A stretch of DNA of 64,000 nt, from positions 372,001 through 436,000 of the forward strand of contig JALUTQ010000040.1 in the NCBI GenBank assembly GCA_032718865.1, read 5' to 3'. The stretch comes from Tilletia caries (taxonomy: Eukaryota; Basidiomycota; Exobasidiomycetes; Tilletiales; Tilletiaceae). Below are positions 1-64,000 of this stretch, in pieces. Position 1 is the stretch's first letter. Each line of letters opens with the position of its first letter. The position numbers and the translations under genes were made by a program. Below the pieces are notes generated by a model, which saw only the letters and a list, made by a program, of their open reading frames with translations, was not told where the DNA came from and searched no databases.

Positions 1-1120
1 GCTACGATTCCCAGGTTAATGGTGATGGGGATGCGGTACGATGCCGAGGAGTCGATCCCTTTGGTTCCCTGGGCGACGCAGGCACCGATGACCTGTCCGA
101 GGGCGAGGAAGAGTTGCCAGCAGGAGACTATCACGCCACGAATCGGGGTGGGAGCGATCTCGCTCAGGTACAGAGGAGTCGAGTTGGAGATCAGACCGAT
201 TCCGACTCCGAGAACGAAACGACCGCCGGTGAGGACTCCGATGCTGCTCGTTGTGACCAACTGGATGATGGCGCCTATGGCGACTTGGGCGCAAGCTCCG
301 AAGTAGACTCCCCTTCGACCGGCGAAGTCGCCGATGGGAGCGGCGGCGAGACTGCCGACGACTTCACCGGCCTGGACGATGGAAGCTAGGAGCGAGCGTT
401 GACCACTTGTGACGTCGAACTTGCCGTTGGGTTGGAGAGAGCCGAAGTCGCTCAGGAAGCGTTCCATGGCCAGAATGCCAGCCTGTCCATCGAGAAGGAT
501 TTCAAAGGGAGGCGGGTCAGCGTCTCGAAACATTCAGATCCCTGTATGAATAGCGCTAGACTTACGAAATAAGTACCATCGTAGCCATACAATACGGCCC
601 CGATCACCGCCACCGCACAGAAGAGGATCGGCCTGGAGTTCGCCCTGCTGAGTAGATTCGTGTCTCCCACGACCGGTCCTTTAGAGGAGATGACTGCTGC
701 ACCACCCATGATGAGATTGACTTCTTCGTCGTCCTCGCTTTCAGATTCTTCGTCTTCGTGGACGTCGTCGTTGTCGTGTTTGCGGTCGACGCTCTTCTGG
801 GTCGAGACGGCGTGATAAGGGGTTGGAGAGCGGGAAGAGGAGGAGGAGGAAGAGGATGAAGCGTTGGTATGTCGGGCTGTTTGGGAAAGAGGAAGGGAGG
901 AGTGACAAGCAGGGTTCAGGTGGGGGGAGGGGGAAAGGGAAAGGGTTGGGGAAAGAGCGGGGCCCGCGTTTTGAACGTCTCGATCCAAACTTTCTTCATC
1001 ATCGCCCTGTTGTTGCTGTCTGAGGAGGAGGACCGCCGCAACACCCGACGACGACGAATCAGCGTCAGCTGTCCTGAATCTGGAGTGAGAAGAAGATGAG
1101 CCAAGGCTGTTTAGCCGCAT
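1..1120 (-). CDS. MFS sugar transporter, N-terminal part (cut by window edge)
   Basis: Major facilitator sugar/proton-symporter-type transporter of the plasma membrane. The start ATG is at 1120; one intron lies at 483-565 (GTAAGT...GACAG), and the second exon stays open to base 1. After a long Ser-rich, acidic cytoplasmic N-tail (about 150 residues) the first membrane segment contains YGYDGTYFAG, as in sugar porters. Exon 2 has the loop motif GDFAGRRG and the sugar-porter signature around LYLSEIAPTPIRG, then a GQVIGA segment. The last six or so membrane helices lie outside the window. The N-tail is longer and more acidic than usual for the family; an unrecognised intron there is possible. The substrate cannot be told from this part. 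Confidence 0.85.
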
Positions 1121-1638
1121 TGCAATTCAAGTGAGTTGACCGGGCGTTTCCCTCGTCCCTCAACGCCTCAACGCAAGTAAGGTCGTTCCTGTCAAAAATT
1201 GATGAGGTTCCTGTTCGGTCAATGGTGGAAGATGAAGCGACGGACGCCCGCTAGCCTGGTCCCCCGCACTCCGTTTGTCCTTTCGACGCCGGTGAGCGTG
1301 AGAGCGACCCAGCGAGAGGAAAGGAAAAGGGAGATGGTCGATGGACGATGGTCCTTGCTCGGTCTTCGCTCGTGCCGCGAATGGGTTTAAAGTGGTTTGC
1401 TTCTCGAGGGCCCGAGCGAAGTCAACCTCGAAAGTTTCCCTCCCAGAGACGCGCCGCGCGTGAAGGCGTGAGGGTGACGCGGTGACGAGGGGGGAGAAGG
1501 CGGGGGAGGGGACCCAAGTGAGGTGAGGCGATGGACGGTTGCGTGGCCGTCCGGGGACGCGATCTCACTTCGAAGACCGTGCCGCCTCATCTCAACCTCG
1601 CCCCCCGCACTTCCAACCCAAGCCGGAGCAGCAGGAAG
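1121..1638. other. Intergenic, promoter side of the transporter
   Basis: No open frame with recognisable protein features on either strand. It presumably holds the 5' flank of the transporter gene. The MITE that follows is inserted at its right edge. Confidence 0.5.
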
Positions 1639-2192
1639 GAGAAATTTCACAGGATGACCCCCATTTTTATCTAAGTTGACAGAATGACCCTCACCTTATC
1701 TCTTCACAGGATGACCCCCTCCCAGAAAGCAGAGGAAAACCTTTCTCTACTGATCCACACCATGACCACAGAACGAGGCGAACACAGCTGACGTTTGGCA
1801 CAAAGCTTTGCGCGCCTACAACAAAGCCAACAACGTTGAAGGTATTGAAATCGAATCATCCAAAGATGAGCAGTAGATGCTGAGAGAAGGGTCAATTCCA
1901 AGGCAAAATTCTCTCGGCCGAGAGGCGCTCTTTGTTCGCTTCGTTCTGCCCTTTTTTGCGCGGACCATTGCTCGACGGTGCGTCTCTCGAATTGTCAATA
2001 AAAAGCGGGAGGAGCTTCAGCGTGGGTAGCCGCGCTGCCATAGGTAGTTTGGACGTGTTCGAGCCTCTGATCGCCGTGGCGGAGCTTTTACTGGACATCC
2101 GAAAGTGGTGGTTCCAATCGGGGGGTCATTCTGTACATGAGGGTCATTCTGTCAACTTAGATAAAAATGGGGGTCATCCTGTGAAATTTCTC
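1639..2192. mobile_element. Mutator-type MITE, 554 bp, with 9-bp target duplication
   Basis: Perfect 55-bp terminal inverted repeats at 1639-1693 and 2138-2192, beginning GAGAAATTTCACAGGATGAC. The direct repeat AGCAGGAAG lies immediately outside both ends (1630-1638 and 2193-2201). Further copies of an ACAGGATGACCCC-like motif lie just inside the repeats. There is no transposase frame. A 9-bp duplication with long inverted repeats is typical of Mutator-like (MULE) elements, so this is a non-autonomous MULE-type MITE. The identical arms and perfect duplication suggest a young insertion. Confidence 0.9.
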
Positions 2193-2296
2193 AGCAGGAA
2201 GCTGATGGGGGTCAACTCTTTCTTCTAGCACAGGTCAATCTCGGTGTCCAGCTGTCCACTGACTGTCCAGGCGCTCGAGTGTCCTGAAGCCTGAAG

Positions 2297-2438
2297 TGTA
2301 ACAAGACCTACTTGCCCGCACCCAGTCTTACCTTGTAACTCCCTTCTGTGACCCTTCGAGGGCATCCTTCACCTTCCTTTGAGCACCCTTCTCTTGCAAT
2401 ACATCGATCAGTCAGTCATAAAGAAGTTAGTTGTTACA
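2297..2438 (+). repeat. LTR-A, upstream copy
   Basis: 142 bp, TGTAACAAG...GTTGTTACA. It appears identical to 5904-6045. The primer-binding site starts at 2441 (TGGTAGCTCCGCC). Confidence 0.9.
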
Positions 2439-2831
2439 ATTGGTAGCTCCGCCAGTTAAGGTCGCAGGGCGACAAGTACGGTAGCTGTAGGACAGCTTCG
2501 TCGACCAAGCGCAAGGCGCTCTCGGTCAACCTCGGATCCCAGCTCGCGAGGCGAGTTTCCGCTCGAGCAAGGCGCTCGATCCGGATAGTCCAAGGCAAGT
2601 CCTGTAAGACACAGGCAGGTCGGCGCTAACCCCACCGACCTCAGTCCTCTTCCTCGCCAGAAGAGCGTATCCCCTGGGGCTTGGCCGACCCCGCACCCTC
2701 ATCGCCGCCGGCGCTTGTCATCCCGGCGACATCCGCCCTCTCACCAGAAGGCACACCCGAGCCCGACAAGCTCACACCAGCCTCACCATCCTCTCACCGT
2801 CCTCCGCCCTCCTCGCTTCTTCTGTTGGAAC

Positions 2832-4202
2832 ATGTCTTCGTCGGACGAAGATCAGTATTACGACGAGTACAGCGAGGACGGATCGGTCGACGAGTACTCC
2901 GACGGCGGCTCGAGAGACGCCGACGAGTACGACGATCAAGATGTCGACGCGTACGACGATTAGTACGAACCCCAAGAGGCAGAAGACGATGATGACCGAG
3001 GCAACGATCATGAAGACGACCAGTACGAGCAAGGCTTCGACGACGGCTACGATCAAGGCTATGACGACGGTTACGGAGACGGAGACGATGACGCAGCCGC
3101 CATGGACGAAGGCACGGAAATCCAAGACGAGGTCCAAGACGAAATCCAAGACGTCAACGATGATGTAGGCGAATCCGATGCTGAAGGCAGCCGCTTCGAT
3201 GATCATTCTGGATCCGAACACGACCCTGCCCCCGACGACGTCAGTGTCACATCAGCATCTCCTCCCCCCGCCGTTGGCCGTGCCTCTCCCAATCGCCATC
3301 AGAGCAGCGTTCACCAACAGGGTCGTTCGAACGACTCCGACAGCGACAGTGACCCTGGCTTCTTCTACCTCCCATCAAAACCACAGACCGACGACAGCAT
3401 CTTCAAGACCAGAGCCTATGGCGGCCGGCATCAGCTCGGCAGTCCATCAAACGGGAGCGGCAGCAGTGGACCAGCGCAGGACTCTCTTCAGCCCTCGAAC
3501 CAGCGCCGAATGGAGACACATCTGCGCCAAATGGAACCCTTCCGACATGAGTGGGATTCGGTTTTGGGGATCCGAGAGCCGGGGATTCCGTACAATAGGT
3601 CCCTCCTAGGACAGCCCCGAACACCCCTCCTTCCATCCGAATATCGGCCCACCTATGGTCAAGGATCTCAGTCCTTCAGGCGTTCTGCTCCTCTTGCCCT
3701 CACGACCACCAACCTCCCTCGTACCCGGCCTTCCTCGTCCTCGGTGCCGACAGCGACGAGAGGCACACGAATCGCCTTTGCGCTCCCTTCGCCAGCCGCT
3801 TCAAGAGCTGGCAGCAACACCTCTTCGCGCGTTTCGATATCACGCAGTGACTTGGACGGCATTCTCGATCGTCTCGCCTCCCTCGAAACGCGCTTGGCCG
3901 ACGCCGAGAGAGTGCACTCTCCATCCATCGCCTCCGCCAATACATCCCTCAAACAACAAGACAAACGCGACATGAGTTGCTTCCGGTGTCATCAAACCGG
4001 ACATCTCGCGCGCGACTGTCCGCTGCTTTCATCAACTCCAGGCGACGCCCACTCCCACGTTCCTTCTCGCCCCTCCCCTCAGTCTTCTACTTCAATTCCG
4101 TCTGGGTCTTCCACAATGAGTCGGCCTTTCGCTCCAATTTCCTCTGAACCTTCAGCAGCACCAACTCGTCGGTCAGCATGCACGCGAACGCGCCGGATCT
4201 AA
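2832..4202 (+). pseudogene. Gag-like protein with CCHC zinc knuckle, in-frame stop
   Basis: The frame opens with an ATG at 2832 and encodes a strongly acidic, Asp/Glu/Tyr-rich leader. An in-frame TAG occurs at 2961-2963, after 43 codons. The same frame then continues open to the TAA at 4200-4202; an internal ATG at 3102 could start a 366-residue product. Near the C-terminus is a retroviral-type zinc knuckle, CFRCHQTGHLARDC (CX2CX4HX4C), as in nucleocapsid/gag proteins that bind RNA. A short helical Leu-rich stretch precedes it (DGILDRLASLETRLADAERV). No pol domains follow; the next feature is LTR-B. Either the stop is a mutation or translation begins at 3102. Confidence 0.7.
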
Positions 4203-4250
4203 ATGCTCGTGGCCCTCGAGGGCGAGGGCCTGTTCGTTGGTGGGAGATGT

Positions 4251-4392
4251 TGTAACAAGTACTCAGTACCTCCCGATGCTTCCCCCCTTGAGACCCTCTT
4301 CTCAGACCCCTTTTCCTCCTGTATGAGCCCCTACCTTTCCCCCTCCATGCAATTGACGTCCACCAGTCAGTCAAGAATCATTAAGTGTTACA
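4251..4392 (+). repeat. LTR-B, middle, divergent LTR
   Basis: 142 bp, the same length and termini (TGTAACAAG...GTGTTACA) as LTR-A and sharing the GTCAGTCA motif near its end, but otherwise different. It is followed at 4393 by the same primer-binding site and preceded by the same purine tract. Confidence 0.85.
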
Positions 4393-4448
4393 ATTGGTAG
4401 CTCCGCCTTGTCCGGTTTGGGGAGGGGGTATGGGCGGTATATTCCGCG

Positions 4449-5717
4449 GTGTGGGGGTTGGCCAGGCCCCAAGAAGTAGACATCTCCTGGCGAGGAAGAG
4501 AAGGCAGAGGACAGCGGGGTGAGCGCAAACTGCGGTCGGGTTCGGATGGATGGCCGAGTGACGGACAGGGGCGCGCGAGCTTGCCTGCCGTGGGTGGGGT
4601 CCTGCGGGACGCGAGAGGCGGAGCTACCAAGATCCTTGCTCAACTGCAAGCGGACATTACGGGACTTCGGCGGGATACTCAAGAGCTTCAACCTCGTGAA
4701 CCTGCGGCCACACGTCGATGGTCCTCGACTCGATCCACCGCTTTCGCTCCCAGTCCGACTCTACTCACATCGCGACCTCGTGCAGAAGAAGGCCCGGCTA
4801 CACCTTTCCGTCCTCGCCGCTCGGATGCAGCCTCCAATCTCATGCTCGGCGCAGAATCCGTCACACGTTTGTCCGTGTCCCCCGCTCACACTGCCCCTCG
4901 CCTCTCCACCCGACAATGCGACGACGACACTGTCGAACGTCGAGACGCCAAGGCGACACCGACAGAGCTCGACACTGAATACAACGGCAGGCATCAGCAG
5001 TTTGAGTTTCATCGGCCCAAATCAAAAGATATCGGCGTATTCGACCCCGACAAAGTGAACGTGTTCAACTGGTGGAGAGGACTGGCGCAATTCTACGAAT
5101 TCAGCATGCACACTGAGGATGAAGTGATGGCAGCAATGCCGGGATGCTTTGCCGGCGCCGCGAGGACCTGGTTCTCCAATCTGGCCCCTCCTCCTCGATC
5201 GCTCCTTGAGTTGAGAGCGAAGGTGTTTAAAGCCTACAGCCGCCCCGAGTCTCACATCAGCGAGTTACTGGAGGAGAAGACATTCATCCCCGCCGCCGGA
5301 ACCCTAGCCGAATACCTCGACGACAAATACAGTTTGGTCACAGAGCTGCACACGGCAAGGGCAGTCAGTCGCGGGATGCTGGACGCCGACCCCCGTTGTC
5401 TAGACGCCGTTATGACCACAACAACAGTCCGGGATGCGATCGAACAAGCTCACAGGGGACTGCCGGCGTACTGGCAGACGATATTGGACGCATGTGCACG
5501 AACGGCAGAAGACTGGGCGGACTATCGGTCATCGATGCTCGCCAACGAAAACCGCACACGACAAGCCGTGCTCGAGATGGCGTCCATGGTCGACCTGGCC
5601 TACCGCAGTGCTCCAGTCTCGCCCCCACCTTTACCCGAACCCGGCTCGTACACCGGCGATGTGTTGGGGGATCAACATGTCTCGCCTCAAAGTGTTCAAA
5701 ACGATTATGCCGCCTAG
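4449..5717 (+). CDS. Ty3/Gypsy-type Gag (capsid) protein
   Basis: Open frame of about 420 codons. The 4449 codon is GTG and the first in-frame ATG is at 4842, so the true start is uncertain. The C-terminal half has the layout of a retrotransposon gag capsid domain: NVFNWWRGLAQFYEF, then a Trp-containing helix (AARTWFSNL), then LLELRAKVFKAY, then a Leu/Val-rich helical region. This domain assembles the cytoplasmic particle. No zinc knuckle is visible and no protease or pol follows; the frame ends shortly before LTR-A. It is unrelated at sequence level to the upstream zinc-knuckle Gag in the same element. Confidence 0.7.
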   Translation: MWGLARPQEVDISWRGREGRGQRGERKLRSGSDGWPSDGQGRASLPAVGGVLRDARGGATKILAQLQADITGLRRDTQELQPREPAATRRWSSTRSTAFAPSPTLLTSRPRAEEGPATPFRPRRSDAASNLMLGAESVTRLSVSPAHTAPRLSTRQCDDDTVERRDAKATPTELDTEYNGRHQQFEFHRPKSKDIGVFDPDKVNVFNWWRGLAQFYEFSMHTEDEVMAAMPGCFAGAARTWFSNLAPPPRSLLELRAKVFKAYSRPESHISELLEEKTFIPAAGTLAEYLDDKYSLVTELHTARAVSRGMLDADPRCLDAVMTTTTVRDAIEQAHRGLPAYWQTILDACARTAEDWADYRSSMLANENRTRQAVLEMASMVDLAYRSAPVSPPPLPEPGSYTGDVLGDQHVSPQSVQNDYAA

Positions 5718-5903
5718 TTCTCCATCGAGATTTGAGACGCAATCACAGCTCTCTACCTTCCCTTGTCAGCTTCCTTTTCACCTTCACCCTTCGCCACTCT
5801 GATACTCTCATTTCACTTCGCCAACCATTCGCATTGCCCCAAGGGATCGGCTTAAAGGCTTGCAGCCCTCGAGGGCGAGGGCTTGTTCGTTGGTGGGAGA
5901 TAT

Positions 5904-6045
5904 TGTAACAAGACCTACTTGCCCGCACCCAGTCTTACCTTGTAACTCCCTTCTGTGACCCTTCGAGGGCATCCTTCACCTTCCTTTGAGCACCCTTCTC
6001 TTGCAATACATCGATCAGTCAGTCATAAAGAAGTTAGTTGTTACA
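5904..6045 (+). repeat. LTR-A, downstream copy
   Basis: 142 bp, appearing identical to the copy at 2297-2438. It is followed by TGAAGCCTGAAG, the same bases that precede the upstream LTR. Confidence 0.9.
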
Positions 6046-6352
6046 TGAAGCCTGAAGCGCTCCGAAAACAAACGCAAACACGTCAAGCCGAACCAAGCGT
6101 GAGAAGCAGGTACGCGCCCGGGGGCGGTATAAATCGACCGAACACACTCCGCTCCCCTCGAGTGGCAAAACAAGAACCCGTACTTCTAATAGATGAGGCG
6201 ATGAGGATTGATAGGTACACGAGAAAGCAAGTCTCCCACCGCCAGACGGAAGTCGTACCGACGACAGAGAGACTCGAGCACCGGGAAAACGATGCCCCCC
6301 CCCCCCCCCTCCTCCCGCCACGCTCGCCCTCGTGGCAGCCCATGGCCCCCAA
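6046..6352. other. Intergenic, 3' side of DBP7
   Basis: No coding feature recognised. It contains a run of about 15 C at 6294-6310. It probably includes the 3' untranslated region of the minus-strand helicase gene. Confidence 0.5.
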
Positions 6353-9300
6353 TCATCCAATCTGGAACTCCTCCGCCCCCCCAAAAGCACCCAACACCCC
6401 GCCCTTCCGACTAACCTTGCCCATAGCCCGAACCTTCGCATACATCCTCGCCTCCGCATTCGTCTCCTTCGTGCCCTGTTGCGACGCTCCGCGTCGGTTC
6501 GTCGCCGAGGCGGCCGCCGCCGCGTGGAGGGCCAGTTGGCGCAGTTGGGCGGGCGTGGAGGCGAGCTTGCCTTGCGGAGGGAGGTCGGGCGAGTCGTCCT
6601 CGTCGTCGTCCTTGTCGCCGTGTCTTGTGCTGCCCGTGCTCTGTCGGCCCTGTCTCCGGCCCTTCGCACCCGCACTCGTATCCCTGGAATCCAAACTCGC
6701 CCTCCCACGCTTCCCACCCTTACCCATATCTACGCCGCCCGCCTTAGGCGCATGCGCAAACTTCTTGATCGCAGTCGGCGCCTCCCGCAGCGCAAACGCC
6801 TTGGCAAGGTGGCCCAGGTGGAGAAACTTGGTATGGAAGATATGCTTCTCCGCCGCGGGGTGGGTGGCGTAGGCGCGGATGTGGGACATGTAGGCCTTGC
6901 GCGCGAGATTGGCGGCCTTTTGTAATATCAGAAAGGGGTCAGTCTAGGAAACGGAGGGGGAGACGCCTTTTTCGAGGTTCGAAAGAGAGAGAGAGAGGGG
7001 GAGACTCACATCTTCACTACTAAGCACCCACCGCTCGAACGCAAGCTGAACATCCGTCGCCCGCGCCTCATACTCCACATCAGCAACCTTCCCGCCAAAC
7101 CCCTTCAGCAGCACCTTTTCCGCCTTCTCCTCATGCACCTTAACCCGACTCACCCCATTCCCACCTTCCCCCTCGACACCAACCCCACTCTCCAAGTTGT
7201 TCACCCACACCCGCTCACTCTCCAACAGGATCAACCAACTCTCGCCCCGGTTCCCCACGCGCGCCGTACGCCCGATCCGATGGACGTACTCCTCCACCCC
7301 GCCCTCCGTCGGCGCGTCGAGCTGGATGACCGTCCGGACCGAGGGCAGGTCCAGCCCGCGCGACGCGACCGAGGTGCACAGGAGCACGGCGCCTTTGAGC
7401 GGTTCGGCGGTCTGTTGCTGCTGCTGAGACTGGGCCTTCTTCTTGTTGGTGCTCGTGCCCCGGCCGGAGAAGGCTTTGAGGGAGGCTACTCGCTCGGCTT
7501 GTGTCATCGAGCCGTGCAGGCGGAAGATGGGCACGGAGGGGAGTAAGTCCGAGTGTCGCGTCACTTGCTCTTCGATCGTCTTCGGCTGGCCCTTCGGCTT
7601 CTTCTTCACCTGGGGCCTCCTCTTCTTCTTCGGGTCGTCGTCATCACTACTCTCCTCCTCCTCGTCCATATCATCATCCTCATCGGGCACATCATGCTCC
7701 TCCTGCCCGCCCATCTTGGCCCCACCAAGCGCGTCCCAGTGGAAATCCACACTGTCCGTGCAACTCAGGAACACAATCACCCGGTTCTCCCGGCCTTTAC
7801 TCGTCGGCGTGGCGTCAGAGCGGACCAAGGCGCGCAGGAGGGCCAGAAGCGTGACCAGCCGGAGCTTGGGCGGGACGACGATGAAGTGCTGGGCGAGCTG
7901 GGCGGGAGCGAGGAACTTCGCTGTCGATGGTTGATGGGCGGAGGAAGACGAAGAGGTACCCTCGGCCGAGCCCGACGGAACGACAGCAAGAGCACCAGCG
8001 TCCTGCTTCTGATACGTTCCCGCCTTCTGCTTAGCGTCCCGCTCGGCCTCCTGAGCCGCCCGTTCGTCCTCGGCGGTGGGTTTGAGGATGATGGGATTCC
8101 GCAAGGTGGCGCCTGCGAGCGCTTGGACACTCTCGTCGAGCGTGGCGGAGCAGAGGACGGTCCTTCGTGGGATCTTCCACCAGTGGATGCCGAGCGAGTC
8201 CGGCAGGTCGGCCTCGGGGATCTGGGGACCCTTCTTGAGGACGCTGTTGGCGTTTGCGCCCGTGGGGACAAACGTCGAAGGGAGTTTTGTCTTTTTCGTC
8301 TTGTTCTTCTTCGGTCGGGCATCTCCAAAACCATATCCCTCCTGACGCTCTTCATCTTCGTCTTCGCTCTCGCTCTCGTCCTCGTTTTCGAGCTCGGCGA
8401 TGGCGATGCGTGCCTTGCTGACGGCGACTTTGCGACGGGACTCGAGAATCTGGGTGATCTCCTTGAGGGCCTCTTCGAAGCCGAGATCCATGAGTCTGTC
8501 GGCCTCGTCGAGGACGAGCCACTGGAGTTTGCCGACGTCGAGGGTGGATGTGTTCTGGAGATGGTCGAGCAGTCGACCGGGGGTGGAGACAATGATGGGA
8601 CATCCCTTTCGCAATCTCATCTTCTCGTGTGTGCGTGTTGCGCCGCCGGTGAGGAGACAGGGCACGAGCCAGCGAGAGTAGTGTCGCTGATCGATGTTGT
8701 CTTCTTCGTTGTCGTCTGTGGAGGTGGGGAGGTGCAAGCTCATGCTGAGGATGCGTTCGAGGACGTCGTAGATCTGCCTTGCGAGTTCTCGAGTGGGGGC
8801 GAGTACGATGGCAAGGGTGCCGATGGAGCGATTGATGAAGGATTCTTGGGAGAGTGGGAGGAGGTGATGCAAGATGGGGAGGAGGTAGGTGAGTGTCTTT
8901 CCGGATCCGGTCTGGGAGTGGATCATCAGGTCGTGGAAGATTCTGGGAGGAGGAGGAGCGTTCTTGTGAGAAGGCGGGGACGGATAGAGGGTGTACTTGG
9001 TATCGGCGGCTCGGAGGAGATCGGGGAAGGCGCGTCGCTGGATGGCAGTGGGACGGAGGACCTGCATGCGAGTGGTGAGGTGCTGTACGAGGAGGGGATG
9101 AAGCTGGAGACGTTCGAAGGTGATCGGTCCTGAGACGGAGGGCGCGTTGGTTGGTCGAGCGTGTGTGTTGGGTGTTTCGGCTTCGTCTGCTGGAAGCTTG
9201 GCCGGATCTGGAGTGTGTGTACCGAAGGATCGTGGGAAGAGGGAGGAGATGAAAGTCTTGGGCTGTGGTTTTGACGGCGCGGAGAAGGCAAAGTTGGGGT

Positions 9301-9664
9301 TGGGGTTGGAAGCTGACGGCTGTGCTGCTGGCCTTAGCGCGGGAGACTGTGTGGCTGCTGTGGGCTTCTGCTGTTGAGTTGTTTCAGCTGAGGTTGGAGC
9401 AGGAGCTGTAGCAGGAGCTGTAGCAGGAGCTGTAGCAGGAGCTGAAGGCTGAGGCTGAGGCTGAGGCTGGGCGGGCTGCTGCTGATGCTGTGTGTGGACT
9501 CGCTGCTTCTTGTTGGGAGGATCGTTGGCTGGCTGCTGTTGTGCGTGCTGTCGCTTTCTCTGCTGGCTGATGCGCTGTGCTGCTGACTGTTTCTTGCCCT
9601 TAGACCCGGGCGCGGCAGCAGGAGGGAGGGGCGCGAGGTTGAGGAGCATGCCATCGTCGTCCAT
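6353..9664 (-). CDS. DBP7: ATP-dependent RNA helicase Dbp7 (DEAD-box), 60S ribosome biogenesis
   Basis: Nucleolar DEAD-box RNA helicase that remodels early pre-60S particles. Exon 1 is 9664-7010, the intron 7009-6917 (GTGAGT...AAAAG) and exon 2 6916-6353; 1071 codons plus stop. Motifs in order: HSQTGSGKT (I), APTRELARQ (Ia), TPGRLLDHL (Ib), [12 protein letters not shown] (II), CSATL (III), [21 protein letters not shown] (V) and [10 protein letters not shown] (VI). The insert [19 protein letters not shown] and the C-terminal extension [14 protein letters not shown]...[16 protein letters not shown] (DUF4217) are Dbp7 hallmarks. The N-tail is long, Gln/Pro/Ala-rich and includes a 12-bp repeat (9408-9442) coding for a PATA-type run. 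An acidic insert splits the two RecA domains. An upstream in-frame ATG exists, but 9664 starts a Dbp7-like MDDDG sequence. Confidence 0.93.
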
Positions 9665-9972
9665 GTCTGGGTGCGTGTGTGTGTTGTGCTGTGGTTTGCT
9701 TACTGACTGACTTGTTCGCAGGTCGACGTCTTCCGCTGCTTCCACCTTGACTTGTTCGCTCAGTGGAATCAAAATTTCGTTGCGCAACGACGATGGCTCT
9801 GTGTGTGGCAGAAGTGTCTCGGCCGAGAGCAAATTTTTGTGGGAGCGTCCAGATCGGGCGGACCTTCCCTCACTCACTCACTCGCTCGCTCGCTCCCTTC
9901 TCTGCTTCTTCTCTTGCTTCACTTCGCACTGATCCCATCGCAGCAGCAAGTGAGAAGTGAGAAGGAGAGAAG
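9665..9972. promoter_or_regulatory. Shared divergent promoter DBP7/SDA1
   Basis: Only 308 bp separate the two divergent start codons, and both genes serve 60S subunit assembly. It contains a CACTCACTCACTCGCTCGCTCGC tract near 9875. A bidirectional promoter is inferred from spacing and shared function; no defined factor site was identified. Confidence 0.55.
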
Positions 9973-9973
9973 A

Positions 9974-10027
<54 letters not shown>

Positions 10028-13000
10028 AGAGCGTGTCGTTCGCTCCCGGAAGCGCACCCCCTGCTCCACCCAGCACTGCCACTGCCACTGCCACTGCCAC
10101 TGGCACTGGCACTAAGAAGCAGCAGCATGTCAAGGCCGCCAATCCAAAGCCAATGGGCAGGAGTCGCTCCACACAGGGACCCCCAACCAGCACAGCAGGC
10201 CTCAGGACAGCACAGCCACGCGGTCTCCTCCTCGCAAACAACCTGCCCGCACTCCAGAACCTCGTCAAGCGGGAGCCACACGCCTACATCGACGACTTCC
10301 GCGCACAGTGGAACCACTTCAACGCACTCGCCGCCGTATTGACCTCAGCAACAACAACGGCATCGGCTGCCACAGCAGGTGCAGGCTCAGAAGCGCGAGC
10401 TGGAAAAGTGCCCTGCCCGCTCTCCACCGACGACCAGCACAAGTTCACCGCACTCCTCTCCTTCGTCACACAGCTCAGCCCCTCCTTCCCCAAGCACACC
10501 GCATCCCTGCCCACCACCATGTCCGAACTCATCCTCCATCACCATGCCGCTCTCCCCCACGACATTCGTCGCGCTCTCCTCAGATCCCTCATTCTCCTCC
10601 GCAACCGAAACACCATCACCTCAGAGACCCTCCTCCGCACCCTCTTCCCCCTGCTCACCCTCACCACCTCCGCAGAGCTTCGCGCAAGCATTCAGCACAC
10701 CATCCTCCACGACATCAAGACCTCAAATGCGAACTCCAAGAACCATCGACTCAATGGTCTCGTACAGGGCATCCTCTTCACCATTGTCGACGACCAGTCT
10801 GCCAATGCCACTCTCGCCGCCCAGTCCCGCGCCGCTCGCGCTCAGCCCAAGACGAAGAGTGAAGCCCTCTGGGCCGTCCGTTTGGCAGCTCAGCTCTGGA
10901 AGAAGAACATCTGGTATGTGTCCCCCATCGAACACCTTCTCAGTCTCATTCTCTCCACTCACCCTCGTATCTCCCACTCACTCACTCACTCACAGGAACG
11001 ATGCCAAGACAGTCTCCCTCCTCTCCCTCGCCTGCTTCCACCACCACCCCAAAGTACAGTCCTCCGCAATCCGCTTCTTCCTCGGCGACCTCCACTCCTC
11101 CGAATCGGGCAACAACGCAGACTCCGACGCAGAAGACTCCGACGACGAGACCGCAGCCGTGCTCGCCGGAAACCGCGCCTCTGCCGTGTCCGACCTGATC
11201 CACAAGCGCAAAGTCAACAAGAAGACGAACGCAATCGACCGCAAGGTCCGACTCGCCTCCACCAATGCCAAGAAGAAGGCTCGCAGTAAAGACGCTGAGA
11301 AGGGCGATTCCGGTGGCGGAACTCTGGCGGAGACTGGGAACCTGGCCGCTCTGCATCTTCTGCACGACCCGCAGAGCTTTGGAGAGAGGCTCTTCAAGGA
11401 GCTCGTCAGGGGCGATCGAGGTGGGAAGAACACCAATGGGGGTCATCATCCCATCGAGATGAAGATTCGCATCATGCAGCTGCTCAGTCGCGTCATGAGT
11501 TCGCACAAGCTCTGCATCCTCGGCTTCTACGGATACATTGTCAAGTACGTTCCCGATCATCAGCCCCGTGCATAGTAGTACGATCGCTGTGTCTGAACCT
11601 TCTTTCTTCTTCTTCTCAGGTACCTCACCCCCCACCAACAGTTCATCACCTTGATCCTCGTCTCCCTCGCCCAGTCCGTCCACACCCAGACGCCACCCTC
11701 AGTCCTCCTCTCCCTCGTCCGCAAGTTGGCCGACAACTTCGTCCACCCGGGCGTGAGCCCGCAAGTGAACGCCGCCGGCCTCAACTCCATCCGCGAGATC
11801 TGTCGTCGCCAGCCGAGCGTGATGGAGGAGCACGACGACGGCGCGGACGGGGATGAGTCCGGTGCGCTGCGCGGTGACGATCTCGACAATGTCGATGTGG
11901 ATGGCGCCCGGATTGACGTCCATACGGCGCCCTCGGTGGCGACTTCCAACAAGGCCAAACAGGCCGCTGCCAACGGTACCACCCCCAACACCAACATCAA
12001 CACGACGATGGTCTCCCACGCCCTCACACACGGCCCCACCCTCCTGGCTGATCTGGTCTCGTACCGCAAGTCGAAGGATAAGGGCGTCGCCGCTGCGTCC
12101 CGCGGTCTGATGCAGCTCTACCGCGAGGTCAACCCGGCGTTGCTCAAACGGCGCGAGCGCGGGAAGAGCGGGGCGCTTGCGCTTACGGACGGGGCTTCTA
12201 CTCGCAAGTACGGGTTTGGAGCGGATGACCCGGACGTCGTGCATGGGATCCAGGGCATTGAGTTGCTCGAGAAGCATCTGGAGGAGAAGCGGGCTGAGCA
12301 GGAGGGAGATGATGATGATGATGAGGCGGGCTGGGAAGGCTTTGAGCTTGAGTCGCTGGGCGATGATAGTGATGACGAGAGCGAGGGCGGTTGGATCGAC
12401 GTCAGTGAGGGCGACGAGAATGACGTTCTCAACTTTAGCGACTCGGACTTTGGCTCGTCGTCCGATGACGATGACGACGACGAAGCGCGGGAGAAGCGTC
12501 GGGCGGCGAAGGCTGCTAGGAAGAGTGGTGCAGCGGCAGCGGCAGCGGCAGGAGGAGAAGGAGACGCAGCGGCTGGGGCGGGGGCGGGGCAGACGTTGTC
12601 TGCGAAGGAGAGGGCGAAGGAGCGCAGGGAGAAGAGGAGGGAGGACCGTCAGCGCAAAAGGAGGAAACTCAGTCGGAACAATAGTGCTGTGCCTAGCGCC
12701 ACAGCTGGGGAGGACGATTCTTCGGACGACGAGGACGACGAGGAGAAGAATAGTGAGGAGGAGATCGATGCTGAGATTAAGACTGTGGCGCAGGTGGAGG
12801 GTACTGCTGCGACTGCGACTGCGACTGCGAAGGCTGACGAGATGGACGCGTTCTCTAAGCTGGCGACTACAAGGGTGAGTTTCAACTTCCTCCCCCTCCT
12901 GCCTCCTGAGTGATAATGGCCATAGAAAACTCATCACTGCTTCCCAAATTCTCCCTCTTATGCACCCACAGATTCTCACGCCGGCCGACTTTGCCAAGCT

Positions 13001-13614
13001 GGCCGAACTGCGTCTGGCCGCTGCTGAAGAAGCGGCCAAGACGGGCGGTCTAACCGGCGCCGCGGCCCGTCGGCAAATCAAAGAACTCCAAGCTTCCGCC
13101 AAAGCGCACCGGCGCGGCGCAAACTCTTCCTCCGCCCTTGCCAACGCGTCCTCCATCAGCGGCGCCGGCGAGCCGATCGCCGGCCCGTCCTCGCACGTCC
13201 TCTCGGAGGCGGACATCCTGGGCCCGCAGAAGAAGGTCAAGGCTGATCATGAGGAGCGGATGGCTTCTATTGCGCAGGGCCGGGAGGGGCGGGAGAAGTT
13301 TGGGAGTAAGAAGGGGTTGAGGAAGAGTGAGAAGGGGGCTAGTAGTACGAATTTGGAGAAGAGGAAGGGGAAGAATTATAAGTGAGTAGTAGTCAAAAAA
13401 AAAAAAAACCTCCGATTTGGGGTTCCCTTCAAGGAGGGCGAATGCCCCCTTGGTTTGCCCACGGACTGCTGACCCCCCCAGCCTCCTTTTCTTCTTCTAT
13501 CACAGCATGGTGGCGCAGAGTTGGGGCGTGCGTTCGAAGGGGAAGGCGTCGCTGCGGGACAAGTCGAGAAAATTGCGACAGCACATCGAGAAGGCGAAGA
13601 AGAGCCACCACTAG
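9973..13614 (+). CDS. SDA1: Sda1, 60S pre-ribosome assembly and export protein
   Basis: Nuclear protein needed for 60S maturation and export and for G1 progression in yeast. Exons: 9973-10913, 10996-11544, 11620-12874, 12972-13381, 13506-13614; 1087 residues. The family core is clear: LPALQNLVKREPHAYIDDFRAQWNHF at the N-side, HPKVQSSAIRFFLG after intron 1, YGYIVKYLTPHQQFITLILVSLAQSVH across intron 2, and a basic tail ending near SLRDKSRKLRQHIEKAKK. It is longer than yeast Sda1 (767 residues) because of acidic and Ala-rich linkers. A 17-codon GCA repeat directly follows the ATG, giving 17 alanines, so its length may vary between strains. Confidence 0.94.
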
Positions 13615-13753
13615 GGGCAAGTAAACTTTGGTGGGAGCGTGCTTTTCCCATCTCTTCATGTGGTCTTTCCTTCTGTTCCCTGTTTCCCGTCTCTTCTTCC
13701 TCCCTCCCTTTCACGACTGCAATTCTTCGGATCTACATATGTCTCTTCACGAT

Positions 13754-14655
13754 CTAGTACGGGTTACTCCCACTCGCGTGGATCTGGGTGTACATCTGGC
13801 ATGCGCTTCGATAGGCGATGATGTCCTTCGACCTGAGTACGTTTGCTGCAATGGGCATACACAGAACTTCAGCCTTGGGCAGAGTTCTGAGAGGGAAAGA
13901 AAGGAGGAGTGGGGGAACGTACCTGCGTCCACATTTAGGGGCGAATCCGGTTCGGGTGCGTCCAGTAGGGCCAGCACGGCTGTACATGCCGAGGAGAGCG
14001 TCCAGGCGGGCGACCATTGGGCGGCGAGGATGTCCAGGCAGATCTCGCCGGTCTGTAAGGAGGGAAATGGCAGACGTTTTAGCGAAAGGAAGGTGTTGTC
14101 TCTGATGGAGCGTGAGGATGAATGGGGGGTGGACAGGTCATCTCGAACCCGCGCTGAGACCAAAAGAATCGCGAAAGAGATAGAGGGATCACAACTCACT
14201 TTCCAGCTAACGTTCGGATGCCAGATCTTCGTCTTGAAGCTCATCTTGGGCGGTTTGGTCGGGTACTGAGACGGCACCTGAATCGAAAGTTCAAACACCC
14301 CACCTTCGTACGCCCCGCCCTGTGGGCCACGCATGACCGCGAACCACTCGAAGAGATCTTCGCCGTCGGCGTCCCAGGGTCGTAATTCGAGCAGGTCGAG
14401 CGGCGCGGAGGCGCTTTTTCGTCCTTGTTGGCTTGCTTCGGTGGCGGAGGAGGCGGGGGAAGGGGAAGGGATCTCGGATTGGATCGTCTCCCATTCCTTC
14501 ATGAGGCGTCGGAGGGTCGAGGCGGTGGGTGCTGAGCTGGCCTTGCCACCCCCGCTTTCGGCAGCAACTCTTGCGACCCTTCTGGGTAGGGACATGCCTT
14601 GTATTCTGATGGATTTTATGGTTGAGGTGATGGTGTTACGCTCAGACGAAGCCAT
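13754..14655 (-). CDS. PEX4: Ubiquitin-conjugating enzyme E2, Pex4-like
   Basis: E2 enzyme resembling Pex4, which monoubiquitinates Pex5 at the peroxisome for receptor recycling. Exons: 14655-14200, 14052-13923, 13845-13754; 225 residues. The UBC fold is complete: WFAVMRGPQGGAYEGGVFELSIQVPSQYP, then PPKMSFKTKIWHPNV, the active-site segment KTGEICLDIL (catalytic Cys), WSPAWTLSSACTAVLALLDAPEPDSPLNVDA, and the C-terminal helix AYRSACQMYTQ. TGEICLDIL...WSPAWTL is the Pex4 pattern. The N-extension before the UBC fold is unusually long; the ATG at 14595 (205 residues) is an alternative start. The tail runs close to the SDA1 3' end (139 bp apart, convergent). Confidence 0.85.
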
Positions 14656-14691
14656 GGATGATCTGCACCACCCATTCCCCCGAAGCCTTCC

Positions 14692-14861
14692 ATCACCCCG
14701 TCTCGTCACTGTCAGTCGGATGCTTATAGCAAAGGGTTCAACGCGACTTTGCTTCAGATGTAGGTATGTATTACAGTGTGTGGTCGTTCAATCGCGCATG
14801 TAAACCAACTGCTGAAGCAGCTTCTCTCCGCCTGAAGCTCCTTCTTCTGCACTGATCCTGT
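14692..14861 (+). repeat. Duplicated fragment of the APC8 3' end
   Basis: This stretch closely matches 19992-20152 in the same orientation. It covers the 3' flank and the last codons of the APC8 gene (shared blocks CACCCCGTCTCGTCAC, TCGTTCAATCGCGCATG, TAAACCAACTGCTGAAGCAG), with small gaps and substitutions. It is a non-functional relic here, lying directly upstream of PEX4. Together with the genuine copy it brackets the secreted-protein block. Confidence 0.85.
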
Positions 14862-15207
14862 TGATCTGATTTGCCACGACCCGCTTCGTTCAATCTCGGC
14901 GGAACATCCTCATCGGCAGAAGTCTTCTACCGCCTTCCTCGCGAGTCCTGAACAGCACAGCGATAGGTCCTTCGCAGCTTGCTTTGGAAGGGCTCCGCGA
15001 GCGGGCAGCCTGTGATCGTATACGGCTAATCCTTCCTCCCCTGCTTTTGCTAACATGTCCTCCCGTGTTGTTTCTCTGCAGCAGACAGGGGCGCGATGTA
15101 TGAAGGGTGCTTCCCCTTCTCCTTCCAGTCTATGTCCTCCATACCCACATTCCTTTCCTCTGCCCCACCCTTGCTTCTCCACCTACCCACGCCTTCCATA
15201 GGAGACA

Positions 15208-15700
15208 ATGAAGACCGCACCATTCAACCTACTCATGGTCCTGTCCATGCTCGCAGTAGTCACTTCCGCAGTCAAAATCGTGAGTAATCATCCCTTCCCT
15301 CGACCGACGTGCATCGTAGATACTGACTGACATATGATGATTCCCACAGCCGTCCTGCAAGGTATCGTGCGAGACAGGCTCTCAGACCTGCATGTCCAAT
15401 TGTCTGAAGTGCCAGACGTTCCTGGACGATGGCTTCCTGGTACGTTCTCGGATTTCCCTCCTTCCCCTCCTTATCTGCATCGCCCCTTCATTGACCTGAT
15501 CTCATCCTCGCTCCCTCATGACCATCCAGTTAACCCTCGACGGATCACTGCCGAAGTGCGAGGACGCGTGCGACGACGGCATCGATACCGGTACAACGTG
15601 CTTTCCGAAGTGCGATTATGCGCAGCGATGGTGTTGTCCTCTGGGAAAGGAGTGCTGCCCGATCGCTGGGGCGACGTGCTCAAAGCTGCTCTCGGGGTGA
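15208..15700 (+). CDS. Small secreted cysteine-rich protein (110 aa)
   Basis: I do not recognise a named family. Exons 15208-15279, 15350-15439 and 15530-15700 join in frame to 110 residues. The first exon is exactly a signal peptide (MKTAPFNLLMVLSMLAVVTSA). The mature part holds 14 Cys in about 86 residues, among them CKVSC, CMSNCLKC, CEDAC and a CCPLGKECCPIAGATC motif reminiscent of granulin-like CC pairs. Small size, secretion signal and many paired Cys are the usual profile of apoplastic effector candidates or structural secreted proteins. Both introns fall between structural units. The neighbour downstream is a secreted protease. A role in host interaction is inference only. Confidence 0.8.
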
Positions 15701-16777
15701 CTGAGCTTGACCGTCTTCTCCTCCCCGTATGTTCGTCCCGGGCGGTCTCGATCCGCCTGCTCCTCCCGGTAAACACTGCTTCACACAACTGTGAGCGCGA
15801 GATTCCTTGCTTTCCACGTCCGACAATGGCATCCCGCGGCCTCTGAATACTCCGCAACTGGTCAGGCGTCAGGCGCGTTCCGGGAGCGACGACGAGCTGC
15901 GATGGCGAGGGATCTGCCTTTCTGGCTCCACATTCTCTCTATGTACTGAGTACTAACTGGTGCCTGCATTTGATTTCGAAAGACTGGAAGTCTGGGAGCA
16001 GGTTCCCAAACTCCCAAGCCCCAAGAATGGAAGCATCTGCTGGCCTCCACCTCCACCTCCTAGCAACCGGTTCTCACAAAGTAGTGAGTCAGTGTGTGGG
16101 TTGTCAAACTCGACACCAACAACCTCAACGACGGCGACGAGGTCAGCGATAGCAGCGGCAAGAAGTGAGAAGCCACGAAGCTGCCAGTAGCGCGCTTCGC
16201 TAGTCCGCTCTCGTGCAGGCACTTCTTCGGCCTTCGCTGATCGCTGATCGCTGATCTCCGGAGGAGTTGTGGGAAGTCTGTTATATGCATCTCTGCCACT
16301 CGCTCCGGGCACGGTGCTGTACCACATCACTGACCCCGTCTTATTCGCATGCTTTTACACATCAAGATGGACTTCTGCTAATCTCGGACCTCGCAGGGCC
16401 AACGGAAGATTCCTCTCGGTCTTTCAACCGCTTCTGCTGGGAGCCCTCGGGCGACGGCGGCCTGGCCTGTCAAATATGTATAGCTGACTGTCTTGCTTTT
16501 GGCGTTCAGATCTTCTACCCCCGACACTCGTCCCTCTCCCTATCCTCTCCCTATCCTTTCCCTATCCTCTCCCTTACCTTCCCCTCCCCTCCCTCTTCCT
16601 TCCACTCTCCTTCTTTTGCAAGTCGAAGCGGATTCTTCAAGGCCTGTCTTCGCTTTCTTCCCGCCTCGGTGTGCACTCACTCAGCCGGTCCCTTCGCTTT
16701 TTCACTCCCTCAAGGAACACATTCTGTTCTCTCCTTCCCCTCCAGATACTTTCTTTGTCCCCTAGAACATAATCAGG
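15701..16777. other. Long intergenic promoter region before the subtilase
   Basis: No supported gene. From about 16520 to 16760 the plus strand is strongly pyrimidine-rich (repeated CCCTATCCT), a common feature upstream of fungal start codons. A GATCGCTGATCGCTGATC repeat lies near 16240. Confidence 0.5.
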
Positions 16778-19700
16778 ATGAAATTGACACTCGCTTTCGT
16801 GGCTCTCCTCCAGCTCGCAGATGTCGTCACATCTCAACGACACGGCAAGGCCTCAAATGCTGGGCCGAAGGCGCTAGGCGCCAAGAATGCGCCTCCGGTC
16901 GTTCCGCGCGGATACCTCGTCGAGTTCGTCAGCAATTCGGCTCGCAAGAGCGCAGAGTCTTCGGGCTTCACCAAGCACGAAGACCGGACACAGCACGATG
17001 CCTTGCACAGCTTCCTCACCAAGCGCAAGAGTCCCGTCCAATACCGGACCCGTTTCACCTTCACCGACTCGCGGATTTTCTCAGGCCTGTCCCTCATCCT
17101 TGACAACGACAAGGACGTAAACGAGCTCCGAGCATTCCCCGGTGTCAAGAAGGTCCACCCGCTCCGGATCTACATGCCCGCCGCCTTCGAACCTACGATC
17201 GTGTCTCCCGAGTTCGTCCAGTCTGCCGTGAATGGCGGGAGCCTGACTCGCTCGTCCGCGTCTCGCGTGGCGTCCGACAGCGTCTTGAAGAACGACACAT
17301 TCGAGCCTCACGTCATGACGGGGGTTGACAAGCTGCACGCCCAGGGCTACTATGGCAAGGGCCAAACTGTCGGCATTATCGACACCGGTATCGATTACAC
17401 CCACCCGGCTCTCAACGGCAGGAAGCCATCGGGCACGCCCTGCTTCGGTTACGGATGCCCTGTCAGTGGTGGCTACGACTTCGTAGGAGACAGGCACGAC
17501 GGTATCTTTGACCCCATTCCCGACTCGGACCCATTCGCAGACTGCGCCGGGTCCGGTCACGGCACCCATGTGGCCGGTACCGTCATTGCCCTCGACCGCG
17601 AACTTGGCTTCACTGGTGTGGTCCCGCAGGCCAACGTCCACATGTACCGCATTTTTGCCTGTGGGGGCGGGACCTCGTCCGACATCATCATGGCTGCCAT
17701 GGAGAAAGGCTTCTTCGACGGCGTCGATGTGCTCTCCCTGTCACTCGGTGGACCTAATGGATGGGTCGAGGACCCTAGCTCCGCCGTTGCGTCCAAAATC
17801 GTGGCCCTCGGTACTCCTGTCATCGTTTCTCACGGTAACGACGGTGAATACGGTGCTTTCTACGCCTCTGGTCCTGCTGCTGGTCTTGGCGTCACCGGTG
17901 TTGGATCCGTTGACAACGAGATTTTGAACGGCTACTCTGCGAAGCTGACTCCCTCGGCCGGCGCCCCCAGCAATGGCAACGGCGATCTCGTCTATCTCGT
18001 CGGCACTCCATTCACTTTCAACTCAACTCAGAGCAAGAAGCTGAAGCTTTACGCTACCAGCACCGATCCTACTGTGATGGATGACGGCTGTGCTCCTCTG
18101 CCCTCAAGCACTCCCGACTTGAAGGATTACGTTGTCGTCATTGCTCGTGGTGTGAGTTGCTATGGTGTGTCGGGTGCGATGACTGTCATGTGACTGACAC
18201 CTTCCGTACTCCTTCCATTGCAGACCTGCATGTTTGTCACGAAGTTCACCAACGCGTACAACGCTGGCGCCCGCTATGTTTTCATCTACAACTCAGCCGC
18301 TTCTATCACGTACTTGCCAGAGGCCGATCAGGCTGACTTGCAGGCTGCGATGTTGACTCGACCGGACGGCCTGTTCATCGTCAACGCCCTGGCTGTGGGC
18401 AAGGAGCTCTACATCGACTTTACCAGCCAGAGTATTGCTGCTGTTCCGGACACGGGCAACGGTGGCTTCATGAGCTCCTTCTCGACTTACGGTCTCACTT
18501 GGGAAGCGCAAAACGCGGCCTCGGTCAGTGCACCCGGAGGTAACATTCTCTCGACTTGGCCGCTCAAGCTCGGCAAGTACGCCATTATCTCGGGTACCTC
18601 GATGTCCGCTCCTTTCATTGCGGGAAGCACGGCGATGTACCGCTCCATCAAGGGCAATTCGGACTTCCCCCTCGTCATCCGCAGTGTCCTGTCCTCGACG
18701 GCCAAGCCGCTGGGCTTCAGCGCCAACGTCAGCACGCTCGAAACGACGGCGCGGCAGGGAGGTGGATTGGTCAATGTCTACGCGGCCATCAAGAGCGTCT
18801 CGCGTGTCTCTCCGGGATCGTTGGACTTGAATGACACTCAGTACTTCGACGGGACGCAGACGTTGACCATTTCGAACGTGGGCACAATGGAGCAGACATA
18901 CACCCTTTCCCACCTTCCCGGCGGCAGCATTGCCTCGATCGACCCTTCTGACAAGGCCGTCTACGTCCCGGGACCGATCAAGCCCACCACGAATGCAGCG
19001 TCGGTCCAGTTCTCGAGCGAGACGGTCACCATCCTGCCCGGCAAGAGCCAGGACGTCTCGATGACGTTCAAAGCGCCCGTTCTGGACACGAGCACGCTCC
19101 CGATCTACTCGGGCTTCATCTCCATCAAGTCTTCGATCTCGTTTGGCAGCATGCACGTTCCGTACTCCGGTGTGGGGACGAAGTTGAGCAGTCAGCAGGT
19201 ATTGGACACGTCGGACAGTGCGCTCGGGTTTGCTGTGCCCGCGCTGCTCAAACCGGACGGGAAGACGGTGATCACGGACGATCAGCGGGTGTACTCGCTA
19301 GAGTCGAGCGAGTCCCAGCCCACTCTCGTCTGGCGCTTGTTGACGGGGACATTGTTCTACTCGATCGATCTCGTGGACGGGAACACAACTTTCGTGCCCA
19401 CCATATCGACCGGAAGTGCGTCTTCGCGACGCAGTCTGGCCGCTGAACACAAGCACGTCGGTGTCCGACGATTGAGCGGCATGGACCTTGCGCACTCGCT
19501 CCATGCTGAGCAGCACCGTCGACTGTCGAGCGACGATGCTGGGTTGGCCTTGCAGCGCGTTGCCGGCACAAGTGGCTCTTTCAACGACGTCAAGATCATC
19601 GGCAACCTCGATTATGGTTCGTGCATACCCCGAAACAACATTTACGCCACCTCCGCTGCCTCGAACCTGTTCAACCAGTTCAACCTGGAGGGCAACTACA

Positions 19701-19846
19701 CCGATGCGGACGGAGTGGACCACCGGATCCAGAACGGGACGTACCGGATCTTGCTCCGGGCCCGGCGGTTGTTGGCTACCGATGCTAAGGCGGAGAGCTC
19801 GTACGAGTCATACCTTACCCATGCATTCACGGTCAAGCGGGCTTGA
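16778..19846 (+). CDS. Secreted subtilisin-like serine protease (S8, Vpr-type)
   Basis: Extracellular endopeptidase of family S8. Two exons, 16778-18151 and 18224-19846; 998 residues. Signal peptide MKLTLAFVALLQLADVVTS, then an I9-like propeptide ending near FPGVKKVHPLR. The catalytic triad is complete: Asp202 in GIIDTGIDYTHP, His261 in GHGTHVAGT, and Ser584 in SGTSMSAPFIAG. A protease-associated (PA) segment lies between His and Ser (YVVVIARGTCMFVTKFTNAYNAGARYVFIYN), as in Vpr/C5a-peptidase-like subtilases. A fibronectin-like C-terminal region follows (TLTISNVGTMEQTYTL). There is no membrane anchor or clear GPI signal. With the small secreted protein it forms a secreted pair bracketed by duplicated APC8 sequence. 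Confidence 0.93.
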
Positions 19847-19991
19847 AAGACAAGGGGGCGACCTTTCCTTTGTACGGTCATCCTTGCTCTTCTCTTTCCC
19901 TTGTGTGTATTCTCTCATTTCGTCTGCTCTCTCTCTCTGCCTTGCTTCGTTTTCTGTTCTTATCTACTACTGAAGCGTCCCATCCCCCATC

Positions 19992-20152
19992 TCGTCACCC
20001 CGTCTCGTCACGCTCAGTCGCATGCTTGTAAGGGCTCAACGTGACTTTGCTTCACATCTAGATATGTATACAGTGTCGTTCAATCGCGCATGTAAACCAA
20101 CTGCTGAAGCAGCTTCTCCGCCTGATCAGTAAGCTCCGTCTTCGCACTGATC
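19992..20152 (+). repeat. Genuine APC8 3' end, second copy of the direct repeat
   Basis: Partner of 14692-14861. It overlaps the stop codon and last codons of APC8 (stop at 20080-20082) and its 3' flank. Confidence 0.85.
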
Positions 20153-22705
20153 ACCTTCCGCAAATACTCGTCCGCCAGCGCCAAGTCGCCAAAACGGCGG
20201 CGTCCACCACCACCACCTTGCAGCTCGTCCGAGTCAGCCTCCGCACCTTCCGCCGCCCCACTGGCCGCGATCGCCTCCGCTTCCGATTCGAACGGGACGA
20301 TGTCGCCCATCTCCCATCGCGCCGCGACGATGTACGACTGCACGAAGCGGGCCAACGGCAGTGCGTCCGGTCGCGCCAGGGTCCGGTCGACAACTTGGAC
20401 CATGCGCCGATGCCAGCATGCAGCTGGGACGGCTTGTCCGAGACGTTCGTACAGGTTGATGACTCTCTGAATCGCCTGTACGATCTCGTCCTGCGTGGTT
20501 TGGCACGTTAGGTTGCGTTTGAAGCAGGAGATCGCGTCTTCGGTCTGTTCGAGGCGCTCGTAGCATTCTCCGAGAGAAGCCCACATTCGAGAATCGTAGG
20601 GTCTGAAGACAGCGAGCGGCGTAAATATGAGCCAGGGCAAAACAAAAACGCAGCTGTGGGGATTCAGGCACGTACCGAATTGATGCACATTTCTGGAAGT
20701 AGTGCACAGAGTACGACCAAGCACTGTTCAGCTCATAGACGCAACCGAGCCCATACCACGCACGATGATCATTGGGCGAGATGTCTGTATAGGGGCCAAT
20801 GTGAGATCAGAAGCTTGATGAGATGCTCCCACTGCGGCAAAAATGATCTTACCCAGAGCGCGGCGGTACATCTCGGCTGACGAATGACTGTTCTTCAGCT
20901 CGAGGTATTCGTGTCCGAGCAGGATCCAGGCAGCGAGACAGCCCATGTCGAGACGCAGAGCCCGTTTGAAAGCCTCAATCGCTCGGTGATGGTCACCCCG
21001 TTGACAGTAGTAGTTTCCTGACGACAGGGACGATCAGAGAGAGTGAGCTTTGGGGCCACAAGTCATCGGAAGCCTCGGTCACGTACCAATCAGACAACAA
21101 ACTTCGGGATGATCTCGTCCCATTTCCGCAAAACGGTCGGAGAGGGCAGCCAGCTTTTCGAAGCGATCTAATACGAAGAGCGTGTGGGCATAGTCTGCGA
21201 TGCCGTCCATTCGGAAGGGATCCAGCTCGACAGCTTCGGCGAATGCCTTTTCAGCATCTTCGAGCTCTGCGAAAAGGAGAAACGTTTCAGCAACGGATGT
21301 GCGGTGAGAACTTCCGAATGAGCTCACTTTGTTGTATTGTGTAGTTCTGCCCTTTGGCCATGAACAGATAGGCGGAGTTGGGAAAGGTTGTCAAGAGAGC
21401 ATCGATGCGTTCAATGTTGGTAGATGAGGAGTTGAGGGCATCTCGAGAGTTCCGCTCGATGAATAGACTCGTCATGAAGGATTCAGGAAGTAGGTCGATG
21501 ATATGTTCGATCTATGCTCTCAAAACAGTCAGCGAATGCTCGCGCTCACGCTTCATCCGTGCGATCTGCTCCATACCTCTTCGTAAGCGATCGTGTTCCC
21601 TAGCTCCTGCCAAGCGCTCCAGTTGTACGGATATGCCTGGATGCTCTTCAACAGACTGTCCATAGCTTCGATGCGGCGGTTCAGTTTCCGAAATACCATC
21701 CCTCTCCTGCGAAAGTGCACACAAAGCTGTTTAGCGGCCAATGGTCGTCAGAGTTCAATAATGCGCACTCACAGATATAGCAGAAAAGGATCATCCGCCT
21801 CGATCAGTTCCTCCAAGATCGAGATGCGTGCCTCCGTGATGGCTTCTAGGTCCGTTCTGGTACTCCGAGTTTCTGCAGGGTAGAGATGTTAGAACTTTTT
21901 TCGGAGTAGCTTTGCAGCATTCAAGACAACGCACTGGCCAACAATAGATTCTGCTCGCCAGCTTGTCTCTCCGCCGTCTGCATGGAATAGAAGCTAGTCA
22001 GCGTAATGCAACACACACCAAGTGACGCTGCCGCACTTACCAAATATTCAGCATACAGCCGCAAAAAGTTGGATTTGCGGTTGTTCGGGCTACTTCTTAG
22101 CAAGGCAGCACATCGCTCGTGCTGCTTTTCGTCAAAGTAGACTTTGGCAAGTGCGTACTCGGGATCCGGGGCTTCGATCAAATTTGACGTTGAGGGAAAT
22201 GCTGATCCAGTGTGAGAGCTATCCGCGGATGCCGCAAAGTGAACATGGAATGAGTCGACCTGACCAGCATCCGAGACCGAGTCGTCCACGTCGATAGCCA
22301 TTACAGAGCCGATATGACTGGTTGACAGCGGAGATGGTGGCGGCCGGTTGAGACTGCCACGTCCCTCCCCGGCTCCAGCCGTAGCACTTGCCGGTGTCGA
22401 ATGTCCCAGACGACCGAGCTCGAGTGGCCGTCGAGCTGGTGTCGAAGTCAGAGTGGCGGCCTTTGCGTCGGAGAGCATGGCTGTATGCGCAGCCGCGCGT
22501 GCGCAGGCTGCCAGCTCCAACGCCCTGTGGATAAGGATAGAGATCAATGATGCTGCAGACCGACGAGCCTCCGCGCAAATGCTCACCAGCAAGCAGCCCC
22601 GTTCAGTCCGCGCTCGCTAAGATCCGCTGCCGCAGCGCGCAACACGCGATCCGCCTCGGCCGGCACACTGTCTGGATATGCAACCTTTGGATCGAGCTTG
22701 TTCAT
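20080..22705 (-). CDS. CDC23: Anaphase-promoting complex subunit 8 (Cdc23)
   Basis: TPR scaffold subunit of the APC/C ubiquitin ligase, nuclear, controlling mitotic exit. Ten exons: 22705-22587, 22524-22041, 21977-21935, 21872-21773, 21706-21577, 21511-21328, 21266-21087, 21017-20853, 20784-20676, 20602-20080; 678 residues, close to yeast Cdc23 (626). Conserved TPR segments: DPEYALAKVYFDEKQHERCA, EARISILEELIEADDPFLLYL, NYYCQRGDHHRAIEAFKRAL, CLAAWILLGHEYLEL, NDHRAWYGLGCVYELNSAWSYSVHYF and RPYDSRMWASLGECYERL. A low-complexity insert follows the first TPR helix. It is head to head with RDH54 (253 bp between start codons). Confidence 0.95.
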
Positions 22706-22958
22706 GGTCGCATTAATTCGTCGCCGAGTCGGTGGTCTGAGCTCCGTTTCCAGCCGCCTTCTTCCCCCGCTTGATGGAGCGATGAGGTGTTGGTTTCCGC
22801 ATCGCAACACCGTGCGGCGGGTCAGTCGCGTCGCGTGCACGCAGAGACGCGTCTTGCGCGCCTGGGATTTGGAAGTGGGAACAGAAAGTGTTGATCTCCC
22901 TGCAGGCTGTGGACCACGACGACCTGAAAGACCAGGCAGCATCGAGACTGCGAGCATC
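22706..22958. promoter_or_regulatory. Divergent promoter APC8 / RDH54
   Basis: 253 bp between two divergent start codons of cell-cycle and recombination genes. No specific site was identified; shared regulation is inferred from spacing only. Confidence 0.4.
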
Positions 22959-25900
22959 ATGGCCGGCATGAGCAGTAAATCTTACCAGCGCCCCTTCAAG
23001 CCGCCAATGCCGAGAAAGGCTCCTGGCTCAGAATCAGCAGCGAAGCGCCCTAAGCTCGCCCATGGGGACGCCGACGACGATGAGGATCTGCCAATCGGAG
23101 CACCTCGACCGAAGTCAAGGCAGATCATCAGCCAGAACGAGAACTTCAGCGAGGATGATGACGACGACGGAAGCGATCCAGAGGAGGACATGTACGACGA
23201 GCTCTTTGCTGAAATGGATACAAGAAAGGCGGCACCCGTCAGATCAATAGCATTTGCTTCTTCATCGAGTACGAAGCTCCCTGACAGACCTGCAACGTCG
23301 GCTGCAGCAGCGGCCTCGACTCCGGTGCCTCAGCGTCAACAGCCAGCGGCTGTGAGCAGCGCCACTCGTAAGCCATCTGCCCCACGAGCGGGCCTAACAT
23401 CGCCTATCAAGTCGCGGAGCCCGGCCCAGATTGGGATGCCTCGAAAGTCCAGTCAGCTCGACGATGGTCCGTTCTTCCTCTGTCAATGGAGGAAGCCACA
23501 AGCGCGCAAACACAAGACTTGGGACGGCGATGCTTTGCTCATTGTGCACACAGGTGGATCATCGTGCACACTACGGTGCCTCGATTCACAGCGAGAGTGA
23601 GTTCTGAACGACGGCCAAGCTTCGATGCCCTTCTCTACTGACAGAGTGTATGTCTGTCTTCAGCCTCGCAAACCGCACCAAGTACTGCTACAGCACCCGC
23701 GTTTCCGAAGGCGACCAGCTCACAATTGCTGGCTATGAGGTAGAGGTGAGCATACTTGCATGTTTCTGCCCTTTTTGATCGTTGCTGACCAGGTCGAATC
23801 TCTGCCCAACAGTTGGACCGAGAAATCTCACTCTCTGTCTTCTTGATGGGACCACCTTACGACACGAGCGAGACAAGGGCGGAAGCATCAAATCACCGCT
23901 CACCTCTCGCACCATTGCAAAGCAAGCCCTTCACTGCGCCCAAGAGCATCAAGGCAAAGCCACAGCCAATATATCCAGCTGTCTCCCGGCCCGCCGCTAC
24001 CACTTCCGCTTCTGCGTCCGCTGAACAGGCAGAATTCTCTCACTATGACGACTACGACTTGTCGGAAGCGCCGGACAGATCGCCTACGAAAGCTGTGACA
24101 AATGCAAGGACCAAAGCCAGCAAGAAGGATCCCGCCCAACCGGCCGCATTGCTGAATGAGAAGCTGTCAAAGGCGGCATCAACGAAGACGTTTTACTGTG
24201 AGTTGAACGCTATTCCTTTGAAACATGAGCTTGCTTGCTGACAAGCCTTTCTCCCACAGCCACTCCGACTGATTCTGCGCGATCACAGTCGCCTTCCGGA
24301 ATACGCCCTAGTGGATTGATGAATCCAGGACTAGGGAAAGATGCGAAGCCAAGGTGAGCAATGTTCACCACTATCGAAGCCCGTCCATTTGTTGACGACC
24401 TGCGAATGCTTCATCAGATTCGATCCCGATGCTGAGGGAGCGCTGGTGATGCCAAGACCGAACACAGAGCACCAGAAGCTCTTCAATAAAAAGTGAGTCC
24501 AAGAGACCTGTCAACGTGGACGCATCTTTTGACCTTGTATGCGTGTTTTGGCAGAGGCCTCCCAGTAACAGATGTAGTCGTCGACCCGATCTTGAGCAAG
24601 CAGCTCCGCCCCCACCAGAGAGAAGGTGTCACCTTCCTGTATGAGTGCATGATGGGTATGCGCGGCGATGGCCAGGCGACAGGCGCAATCCTTGCTGACG
24701 AGATGGGACTGGGCAAGTGAGTTACATGCGTGCCTGTTTGTCAGAGTCCGGTACTGACAATCACCCCCTCATCGCGTCCAGAACCCTTCAAACCATTACT
24801 CTTATCTCAACGCTGCTTCGTGAGTGACTGTTCATGTCACAATAGGCACCTTGGGTAGCGTCTGACACAATAGTTTTAATACGTAGGCCAAAACTGCTAC
24901 TACACTCCCGTATCACGCACGATCGAGAGAGCTATGATCGTGTGTCCGCTGACATTGGTCAAGGTGCGATTCCCTGACGACCAGTCCGAAAGCATGGCAT
25001 ACTGACTCCTTGGCTGCTTGGCTCCTCGCAGAACTGGAAACGCGAGTTTCGAAAGTGGACCGGAAACACCATCAGCGTGATGTGCATCGATGACGAGTCG
25101 AAAGACAACGTCGCCAAGTTTGCTTATTCCAAGACGCATCAAGTGCTGGTGATTGGTTATGAAAGGGTGAGTACGAACTCCTGCGATGTTTACAGGCCGT
25201 CGCTGACATTGATTTTGCTTCAGTTACGTACCTGTATCGACACCCTGTCCCAAGCCCAACCCCCTATTGGACTTATCGTCTGCGACGAGGGTACGTTCTG
25301 CACTTCGCGTTTGTCTCACGATACAGCGCTGACACTTCTTTTATTCAGGCCACCGCTTGAAGTCGAAGCAGACTCAGACCACCAAGATGTTCGAGGGCCT
25401 GGACACTACAAGACGCATCATCTTGTCCGGAACACCCATCCAGAACGACCTTTTGGAGTTCTTTGCGATGTTCGACTTTGTGGTGCCTGGTCATCTGGGT
25501 CAGCCGAACGTGTTCAAGAGCGTCTTCGCTGATCCGATCACAAAGAGCCGTATCAAAGGAGCGTCGAAAGATGCTGTCGAGCTTGGAAAGGCAAGGACTA
25601 GCGCAGTATGTATCCGCGATTGCATCGTATGATACAGACAACTATTTCTGACCTGTTTCCATCCTGCAGTTGACGCAAGTCACTCATCAGTTCATCTTGC
25701 GGCGAACAGCGGATCTCCTCGACATGTATCTCCCACCAAAATGCGAGGTCGTGGTGCACGTTGCACCCAGTCAGCTTCAGCTCCAGCTCTACAGTAAGGT
25801 GATCCAGTCGAAGATGGTGGCGGACGTGATTCATGGCGATTCCGCCCAACACCTTGCTTTGATTGCGATCCTTCGTCGTCTTTGTAACACGCCTGAGATG

Positions 25901-27838
25901 CTCCTGAAGGACCTCGTGGATCAGGCCGGGGACACGACAACTGTCACTCGCGAGTTGTTGGGCGACTCGCTTGAGCTCTTCCCGACACCGTCTTTGACAT
26001 ATGACTACACACTGAGTGGTGCGTAAAACGGGAATGTAGGCTTTCAATATCAAGGCGAACGTCTCTCACGATGACCGTATTCTCATCTACAGGAAAACTT
26101 ACAGCGCTGATGAAGATCCTGAAGCACGTCTACGACAAGACATCCGACAAAGTCGTGCTGGTCTCGGTAAGAGCTCGCTTGTCTCTCCGTTGATGTTGCG
26201 AGACCTGACTGAACCTATCGTTATCGTCCATCAGAATTTTACCACTACGCTAGACATCCTGGAGGGCGTGCTGAGAAAGGAGAGGTACAGCTTTTGCCGT
26301 CTGGACGGCAAGACCAAGCAGCGGGATCGGATGGACATCGTCAATGACTTGTGAGCTTGCATGCTATGCACTCTCGACTTGGGGACGAGACTGATCGTTC
26401 TACAATTCCTTTCAGCAATCGTCAAACTGCATCGAAGTGCTGTGAGTAGATATAATGCCTCTTCGAGCCAGATATCGTTGCTAAACCTCCCCCTTTCGCG
26501 ACCCTTCAGTCGCGTTCTTGCTCAGCGCCAAGTCCGGCGGCGTGGGCTTGAACCTCATCGGCGCCAATCGACTTATTCTGTAAGTTCTCTAGGCTTTCCA
26601 TTTGGCTATCTTTTCTCGAGCAGCCTTTGCTGACAGCAATGTGTGATTATCTCCTATCAGGCTCGACAGCGACTGGAATCCTTCCAGTGACAGACAGGCG
26701 ATGGCCAGAATTGTGAGCAAAACGGGTGTCGACAAGAAGAGGACCACCCACTGATCAAAGCTTCCCTTTGCACAGCACCGTGACGGGCAGAAGAAGCCGT
26801 GCTTCATCTACCGAATGCTAACCTCCGGCACGGTGAGTTTTCGCGAGAGATGGAGATTTCCGAATGCGGCCGCTGATAACTTTGCGTGCACCAGATGGAC
26901 GAGAAGATCTTCTTGAGACAGCTCAGCAAGATCGGCCTGAGTGATGCTTTGATGGTGAGCATTCTTCTTCCACCACTGCAACCCATGCGAGAATGAGATT
27001 GACCGATATTGTCCTCAACAGCAAGAAGGGGGCTATAATGCCACGAAGAAGGACTCTGATTCTTTCTCCGTCGAGGACGTAAGTTGCTTCAATACATTTG
27101 GCTGACTTGGGCACAATTTATTCCTCGCTGACATGCCCCGTTCCGTTCTCCAGCTGCGAGACATCTTCCGACTTCACACCGATACACCGTGCCTTTCCCA
27201 TGATCTGCTCGAGTGCGGTTGCAGTGGGAATGGCGAACTGCCCAAGTCAGGTCGAGCTGGGCGCGGTTCCGACGGGCAAGATGAGGACGAGGACGAAAGC
27301 CAGGGGTTCGTCGTAGCGACTCAGCATGTGATGAACGAAGCTTCGAAGGTAAGTCTGTTCGACGTTGCATTCGCGTCCCTTTCGTTCGACTTCTCATGTG
27401 CATCGAGCTTGATGTTGATTACAGATGGACAAAGCTCAGCGGCAACACCTCGCAAGCTTGAACGACTGGTCCCATTTCGACTGCACTGATTCCGCCAACC
27501 TGACCGAACTGACGGATGGCGTGCTGAAGAGCCTGGTCCAGCAGCAACAGCAGGCGACACCCTCGCCACCGAGCAGCCCACCTGTCGATTTCGATTTCGG
27601 GTCTATGAAGGCGGCTGGAACGAGCAAGAAGAACAGGTCGGAGCTGATCACTGCGCTGGAGAAGCTTTCACAGCGAGGGGGAGGGGGAGGACCGAGTGCG
27701 AGTCGATTCGACGTCGAGAAGGTCGAGGCTGGATCGATACTGTTTGCATATGTCAAGTCGGTCACCAAGGTTTCGAAGCTTGCTGCCGACAGTGTGGACG
27801 TGGAGGAGGCGGGCGATGTCACTCCTGGTCCGTCGTGA
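22959..27838 (+). CDS. RDH54: Swi2/Snf2 DNA translocase Rdh54/Rad54B
   Basis: Nuclear dsDNA-dependent ATPase that aids Rad51/Dmc1 strand exchange and removes recombinase from DNA. I count 22 exons: 22959-23596, 23664-23745, 23813-24197, 24260-24353, 24418-24492, 24555-24716, 24782-24819, 24887-24963, 25032-25166, 25224-25290, 25349-25605, 25670-26018, 26093-26166, 26235-26350, 26416-26441, 26510-26579, 26661-26712, 26776-26832, 26895-26954, 27022-27078, 27154-27348, 27425-27838; 1159 residues. Motifs: [28 protein letters not shown] (I), DEGHRLK (II), [14 protein letters not shown] (III), [28 protein letters not shown] (V) and [23 protein letters not shown] (VI). The N-terminal [22 protein letters not shown] block is typical of Rad54B/Rdh54 rather than Rad54. 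A DEGH box replaces DEAH, as usual in this subfamily. Confidence 0.95.
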
Positions 27839-28873
27839 AGCTATCCTCTATTACAGCTGGACGACGGAGGCACTGCTGCCCCTGGATTCGCTCAAGTAAC
27901 AATCCTGCTGCCCGCCCACGAGTCGGGACTTCATACCACGCCACAGACACCTGTACACTGCTTCCCTCAAGCACCGGATTCACGGACGGCATCATCATCT
28001 CCCGCATAAGCAATCAATCGAATAGATTCATCACAAGACGAAGAGACGATCCGAGACTTCAATTTCGCAGGGAGAGAGAACGAAAAGAACAAGTTAGATA
28101 CCAGGGAGGAAAAGTGAGAAGAAGAGGAAAAGAAACGAATCACGGGACGTGTAGGATAAGTCAAAGGGGAAGGATAGAGAGTATATGTAGCAAATAAGGC
28201 ACAGGGGAAATAAGGGGAGCAAGCCTGCACACGCAGCGGCGGGCGGACAGACAAGAAAAAGGGGGGAGGAAACCGCGAAGGAGCCCTTGACCGGATAAGA
28301 AAGGGCGTGAAGAAGAACCGGACGCAATAAGGTGAGGCGGGGAGGAGCGAGTATAGTTTTGGGAGGAGAAAGTTGGAAGAATCCCCCGGAAGAGAACCGG
28401 GGGTAGAGAAGAAAAGGAAGAAGACAAAGGAGTGTGGGGGGGGGGGAGAAGGGGTCGTCTGTAAGGTGAGTTTTGCAAAGTGGGACGCAAAAGGCGTGGG
28501 GGGAGGGGTGGCATGGAGGGTTGGTGTTCCTTCCTCGAGTCTCGGATCAGGATAAGGATAAACGAACGTCGATAGGTGGTTGTCGGGGTGAGGCATCCGG
28601 GATGATAAAAAAAAAACGAGATTCCCAGCCGTTAACAGTTGTTTGGCCGTATTTCCCGCTAGGCAAGGGCCGGGGGTCGAGAGTTCGAGCGAAGGGTGTA
28701 GACAGGCAGATGCGAGCAAGATATGGGGGGTAGGCGAGTAGTCGAAGGCGGAAGGGGGGAAAGGCGAACCGAAAGTTGTCGAAAGCTTGTGGAAGAGAGA
28801 CGAAGTGCTGGACCGGAATCGACGTTTTGGGAGACAACGGGAAGGGAAGGAAACCAAAAAAAAAACCCTTCCT
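27839..28873. other. 1-kb intergenic spacer between convergent genes, purine-skewed
   Basis: No supported gene. The plus strand is markedly purine-rich over most of the stretch (many GGGGAGG, GAAAAG and GAGAGA runs; G9 near 28437), pyrimidine-rich on the other strand. It probably holds both 3' untranslated regions. Confidence 0.5.
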
Positions 28874-31800
28874 TCACTTGCCCTCGTAGACATCGCCGAC
28901 CATGGTAGCATTGTCCGAGGACGTCTGACCAGACTTGGAGCCCCTCGTAGGCGCGATAACAGACGTGCCCCGATCCGTATCCGGCTCATCCAGGTGCGCC
29001 GACGACGACCGCACATAGCCATTCCCGTTAGCATGTTCACCCGACGGCTGCGGACTCGCATTCGACCTCAACGGCGTCGACGGCGCCGTGTCCCTCTCCG
29101 ACCCGGACGAATCCATCACCCCGCCCGTCGTCGGACTCGGACTGGTCAAGAGTCCCTTCGAAGTCGTCGTCGTCGACGCAGCAGCAGCCTCCTTCCACGG
29201 GTTCGAATACTGCCGCTCACCCGCCGTCTTGACCACCGGAGGCGCAGGCGCAGCCGAAACCGCATTGCTGTTCGACGTCGTACTGCTCGAGCCCGACCCT
29301 TCGCGGGTGTGTCGCGCCGGCAGACGGTACGACGACGGCGGAGGCGGACCGGCACTGACGTCCCGTCGGCGCGAGTTCGCTCCGCCACTGTCGCTATTCG
29401 CATCCCCACCGGGCCCAGCTCCAGGGCTGAGGGCCCCGCGCTGCTCGTGCAGGTTCTCCACATTCTCGTAGGTCTCATTTGCATTCGCGCCTCCGCGGAC
29501 CGAGGGCGAGTAGAGTTGGCTGGCCGAGGACGCACCGCCGCCGCCGTGTCCGACGCTCGAGGGGACGTCCCGGTATCCATGGCTGAGAGCCGAAGGGCTG
29601 CTGTACTCGTACCGGTGACTCGCGGCGGAAGAGACGGATCCCCGACGGGTGCGGTCCCGGTCCCGGTCTCGCCGGGACTCCAGGTTTTGCAGAGTTGACT
29701 CGAGCTGCTGTTGCAGACGACTGATGTGGTCGGTGACGACGCTCGTCCGCTGACGAATCTCTGTTATAACCACCCAAAAGAGTGATCCAAAAGTCAGCAT
29801 GTGGAAACGTCACCAAGCGAGGGAACATAACCAAAATGCCTGAAGAGGACTTGGCAAGAGAAGCAGATATTTTCAAACACGCACCGTAGTTCATCTGGTC
29901 CTCAGGGAAATGATTCTGCACCGAAGAAACAGCAGAAGCCATAGTCCGCTTCCCCTCCCGTTCCCCCCGATCCTGACTCAGACTCCTCCGCCCAGACGCA
30001 GACCCAGCACCACCAGCGCCCTTGTTCACGCTCCTCGAGCGACCGCCATCCCGACCACCGTTGATCCGCTGCTCCGCCGCCGCCCGCGCCTTGAGGATCA
30101 TCTCCGTAGATTGGGACGGCGTCATACTCGCATGCGTCAACTGTGAGCCATTCGGGCTGCTCGCGCGCGAAATACCACCAACGCTGGGGCCCCCACCGCC
30201 GCCGCCGCCGCCACCGCCGCCGCCTTCGGCGGACATGAGCTCAAAGCGGGAGTACGCAACCGAGACGGCGTCGTCGCCGGATATGTTGCCCTGGGAGATG
30301 ACCGCGCGGATCTCGTCGACCATGGCCTCGCGCTCATGCTCGAGCGAGTCCAGGGCTGACTGCATCTTCTCGAGCTCGACCCGGGCGTTGTCTCGCGCTG
30401 ACTCGGTTTCTGTGTGCGCGCGCGCGAAAAGAGGGAGGGAACCATCCGAAAGAAAAAGAAAGAGAAAAGCGCGTCAGAGAAAAACCCCAACTCCCAATCC
30501 AGATGAACGCGGGTCACAGAAGGGGGACACGCCTCCGAAAACTGGTAGGAAGCAGCACTCACCCTGAAGCTGCATCTTCAACGCCATCTGCTCCATGTCC
30601 TTCTGCGCCAAACTAGAGCTCAACCGCCTCGACTCCCGCCGCTCCTTATCAACCTTACTCCTCAAATCATTAGCCTCCTTAGTCAACCGATCAACAAGCT
30701 GCTGAATCTTGTCAAACTGCGCACGCCAAAGATCCGACTCGGACATCAGGAACGCCAGCCGCTTGTTCAGCTTGCCGATCTTGTTCTCCAACCCATCCCG
30801 CGCGTCGACAAAGGTGCTCGCGCGTCGACGGAGCGCGAGGATCGCTGCCAGTTCCGCTTCGGAGGCGATGCGGACCCGGCTGTTCGACGAGCGCGGGATG
30901 ATACGTTGCAAGAGCGTGCGCGTGCCGTCATGCAGCACCTTATCAAACGCCGACAAGACCGCGCCCTGGTCCCACCACGACGGCGGCATCAGACGCTCGT
31001 GCGGCGACCGGTCCAGCCGGGGCACGAGCACGCTCATGGGCCGGAACCGGCCCGCGGGGTAGGCCTCGACGTACTCCCTCGGCGGGCCATAGTCCGCCGT
31101 GGCGAACCCGAGGGCAGCGACGAGTTTCCGTTTCCGCTTCTCGCGGACGCCCTTGGTCGTCGGCGCTCCCTGCGGTGGAACGTCGCACGTCAACGAGTTC
31201 ACGTCCAGGTTCACCACACACACGTCCCTGCCCGGCCGGACGATCGCTTTGAGTTCGGTGTTGATCCCGATGAGCCAGGACCCGGGGTCTTCGAGGTAGA
31301 TCTTCACATCCCGCGCATGACAGTTCTGGTGCGCGACGCCGAGCCAGCCCCGGAGCTCGATCATGTACCGGACCGTCTCGACGGCGAGGCCGAGCAAGGC
31401 CGGGTGTCGACTGTGAAAGAGCACCTTGCCGGTGGGCGTGAGCGCGATCTCACAAATCGTGAGAATGTTATCGATCGAGAGCGTCTTGAACAGCGGCCAC
31501 ATCGCAAAATCGACGCCGATCAGTCCACGCCCCCACTCGAGCGCGCCGGGGAAAGTGCACACAAACGAAACGTCGTCGTCCGGGGATTCGATCCGGAACG
31601 TCTCGCCGAGCCGGGGCGCGGGCTGACGGAGGATGTGGGACATGAGCCGGTTGTGCATCTCGATGTTCCGGCTGTACTTATGCCAGGCCGCCTTGTTCCA
31701 GTCGCCGAGGAGGTTGTAGATCGGGTACCGGGACACGATGCAGATCGCATACGGCATGAAGAAGGTATCGTTCTCGGGAAGGTAGCTGCCTCCGAGGATA

Positions 31801-33834
31801 TCCTCCTCCTCGGCCCCGTCCAGATCGACACCCTCGGTGCCGGCATGACTGGCCCCGCCGATGCTGCCCCCATGCCCGTTGGCCTGATTCCGGCGTTTCT
31901 TGAGCTTGGCAGCTTTGGCAGCGCGGCTGAGTTCGCGCTTGACGGCGCGCGCCCGACGTTCGTCCGCGGCGGACCAGACGGTGAGGACGACGCCGTAGAA
32001 GGTGGCCAGGTCGCTATCGTTGCCCTGTGCGCCATACCCTTCTCCGACAGCGGAGGCGGCGCCCTTCTTGTGGAGGGCGACCCCGCTGCGAGTGGTAGGG
32101 TCCCCATAACCGGCGGAGCTGGGCGGGGGCGGTGCGGTGGATCCGCTGATGGTGGGCACTGTGAAGGAGAACGAGTGGCTGGTGCTGGGTGGGATGAAGG
32201 ATGCCTGACTTGCGACGATCTCGATTTCGCGTGTGAAGCAGAGTTTGAGGGCCTTGCTGAGGACCCTGGCAGTCTCGGCCTTCTCGACGCCGCCGCGTCC
32301 GTCGGCCATCTCGATGAACTTGGGGTTCTGCGGTTTCTTTCCGTCGGCACTTCTGCCCTCCCACTTGCTGGCACCGGAACCATCTTTGGCATGGGCGGCT
32401 CCTTTTTTACCCTTCTTGCCCTTCTTGGCTGAGGCACTGAGGTCGTTGCGGGAGGAATCGCGAGTCGGGGTCGTTGCACCGTCGCGTGCGTCGGCTCCTG
32501 TGATGGTGGAGCCGGACTTTTTGCGATCGGCGACCATCTCGGAGATGACTTCGGAGGGTGGTGGGCAGATGGAGCATCCGAGGACTTCGGGACGCCAGTA
32601 GCGGCCGACGGCACCTTCGAGGTGGCGTACGCCGGTGACGCAGTCTTCTTCGGCCAGCGTCCAGACGGCGGGGTCTTTGGGAAGCTGGGGGAAGTTATGA
32701 ATGAAGATGGAGGGGGTGAGAAGTGTTTGTCAGGGATGTAGGGTAAGGTGTGATACTCACCCCGAAGACGGCATAGAGCTGTGCAATGGTGTTTCCGTCG
32801 CCATATCGACCTGCGCCTGAGTCGTTCTGAGCGGCACCATATGGCCCGTCGAGGGATTGCTGTTGGTGCTGGTACTGGGATGATGGACCGCCATAGGCAT
32901 TGAGGTTCTTGCCCTCGCTGCGAACGGAGTACTTGGATGCGGACCGGCTGAGGCTGGATGACTTGCTGTTGGGCATGGTGGTGCGTGATGCGTTTGAGGT
33001 GGAGTGTGGGTTTGGGTTGGAGAAGGTGGAGAAGAGGGATGCGCGTGAGCGAGAGGCGGGGATGCCGTTTGAGTTGGCTGAGTTGGAGTTGTTGGATCCG
33101 TACTGGCTGCTGCCGTTGCCGTTGGTGTTTCGATTTGCGTTGGTGGTCTCGAGGAGAGAGGCGTGTGACTTGGGGCCGGTGCCTGCGTTGCTGGAGGAGT
33201 ACTGGCCGTAGGGGCTCTGGCCTTGTGTGGGTGGTGATTCATATTGGGAGGACTGTACGGTGAGGCGGGAGTGTGAGCGGTAGTAGGAGTCGTCGTGGGG
33301 TGGTACTGGCGGCGGCGCCTCGTCCTCCTGGAAGGATGTCATGGATGGGTTGTTCTGTTGTACGCCGAAGGCGGGTGAGTTGAATGATTTGGATTTGCGG
33401 ATGGGGTTTGTCAGTACGGCGAACATGGGGAGAAACAATTGGGCGTGGAGATGAGAGGTAAGCGGTAAGCGGTAAGCGGTAAGCGGTAAGCGGTAAGCGG
33501 TCAAGATTGGGCGGATGTCAAAAGATGGAGGTGGTGCAGGAATGAGGAAGGAGGAGAAATGGGACGAGGGCGAAATGAAGAGAAGGGGTTCAGATCGCTG
33601 GAAACAGATTTGTATGCAGGTCCGAGGTCCGATGGCGACCCGATTGATGAGACGACTACTACTCACGCTTTTCGATCGAAGGCTGCGGGTTGCGAGGGAC
33701 CTTGCGGAGCGGAGGCTGTCTGTCGACCTGCGGGATGCAGAGCGGAGTAAGCTGGCAAATCCACCGCCGCCGCCGCCGCCGCCGCTGCTGCCTGCGCCTT
33801 GTTTGGGAGGCTGTGCGTTGTCGTAGTAGGCCAT
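28874..33834 (-). CDS. DENN-domain protein (putative Rab exchange factor)
   Basis: DENN-domain proteins activate Rab GTPases in membrane traffic. Start ATG at 33834; exons 33834-33667, about 33354-32761, 32684-30563, 30409-29885, 29760-28874; about 1431 residues. The third exon holds the uDENN/cDENN-like core: FFMPYAICIVSRYPIYNLL, LFKTLSIDNILTICEIALTPTGKVLFHS, LLGLAVETVRYMIEL, then DPGSWLIGINTEL. A long coiled coil follows (LENKIGKLNKRLAFLMSESDLWRAQF...RLTKEANDLRSKVDKERRESRRL), then Ser/Gly-rich tails including a Gly12 run (30190-30225). The end of intron 1 is uncertain: its region remains open in frame and includes a 7-bp GGTAAGC tandem repeat (33463-33500). The Rab target is unknown. Confidence 0.82.
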
Positions 33835-34350
33835 CTGTATTGTATGTCAGAGGGAGGACTTGGACAAGGGACGAGGGACGAGGGTGGTGGGCCTGTCTCC
33901 GCTGGGTGGAGGCAGGAGGCAGGAGGCAGGAGGAGGAGTGGGTCGTCGTCGTCGTCGTGCTCAAGAACGCAGGGAAGCAAGCCGAGAGCGAGGCCAGGCG
34001 GGACGGGGACGCAGACGCAGACGCAGAAGACACGCACATACACAACACAACTGTGTTTACAAAGGCGGAAGGCCCGAGTGGGAAAAATAGGTGCCCCTTC
34101 TAATCTCTGCACAGTACTCGGGCCCACACCTTGCTCCCATGCTCATGTCCACACTCCACTCTGCGACGCCCGCCCGGAGCCCGGAACCGCTTCAGCTCAT
34201 CTCATCCGGTGGAACATCGGCAGTCCGGTCCGACACGCCGCACTCCCTCGCTTCCCTCTTCGGCTCTGTCCTCCTCTCCAACCCAAAAAAAAAAAAGATT
34301 CGGTCCTTCCTTCGCGAGCTCGACCTCGACATTATTGGCAGTGAGGCAAG
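33835..34350. promoter_or_regulatory. Divergent promoter region DENN gene / MPP10
   Basis: 516 bp between divergent starts. It contains a GGAGGCA repeat near 33910, a GACGCA repeat near 34010 and an A12 run near 34290. No defined factor site was recognised. Confidence 0.4.
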
Positions 34351-37265
34351 ATGGCATCGACCGCAGACGAGACAGCGACAGCGACAGCGACAGCAGCAGC
34401 GACAGCGACAGCAGCAGCGACGCGGGACACGCTCGGCGCTCTCGCTCTGACGCTCGCATCCTCACCCCTGCCCTCGTTCGCAGCAGGCCCACATGCCAAC
34501 GCGCACACACACGCCGCCGCCGCCATCGCTCTCCAGCACATCTTCACCCACGCCGTACACTCAGAGACTCACGCAGCTCAACACATCATCCCCTTCCTAC
34601 ACACGATACATCCAGAGCGCGCGCAGGCAGCAACAAAGAAACGCAAGCGAGGCAGTAACGCACACCAACAGCAAGAGCAGCAGCCAGCACCCACAAAGCA
34701 CTCCCTCTTCAACCACACCCCGCTCCAGTCCCTCGTCATCGATGGCATGGACACTGACCAGCTCTGGGCACAGCTCGAGCTCCGCACTCAGCACGTACAC
34801 AACATGATCAACGCCCTCATCGTCACCGAACAACTGGGCGAGAACGAACAGGACCAGGAGAACGCCGATGACGACGACCTCTCCTCCCACTGGTCTACCG
34901 ACGATGACGACGACGACGACGACGACGACGGCGATCAAGACCCAGGCAGTGACTTCGATCAAGAGCCAGACGGAAACCTCGACCTCGCCGAACCTCATCT
35001 CGACTACGATGACCACAGCGATGATGACGACGACAACGACGACGGCAGCGAGCACGCAGAGAACAACGATCCAAACACCACCACCACCGCCAACGGCTCC
35101 TCCCCGGCACCCGAACGAACCACCCGCGTCCGCTTTCACGAGCAAGTCGCCTTCCGCCCCATCCCGCCCCGTCCCGTTCCTGACTCCGAGTCCGAGTCCG
35201 ACTTCGACTTCGACTCGGACGACGATCACGATGACGATAGCGATGATGAAGGCATGCACCGCACCCTCACCCTCACGCCTAAGCAGATCAAGGACCTCGC
35301 CAACGGGAACCTCACTGAAGCTGTTCTCGTCGCTCTCGGGTCCCAGAACAGGCCGGCGGCCAATGGGAAGGGGAAGGCGAAGGGAAAGGGTCGGGCCTTG
35401 GATGATGAGGATTCCGATGAGCAGGATGAAGATGATGACGACGACGATGACGACGATGAAGAGCCCTCCTCCTCCTCCTCTACACGCAACGGGGTCAGCA
35501 AGTACAACAAACACGGCTTTGCCGAGTTCGACGATGACGATGACGACGACGCTCCGGACGACGACGACGAAGGAGACGAAGAAGAAGACGGCGAGTTCGG
35601 AATCGACCTCTTCCAAGACATCGCTCCGGACCAGGCGGGCCACACCGACGCGGCCGATGCGCACTTCTCCGACTTCTTCGAGAAGTCCCGCCCCGCGTCT
35701 GGCAGTGACAAGAAGGGCACAGCACAGCCGGCCAAGAAGCGGGCTCGGATTGCGGAGGGGGATGTACAGGAGGCAGGGGTCGATGGGGAAGAGGATGGGG
35801 AAGAGGATGAGGAGATGGTCTTTGACGACGAGGATACAGCGAAGCGCGTCTCGAATGACCTCTTCGCCGAGGAAAACCAAGACGAAGGTAAGTTTTACAT
35901 TCCAGGCACAGCACCCTCTACTCTCCTTCTCCTCAACTCATCTAACCCTCCCCCTCCCCCCCCCGCGCACAGGACCCCAAGCGCGCAGCCGCTTCGAACA
36001 GCGCCAAGCCGCCCTCCGCACCGAGATCGCCGCCCTCGAGCGCGAAAACGTCTCCAAGAAGGACTGGACCCTCCGCGGCGAGATCTCCGCCCCCTCCCGC
36101 CCCTCGAACTCCCTGCTCGAAGAATCGCTCGAGTTCGAGCAGTCCCAGAAACGCGCGCCGATCATCACCGACGCGAGCACGGCTTCGCTGGAGGATCGGA
36201 TCAAGGCCCGGATTTTGGAGGGCCGGTTTGATGATGTGCAGAAGAGGTATGCTGCGGGGGGTGTGCAGAGGGACGCGTTTTTGCCCAGTCGGATGTTGGA
36301 GTTGAGTGATGGGAAGAGTGGCCGGAGTTTGGCGGAGCTTTATGAGGAGGATTATCAGGCGCAGAGCGGTGGGGGTGCGTTGACGAGTGCGGGGAGCGCG
36401 GCGGATACGAAGTTGGCGGCGGAGCATGAGGCCATCGCCGCTTTGTTCGAGGAGGTCTGTGGGAAGCTGGACGCGTTGAGTAATGCGCATTACACTCCCA
36501 AGGCGGTACGTATTCTCCTTCCCCCTTCTTGCTGATCGAGCTGGCCCTCATGACCGCTGAACCTTTTTGGAAATCGATTTTCCTCCCCTTTTCCCAATTC
36601 CCATTTTCCCCCAAATCCCAACAGCCCAAGGCAACGATCCAAACCCTAACAAACGCCCCGGCAATCACCCTCGAATCCGCCCTGCCCTCCACAGCACCGT
36701 CCGCAGCCCGGACGCTCCTGGCGCCCGAAGAAGTCTTCCAACCAGCCACAGGCGCGCTCTCCGTCGCCCTTGTCGGATCGCGCTCGGAGCTCAGCCCGGA
36801 AGCGAAGAAGGCGCTGCATGAGCGGTTGAGGCGGGAGAAGAAGGTCCGGAATGAACGGATCGAGCGGGGCAGGGTTGAGTTGGGCCGGGCTAGGGACGGT
36901 GTTGGGGCTGTGGGTGGGAAGGGGAAGAAGGGGGAGAAGGAGGCGAAGGAGGCTGCGCTTTCGAAGTTGATTGGGAACAAGGTACATGCTTCACCATCTC
37001 TTCACTCTTCACTCTTCTTTCTCTCTTGGCCGTGTTTACTGACTGGGAAATCACCCCCCTTTTCGTTCTCGCTCTGTGTCTGTAGGGCGTCTCCGTCATC
37101 GGCAAGGACGGCAAGAACCGCACGGGGAAGGATGCCCTGGCCAAGAACGGCGGCGGCGGCAAGAAGGGCAGCAGCAGCGGCAGCGGCAAGGGCAAGGGCT
37201 CGTCGTCTTCGCAGGGTGCAGAGGCGGAGGCGGCTGCGAGGTCGGGATCGAAGCTCAAGCTCTAG
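34351..37265 (+). CDS. MPP10: Mpp10, U3 snoRNP / SSU processome protein
   Basis: Nucleolar component of the small-subunit processome, needed for 18S rRNA processing. Exons 34351-35887, 35973-36505, 36625-36981, 37086-37265; 868 residues. Family landmarks: SLVIDGMDTDQLWAQLEL near residue 130, long Asp/Glu-rich blocks interrupted by RVRFHEQVAFRP, the segment DLFAEEN, RSRFEQRQAALRTEIAALERENVSKKDWTLRGEISAPSRPSNSLLEESLEFE (the highly conserved Mpp10 core), ILEGRFDDVQKR, and LAELYEEDYQAQ. The C-terminal basic part carries RLRREKKVRNERI. The N-terminal Ala/Thr-rich stretch comes from an ACAGCG-type repeat. It is convergent with the bleomycin hydrolase gene. Confidence 0.94.
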
Positions 37266-37800
37266 GTTCGGGGAGGGGGATCCCGTTCGCTTTTTTCGGT
37301 TCGGGCTCTTCGCGTACGCACTTGCACCGACTTTCACCTGCCAGATCTGTTCGCCCCGTCTTGGACCGTTCCACATTCTCTTCGCTTTCAAGAAATTCAA
37401 AGGGGTGTCCATAGAAGAAGGCGTGTGAACCAGATACTTTGAGGTTCACGTTGAGGTTGGGAGGTGTTGGATTGATTGCATCGGGAACAAAGTGTGATAC
37501 AGATGTTACAAGATTGGAGGGGTTGTTCAAAACGGGGTTACCTGTCGTTGTTGTGGGAATGGTGTTACACGGAGTGAAGCGACGGCGACGAAGTGGGGTC
37601 GAGGTGTCCTCGGGTAGGCGTAAAAAAGACTCTGGTCGTGAGATCGTGAGATCGTTCGATGAGGGCGTCCATGCTGGGCGCGACGAGCAGAAGAGAGAGA
37701 GAGAGGGACACGACCTCCCCCCTTCCTCTGCCGCCCGCGTCCCTCTTCCAAGAAAGAAAGGGGAGAGAGAGAGGTCCATCCGGAAATGATGGGGAACATT
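37266..37800. other. Spacer between convergent MPP10 and BLH1
   Basis: 535 bp with no supported coding feature; it probably holds both 3' untranslated regions. Confidence 0.5.
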
Positions 37801-39872
37801 TCAAGCAAGTGCTCCAAAGGGGTCATACGGCGGCAACGCCTCCGTCTCACCCTCGACGACGCCGCGCTCAAAGAGCGCCCAGTCGTGCGGTCGGACGTAC
37901 TCTTTGCGGATGACGACTCTGTTGGTTCGGTGGAGGGAAGGGGAATCATGTCAGTCTTGGAGGTTTGGGGGGGGGGGGGGGGAGTGTGTGTGTTTGTACG
38001 TACTGGAAGATCCACTCGTCGAACCAGTCATCTGATCAGGGTCGAAGGAGACGGGATGGGCAAAAGAGGATGGGATGAGCAAGGGTTGGATTCCACAGGG
38101 GGTCAATGCCAAAAGAAGAGCGGGGAGGACGCTTACCTGTCATGACCATGTAGCCGTGATCTCCCACGTCGGGACCCCAGGAGTTCTCGATGCGCCAGCG
38201 GACCGGCTTGCCCTTGTCGTCGAGCTGTTTTCAAACCAAGTCGCACAAGGAATCAGTGAAAAGAAAAAGACGTGTTTGAAATCTCACGCTTCTCAAGGGA
38301 AGGGTGAGTCAGCAACTCACATGGACCCCAGTGATAACCGTAGCATGCGTCATCTGCGACTCGCCCGTCTTGATCCTCTCCTCTTTACTCATCCCCATCT
38401 TGAGGCCGAAGGCGAGCTCGTAGCCGAACAACTTAGGATCCATGATACCCAGCCGTGAATCGACACCGTGTCCGAAATCGCTGCCGCAGAAGACGGGAAT
38501 ACCCGCTTTGAGCGTCCGGATCGCCGCTGCTTTCATAAGCGACGGGCTGGAGGTCAGGTACAGCACCGGTTGCATGCCGACGACGTTTCCCAATCGGGAC
38601 ACGGTGATCAGGTTTCCCGCCTCGCGACGCGGGTCATGAACGAGCGAGCACGATCCTTTCGCGGTGAACGATCCCGTATGCTCGATCTGGAACTGGACAG
38701 GCGTCGTCTTCAAACTGTGGAACTTCCCGCGCTTGTCGACGTACTCCCACGTAAACTCGGCATCCGGCGCCGGCGGCTCGCCGTACGCGATACACAACAT
38801 GCGGTAGATCTCTGCCATCTGCGCCTCCTTGCGCGTCCGGAGGGCGGAGACTACCACGGCGTCGCGCTCGGATGCGGACAGAGCGCCGGCGGCGGTCTGG
38901 CGGAGTCGGCGCAGGGTTTCGGCTCGGAGGTCGCGCAGCTCGAGGGCGTATTCGCGGAGCTTGTAGGTGAGGAGTTTCTTGAAGCGGCCTGTGTTGGAGG
39001 AGGTGAATGATTCGGGGAAGAGGGCTTTAGGGACGACGCCGTATCTGTTTGTGTAACGATGGAGGGCTCTTTGTTAGCATTTGCGCTCTCTCTTTCCAAT
39101 TTTCAAGGGGATGATACGCACTTGACGACCAAGTTTGTGGCCATGTCCCATTGTCCTGCAGAGGTAAAGGTGTGAGCAGGAAGGAAAGGAAGGAGAGAGA
39201 GAGAAGGAAGCGAGGGAACTGACCTCCATCGTTGACAGGAGCCTCCATGAGGTAGTTGACGATGCGCGACTCCAGCGGCTCCTCGACGAGATCAATCATA
39301 TTCTCCAAGAAGTAGTTGCTCTTCTCAGCCATATCGTAGAAGTGCAAATACGCCTGACTGAGCTCAAACCGATCCAACTCAAACTTCTTGATGACCTCGA
39401 GCCGGATACAGTTCGTCAGCGCGAAGAGCCAGCACCGACCGGAGGAGAACTGGTTCACGATCGGCCGACCTTCGTCCGGGATGCGGGTGTTGAAGATGTG
39501 CTGGTCGGCGACCTCGGCCTGGCGGGAGTGGAGAGAGGCAGCCAGGTCGGCGTTGTGGAGGACCATGCTGGCGAGACGGGAGGTGGGCAGCTCCCATGCT
39601 GACTTGGACCAGGACTTGACGGCGGAGAGGGTGACCTGTGCATGGGGCTCGGTGCGGGCGCGGGTGTGCTCCTGCTGGGCGGAGGGGGAGGCGTCAGAAG
39701 CGAGGGCGGCGTGTGCTTCTGCCTCGATGCGGTGGAGTCTGTCGGCGGAGTGGTGCAGGGAGGACGATTGTGTGGTCTTTGTGGGAGCGGGCACCTTCTC
39801 GTTCAGACGGTGGAGGGCGGAAGTGGCCGAGGTGGGAGCGGGCGAGGCTTCCTTGGACGCGTTGGCTCCCAT
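37801..39872 (-). CDS. BLH1: Bleomycin hydrolase / cysteine aminopeptidase (C1B)
   Basis: Cytosolic papain-fold aminopeptidase forming hexamers; it hydrolyses bleomycin and homocysteine thiolactone in yeast. Six exons: 39872-39224, 39155-39122, 39044-38321, 38224-38137, 38031-38004, 37918-37801; 546 residues. The catalytic Cys is in NQFSSGRCWLFA, His in MTHATVITGV and Asn in ENSWGPDVGDHGYM. Other family blocks are YGVVPKALFPESF, NVVGMQPVLYL and DDWFDEWIFQVVIRKEYV. The protein starts MGANASKEASP, an N-myristoylation-type sequence (Gly2, Ser6, Lys7), which would tether it to membranes; ordinary Blh1 starts differ. The C-terminus ends in GALA, as in the self-processing family members. Intron 5 contains a G run of about 15. 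Confidence 0.95.
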
Positions 39873-40605
39873 CGTGGGTTTCTGTTGGAGCGGGTGGGAC
39901 TGGAAAGGGGGAGGGAGGGAGAGGGAGTGAGTGGAGAGAGCGCGAAGGGGGGAGAGAGGGTCAGCACTCAGCACGGTCGTGTCTGTTCTTATGTAGTCGC
40001 GGACTCGCGTGATGGCCGATAGGGGTTACCAGTTACGAGTACCACCTGCAGAGTGCAGATCTTACACGCCGAGATGATGTGGCGCCTTGTCCGCCTTGGG
40101 CCGTGCCCACTCAGCTTATCAGTGACCGTCCAGCGAAGGTCTCGGCAATCTCTCCAGTCTCTCCTCCAGCAACCGCGGCATCAGCGCATCAGCAGCAGCA
40201 GAGTCTCCGCTCGCTCTTCTTACTCCTTACAGCACCCTCTCCTTTCCAGTTTCCAGTAGTTTGCTCCTTGTCCGTTGGTCCAATTGTTTATCGTCTGGCA
40301 CGGTCATTTGCCTGTCGTTGCCAGCGGGCAGCGAGAGGCGCGGGCGGTTGCGGGGGAGACTTCTGACTTGGAGAGTTGGAGGGCGCGGAGTTCCGACGAT
40401 CCGTCTCATCTAATCTAATCTAATCTAATCTAATCGGAATCTACCTGTGACCATTCACGCCAGTGTTGTTAGTTTCGGGTAACGGCCGGGTTCGGACCGG
40501 GTAGTGCCGGGTAACGTGGCGTTTTCACTGTTTTTGTACTGGCCAATCCGCGCCGCGTGGCAGGAGAACGGCTTTGCCGTGACGCGCAGGGATCGCCAGA
40601 CCCTT
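39873..40605. other. Intergenic, 5' side of BLH1 up to element X1
   Basis: No supported gene. It contains an ATCTA pentamer tandem at 40408-40435. A small perfect hairpin ACGGC-TTT-GCCGT (40568-40580) sits just outside X1. Confidence 0.5.
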
Positions 40606-42328
40606 TTCCCCAGACTTATAGTTTGGGGTTTTAGAAGCGGATATCGTCACGGCCGTAGGCTCAAACACAACAACTGCTTGCAAACATGCTTTTTTTTTTC
40701 AAGGAAGTATCTCCCGAAATTTGCACATTTTCTCCTTGGATTGGCAGCCATTCGCAGCTCCCAAAAGATGGGCTTCAACGGACGTGAATTGATCGCGCTG
40801 GAGCCTTTCCGTCGCAAACTCGCTGAAGTAATCATTTGGTAACTATCTCCGGCAAGCTCACGTGACGTTTTCCCGCCATCCTCACGCCCTCCCTCACTAT
40901 CTCCGTGGGCACCTGCCTTGTCGCTTCTCGAGTTCCAGCACACTGCACAGGCCACAGCGCACCAACTCCGCCCTCAATCCAAGGCCCAACTGTGTAAAGA
41001 TTAAGATGCGGTCACGGGTCACTAAATCACTTACTTCATAGAACGCTGACTTTGCCTTCCCTCGCCTGACAGCTTCCTGCTTCGAGACAGCTGGTCCCGC
41101 GCTATCCGCTCATCACTTTGACATCCATTGCAGCAACAGCATATCAACAGCCAACAGGCAACAGGCCCACCAATTTTTTTTTCCAACTCTTCTCTGAACG
41201 CTCCCGCTGATCATGTTGTTGACGTTCTCTGCTCTTCTCTTTCTCTTCGCCTGTGTCCTCTTCCCGTTCCCTCATCATGCCATGCTGACCTCTCATCGTA
41301 TCTGATTCCTGGTGGCTTCGTTCTCCTCGTGACTATTTCACTGCAGACCGCTCTTTGCTGATGAGCCTCCCGTCTTCCAGTCCTTTCTTTTGCAGTGCTC
41401 CCTCTAAGTCTTCTGCCTTTCCTTCTCCTTGTCTTCTCAGTTCTCACTATCTCTTCATTGCGTCTTCCCATCATGGTCTGCAGGCAGGCCCAATCTCTCT
41501 CTGCTTTTCTCGCTGCTCTGCATTCTTCCTCATTTCACTCTTCACCATCACCTTCTAGCCTTCTCCCGGTTTCCTCCCCGGTTCTTCTTTGCTCCTCACT
41601 GTGCGCTCGATCTTTGCCTGTTTATATGATCACTCGTGTATGACGTCTAAGCGCAATCGATCAAACTTATCTGCCTTCACACATTCTTGTCGTCTGTTCA
41701 TGGAGAGTGAATACAGGCAATGTTCTTCCAACTCCAGCTCATGACGGAGCGGACGAAGGGTAGTAAGCTAATAGCTATGATCAGCTTAGAATCATCTCAT
41801 GAACCTCTCTCTAATAGTAATCATGTCTTAGAAATGCAATCTTCCTTACTTAGTAGACTCGGACAGGTCCGATCACTTCCTCCGGACGACCACGACCATG
41901 ATGTCCGATTTTAGGGGGAGACTATGTCATTTTTTATTTACAATCAATGGAAATAATAGCTACAGTGTTCCTGGTCATGGATGTCAAGGTTTGGGAGAGA
42001 TTGAGCCAGAACTGAGCGAGTACTGTCAGTTTTCAGTCCACGATAACTTCAGTGCACTGTGCATCGTGAATCACATGTCCTCAAACACAGTGAGAGCATA
42101 GGAATCATGTGGTTCGCCAAATCACCTGTCCTGTGTCAATCAATATATCTCGGATTCTATTTTCTCACGACCTCAGAGGAGTATACATATGTAATGTATT
42201 ATGTAAGGACAAAAGGGGGGGGGGGGGGGACGCCCCCCTGTGAAGATGAGTAAAACGGGCTGAAAACGGCCAATATGGAGTGAAAATGAAAATTCTTCAC
42301 TTTCGAGGTCTCAAAAAAGTCTGGGGAA
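40606..42328 (+). mobile_element. Inverted-repeat element X1 (TTCCCCAGACTT family)
   Basis: It begins TTCCCCAGACTT (40606-40617) and ends with the exact reverse complement AAGTCTGGGGAA (42317-42328), 1723 bp. Its left end continues ATAGTTTGGGGTT with ACGGCCG 43 bp in; its right end is preceded by a CTCAAAA stretch. The same two end types recur, swapped, at element X2. There is no recognisable transposase, and internal sequence is AT-richer than the gene core. A G16 run (about 42217-42232) is followed by a C6 run. No clean target duplication was found outside the ends. Confidence 0.6.
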
Positions 42329-42624
42329 GGCCTAATGGCAAAAAAGCCATGGTCACTATTGTCGAGCCGACTCAAGAAGAGTAACACACAGACGTCGCGC
42401 ACTTGACTGACGCGACTTTCTTCCTGACCACGACAGCTCTTCTCCGTCGCACCAGGCTCGACATCGAATCGCTCTCACACAGTACCTCTTCTCTTCGCTT
42501 TTACCTCTCAACTTTTCTTTCCATCTGCTCTGCGCACGCACCAGACCCTCTCCTTTCCTCACCTTCCTCGCGTCACACGGCGTCGAGGTTCTCTTCACAC
42601 ACACGCACATCCCCCCACTCCGCA

Positions 42625-42792
42625 GCCGCACGGCTTTCCTCACCCCAGCCGCACGGCTTATCAAACTCGCCGCACGGCATCACACACACAGACACTCGCC
42701 GCACGGCCTGTTGTCGCGCGCACGCGCTTCTTCACAGACCTTCCGAGTACGTTTCTCCTCTCCACCAACACCAGACAGCTACGCCGCACGGC
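42625..42792. repeat. Five GCCGCACGGC boxes in the DIRS-like leader
   Basis: Perfect copies of GCCGCACGGC at 42625, 42648, 42669, 42698 and 42783. The box is close to a palindrome (GCCG...CGGC). It lies in the untranslated leader about 250 to 410 bp before the gag ATG. Confidence 0.85.
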
Positions 42793-43037
42793 TAGCTCGA
42801 TCATCCCAAGCGCACGCGTGCTGACCCCATAACAACCTTTACACCTCCTCACAGTTCACATCAACAAGTGGCTACAAGCGGAACAAGCCTCAACCCAGCT
42901 GCACAGCACATCTTTCACCTAGGTCCAAGAGGTAGCGCACGCTCCTCCTTCGACCAGGTTAGTACATCACACCCTCTCATACTCACTTCTCAACAGCATA
43001 CTGATCCCAGACATACACCTCTTTCGATCACAGTCAA

Positions 43038-44833
43038 ATGTCAGCAGCTGCAGGATCCACTCATCCCTCCCAGCCAGGACTCGCCGTCCTCACAGCCGAA
43101 CAACGAGAAAACTACGAAATCCTCACGGCTCGCCGTAAAGAATGGCTCACCGAGCTCGCCCCCGACTTCGACAAGAAGACCCGGGCCGACGCCACGGGCC
43201 TAGCTTTCAACATCCTGCTCTCCGGGGAAGACGACCCGAAGCAGGCCATGATGCTAGCGGTCGAGCAGATCAGCGCACGACAAGCTCTCCAAGACCAGCT
43301 CGGCAGGAACTTGTTCCTTTCCTCGGAGGCCGACCCCCTAGTGGACCCTCCCGTGGTTCAACAAGTCCAAGCCCAACAGCAGATACAGCCTCAACAGAAT
43401 GCTGCTCCACACCCACCTCAACTGCTCGCCCCTCTCCAAGAGGGCAACCCACAGCTCGCCCCCCTCCAGGAGGGCAATAACGACGCCCCTGCCCAAGTCC
43501 CAGAGAATCCCAAGGACAAAGGCAAGGCGAAGAGGGTCGACTCGGACTCGGACGATGCCAAGCGCAAGAAGAAGAAGGCGAAGCGCAGCAAGAAGCGCGC
43601 CTCCAAGAGGACGACTCACTCGTCCAGCACAGACTCCGTCTCGGATTCCGACTCCGACAGCAGTGGGTCATCATCGGACTCTTCTTCCTCCTCCTCTTCG
43701 GAGGACAGTTTGTCCTCAAACTCGGACAACGACAAGAAGAAGCGCCGATCGGACATCAAGTGGAAGAAGGGCAAGGTCAACTCCTCAGCCTTCGGAGCTC
43801 TCCATGTCCCGGACAATATCGCTGCCAAGGTTCAAAAGAACAAATTCATAGACCTATGGTACTTTACAGCTGCCGCCTGCGCCCCGAACATCACGGACCG
43901 CCCCATCACGAAGCAGTGGAAGGTCGAGGGCACGAGTCTGACCTCGACGGACAAGAAGCACCCGAAGGGCTTCGTCCCCGACCACGACCTGTCCCCAGTG
44001 GACTTCCTATACGCAATCGATCAATGGGTCGACACAATGCGACAAGAAGGGGTGGACGAGGACACCTGCCAGGCGTGGAAACGTTTCAACACCAAGATTC
44101 GGAAACACACCGACTGGCCGGACCCTTCGGGCCATGGCAAGAAGCAGCTGCAGCTGCTGCACAACCATCAACGCATTTGCTTCGCTTCCGAGACACGCCA
44201 GGAGAAGGCGAGGAAGCGCGCCATGAAGAAAAAGTACTCCTCCAAGGAGAAGAGGGCCAAAGCCCTCGACAAACTCGTCAAGTTCGACCCTGCCGAGTGG
44301 CCCGCCGACGGCCGAGGCATACAACGAGATCGAGAAGCGAACGACGATGTCACGTCTCGACTCCTGAGTCCTGGGAGAACCGTCCCTTTCGGGCCGACGA
44401 CGCCTCCTCCTCCTCTATACAGCAGCACAACAACAACAACGGCAACAAGCCCAAGGGGGCAAAGTCACAGCCCCCTCCTTCCCAACAACCCCAGTCACGT
44501 CCGGCCCAGCAGTCCTTTCGGACCGGCCCCGGTCTCAAAGCTTGCGCGCGCTGTGGGTCAAGAGCACCTCACGACCCGAGATACTGCACGGCGAACGTCC
44601 TCGCCAGCGACTCGACCGTCCCAACCTTCTGCGTCAACGACGCCAACGGCCGACTCGTCACGCGCATCGGCAACGAACGAGTCTGCCCAAACTACAACAC
44701 GAAGGAATGCCTCTTCCCAGCCCGCTTCGGGAAGCACGCCTGCTCCCTCTGCGGGAAGACCCAATGCAATGCTCAACGCTGCCCTCTCGCCACCAATTCC
44801 CCGGCTCCCGGCCAACCTTCAGCTCAACGCTGA
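43038..44833 (+). pseudogene. Gag of the DIRS-like element, with frame changes
   Basis: Starts with ATG at 43038 and encodes a Gln-rich segment, a Lys/Ser-rich acidic middle (SDSDDAKRKKKKAKRSKK), and a conserved C-terminal block (WKRFNTKIRKHTDWPDPSGHGKKQLQLLHNHQ). After about 44320 the family-like sequence moves to other frames: EAYNEIEKRTTMSRLDS in a second frame (with a stop), then HNNNNGNKPKGAKS and a Cys-rich domain in a third (CARCGSRAPHDPRYC...CPNYNTKECL...HACSLCGKTQCNAQRCPL). It ends at 44831-44833. The Cys-rich part is a nucleic-acid-binding Gag domain. The two frame changes indicate small indels, not introns. Confidence 0.7.
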
Positions 44834-47800
44834 GGGGTGGTCTAACGCTCTCCTCCGACACGGCCTACTGCACCGATACCAGGCCATTGTCCCCGCCCTC
44901 AAAGAAGGGCTACACATCGGCGTCCCCACCATCTCCCGTACACACATCGCCAAACACCTCGGCTCCACCACTAACGAACCCACCAAAGTCGAAACACTCA
45001 TCGACAACGAACTCAAAGCCGGACGGTACGCAGGCCCAAACACTTCCTCTTCCACTGTTGAAGGCCTGCTCGGAGGCCCCTTCCAGACCTCCCCACTGGG
45101 ACTCAGGGTCAAAGCAAACGGCAAGTTCCGCCTCATCCAAGATTTCAGCTCACCACACAACGACGACGACCCTACCCCCAGAGGCAGCAAGAAGCTCTAC
45201 AAAGCTCGACTCAGACGCTCGAACTCCCACACACAACAACAACCAACTCCACCACCCACACAACCAACCCCTCTCCAGCTTAACGTTCGCACGAGGTCAA
45301 TCAACTCTCAGCTCCGCGTCGAGGATTGGCCGACAACCTGGTGCACAACCGAAGACATGTGCAGGACCATCCTTATGCGCCCACACACGGCCCAAGCCTT
45401 TGTCCGTGACACTATCTCCGCCTTTCGACAAGTCCCCCTCCACCCCTCGCAATGGCCTGGCACCGGCGTCGAGTGGAAAGGACAATTCTACGTGGACAGA
45501 TTCTTGGCGTTCGGTCTCGGCCCCGCCTGCGGAGCCTACGGTCTCTTCGGGGATGCCTTTGCTGACCTCGCTCGAGCTGAAGGCATCTCACCAAATGGAC
45601 ACTGGGTCGACGACAATGTCTTCCTCAGATTCAAGGCAACCGACCTGGCCCTCGTCAACAAAAACCGACGAGTGGCTAGGGCCACAATCTCCCCCTCGCC
45701 AGTACACCAATATGGACGAACCTTTTGGGCGGATTCACAGGGGAACAAGCACGCCGAGGACTATTCCCAGCCAGCTCGTATCCTCCCTGACGCTGAGGAC
45801 GGCTTCAACTGCGGCCTCTCTGATATCGACAGGCTTTCGAACGAGCTCGGTTGGCCTTGGGCTCCTGAGAAGGACGCCCCGTGGGCATCCACCTTCACCT
45901 ACGGAGGATTGGAATACCACATCGCAACGAAGGAGCTGGCGCTCCCAGAGAAGAAGCGCACCAAGTACCTGGCCGCCGTTCACGAATGGCAGACGAAGAC
46001 CGACGGCACACACACCTAAGGATGGGCGCGGAGGGCCCCGGAGTGCTCCGTACTCCGGGGCCCCTACTCCGGCTGACTCCGGCTGATTTTGAGATACTTT
46101 CTCGCGCTCCGTACTCCGCTCATTTTTAGGCAGTCGCCCCAACTCCAATCTCCGCTCCGCACAAAATCTCCTCATTTCATTGCGCCAGCTCCGTACTCCG
46201 GCTAAATTTAGTAAAATTTCAAAGTCCACTCCGTACTCCGGGGTGACGGAGCGCGACTACTCCCCCGAACTCCGTACTCCGGGGAAAGTTCGCAGAGGTC
46301 CTACAAAACTTGAGAAATATGGATCCTTACATTGATTGCCGCTCTTCCATCCACTTGTTTGTTCGACAGAATCATCGTTGGCAGTCGTAGAGCTCAACAA
46401 CACACAATATGAACCCCAAATGAGAAATCTGAAAAAAGAATTTTGCCAAATTTTTGAAAACCAGAGCAAAATATGCCCATTTATGACTTAAATTTTCAAA
46501 ATTGCGACCTGATTTTGAAAAAGGCAAGGCTCCGGAGCGCCCCGGAGTCTCGGGGAAACTCCGCACTCCGTCTGGCATTCGAGCTAGTCACTCCGTACAC
46601 CGGGGACATGACAGGCTTGCGCTCCGTACTCCTGCAGAATCCAATCAGCGGGAGTAAATCCTGTTGTAAATGCTAGGTGCTCAGTGCTCGACTACTCACC
46701 TTGGGAGGACCAACAAGGTGGAGGAGAGAGGCCGAAGTCGCTTGACGAGTCGCAGGAGCAATCCCAGTATCTCAGGTTCGGTGTCGGACGGTCAGCTACG
46801 TAGTACCCCCTCGCAATGAGGGCGAAGTGACGTGCTGCCAGAACTCTAGCCTATGCCTGAAGATACGGAAGGGATGCAACCTTTGACGGGGAAGTCAAGG
46901 TCAAGGATAAGGGCGAGAAGGTAAAAGATGAGGAGGACGAGGTCAAAGGTGAGGAGGTGACGAGGGAGAGTGGAAGCAGGAACGTGTGTGGTGTATTTTA
47001 ATAGGAGCGGAGGAAACAGTGGTGGTGGAAAGTGCCTGCTTATATAGCTTTGTGGGTACAGGGGGAGGACAGCCATTGCGCAATGAACAATGTGTGCCAC
47101 ATCGTTGCGCAACGATTTCGTGTCACAAACGCAGGAATCGATGAGACTGGAAGTGGAGTCACAAATGAGACTAAGGGTCTCATCTATATAGGAAAGACTG
47201 TGGAAAGGTCACAACCACGTGGAGGTTGCTATGAAGATGCAATCTTCAACAAATCCTCGAAAATGCACTCCGTACTCCTTACTCCCCCGGAGTGAGGCCC
47301 CGACTAGTCGGGGAACTCCGGGAAACCCACTCCGGGGCTTACTCCGCGCCCATCCTTACACACACCCTACACGAAACTCAGAGCCTTCAAGGCAAGCTCG
47401 AGCACGCCACCGTCGTACACACCCAAGGGAAATGGTACCTTCGGGGCCTCCTGGACTTCATTCGAGTCGCTGCCAAGAACCCTTGAACCTGGACAAGCCA
47501 GAGGCACCAAGGAGCAAGGGTCAAAAATGACCTGGCCTGGTGGTACCAAGCACTCCTTCAAGACAAGTTCCTCCGCTCTTTTGACCCAGCCCCGCCCATC
47601 GACCTGGGCTGCTTCTGTGACGGCTCTACCAGCTTCGGCGTCGGGATACACATTGACGGCAAGGAGCGCTGCTTCCCTCTGCGTCCACAGCACGCAGAAG
47701 TTACCGACATCAAGATCGTGGAAGCCCTCGCCCTCGAGCTGGCTGTGCTGTCCCTGGTGGCCCTTGGTGTTCACAATGTGGGCGTGGTCGTACGCACCGA

Positions 47801-48044
47801 CAACACCGCGGTACTGGGAGCCTTCAAGAAAGGGAGAATGGCTTCTGACGGCCCTGACCAAGTCCTCCGCCGAGTGGCCCAACTGGAACAAGTTCATGCA
47901 ATCCGTGTCGAACTCATCTGGGTCGCCACCAAGGAGAACAAAGCAGACAACCCCTCGAGAGGGGTCACAACAGTCGGGGCACAACGACTCGTCCTCCCGA
48001 ACATGGGACCCGACACAGCCGACTGGTTCTCGGCCAGCTGGTGA
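44769..48044 (+). pseudogene. Reverse transcriptase-RNase H of the DIRS-like element, interrupted
   Basis: The frame opens with ATG at 44769, overlapping the Gag end by 65 bp. RT motifs: LGLRVKANGKFRLIQDFSSP, AFVRDTISAFRQVPLHPSQW, FLAFGLGPACGAYGLFGDAF, and the catalytic WVDD in NGHWVDDNVFLR. Reading breaks at 46017 where a hAT MITE is inserted, and resumes in the same frame at 47367. A TGA follows at 47484-47486. Beyond it, in the same frame, is RNase H: CFCDGSTSFGVG, DIKIVEALALELAVL and VVRTDNTAVLGAF carry the acidic residues. It ends at 48042-48044. The MITE and the TGA both prevent a full product. Confidence 0.8.
46017..47358. mobile_element. Non-autonomous hAT element (MITE-like), 1342 bp
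   Basis: 17-bp perfect terminal inverted repeats TAAGGATGGGCGCGGAG, flanked on both sides by the 8-bp direct repeat CACACACC (46009-46016 and 47359-47366). An 8-bp duplication defines hAT elements. Both ends are packed with variants of CTCCGTACTCCGG (roughly ten), probable transposase-binding subterminal repeats. There is no transposase frame. The insertion is in the RT gene of the DIRS-like element, so it is younger than that copy. Confidence 0.93.
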
Positions 48045-49050
48045 AGGAGAAGACGACGACGAACGACGGCGCCGAAAGGACACGGGCAACCCTCTCACTC
48101 CTTCTCACATTGCGCCTCGTCCAAGGAAGACCTTTGCTGAAGTGGTTTCCACTTGGTCCTCCAAACGTACCGCCACCAAACCCACAACGCCACCCACTAA
48201 TGCTGCTACGACCCTGCCCCCTCGCAGATCCTTCGTCGAAGTGATAGCTGCTTGGTCGGACAAGTCCAAGAACAAGATACAACCCAAGACATCATCCACC
48301 GCAACATCTCCTCCAACGCCTCGTCCTCAGTTATCCAAACGAACCAAGGGCAAAGGTATCCGCAACAGGACCTTCACCCCGAAGACAATCCCTGTGAAGG
48401 CCCACAAGAATCGACCCCCCGTTCTCGGTGACCGACGCTTCGCTACATGGGTTCCCGAACCCATAGACGGGATCCCCTCCCAACCCACCCCAGTTAGGAA
48501 AGTCCTCCTTGCAGCCTTTGCCAAAGGAACCCTCAGCAACTACAGCACTGGCCTCGCCCAGTGGCATAACTTCTGTGACACAAACAACGTGCCGGAACGC
48601 GACCGTGGGCCGGCCAAACCAGAACTTGTCGAGCTATGGGTGTCCCAGCACGCGGGCACCAAGAGCGGTTGGTACCTGAAGGACTGGATCGCAGCCCTCA
48701 AGGCGTGGCACCACGTCAACAACCTCCCGTGGCTCGCAAACGAAGATCGGATCCAACTGGTCCGGAGAGGCGCAGTCGCCTCCCAACCCCCACCAAAACC
48801 GCAACGACCACCGATGACCGTACCATGGCTCAACGCCATCATCAACATAGCCAACTTCCAAGTCCCACAAGAACTTGTCGCCATCACGGTGACCACCTGC
48901 GGTCTTTGGGGCCTCTTCAGGCCAGGTGAACTCGTGCTCAAGAAAATCTCCGACTTTGACCCCAGACTCCACGTCAAGCGCACCGACCTGAAGACCGAGA
49001 CCACGGTCATCAATGAGCGACAGTCCACCGTCACAACCAGTGCTCGGCAC
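47527..49050 (+). pseudogene. Tyrosine recombinase of the DIRS-like element, 3'-truncated
   Basis: A frame distinct from RNase H; the recognisable protein starts around 48100 and overlaps the RNase H end. It has an N-terminal core-binding domain (VRKVLLAAFAKGTLSNYSTGLAQWHNFC, then ELVELWVSQHAG, then WIAALKAWHHVN), and the start of the catalytic domain with the first Arg in TTCGLWGLFRPGELVL. The part that should contain His-x-x-Arg and the nucleophile Tyr is missing: after about 49050 sequence turns into AT-rich foreign DNA (the frame runs on meaninglessly to 49308). It cannot recombine DNA. Confidence 0.75.
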
Positions 49051-49304
49051 ATGTCTTATAAGATCTTATTTGGAGGCCAAGTCATGTGTCATGTCATATA
49101 TGACTACGTGCCAAAATCGCAAAGTCATGTTTCATGTCATATGACCACTCATATAGGATCATCTCGCTCATATTTTCGTCACGCCTCGGCTAAATATCTC
49201 ACACGCACACCCCTTCTGTCTGCGGCGCAGTCTTTGCCATTTATCCCTTCATTCGACTTCATCGCCCAACCTCATCCGCTCTCCAGCCCTCAACGCCAAT
49301 CTAC
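49051..49304. other. Left flank of hAT transposase gene, AT-rich with CATATAGGATCAT
   Basis: Contains GTCATATATGAC-like palindromes and CATATAGGATCAT, which recurs three times at 55346-55382 on the far side of the kinase gene. It could be a subterminal region of the hAT element, but no matching 8-bp duplication was found. Confidence 0.4.
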
Positions 49305-52300
49305 ATGACCGAATCCGTGGCGGTCCAGTCTCCCGCAGCGATCAGGGCGGCGCTGGAGAGCGAGCTGTTGCTGTGCGACGCCCTCGCCGAGTTCAAGACG
49401 CAGGACAGCTTCAAGATCCACCATTTCGGTGACAAGATCGATAACATCCCCAATCTCACTCCGGAGCTCTCTATATCCGCGCGCAAGATAGCCAATCTGT
49501 TCAATGAACCAGACACGGAAGGCGACGCGTTCAATGAGCCTGTGAGTCTTCAGATCCTCTCTCTCCTCGGTGTTTTTGGACCTCTTCTCTACGTTTTGCT
49601 AATCATCGCTCTATACCTCATTGGTTTCTTCACTTCAGCCTCCTTTCCGATTTCCCGAGTCACAAGAGCGGTTCGAGCAGCTGAAATCGACCTCGGCATT
49701 CGACGACTACCTTCAGTTTTCCCAGAGTCAGTCTGTCAAGAGCTCCCAGCCTTCTCAGCTCCATGTTCCACCGGCGCCAAACCAAGAGAACCAGGCCATT
49801 CGGGAACAGCTGCTCCGACCCGCTGTCCTCCCCTCATCCGCGCAGGCCCGTTCGTCCAGCCTTCAGCTTCCCACCGGCAGCCGACATGGGTCTCGGGAGC
49901 CCAGTCCGGTCCGAAAGTCGTCGCGACCTGCTGCTCCTAAGGTCTTCAATGGATACATCATGGGCAGCGGCGAAAACGTCCGGTTCCGCGAAGGAAAATG
50001 CTCGCGATGTAGGCGGCAGCGACGGTGATACCAGCAGCCACGAAGACGAGAACGATGAGGATCTTCCTTCCGCTTCGAAGCTATCGAGCAAGGTGCGGCA
50101 TCTTTCTGCATCCAACCCTTCTCCACGACGTTCTCCATCGCCTGGTCCCAGCAAGAAGAAGGCACGAGCGAACCCCGCTCCCAGACGCTCTGCGCCTCCG
50201 ACGGCAGAGGAGCGCAAGCTGCTTGCTCAAGCTAAGAAAGCGCCAACGCCACCGACGGAACCGCGAAGGCCGTTGAACAATCCGCCTCGCAGGATGACAC
50301 GGGCGACATCTCAAGAAGCTGCGTTGCCTCCCTCGCCGGCAGCTCGAGCTCGAGCAGCACAACGACAAGCTTCGGTTAGCGTCGGCGATGGGTTCGAAGA
50401 CTGCGAAGGCGAGAACGAAGGCCCCTCGTTCTTGGACATCATAGCAGCGCAGCAGAAGACGACGGGCCTCGAGCTCGCAAGGGTTCCGACGAACACAACG
50501 AACGCCCTTGCCGTTTCCAAGCAGGATGAAGCCCTTACTCAGTCAGCACGTGAGGCCAAGCTGGGCGCTCCCATGTACGAGGGCGACATCCCTCTCTCTC
50601 ATGCTGCTAAGGCAAGTCTTCTCGGCTGGACGGTGGCCGAAGGCTACGAGGGATTCAAGTACATCAGCACGTTTAAGAAGGGCGACAAGATCAAAGAGAG
50701 CTGGTTGTGTCTCAAGTGTGGCGAGCCCAAGACGGCGTCGATGCAAGGCAAACCAACCAATCTCAAGCTACATCTCGGATCTTGCAACGGTCCCAAAACC
50801 GACGCTGCCGCCGCACTTATCCGACAAGCCGAAGAAGGCGCGGAGAAGCGATCGTCTATGCCGGAAACATCGACTCTCGCTGGCTCATATCGCGGAACCA
50901 GCGTCCGCGGCTGGCTGAACGCACATCAAGCTCTGGACATCTACTTAACCCGAAGGCTGGCCCTCGTCTGCGTGATTCGGAATGCTCTCTCCTTCACCCT
51001 GCTCAGCTCCGTCTCGATGAAGAAGCTGATCCGATCTCTTGATCATCGTGCTACCACGTCCTTCAAGAGCGCCCGGCAGGTACAGCGCGACCTCAAGAAA
51101 TTCAACTCTCACCTGGCGTCCAATCTGATCTCTGAGCTCCAGGGCATGGACACCCTCATGGCTCTACAACACGACGGATGGACCAACAAAGGCTTTCAGC
51201 ATTCCTTCATGGGAATAATCGGCTCTTATGTCGACGCCAAATGGGAATATCACGAGCGCCTCCTTTCGTTCGACGTCGTTCAAGAAAAAGCACAGTGGCG
51301 CTACCTTCGCAGGACATCTTGTCCGTACGATCAAGAAGCTGAAGTTGGACGACAAGTGGTACGGGGCGGTTGTCAGCGACTCGGCGGGAACAAACACACG
51401 CATGTTGACGCTGATGGAGCACGACTTGGAGGAGGAACACATGCAGCAGCGTGATCCGTCGGCTCATCAGGACGATCTCTCCGTGCAGAAGATGCTGAAG
51501 GCGTCTTGTTCGGCGTTTTCTAAGGCCAGCCTACGGAACACGGGTACATGGACGGCCAACGACTATCGGATCCTCTGCCTCAATCACCACATCAACCTCG
51601 CGGTTCGGGCCGGATTTGCAAAGTTCGACATCAAAGTCAAAACGAAGACACAGCGGAAGGTTTTGGACATCCGTCCCAAGCCTAGAATCTCCGTCGTGGA
51701 CGAGAACGGAAAAGAGATCATCCTCTCGGACTCGGACGACGTGGAGCCGGAAGAAGATGAGGAGGACGACGCCGCCGAGGACGGTGAGGAGGAAGAGGAG
51801 GATGGAGACGATGTTATCTCCCCTCTGGACCTCGCCGAGGACGAAGACGACGAAGAGGCCCTTCCCGAAATGGCTCCTGGCGAAGAAGATATTGGCTCAG
51901 ACGACGACGGAGGACCGGAGGCAAGTGGAGAGTCCCGTCCTTCCGGTAACCAGAGCAAGCCTGTGAACGGAGTCGCCAAGCTGGCCGCTTTCACCACATG
52001 GATCCACCGCAGCAGTCAGCGTCTAGTAGCGTTCAGGCGTCGAATGCAGCAGGAATACCACCACCAACCCTTGCTTGCCGAAGCTCCGTTCCCGTCGAAG
52101 CCGAACAAGACCAGATGGAATTCCCACTTTGCCATGCTTCAAAGTGCTCTCGACATTCGAGCGGCCATCGACTCGCATTGTCGAGCGCACATCGGGGTCC
52201 GAGGCGAGGTGCTGGGGGACTACCTGCTCACCGACACGCAGTGGCAGCAGCTCATGCTCTTGGAGCCGATTCTAGGGCTGGCGGCTTCGATTACGAAGAA

Positions 52301-53195
52301 GATGGAGAAGACGGAGGGAACACTCTACGCGGTTCTCGACTACCACGCCAGTCTTCGGTACGAAATTGCGGCACATGTTCGTCGGGCGGCAGCAAATAAC
52401 GCACTTGATGAGGAGACCAGAGGCGAAATCACGAAGTTCCTCAACGCGATGGAGAACAAGCTGCGGAAATACAGAAACATCGCCCTCCGCAATCGCGTTA
52501 TATTGGCGGCCACCCTCCTTCACCCCAACAACCGAAAGCTGTTCAAGATCTCCTATCCAACTTACCCAGGAAGGGCGGAGACCGCCCTGCGCGAATTGCT
52601 GGACGAGCTTGTGGATTCCTCTCAGTCTCCCGCGGCTTCTCCGGTTCTCCGAGTAGCGCAGCTCGTTTCGTCCAGCACGGAACCCCCTTCGCCTTGCTCC
52701 GCAGCGCGCGCTCGGAGGGAAGAGGCCGCGGACGAATCAAATGCAGCGCTGGAAGATGGAGATCGGGACGACGAGGTAACCCGCTACCTCGATCCAAAGA
52801 ATAGCCCATGGCGAACGTCGGACCGTACTCCATACAAGTGGTGGCGAGACAACGAAGCCGTGTTCCCAACCATTTCCAAGCTCGCTCGGATCATCTTGGC
52901 GATTCCCGGCTCGTCCTCCGCGGTTGAGCGTGTGTTCTCACAGGCGGCTCTCGTCAGCACAAACAGGCGAGGGAGCCTCTCAGCTGCCAGTATCTCAAGA
53001 CTTGTAACCACAAGGCACTGGTTGGTCACTGGCGCCGACGAGCTCGCTGGGCTCCCCGAGCAGGCCCTCAAGGTGGCTCACAGCCACAAGATACTTCCCG
53101 ATCCAGACGACACGAAGAGAAAAGCGAACAACAATAGCGGCGTCCAAAAGAAGAAGACGAACAAGGACCGCCGCCGTGAACTGCGCACCGCATGA
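49305..53195 (+). pseudogene. hAT-family transposase, two frameshifts
   Basis: Exon 1 49305-49541, intron 49542-49638, then a long coding stretch that changes frame twice: near 50003 and near 51288 (at an A5 run). N-part: basic linker, then a BED-like zinc finger (WLCLKCGEPKTASM...LKLHLGSC). RNase H-like core with LQHDGWTNKGFQHSFMG (first Asp) and WYGAVVSDSAGTNT (second Asp), followed by an acidic insertion. The C-terminal hAT dimerisation segment is complete: YKWWRDNEAVFPTISKLARIILAIPGSSSAVERVFSQAALVSTNRRGSL. The two frame breaks should inactivate it unless they are sequencing errors. Its inverted repeats could not be identified, so I cannot say whether it mobilised the hAT MITE at 46 kb. 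Confidence 0.85.
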
Positions 53196-53482
53196 GCTGC
53201 TAAGCTGTCTGATCAACATCAGCCAGATGCTGTACAGCTTTCTCGATATCTCCTCTCCGAAATGAACGATTCCCTCTCTTGACACTCCAGCGCCGGTTCT
53301 GAGTCCTCCAGGGTAGTAGAAAGAGGACAATTCGCATTGAATCTGACTTGCCGAGATCGAATTGCTTTGAGACTGGATGCGAGCGCGTCTATGATGACAG
53401 ATGGACTCGTGAAAGAAATGGATTGAATGATCAAGATTGATGGAAGACGCATAGATTTTGATACTGCTCCTCGCCGACGCGC
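53196..53482. other. Spacer between hAT pseudogene and kinase gene
   Basis: 287 bp with no gene recognised. The hAT right end may lie here or beyond the kinase; no inverted repeat was found. Confidence 0.4.
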
Positions 53483-55158
53483 TCATTGGATGGAGGCATT
53501 GATGCGAGGTAGCATGGGGTTGACCCTGTTTGGGGGCGGGCTGTTGCTGAAGAGACAATGGGTGAAGAAGGTCGCCAGGTGAGGCCGACGGTTTGGCTGA
53601 AGACAGAGCATCTTCTCCACAACGTCCGCTGCATCCCCGTCCGCGTCTTGGAGGATGTTCGTTGCTTGTGAATCTACCGGAGGCCAGTCCATTGGCAAGT
53701 CGAAGGCAGACGGCGAGAACCGGGCCCGAGGAAAGACAGGCCCACCCGGATGGCCAGTGAAGTGGAGAATATCCTGGATTGAGCTGGCGGCGTCGTGTGA
53801 CTCGGCGAAAAGGGGACGATCCAGGAAAAGGTGCGCAATCACGCATCCAGTCGACCAAACATCCGCCTGGCAGGTGGGCTTTGTCGAACCGAGCAGGCAC
53901 TCAGGGGCGGTATACCCAAACGTGCCGAAGGTGCGCGTGTCTTCATCGTGCCCAGCCAGGGCAGCGATACCGAAGTCGCCCACTTTGAGGACACAATCCC
54001 TGGTGAGCATCAGGTTGCCCGGCGTGATGTCGAGGTGGATGAGCCCCTGACGATGGATGTACGAGACGGCGACGAGGAGCTGGAGCGTAAGATTCTTGGC
54101 CAGCGAAGTGACGAGTCCGCGACCCTCCGCCTGATCGAACAGATCTTGGAGGCATCCCCAGTAGATCGGCATGATGAGACCGACCTTGTGCGTCGTGTAG
54201 CAGATGTCGATCAGCTCCGTGATCCCCTTGTGGCCTTGCAAGCGCGTGAGTGCTTTGATCTCGAATAGCAGGGAACGAGGCGGGCTGTTGAGGAAGCTGA
54301 CGCGTTTGCGCGCGCGCATCGACCCCCCGAGAGCGTCCAGGACGCGAGCAACTTCTCCGTTCGAGCCTTGACCGAGCAACGGGACGTTCCGAACGCGAAT
54401 GTACCGTCCAACGGGACGCCAAGTAACGGGAGCAATCCATTCAGGCCGCGCTGCTGCCACCGGCTCGACCTTGATGGTAGACTGAGGTGTGTCCGGCGCG
54501 GCGGAAGGAGACGGCGCCTCACTCGGGCGAAATGGTGAGAGTGAGAGGCGAGCAATCTGTCCTTGTTCTGGGGACTGAGCGTTATCTGTGGAAGAGACAG
54601 CGGGCGTGATGAGCTCAACGCGCCGAAACGCCATCGTAACCTAAGGAGTGCTCAAACTCACCCACAATGGAAGAGCGGAGCGAGCCGTCGTTCACTGGGG
54701 CTTCTGTGTGGACTGTATCGATGCTTGATTTGCCGCGAGGAGCGTTGGATTCCAGGCGTCCGTCTGTAAGAGTCAAGAACGGACGAAAGAAAGTCATCAG
54801 GGACCGCTTCGCACAGATGCCGTAGCAGATGACACGCAGATGAGTGAACTGACCTGAGCATGACAATCCAGTGGATGCGGAGCTTGAGTTGGAAGTGGGA
54901 GATGGCTGCGAGTATGCGGTGTCGGCCAGGGAGAAGGCAGCATCCTGAGTATCGATGGATGCTTCTGAACAGCAAAGCGGATAGAGTGAGGAACGATGTC
55001 AGCGACGCTGAAGCTTGAAACTGACGTTGGCAGCATTGACAACAGGGGAGTGAGGGTTCCAACTCACCATTGAGACCTGCAGTATTGTCGTTGCGAACGC
55101 GCTTGATGTTGACGTGATCCTCTGATGTGATGGTTGCTGGTCGTTTGCAGCTGCTCAT
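53483..55158 (-). CDS. CDK-like (CMGC-type) protein kinase
   Basis: Exons 55158-55068, 54964-54854, 54763-54662, 54585-53483; 468 residues with no break. Non-catalytic N-part of about 140 residues, Ser/Pro-rich. Kinase motifs: LGQGSNGEVARV (Gly loop), ARKRV (Lys), FEIKAL (helix C Glu), LIHLDITPGNLML (catalytic loop with HLD instead of HRD), KVGDFGIAAL, TFGYTAPECLLGS, and QADVWSTGCVIAHLFLDRPLFAESHDAASSIQDILHFTGHPG, the last in the CDK pattern. It should bind ATP; loss of the HRD arginine means activation-loop phosphorylation may not be needed. It sits alone among decayed transposons. Upstream ATG 55170 is an alternative start. Substrate unknown. Confidence 0.85.
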
Positions 55159-55335
55159 GTTGGGGGCCATCTCGACAGCGCGGAGGAGCTGGGGATCGGG
55201 CAATGAGCAGTTTCAAAGGTGCGGTCATCACTCATCAGCTTCAGCAATTCCGGGATTTTAAACCCAGGCCGCAGCCCGGCTGCCGTCCATCTCCGCCAAC
55301 TTTAAACCTAAAAACTAGTGCCGGTCATATTTGAA

Positions 55336-55382
55336 AGGTCATATATGATCATATAGGATCATATAGGATCATATAGGATCCC
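55336..55382. repeat. ATATAGGATC tandem repeat upstream of the kinase
   Basis: Three copies of GATCATATAG in tandem, next to GGTCATATATGATC. The unit CATATAGGATCAT also occurs at about 49150. These may be paired ends of one insertion that contains the hAT gene and the kinase. Confidence 0.55.
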
Positions 55383-55408
55383 ACCGGCCTGGCTGTTGAG
55401 CCAGAGTG

Positions 55409-56393
55409 TTCCCCAGACTTTTTGAGGCCATGAGCTTATAGAAATTAGAATATGAACGGGAAATGAAAAGTACCAAGAAACATGCATGTCTTGACTCTTG
55501 ATGACTGATGTTGCTTAATGCTTGGTCTGAATATCTTAGACTCGAATTCTCAAACGGCGTGCTCAATGGTTAATACTATGACCTGTCGGATGTGGATTGC
55601 ATACCTAAACAATGGCCCAGAAGCACAGTCCATCATTCAAATCACATAGACGCCCTCCGCGCCTCGCTCTCAGGGTAGCTTCGCTACCCTTCGAGCTCTC
55701 CGCCATGATTATCCACACAACATAGATGATGGGCAGATAAAACTCCCCAAAGATGTAATGTAACATGTGTATTGCGTACCTGATCGGTGACCCACAGGCC
55801 ACAGTTGATAAATCGATATGGACTGACGAGTAGTCAGTAGTCAGTAGTCAGTAGTCAGTAGCATTCTGGTCTTCTGGAGCACCATCCCCTGATAGATGTA
55901 GGCGTGTATCTCAAGCAACTTACGACTGGCACGACTTGTAAGTTTTAGGCAGGTCAGAGTTGAAGGTTGGTGAACGCTGGAGTAAGTTGGGCAGTTGGTA
56001 GCTGCGTGAATCGTGATGCGTTCGTCAAAAAGTTGAAGACCTTTCAACTTTCTCGGAGGGTTTTGAGTTTTGACTATGGCTATGAACTTCCTCGGAGGGG
56101 TTTTGACTTTTGACTATGGCTATCGAAGGCGTGGGAAAAGCGGAGGTGGAAGAGAGACAGAAACGGGCAACGAACGGCGGAAGGACGGCATGTGAACAGC
56201 AAATTGCTATCTTCATATAGAAAACTGGGAGAAATCGAGAGCGTCGATGGATGCTTAGAACACGGACACCCAGGCGAAGTTTGAGAGGATTTAAAGGAGT
56301 TTTGAAGAATTTCGTTCGAGGGATGTTGCAACACTTTTTCTCGGCCGTAAAAATCTAAGGGGCAGATATAACCCCATACTAAAGTCTGGGGAA
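55409..56393 (-). mobile_element. Inverted-repeat element X2 (TTCCCCAGACTT family)
   Basis: 985 bp, starts TTCCCCAGACTT (55409-55420) and ends AAGTCTGGGGAA (56382-56393). Its left end (TTTTTGAGGCC) resembles the right end of X1, and its right end, read inward, has TAGTATGGGGTT with ACGGCCG 45 bp in, as at the left end of X1. It is therefore the same family in opposite orientation. Perfect hairpins lie just outside both ends (55389-55404, 56395-56414). Inside are an AGTAGTC tandem (55827-55860), a hairpin GGGTAGC-TTC-GCTACCC (55673-55689) and a tandem duplication of about 45 bp (56040-56125). No coding capacity. Confidence 0.65.
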
Positions 56394-56524
56394 TCCGAAC
56401 GGTCACCCGTTCGGGCGGAGCCCGTACTCACAACACTGATTCACGCATTTCACAGATCACTCCGTAGTCTGATCACACCAGACCGGCGGTGATCAAAGAG
56501 TCACCTCCACGCGCTTATCAGAAC

Positions 56525-56533
56525 TGTCGCCGC
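56525..56533 (+). repeat. Target-site duplication, left copy
   Basis: TGTCGCCGC, matching 63854-63862 exactly. Confidence 0.88.
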
Positions 56534-56582
56534 TAATCACGACCCGTGACCCCCCGCTTGTCGGGGGGGTCACGCGACGAGT
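56534..56582 (+). repeat. Left terminal inverted repeat with internal hairpin
   Basis: TAATCAC at the tip. Stem GTGACCCCCCG (56546-56556) pairs with CGGGGGGGTCAC (56562-56573) around loop CTTGT. It ends with GACGAGT, matching GACAAGT of the right repeat. Confidence 0.85.
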
Positions 56583-56998
56583 TTCCAAAAACTGGCAGAG
56601 CTGGCTGACCAAAACGGCCAAATGCCCTCCTTTCCACAGCTCCCAGCTCGAGATGCAGCTTATGAAGATCTCTTGACTCTGTAACAATATTTTGAGATCG
56701 CGTGTATCAGTATCTTCTTGCGGAGTTTGAGAATCCTAGCTATCGTTGGGACCGTGTGGGAGGGTGACTTGCAACTTCGTTTTTTCAAGATTGAGCACTG
56801 AGCCGCTGAGATTCTGTCACGACTCACGAGTCACGCGTCACGACTCACAACCACTCTGATTGGATTCAGCACCACTGCGCAATAAACGCATCTGTTCTTG
56901 AGATTGATACGCGTCTGCCGTTTGTCACGCATTGTTTGAACCTTGCCAGTTGCCAGTGAGCCAGAACCATCATACCATGACAGTACCAAGTTACCAAT

Positions 56999-59823
56999 AT
57001 GCCTCGCACGCCGCTCGCTAATGTCAGCAACAACGTACGTCCTCAAACTCGGTCTCAGCGTTCGTCAAAGCGCAAAGCAGCTCGAGATTCCAGTCCTGCA
57101 GAGCCGCAACAGCCCTCAACATCGGAGCAGTCAACTGATGCGGCGCGTCGTTGCAGGCCCAGGCGCAGCCGCACAGACGACAGAGATGGAGAGATGGACA
57201 AGGAGGAGGATTGGGAGGACGAATCAGACCACGAACAGGACGGAGAACACTCGGTCGAGTCCCAGAAGGAGTTCATGCGTCGAGCCCAGGCGGTGATTCG
57301 GGCGGCACGAAATGACGCAGCTTTTTCAACTTGCTCACTTTCAAGTTGAACCTGTGCGTCGAATGCTTCTTGGGCACGATGGCATAGTCATGTCTGCGAC
57401 AGGGTCTGGAAAGTCAATGTTGATGGAGCTTGCCGCCCGGCTTCGCCCTGACATGACCTTCATAGTCGTTTCTCCGCTGCGATCTCTTCAGGAGGAACAA
57501 GTGAGTCCCACCTTCATGTACACTGGCCCATTATTCTGTTGTTTCCATATCTCTGAGTTCCAAATTCTGACCGTGTTGTGACTTGTGATATTCCTTATTG
57601 GGTCTTCATTGTCCATATCTCCATCGTGATTCACACAGGCGTCGAAGTTCAAGGGTACAACGATCAAGGCCATCAATCTGGACGCAGAGACCCTGAGCGG
57701 AAGAAGAGAGGTTATACCTGATCTCCAGAGTCAAAGGTACGTTCTCAGTCTTGCGTACAGAGGTCAGAGTGTGCGTGTTGTGGGCTTAATGGGTACAACG
57801 GAGCCTGGCCGCCGAGTCTTTGACACCTGGACTTCCGGCTCAGAGATCTGTTCATTGGGATGGGTGGAATTGAATGCGCTCTAGGTTCAGGGTGCGGAAC
57901 CCCGATTCTCGACGCAGGTCGCAGAGCAGGATTCAGAGACGGTTGGGAACTTGGGTTGGAGACAGGAACAGAATGGTCAATGAATGAGTCGCTGTCGACA
58001 CTCGGAAGAGTACATGTACATCTTGATCTGTTGTGACTTGTGACTTTGTGCTAATCAGGACTCTCTTCATCTTTGCCTGCAGTGCGACGAGCAGCAGCCT
58101 TACGGAAGAAGAACGGAGGCAGAGCCGTCGCGCGCAACTGCTGGCAGAATTGAAGCGTGGCGCGTTCAATCTGATCTTTGCCTCTCCAGAGACTCTGATT
58201 TCCAACTCTCCCGTGTCTCACGCCCTCTCGCAGAAGAGCTTTCGGGCCAAGGTTGGCGGAATTTTTCATTGACGAAGCCCACGTCGTCGACGAATGGGGC
58301 ACGCAAGAAAGTCTCCGCACAAAAAGAAGCCTTTCGACCCGACTTTGGCAAGATCCGTGTGCTCCGGCACCTCGTTGGAGCCCGTGTTCCTGTGCTTGCC
58401 TGTACCGCCACGCTTCCTTCCAGCACCCTCAAGACCGCCTGGAGAGTATTGGACTTTGGCAGACAAAGCTTCTTTGCCTGTGATGCAGGAACAGATCGTC
58501 CCAACATCAGGCTCGAGGTGCGCGCCATGTCCTACAGCAATACCTCGTTTCGTGATCTCGCTTCCTTCTTCTCCCCCCTTGCAAAAACAGCCCGAACACA
58601 TACCCAAGACAATCATCTATGTCCGGACCAAGCACGAGGCATACAAGGCAGCAGAGGCCATTAAGGGTTTTCTGGATCCCTGCCTAGCCTCCACCGTCTG
58701 CTCGTTCACGTCTCTGGGCACCAATGCGCTGAAAACCGACGTGCTGCAGCGCTTCTACAAAACGAGCGGTCTTCGGATTCTGGTGGCGACCGAAGCTGGA
58801 GGAATGGGACTCGATGTGGCCGATGTGGATCTCATCATCCAGTTTCGACTCTCTCGAACGTTGACCGAGTTTTTTCAACATGCGGGAAGTGCCATGCGGC
58901 AGCTGAGCAAAACAGGGGTCGCTGTTTTGTTGGCTGAGTCGTGGGCTTTCGAATCAAACAACATCCGGAACAACCTCACCACCACCACCAACTCCGCTTC
59001 TCAACACGCTAGTACCAGCCATTCTGCCGCCAGAGGCACTGGCGGAGACGAACCATCCTCGGCCAAAGCTGCTCGGCGAGCCAAAGTCGAGCCCGCGCTG
59101 TTGCGTTTTGTTCAGGGTGGCTGCTGTCGACGAGCAGTGGTGATGGAGTCGATGAGGATGGATTTCGAGTGGATGCATTCTCAGCTGATCGAGTCTTCCT
59201 TCTTCTTTCTTGCTTCACCGCACAACACAGTCTCACCGCAATTACCGTTCATGTCGGATTCCTCTCCGTCTCACAGCCGCATGCAAGCATGTCTCTGGAT
59301 CGAGCCATCGAGCGAGCGACGCGAATGTGCAGCCACGTCATGCTGCGACGTTTGCGTGCCCGACTCGCCATTGAGGGTGTTCGACATACGCGAAATACCC
59401 GAAGCCGCCGAATCTTCCCGCTCAATTAGAGCCTATCGTTTTCCACGCCCACATGCAGCTCTGTCCCCTCTCCGTCTCAGCCTTGGGCAGCATCTCCTGG
59501 ACTGGCGGCACCAACTATTTCAGCAGCGAAGAACGCATGGAGGGTTTCTTCCCTCTCCCGAAAGCGTTCTCTCTGATCTCAGTGTGGTTCGCATCGTAGC
59601 GATGGCAGGGCGCATAGCGAAACTAGGAGCAACCTATCATCGATTCGACGTGGAGCCGCTTCGGCAGCTCCTGGGTACCGAAGCGGACATCTTGCCCGCT
59701 TTCTTTTTTCAATCTCTCTCCGATGCTTGCTTTACTTGGGCACGTCAGTCCACTGCTCAAGACTTTGCAAAGGATCTCACCAAAGGTGGTGACTGGCGTG
59801 AGAAGAAAACACATCAAGCTTGA
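56999..59823 (+). pseudogene. RecQ-like superfamily 2 DNA helicase, frameshifted
   Basis: ATG 56999. Probable introns are 57501-57638 and 57737-58082. Motifs: VMSATGSGKS (I), FIVVSPLRSL, LIFASPETL, FIDEAHVVDEWG (II), VPVLACTATLP (III), KTIIYVRTKHEAYK (IV), ILVATEAGGMGLDVADVDLIIQF (V), and QHAGSAMRQ at motif VI where RecQ enzymes have GRAGRDG. A RecQ-type zinc region follows (GCCRRAVVM...ATSCCDVC). Family-like sequence changes frame at about 57320, 58262, 58290-58325 and 58575-58590, each at or near a run of five or six identical bases. Introns cannot explain these breaks. The basic-acidic N-tail precedes the helicase. Probably once unwound DNA during transposition of this element (inference). 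Confidence 0.8.
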
Positions 59824-59897
59824 TGGTGAGTTTGGTTTTTCCGCACGCAACAGTCAACACTCTGAACATCGCATGAATTCACTCCTCTTTGCCCGGA

Positions 59898-62800
59898 TTA
59901 CATCTCATTCAGAAGTCCACCATCGCTCCTCTCTGCAGCGAGTCGCGCTCGCAGTCCCCTATCCGCTTCGTCCCATTGCTCGTCATCCACACCATCGCCT
60001 GCTCCTTCGTCGCCGGACTCGCTGCTTTCCTCCTCGTCCGATTGTCGCACCACTGTCTTCAGCATTGCCTCCCGAATCGAAAGTGCATCTCCTGAGCGTT
60101 GGAACTTGCGCAAGCTGCCGTTGCGAAGTTTGGACCATCCTTGTGAGATGATATCGTCGACATGAATCTTGCTGTGAAGTGTTTGAAAGTCTTTCCATGC
60201 GGCTGCAACAGCTTTACCATCTTTTTTGCGACCCTTCTTCCTTTGCACAGCACCCTCCAGACCACGATGCGGAGTCACAGTGAACAGCCGTTTGCCTGTT
60301 GACGTGGATTGTATCAAGGTGATGTCTCTTGACGCATCTTTCGCTGTGCGTTGACGGATATGAAATTGAAGCCCAAGCTGGGCACTCGCCGTGATCTTGG
60401 TTGCTTGAGAGACGTGCGGCAGTGCCGAGATTCGGTCTTCCAGGCGTTGTCCAAGATCGGAACCACTCTGCGTCCACGCTGTAGCCTGCTCATGTACAAG
60501 TGAAGTCAGTTCTTGCACATCGCCTGGCGCCATCTGATTCAGGACGCGGTGCGATGTGCTCACCTTTACCTCTTTCACAAACGTCTCCTGTAGATGATCG
60601 GCTGCCTCCCAATCTCCCGCTCTTCCATGCCTGTTCACCAACGACGCCCCGTACAAGACTCGCAGGGCCCGGGATGGAAGGACCTTGGCCGCAAGGGCGC
60701 GACTGAGCAGATTGTTCTTGTAGTTATGTTGTCCAGTGGCGATGAAGCCGAGAAGCATGTATCTCTCCGTTTGCGCCATGCGACCGATGTCTCCTTTCTT
60801 CGTTGCGTCCTCGTATTCTATCCCAATGAGAGAGTCCCGCAAGAACAGACCTGCCGCCGCCTTCACTTGGTCCTTGTTCTGTTGAGCAGTGACCACCGCT
60901 TCCGGAGAGATATGATCACGATACAGGCGGCGACAGGCTGCAAAGAAGTCGCGCTTCGGAGGTGTCCATTCTGCTATATTCCATTCCTCTCCCATAACGG
61001 TGCTGAAGATTGAAGAGCTTCATGAGCATGCTGACCGGATAAAGACGCAGCGACAGGACAAAGCTACTCACTTCATGGCCGCAAGAAGTCTTCCTTCGAA
61101 AGTATGTCGTAGCAGGGCCCAACCCTCGTTGAACTGAGGCTCCTTCTCGTTCAATCCCGTCTTTCCGCGATTCAGCATCTCTCGCACTCGATCCAGCGAG
61201 AGATCTGACCCTGCCTTGCCAGTGAGATAGTTCTGACGAAAGAGCAGCCTGGTCCATGCTAGCAGCATGTGCCATGGCGCGGCCCAAGGAGCCAGGAACT
61301 TGAGTTGATTGATGGGTTCGGGCTCGTCTTCGGACACCGCGACAACGCTGAGGATGTTGTTGACCGTAAGCAGGTCTCCCACCACTGGAAGAGCCTTGTC
61401 GCCCACATTCCATCCCACATCTCTCATCGTCTGATGCAGCACTTGCTGCATTCCCGACAAGTTGCCTTCGTCCTCCTGTACGAGTTTGAGAGGGTGGATT
61501 TCAGTCTGAGTAGTGGTGAGAACGTCAATATCGTGATTTCGACGCATTCGGTGGACCTCGGACAAGATCTGCTTTCGGCGTCGGCGAGAGAGCTTCATGT
61601 GACGAAAGAGGACCTCACTGATGTGGATGAGTGCTGCATCGTGTAGAAAAGACTCGTCCGGTTCGAGATCCTTCACTTGGAGTGCTGTTTTGTCCGCCAA
61701 TCTGAGCGCTTCGCAGTCTTCGATCGTCAGGTCTGCGGGTTTGAACTCAGGTCCCAGCTCCAACATTGTACGCATCGTGAATGAATGCATGGTAGGACTC
61801 TGCTGTATCCGTTGCTCAGCGGGGCGAACGTATATGTTGATGTTGTCCAGCACAAAGATTGGTATCCGATCGTGCTTACGAGCCGAGGAAGCAGCTTGTT
61901 CCACCATACGTGTCGACATCGACGTCACAGCTCGATAGGCATAACGCTGAGACGCTGTGATTCCGGGGCGATTGAGGAAGTTGAAAATCAGCGACGATGT
62001 GTTCGAAAGCTCGCAGAAGACAGCGTTGAGGCATTGGAATCGATTGCATTGTCGACTCTGCGAGAATAGTAGAGCAGAGATGACTACCGTCATCGTCTGA
62101 AAGGCATAGAAAAGATGTCAGCTCAGCGCTCATTTGACAGGTCACAGGGTCACGTTGCGCATCTATACTCATACCCTTTCGGCCTTGCTCATCGGCCTGA
62201 GATCTGAATGATCAGAATCGTCCACATCCATCGCATCTTCATCCTGGTCCAACCCTTCTCCTTCCTCTTCATCGTTCTCCTCCTCCTCCTCCTCCTCCTC
62301 CTCCTCCTCCTCCTCCTCTAATCCTTCTCCATCTGCCTGCGCTTCCCCCTCATTGTGTTCGTCCTCACTCTCCCCCGGGTCTCCATCAGAAGCTGTACCG
62401 CTCCCATCCACGTGTCCGTTCAATTTTGTTGTATGGTTGGTGGGAGAAGTCGGAATGAGATGGCGAAGGAAGGTTGAGGTTGTCGGATATCGCTCCTGAT
62501 AATGGTCGAGGAGGGCAACCCATTGACCTTGTCCTGAAGCAACCGAGTCTAACGTGGCCGAGGGAGTGTGCAAAAAAGAGTCGCGCCGGCAGTTGCGTAG
62601 CTCGTTCAGCATGACTTGGGCTGCATAAGTCATGATGGCATCGTTGAATTGGGCTTGGGCGGCGGGAACGGCTCTTTCCTTGACGTGCTGAATGAGTGAC
62701 CGAACGAGCTCAGCTGGTCCGTATGTAGAGATAGCAGAACCTGCTGCGCCAGTGATCCAAAGACCGACCCTTCTATTTGCCGCGTCAGACCTGCTCAACA

Positions 62801-62903
62801 GCATCTCAGTTAGGAAATTTTGAAGTTGTAGTTCATTGTCGGACATGGCATCCAGCACAGCGTCAATACGCCGGGTCTTATCGTCTGAGAGTTTCGTTGC
62901 CAT
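59898..62903 (-). CDS. DUF6589-like protein, candidate transposase
   Basis: Exons 62903-62175, 62096-61072, 61002-59898 join in frame to 952 residues. The N-part is helical, followed by a long Glu-rich run (CTC repeat, 62280-62320). The middle carries the blocks that I associate with the fungal DUF6589 family: PIFVLDNINIYVRPAEQRIQ, then about 120 residues later HDIDVLTTTQTEIHPL and WNVGDKALPVVGDLLTVNNILSVV, then APWHMLLAWTRLLF. The Asp of VLDNIN and the Asp of VGDLLT sit at strand ends, as in RNase H-fold transposases. The C-part contains LYRDHISPEAVV and GFIATGQHNYKNNLLSRAL and ends in an acidic tail. It is intact, unlike its helicase neighbour. The assignment to DUF6589 is from remembered motif pattern, not a search; transposase function is inference. 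Confidence 0.7.
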
Positions 62904-63792
62904 AGCTGAATGCTGATCGAAGAGAAAAGGAAAAAAGTCATGTAAATGCGTCAGCTTTCAGCGTCCTACATCGAGCATAAAAGCAGAATGTGTAGGAGAC
63001 TAGAGTCTAGAGCCAATCGCCAACTGGTGATTGTGAAGAATCCCATCTGGGCTCAGCTCACCTTAATCGCTTTGCTGTGAATCTCAGACTTATAAATCCA
63101 GGCACAGCCAGTACACACGTCGAACAAGGCAGAAATACCGATTTGAATTGAGCAGTGTTCTGAAAAATGCGAAAAAAACACTGGGGGTTAGGCTTAGGCA
63201 TCATTGTGAAATAGTCGCGCAAGTGTTGATGATAAAAGGACACTCCGCACTCACATATACCGTATACGAGGACTGAGGAGGCGCGGATGTCGTCTTCTGA
63301 TGAACTGTGCACGGTTGGGAATTAGGAAGTCAGAAAGATGACGCTTGCCGCTTGGAGAGAAGACTAGAATGACTACGCGGTACTCACACTTCACAGCTAC
63401 GTGACGACAGGACACGCGCACGAGAACCCCGCAAGCACAACCAGCAAGACTGCCAGGAGTCACCGAAGGCTGCGCGTTGGCTCTTGATGCGCGGTAGAAG
63501 GAGGGGATGTGCCTGTTGGAAGGTTGGGACAACAGTAGAGGATGGGGAAAGAGTCAGCAGGGAGGAAGAGGGGAAACAGTATAGATGCGATAGTCAGCGA
63601 GCGCAGAGACAGAGAGAAGAGGTCAGCGTGTGATAGGAACTGTTGGGCCTTGATATCTGCTTGCTCACAGTGTGCAGATGGGCTTGCTCGATGTTGACGT
63701 GAGTATCAGCAGCAGGATCGCATCTGGCAGAATGAAGGGTGATCGTGTGTGACTTTGGTAACTCCGCTTCCAGCTCTGCCGGAAACCTCAGC
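62904..63792. other. Right-hand non-coding part of the RecQ/DUF6589 element
   Basis: About 890 bp between the DUF6589-like start codon and the right inverted repeat. No convincing coding exon seen on either strand; presumably promoter plus terminal sequence. Confidence 0.45.
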
Positions 63793-63853
63793 ACTTGTCA
63801 TGTGACCGCCTTGCGGCGTCGCCGGGCACGCCGGCGGTCACACGTTGTGATTA
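63793..63853 (-). repeat. Right terminal inverted repeat with internal hairpin
   Basis: Stem TGTGACCGCC (63801-63810) pairs with GGCGGTCACA (63833-63842). GTGATTA at the tip (63847-63853) is the complement of the left TAATCAC. Confidence 0.85.
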
Positions 63854-63862
63854 TGTCGCCGC
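63854..63862 (+). repeat. Target-site duplication, right copy
   Basis: TGTCGCCGC, directly after the right inverted repeat. Confidence 0.88.
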
Positions 63863-64000
63863 GGTGGCGGTCTGGACGCACTCGACCCGATTTTGTTAGT
63901 AAGTGCCCGCAAATTTTGTAGTCAACTTCGTTCGAAGCCCAACTTCGCACACCAACTGCATCTCGAGACACAAACGTACGCACATAAAACTGCGCATGAG
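63863..64000. other. Flanking sequence beyond the transposon
   Basis: 138 bp to the window end; nothing recognised. Confidence 0.4.

What the first reader, a model, noticed from the sequence alone, without database searches (positions are those of the whole stretch)
56534..63853. A bounded transposon carrying a RecQ-like helicase and a DUF6589-like gene
Seen directly: matched hairpinned inverted repeats at both ends, a perfect 9-bp direct repeat (TGTCGCCGC) outside them, and two convergent genes filling the interior. I know of RecQ-like helicases and DUF6589 proteins as scattered, expanded families in basidiomycetes, but not of a defined mobile unit that joins them with mapped termini. It would be a new type of DNA transposon with a dedicated helicase.
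Basis: partly seen in the sequence, partly recalled or inferred. Interest (0 to 1): 0.93.

Follow-up and report, generated by a model that had tools for sequence, protein, structure and literature searches.

The report
Fungal transposon with transposase and helicase
This is a real jumping gene of a smut fungus that appears to carry its own cutting enzyme and a DNA-unwinding enzyme; its general kind (AcademH) seems to be described already, but it suggests a function for a protein family so far listed as unknown.

The parts
56465..56533 (.). Left end of the host repeat into which the element inserted; begins TAGTCTGATCACACCAGACC
   Evidence: Most matches of the joined flanks to other places begin at or near query base 82 = window 56465; intact copy L077
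56525..56533 (+). 9-bp target-site duplication, left copy (TGTCGCCGC)
56534..56551 (+). Left terminal inverted repeat TAATCACGACCCGTGACC
   Evidence: the same in C34, C32, C9, C36
56545..56574 (.). Left subterminal hairpin
   Evidence: DNA fold z -3.26, 0 of 200 shuffles as good
56999..59823 (+). RecQ-like helicase gene region (outer limits are ORF limits, not a gene model): Walker A (ATGSGKS) near 57396, DEAH near 58271, Helicase_C 58597-58899 within ORF 58294-59823. Motifs lie in different frames; no gene model attempted
59898..60995 (-). DUF6589 (putative DDE transposase), 3' part, with the predicted catalytic Glu (ADHLQE)
   Evidence: PF20231 E 1.1e-23; ORF
61068..62093 (-). DUF6589, middle part, with the predicted catalytic Asp residues (LDN and VVGDLLT)
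   Evidence: PF20231 E 7e-29; 97% to T. controversa protein P0001
62169..62903 (-). Probable 5' part of the same gene, by its likeness to the start of P0001; acidic low-complexity stretch
63801..63842 (.). Right subterminal hairpin
   Evidence: DNA fold z -2.06, 5 of 200 shuffles as good
63836..63853 (-). Right terminal inverted repeat (TAATCACAACGTGTGACC read inward)
63854..63862 (+). 9-bp target-site duplication, right copy (TGTCGCCGC)

Best explanation
The element is a two-ended DNA transposon of the AcademH kind, one of several related families in this Tilletia genome. DUF6589 is its DDE transposase: it binds the TIR and subterminal repeats, cuts both ends and joins them to target DNA with a 9-10 bp stagger, which gives the TSD. 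The convergent RecQ-like helicase is an accessory enzyme of the same unit, most likely unwinding DNA at the ends or at the gapped transposition or repair intermediate. Shown: past mobility, by copies, private TSDs and empty sites; near-fixed pairing of the two genes; a transposase-like predicted fold and conserved DDE. Inferred: catalysis, cut-and-paste rather than replicative movement, the helicase's role, and the name AcademH.
Confidence: 0.8

Rival explanations
1. A separate, undescribed superfamily: DUF6589 elements with TA[AG]TC ends and a convergent RecQ-like helicase that resemble AcademH in TSD length and gene content but have an unrelated transposase.
For: Pfam still lists DUF6589 as unknown; 0 papers with 'DUF6589' in the library; no sequence link to Academ could be tested.
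Against: TSD length, helicase and fungal range all coincide with published summaries of AcademH.
Confidence: 0.13
2. KolobokH: a Kolobok transposon with a RecQ helicase, found only in fungi.
For: RecQ helicase plus DDE transposase in a fungal element; one Kolobok of a red alga even has its RecQ gene on the complementary strand (PMC9587614 passages).
Against: Kolobok makes TTAA 4-bp TSDs with 5'-RR ends (PMC9587614); here the TSDs are 9-10 bp of varied sequence and the ends start TA. KolobokH's helicase is described as downstream of the transposase domain; here it is on the opposite strand.
Confidence: 0.02
3. A Mutator-like element (9-bp TSDs) that picked up a helicase.
Against: The two window DUF6589 ORFs matched only DUF6589 in Pfam at E up to 1, and the family C ORF had only one weak unrelated extra; TSDs are 10 bp in 3 of 4 family C elements and in the one family B element.
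Confidence: 0.04
4. The two genes are ordinary host genes carried as passengers by an unrelated element.
For: Helicase genes are common in the genome (115 Helicase_C places).
Against: 42 of 48 DUF6589 loci carry the convergent pair, in elements with different ends; DUF6589 has a transposase-like predicted fold, and no other transposase was seen in the four window ORFs scanned.
Confidence: 0.01

Closest known systems
AcademH (Academ superfamily; Kojima 2020, Mobile DNA 11:15; paper not held, known here from passages in PMC10045372 and PMC10799480)
   Same: DNA transposon with a helicase (Pfam DEAD/Helicase_C) and 9 or 10 bp TSDs, low copy number in fungi including Basidiomycota; Academ is listed among DDD/E superfamilies (PMC9587614).
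   Different: No sequence-level comparison was possible. Gene orientation, terminal sequence and hairpins of published AcademH were not seen.
KolobokH (PMC9587614 passages)
   Same: Fungal DDE transposon with a RecQ helicase.
   Different: TTAA 4-bp TSDs and 5'-RR ends; [quoted passage not shown]
Subtelomeric RecQ helicase repeats of fungi (PMC4522978, PMC5576322 passages)
   Same: Multicopy RecQ-like helicase genes in fungal genomes.
   Different: Those are telomere-linked; these lie in TIR elements with TSDs at sites inside contigs, such as C28 near 1.12 of 1.30 Mb and C35 near 0.43 of 1.55 Mb.
hAT (Hermes), P element, RAG/Transib, ISCth4 transposases
   Same: Fold of the DUF6589 model: RNase H-like core with a helical insertion before the last acidic helix.
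   Different: 7-11% sequence identity in the structural alignments listed; different TSD lengths (recalled).

Membership tests
AcademH | Transposase with DDE residues and RNase H-like fold | tested here: met
   Model and fold matches, (Foldseek alone weak); conservation of D90, D285, E527. Prediction only; catalysis not shown.
AcademH | Helicase encoded by the same element | tested here: met
   Helicase_C in the window element; RecQ match in family C; 42 of 48 loci paired
AcademH | TSD of 9 or 10 bp | tested here: met
   12 of 14 mapped elements exact (8 of 9 bp, 4 of 10 bp); C21 9 of 10 bases; C33 none
AcademH | Transposase sequence falls in the Academ clade | not testable with these tools
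   No Academ sequence held; paper not held
AcademH | Terminal sequence of published AcademH families | not testable with these tools
   Paper not held; here TAATC (A) and TAGTC (B, C, D at C7)
KolobokH | RecQ helicase in a fungal DDE transposon | tested here: met
KolobokH | TTAA 4-bp TSD | tested here: not met
   rule from PMC9587614
Mutator-like (MULE) | Transposase recognised by a MULE Pfam model | tested here: not met
   The two window DUF6589 ORFs hit only PF20231 (E up to 1); the family C ORF hit PF20231 and one unrelated sub-threshold model
Helitron | No TSD and no TIR; rolling-circle movement with a Pif1-type helicase (recalled) | tested here: not met
   TIRs and 9-10 bp TSDs; family C helicase is RecQ-type

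The most novel reading that the evidence does not exclude
DUF6589 elements are a transposase superfamily of their own, in which a convergent RecQ-like helicase is a near-obligate partner that opens the (often hairpin-forming) ends or the gapped intermediate, so that transposition is helicase-assisted.
Probability: 0.12. Interest if true: 0.7.

Novelty: new member of a known kind. Interest (0 to 1): 0.42.

Why it matters
It turns a Pfam family of unknown function into a likely transposase, so 'hypothetical' DUF6589 genes and their helicase neighbours should be counted as mobile DNA, in this genus at least and perhaps wherever DUF6589 occurs. The near-fixed convergent pairing makes the question of why such a transposon needs a helicase directly testable. 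The set gathered here (several families, mapped ends, TSDs, empty sites in one genome) is a clean starting point for that.

Tried and rejected
Considered and rejected: KolobokH (TSD wrong), Helitron (TIRs and TSDs present), passenger genes (pairing genome-wide), Mutator-like (no such Pfam match). Insertion preference for ends of related elements: one search showed other copies of the host repeat interrupted near the same end. Of four looked at, the inserts at C35, C34 and C1 do not begin TA[AG]TC; the 219-bp insert at C7 has TAGCC...GGCTA ends and a 9-bp direct repeat and may be a short relative. So targeting of such ends is neither shown nor excluded. Hairpins as a universal feature: I folded 8 ends of 4 families; left ends of A, B and D z -3.26, -2.93, -3.63, A right -2.06, B right -1.94, C left -1.17, C right -0.43, D right +0.26; so hairpins are clear in A but not shown as general.

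Led nowhere: ends of families F (C23) and G (C25:272-282 kb) were not found in the stretches fetched. Rfam search of the window at gathering thresholds: no match. RecQ_Zn_bind (PF16124) search of the genome: 2 places, neither at a DUF6589 locus. Protein searches gave 3, 16 and 2 proteins, all Tilletia where named except one of Cyclocybe aegerita. Foldseek's own listing had no match at E 0.001 or better; transposases stood at its top, with unrelated outer-membrane proteins from rank 8 on. Of 33 helicase loci found with the window helicase, 2 had no DUF6589 neighbour. Paper searches used: 8. What I saw of papers: passages only of PMC10799480, PMC10045372, PMC12210899, PMC8290104, PMC9970103, PMC9587614, PMC12730594, PMC4522978, PMC5576322 and PMC11075540; search listing only for the others; nothing of Kojima 2020 itself (title in reference lists; content through other papers). 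The statement that DUF6589 has not been assigned in print rests alone, a library of open-licence papers.

Full report
Observation. The left end begins TAATCACGACCCGTGACC, the right end read inward begins TAATCACAACGTGTGACC, 16 of the first 20 bases agree, and TGTCGCCGC stands on both sides. Single-strand folding of the two ends gives z -3.26 (0 of 200 shuffles as good) and z -2.06 (5 of 200). Pfam finds Helicase_C in the + strand ORF 58294-59823 (E 1.5e-10) and DUF6589 in two - strand ORFs, 61068-62093 (E 7e-29) and 59898-60995 (E 1.1e-23), which cover consecutive parts of the model. Walker-A (ATGSGKS) and DEAH motifs lie upstream of Helicase_C on the + strand. The genes are convergent.

Host. 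The middle DUF6589 ORF is 97% identical to an unnamed protein of Tilletia controversa, so the host is most likely a Tilletia close to that species.

Copies and target-site duplications. A genome search with the element gave five two-ended members: window C35; C34, C32 and C9 at 98-99.5% by segment; C36 at about 94%. It also gave broken pieces on C4, two shorter relatives on C3 (2,942 bp) and C21 (4,767 bp) whose outer 127 bp are 71-72% identical on the left and last 52 bp 90-92% on the right, and a right end only on C5. I set out both ends of 14 elements: seven of family A and its subfamily, four of family C, one of family B and two of family D. C4 (left end missing) and C5 (one end) were dropped. 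An exact direct repeat abuts both ends in 12 of 14: 9 bp in 8 and 10 bp in 4. C21 has 9 of 10 bases, C33 has none. Left flanks against right flanks of other elements gave 0 of 182 matches of 8-11 bp. Two cautions: the ends of the B element were found by a scan that asked for a repeat, and D at C7 can be read with 9 bp (ends TAGTC) or, one base further in, 11 bp.

Empty sites. The window element lies 69 bp inside the end of another dispersed repeat, which begins TAGTCTGATCACACCAGACC at 56465. A query made of the two flanks with one copy of the TSD gave 43 matches, two of them the window's own flanks; 23 run in one alignment across the junction from base 84 or earlier to base 245 or later, 9 of them at 96-100% identity and 14 at 88-90%. 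For family C at C28, three other copies of the surrounding repeat (L064-L066) show the site with one GCGCCGAACT.

Genome-wide pairing. PF20231 matched 75 places, merged to 48 loci. With the window helicase as query, 31 of 48 had a convergent partner within 3 kb and 31 of 33 helicase loci were so paired; one further DUF6589 locus (C13:496601) had a same-strand helicase 6 kb away that belongs to its neighbour. With all 115 Helicase_C places plus one place, 42 of 48 have a helicase within 5 kb, all 42 tail to tail; 6 have none. About 1.6 would be expected, and 1,000 rotations gave at most 5 convergent pairs (the rotation used the largest coordinate seen as contig length). The tool calls its counts lower bounds.

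The helicase. In family C it matches RecQ helicases, best the Bloom syndrome protein (E 6.8e-15); the window helicase aligns with it at 24% identity (E 3e-24). In the window copy the motifs lie in different reading frames, and the residues just before its DEAH box are those of C9 but differ from C34, C32 and C36, as a change of frame would give; I did not attempt a gene model. Its role in transposition is inferred.

What it is called. PMC10045372 says, in the passage I read, that AcademH generates 9 or 10 bp TSDs and AcademX 3 or 4 bp, and relates the difference to their helicase and nuclease. PMC10799480 says AcademH is low-copy in Basidiomycota, Ascomycota and Mucoromycota and ties the DEAD and Helicase_C domains to AcademH and KolobokH. 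The original AcademH paper is not held and no Academ sequence was available, so the name is the best-supported but not a tested assignment. KolobokH, the other fungal RecQ-carrying lineage, is excluded by its TTAA TSD.

Novelty. The kind of element is known. Not found in print here: the assignment of Pfam DUF6589 (0 of 5.39 million papers hold the term) and its near-fixed convergent pairing with a helicase.

Noticed in passing
window 56465-56533 and 63863-64000: The host sequence is the end of another dispersed repeat (43 matches) with the same TAGTC-type end as families B and C; possibly another element of the same superfamily, its far end outside the window.
   Followed up: partly
L016 375-5141 (C21:656374-661140): A 4.8-kb relative with TAATC ends and a 10-bp TSD (9 of 10 bases) carries a helicase (45-52% identical) but no DUF6589 match, so it may be moved in trans.
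   Followed up: partly
L051 about 1403-8308 (C33): A 99.4% copy of family D lacks the terminal TA at both ends and any TSD, unlike its C7 twin; an altered junction or an assembly difference.
   Followed up: no
L074 37-255 (C7): A 219-bp insert in another copy of the host repeat has TAGCC...GGCTA ends and an exact 9-bp direct repeat; possibly a short non-autonomous relative.
   Followed up: partly
L070-L073, L075-L076: Other copies of the host repeat are interrupted near the same end by inserts with other ends, so this stretch may be a general insertion hot spot.
   Followed up: partly
Six DUF6589 loci without helicase within 5 kb: C1:1389758, C13:496601, C3:1466037, C40:1373302, C40:1395899, C40:1731921: Four of the six have stops inside the match (could be introns or decay); not checked one by one.
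   Followed up: no
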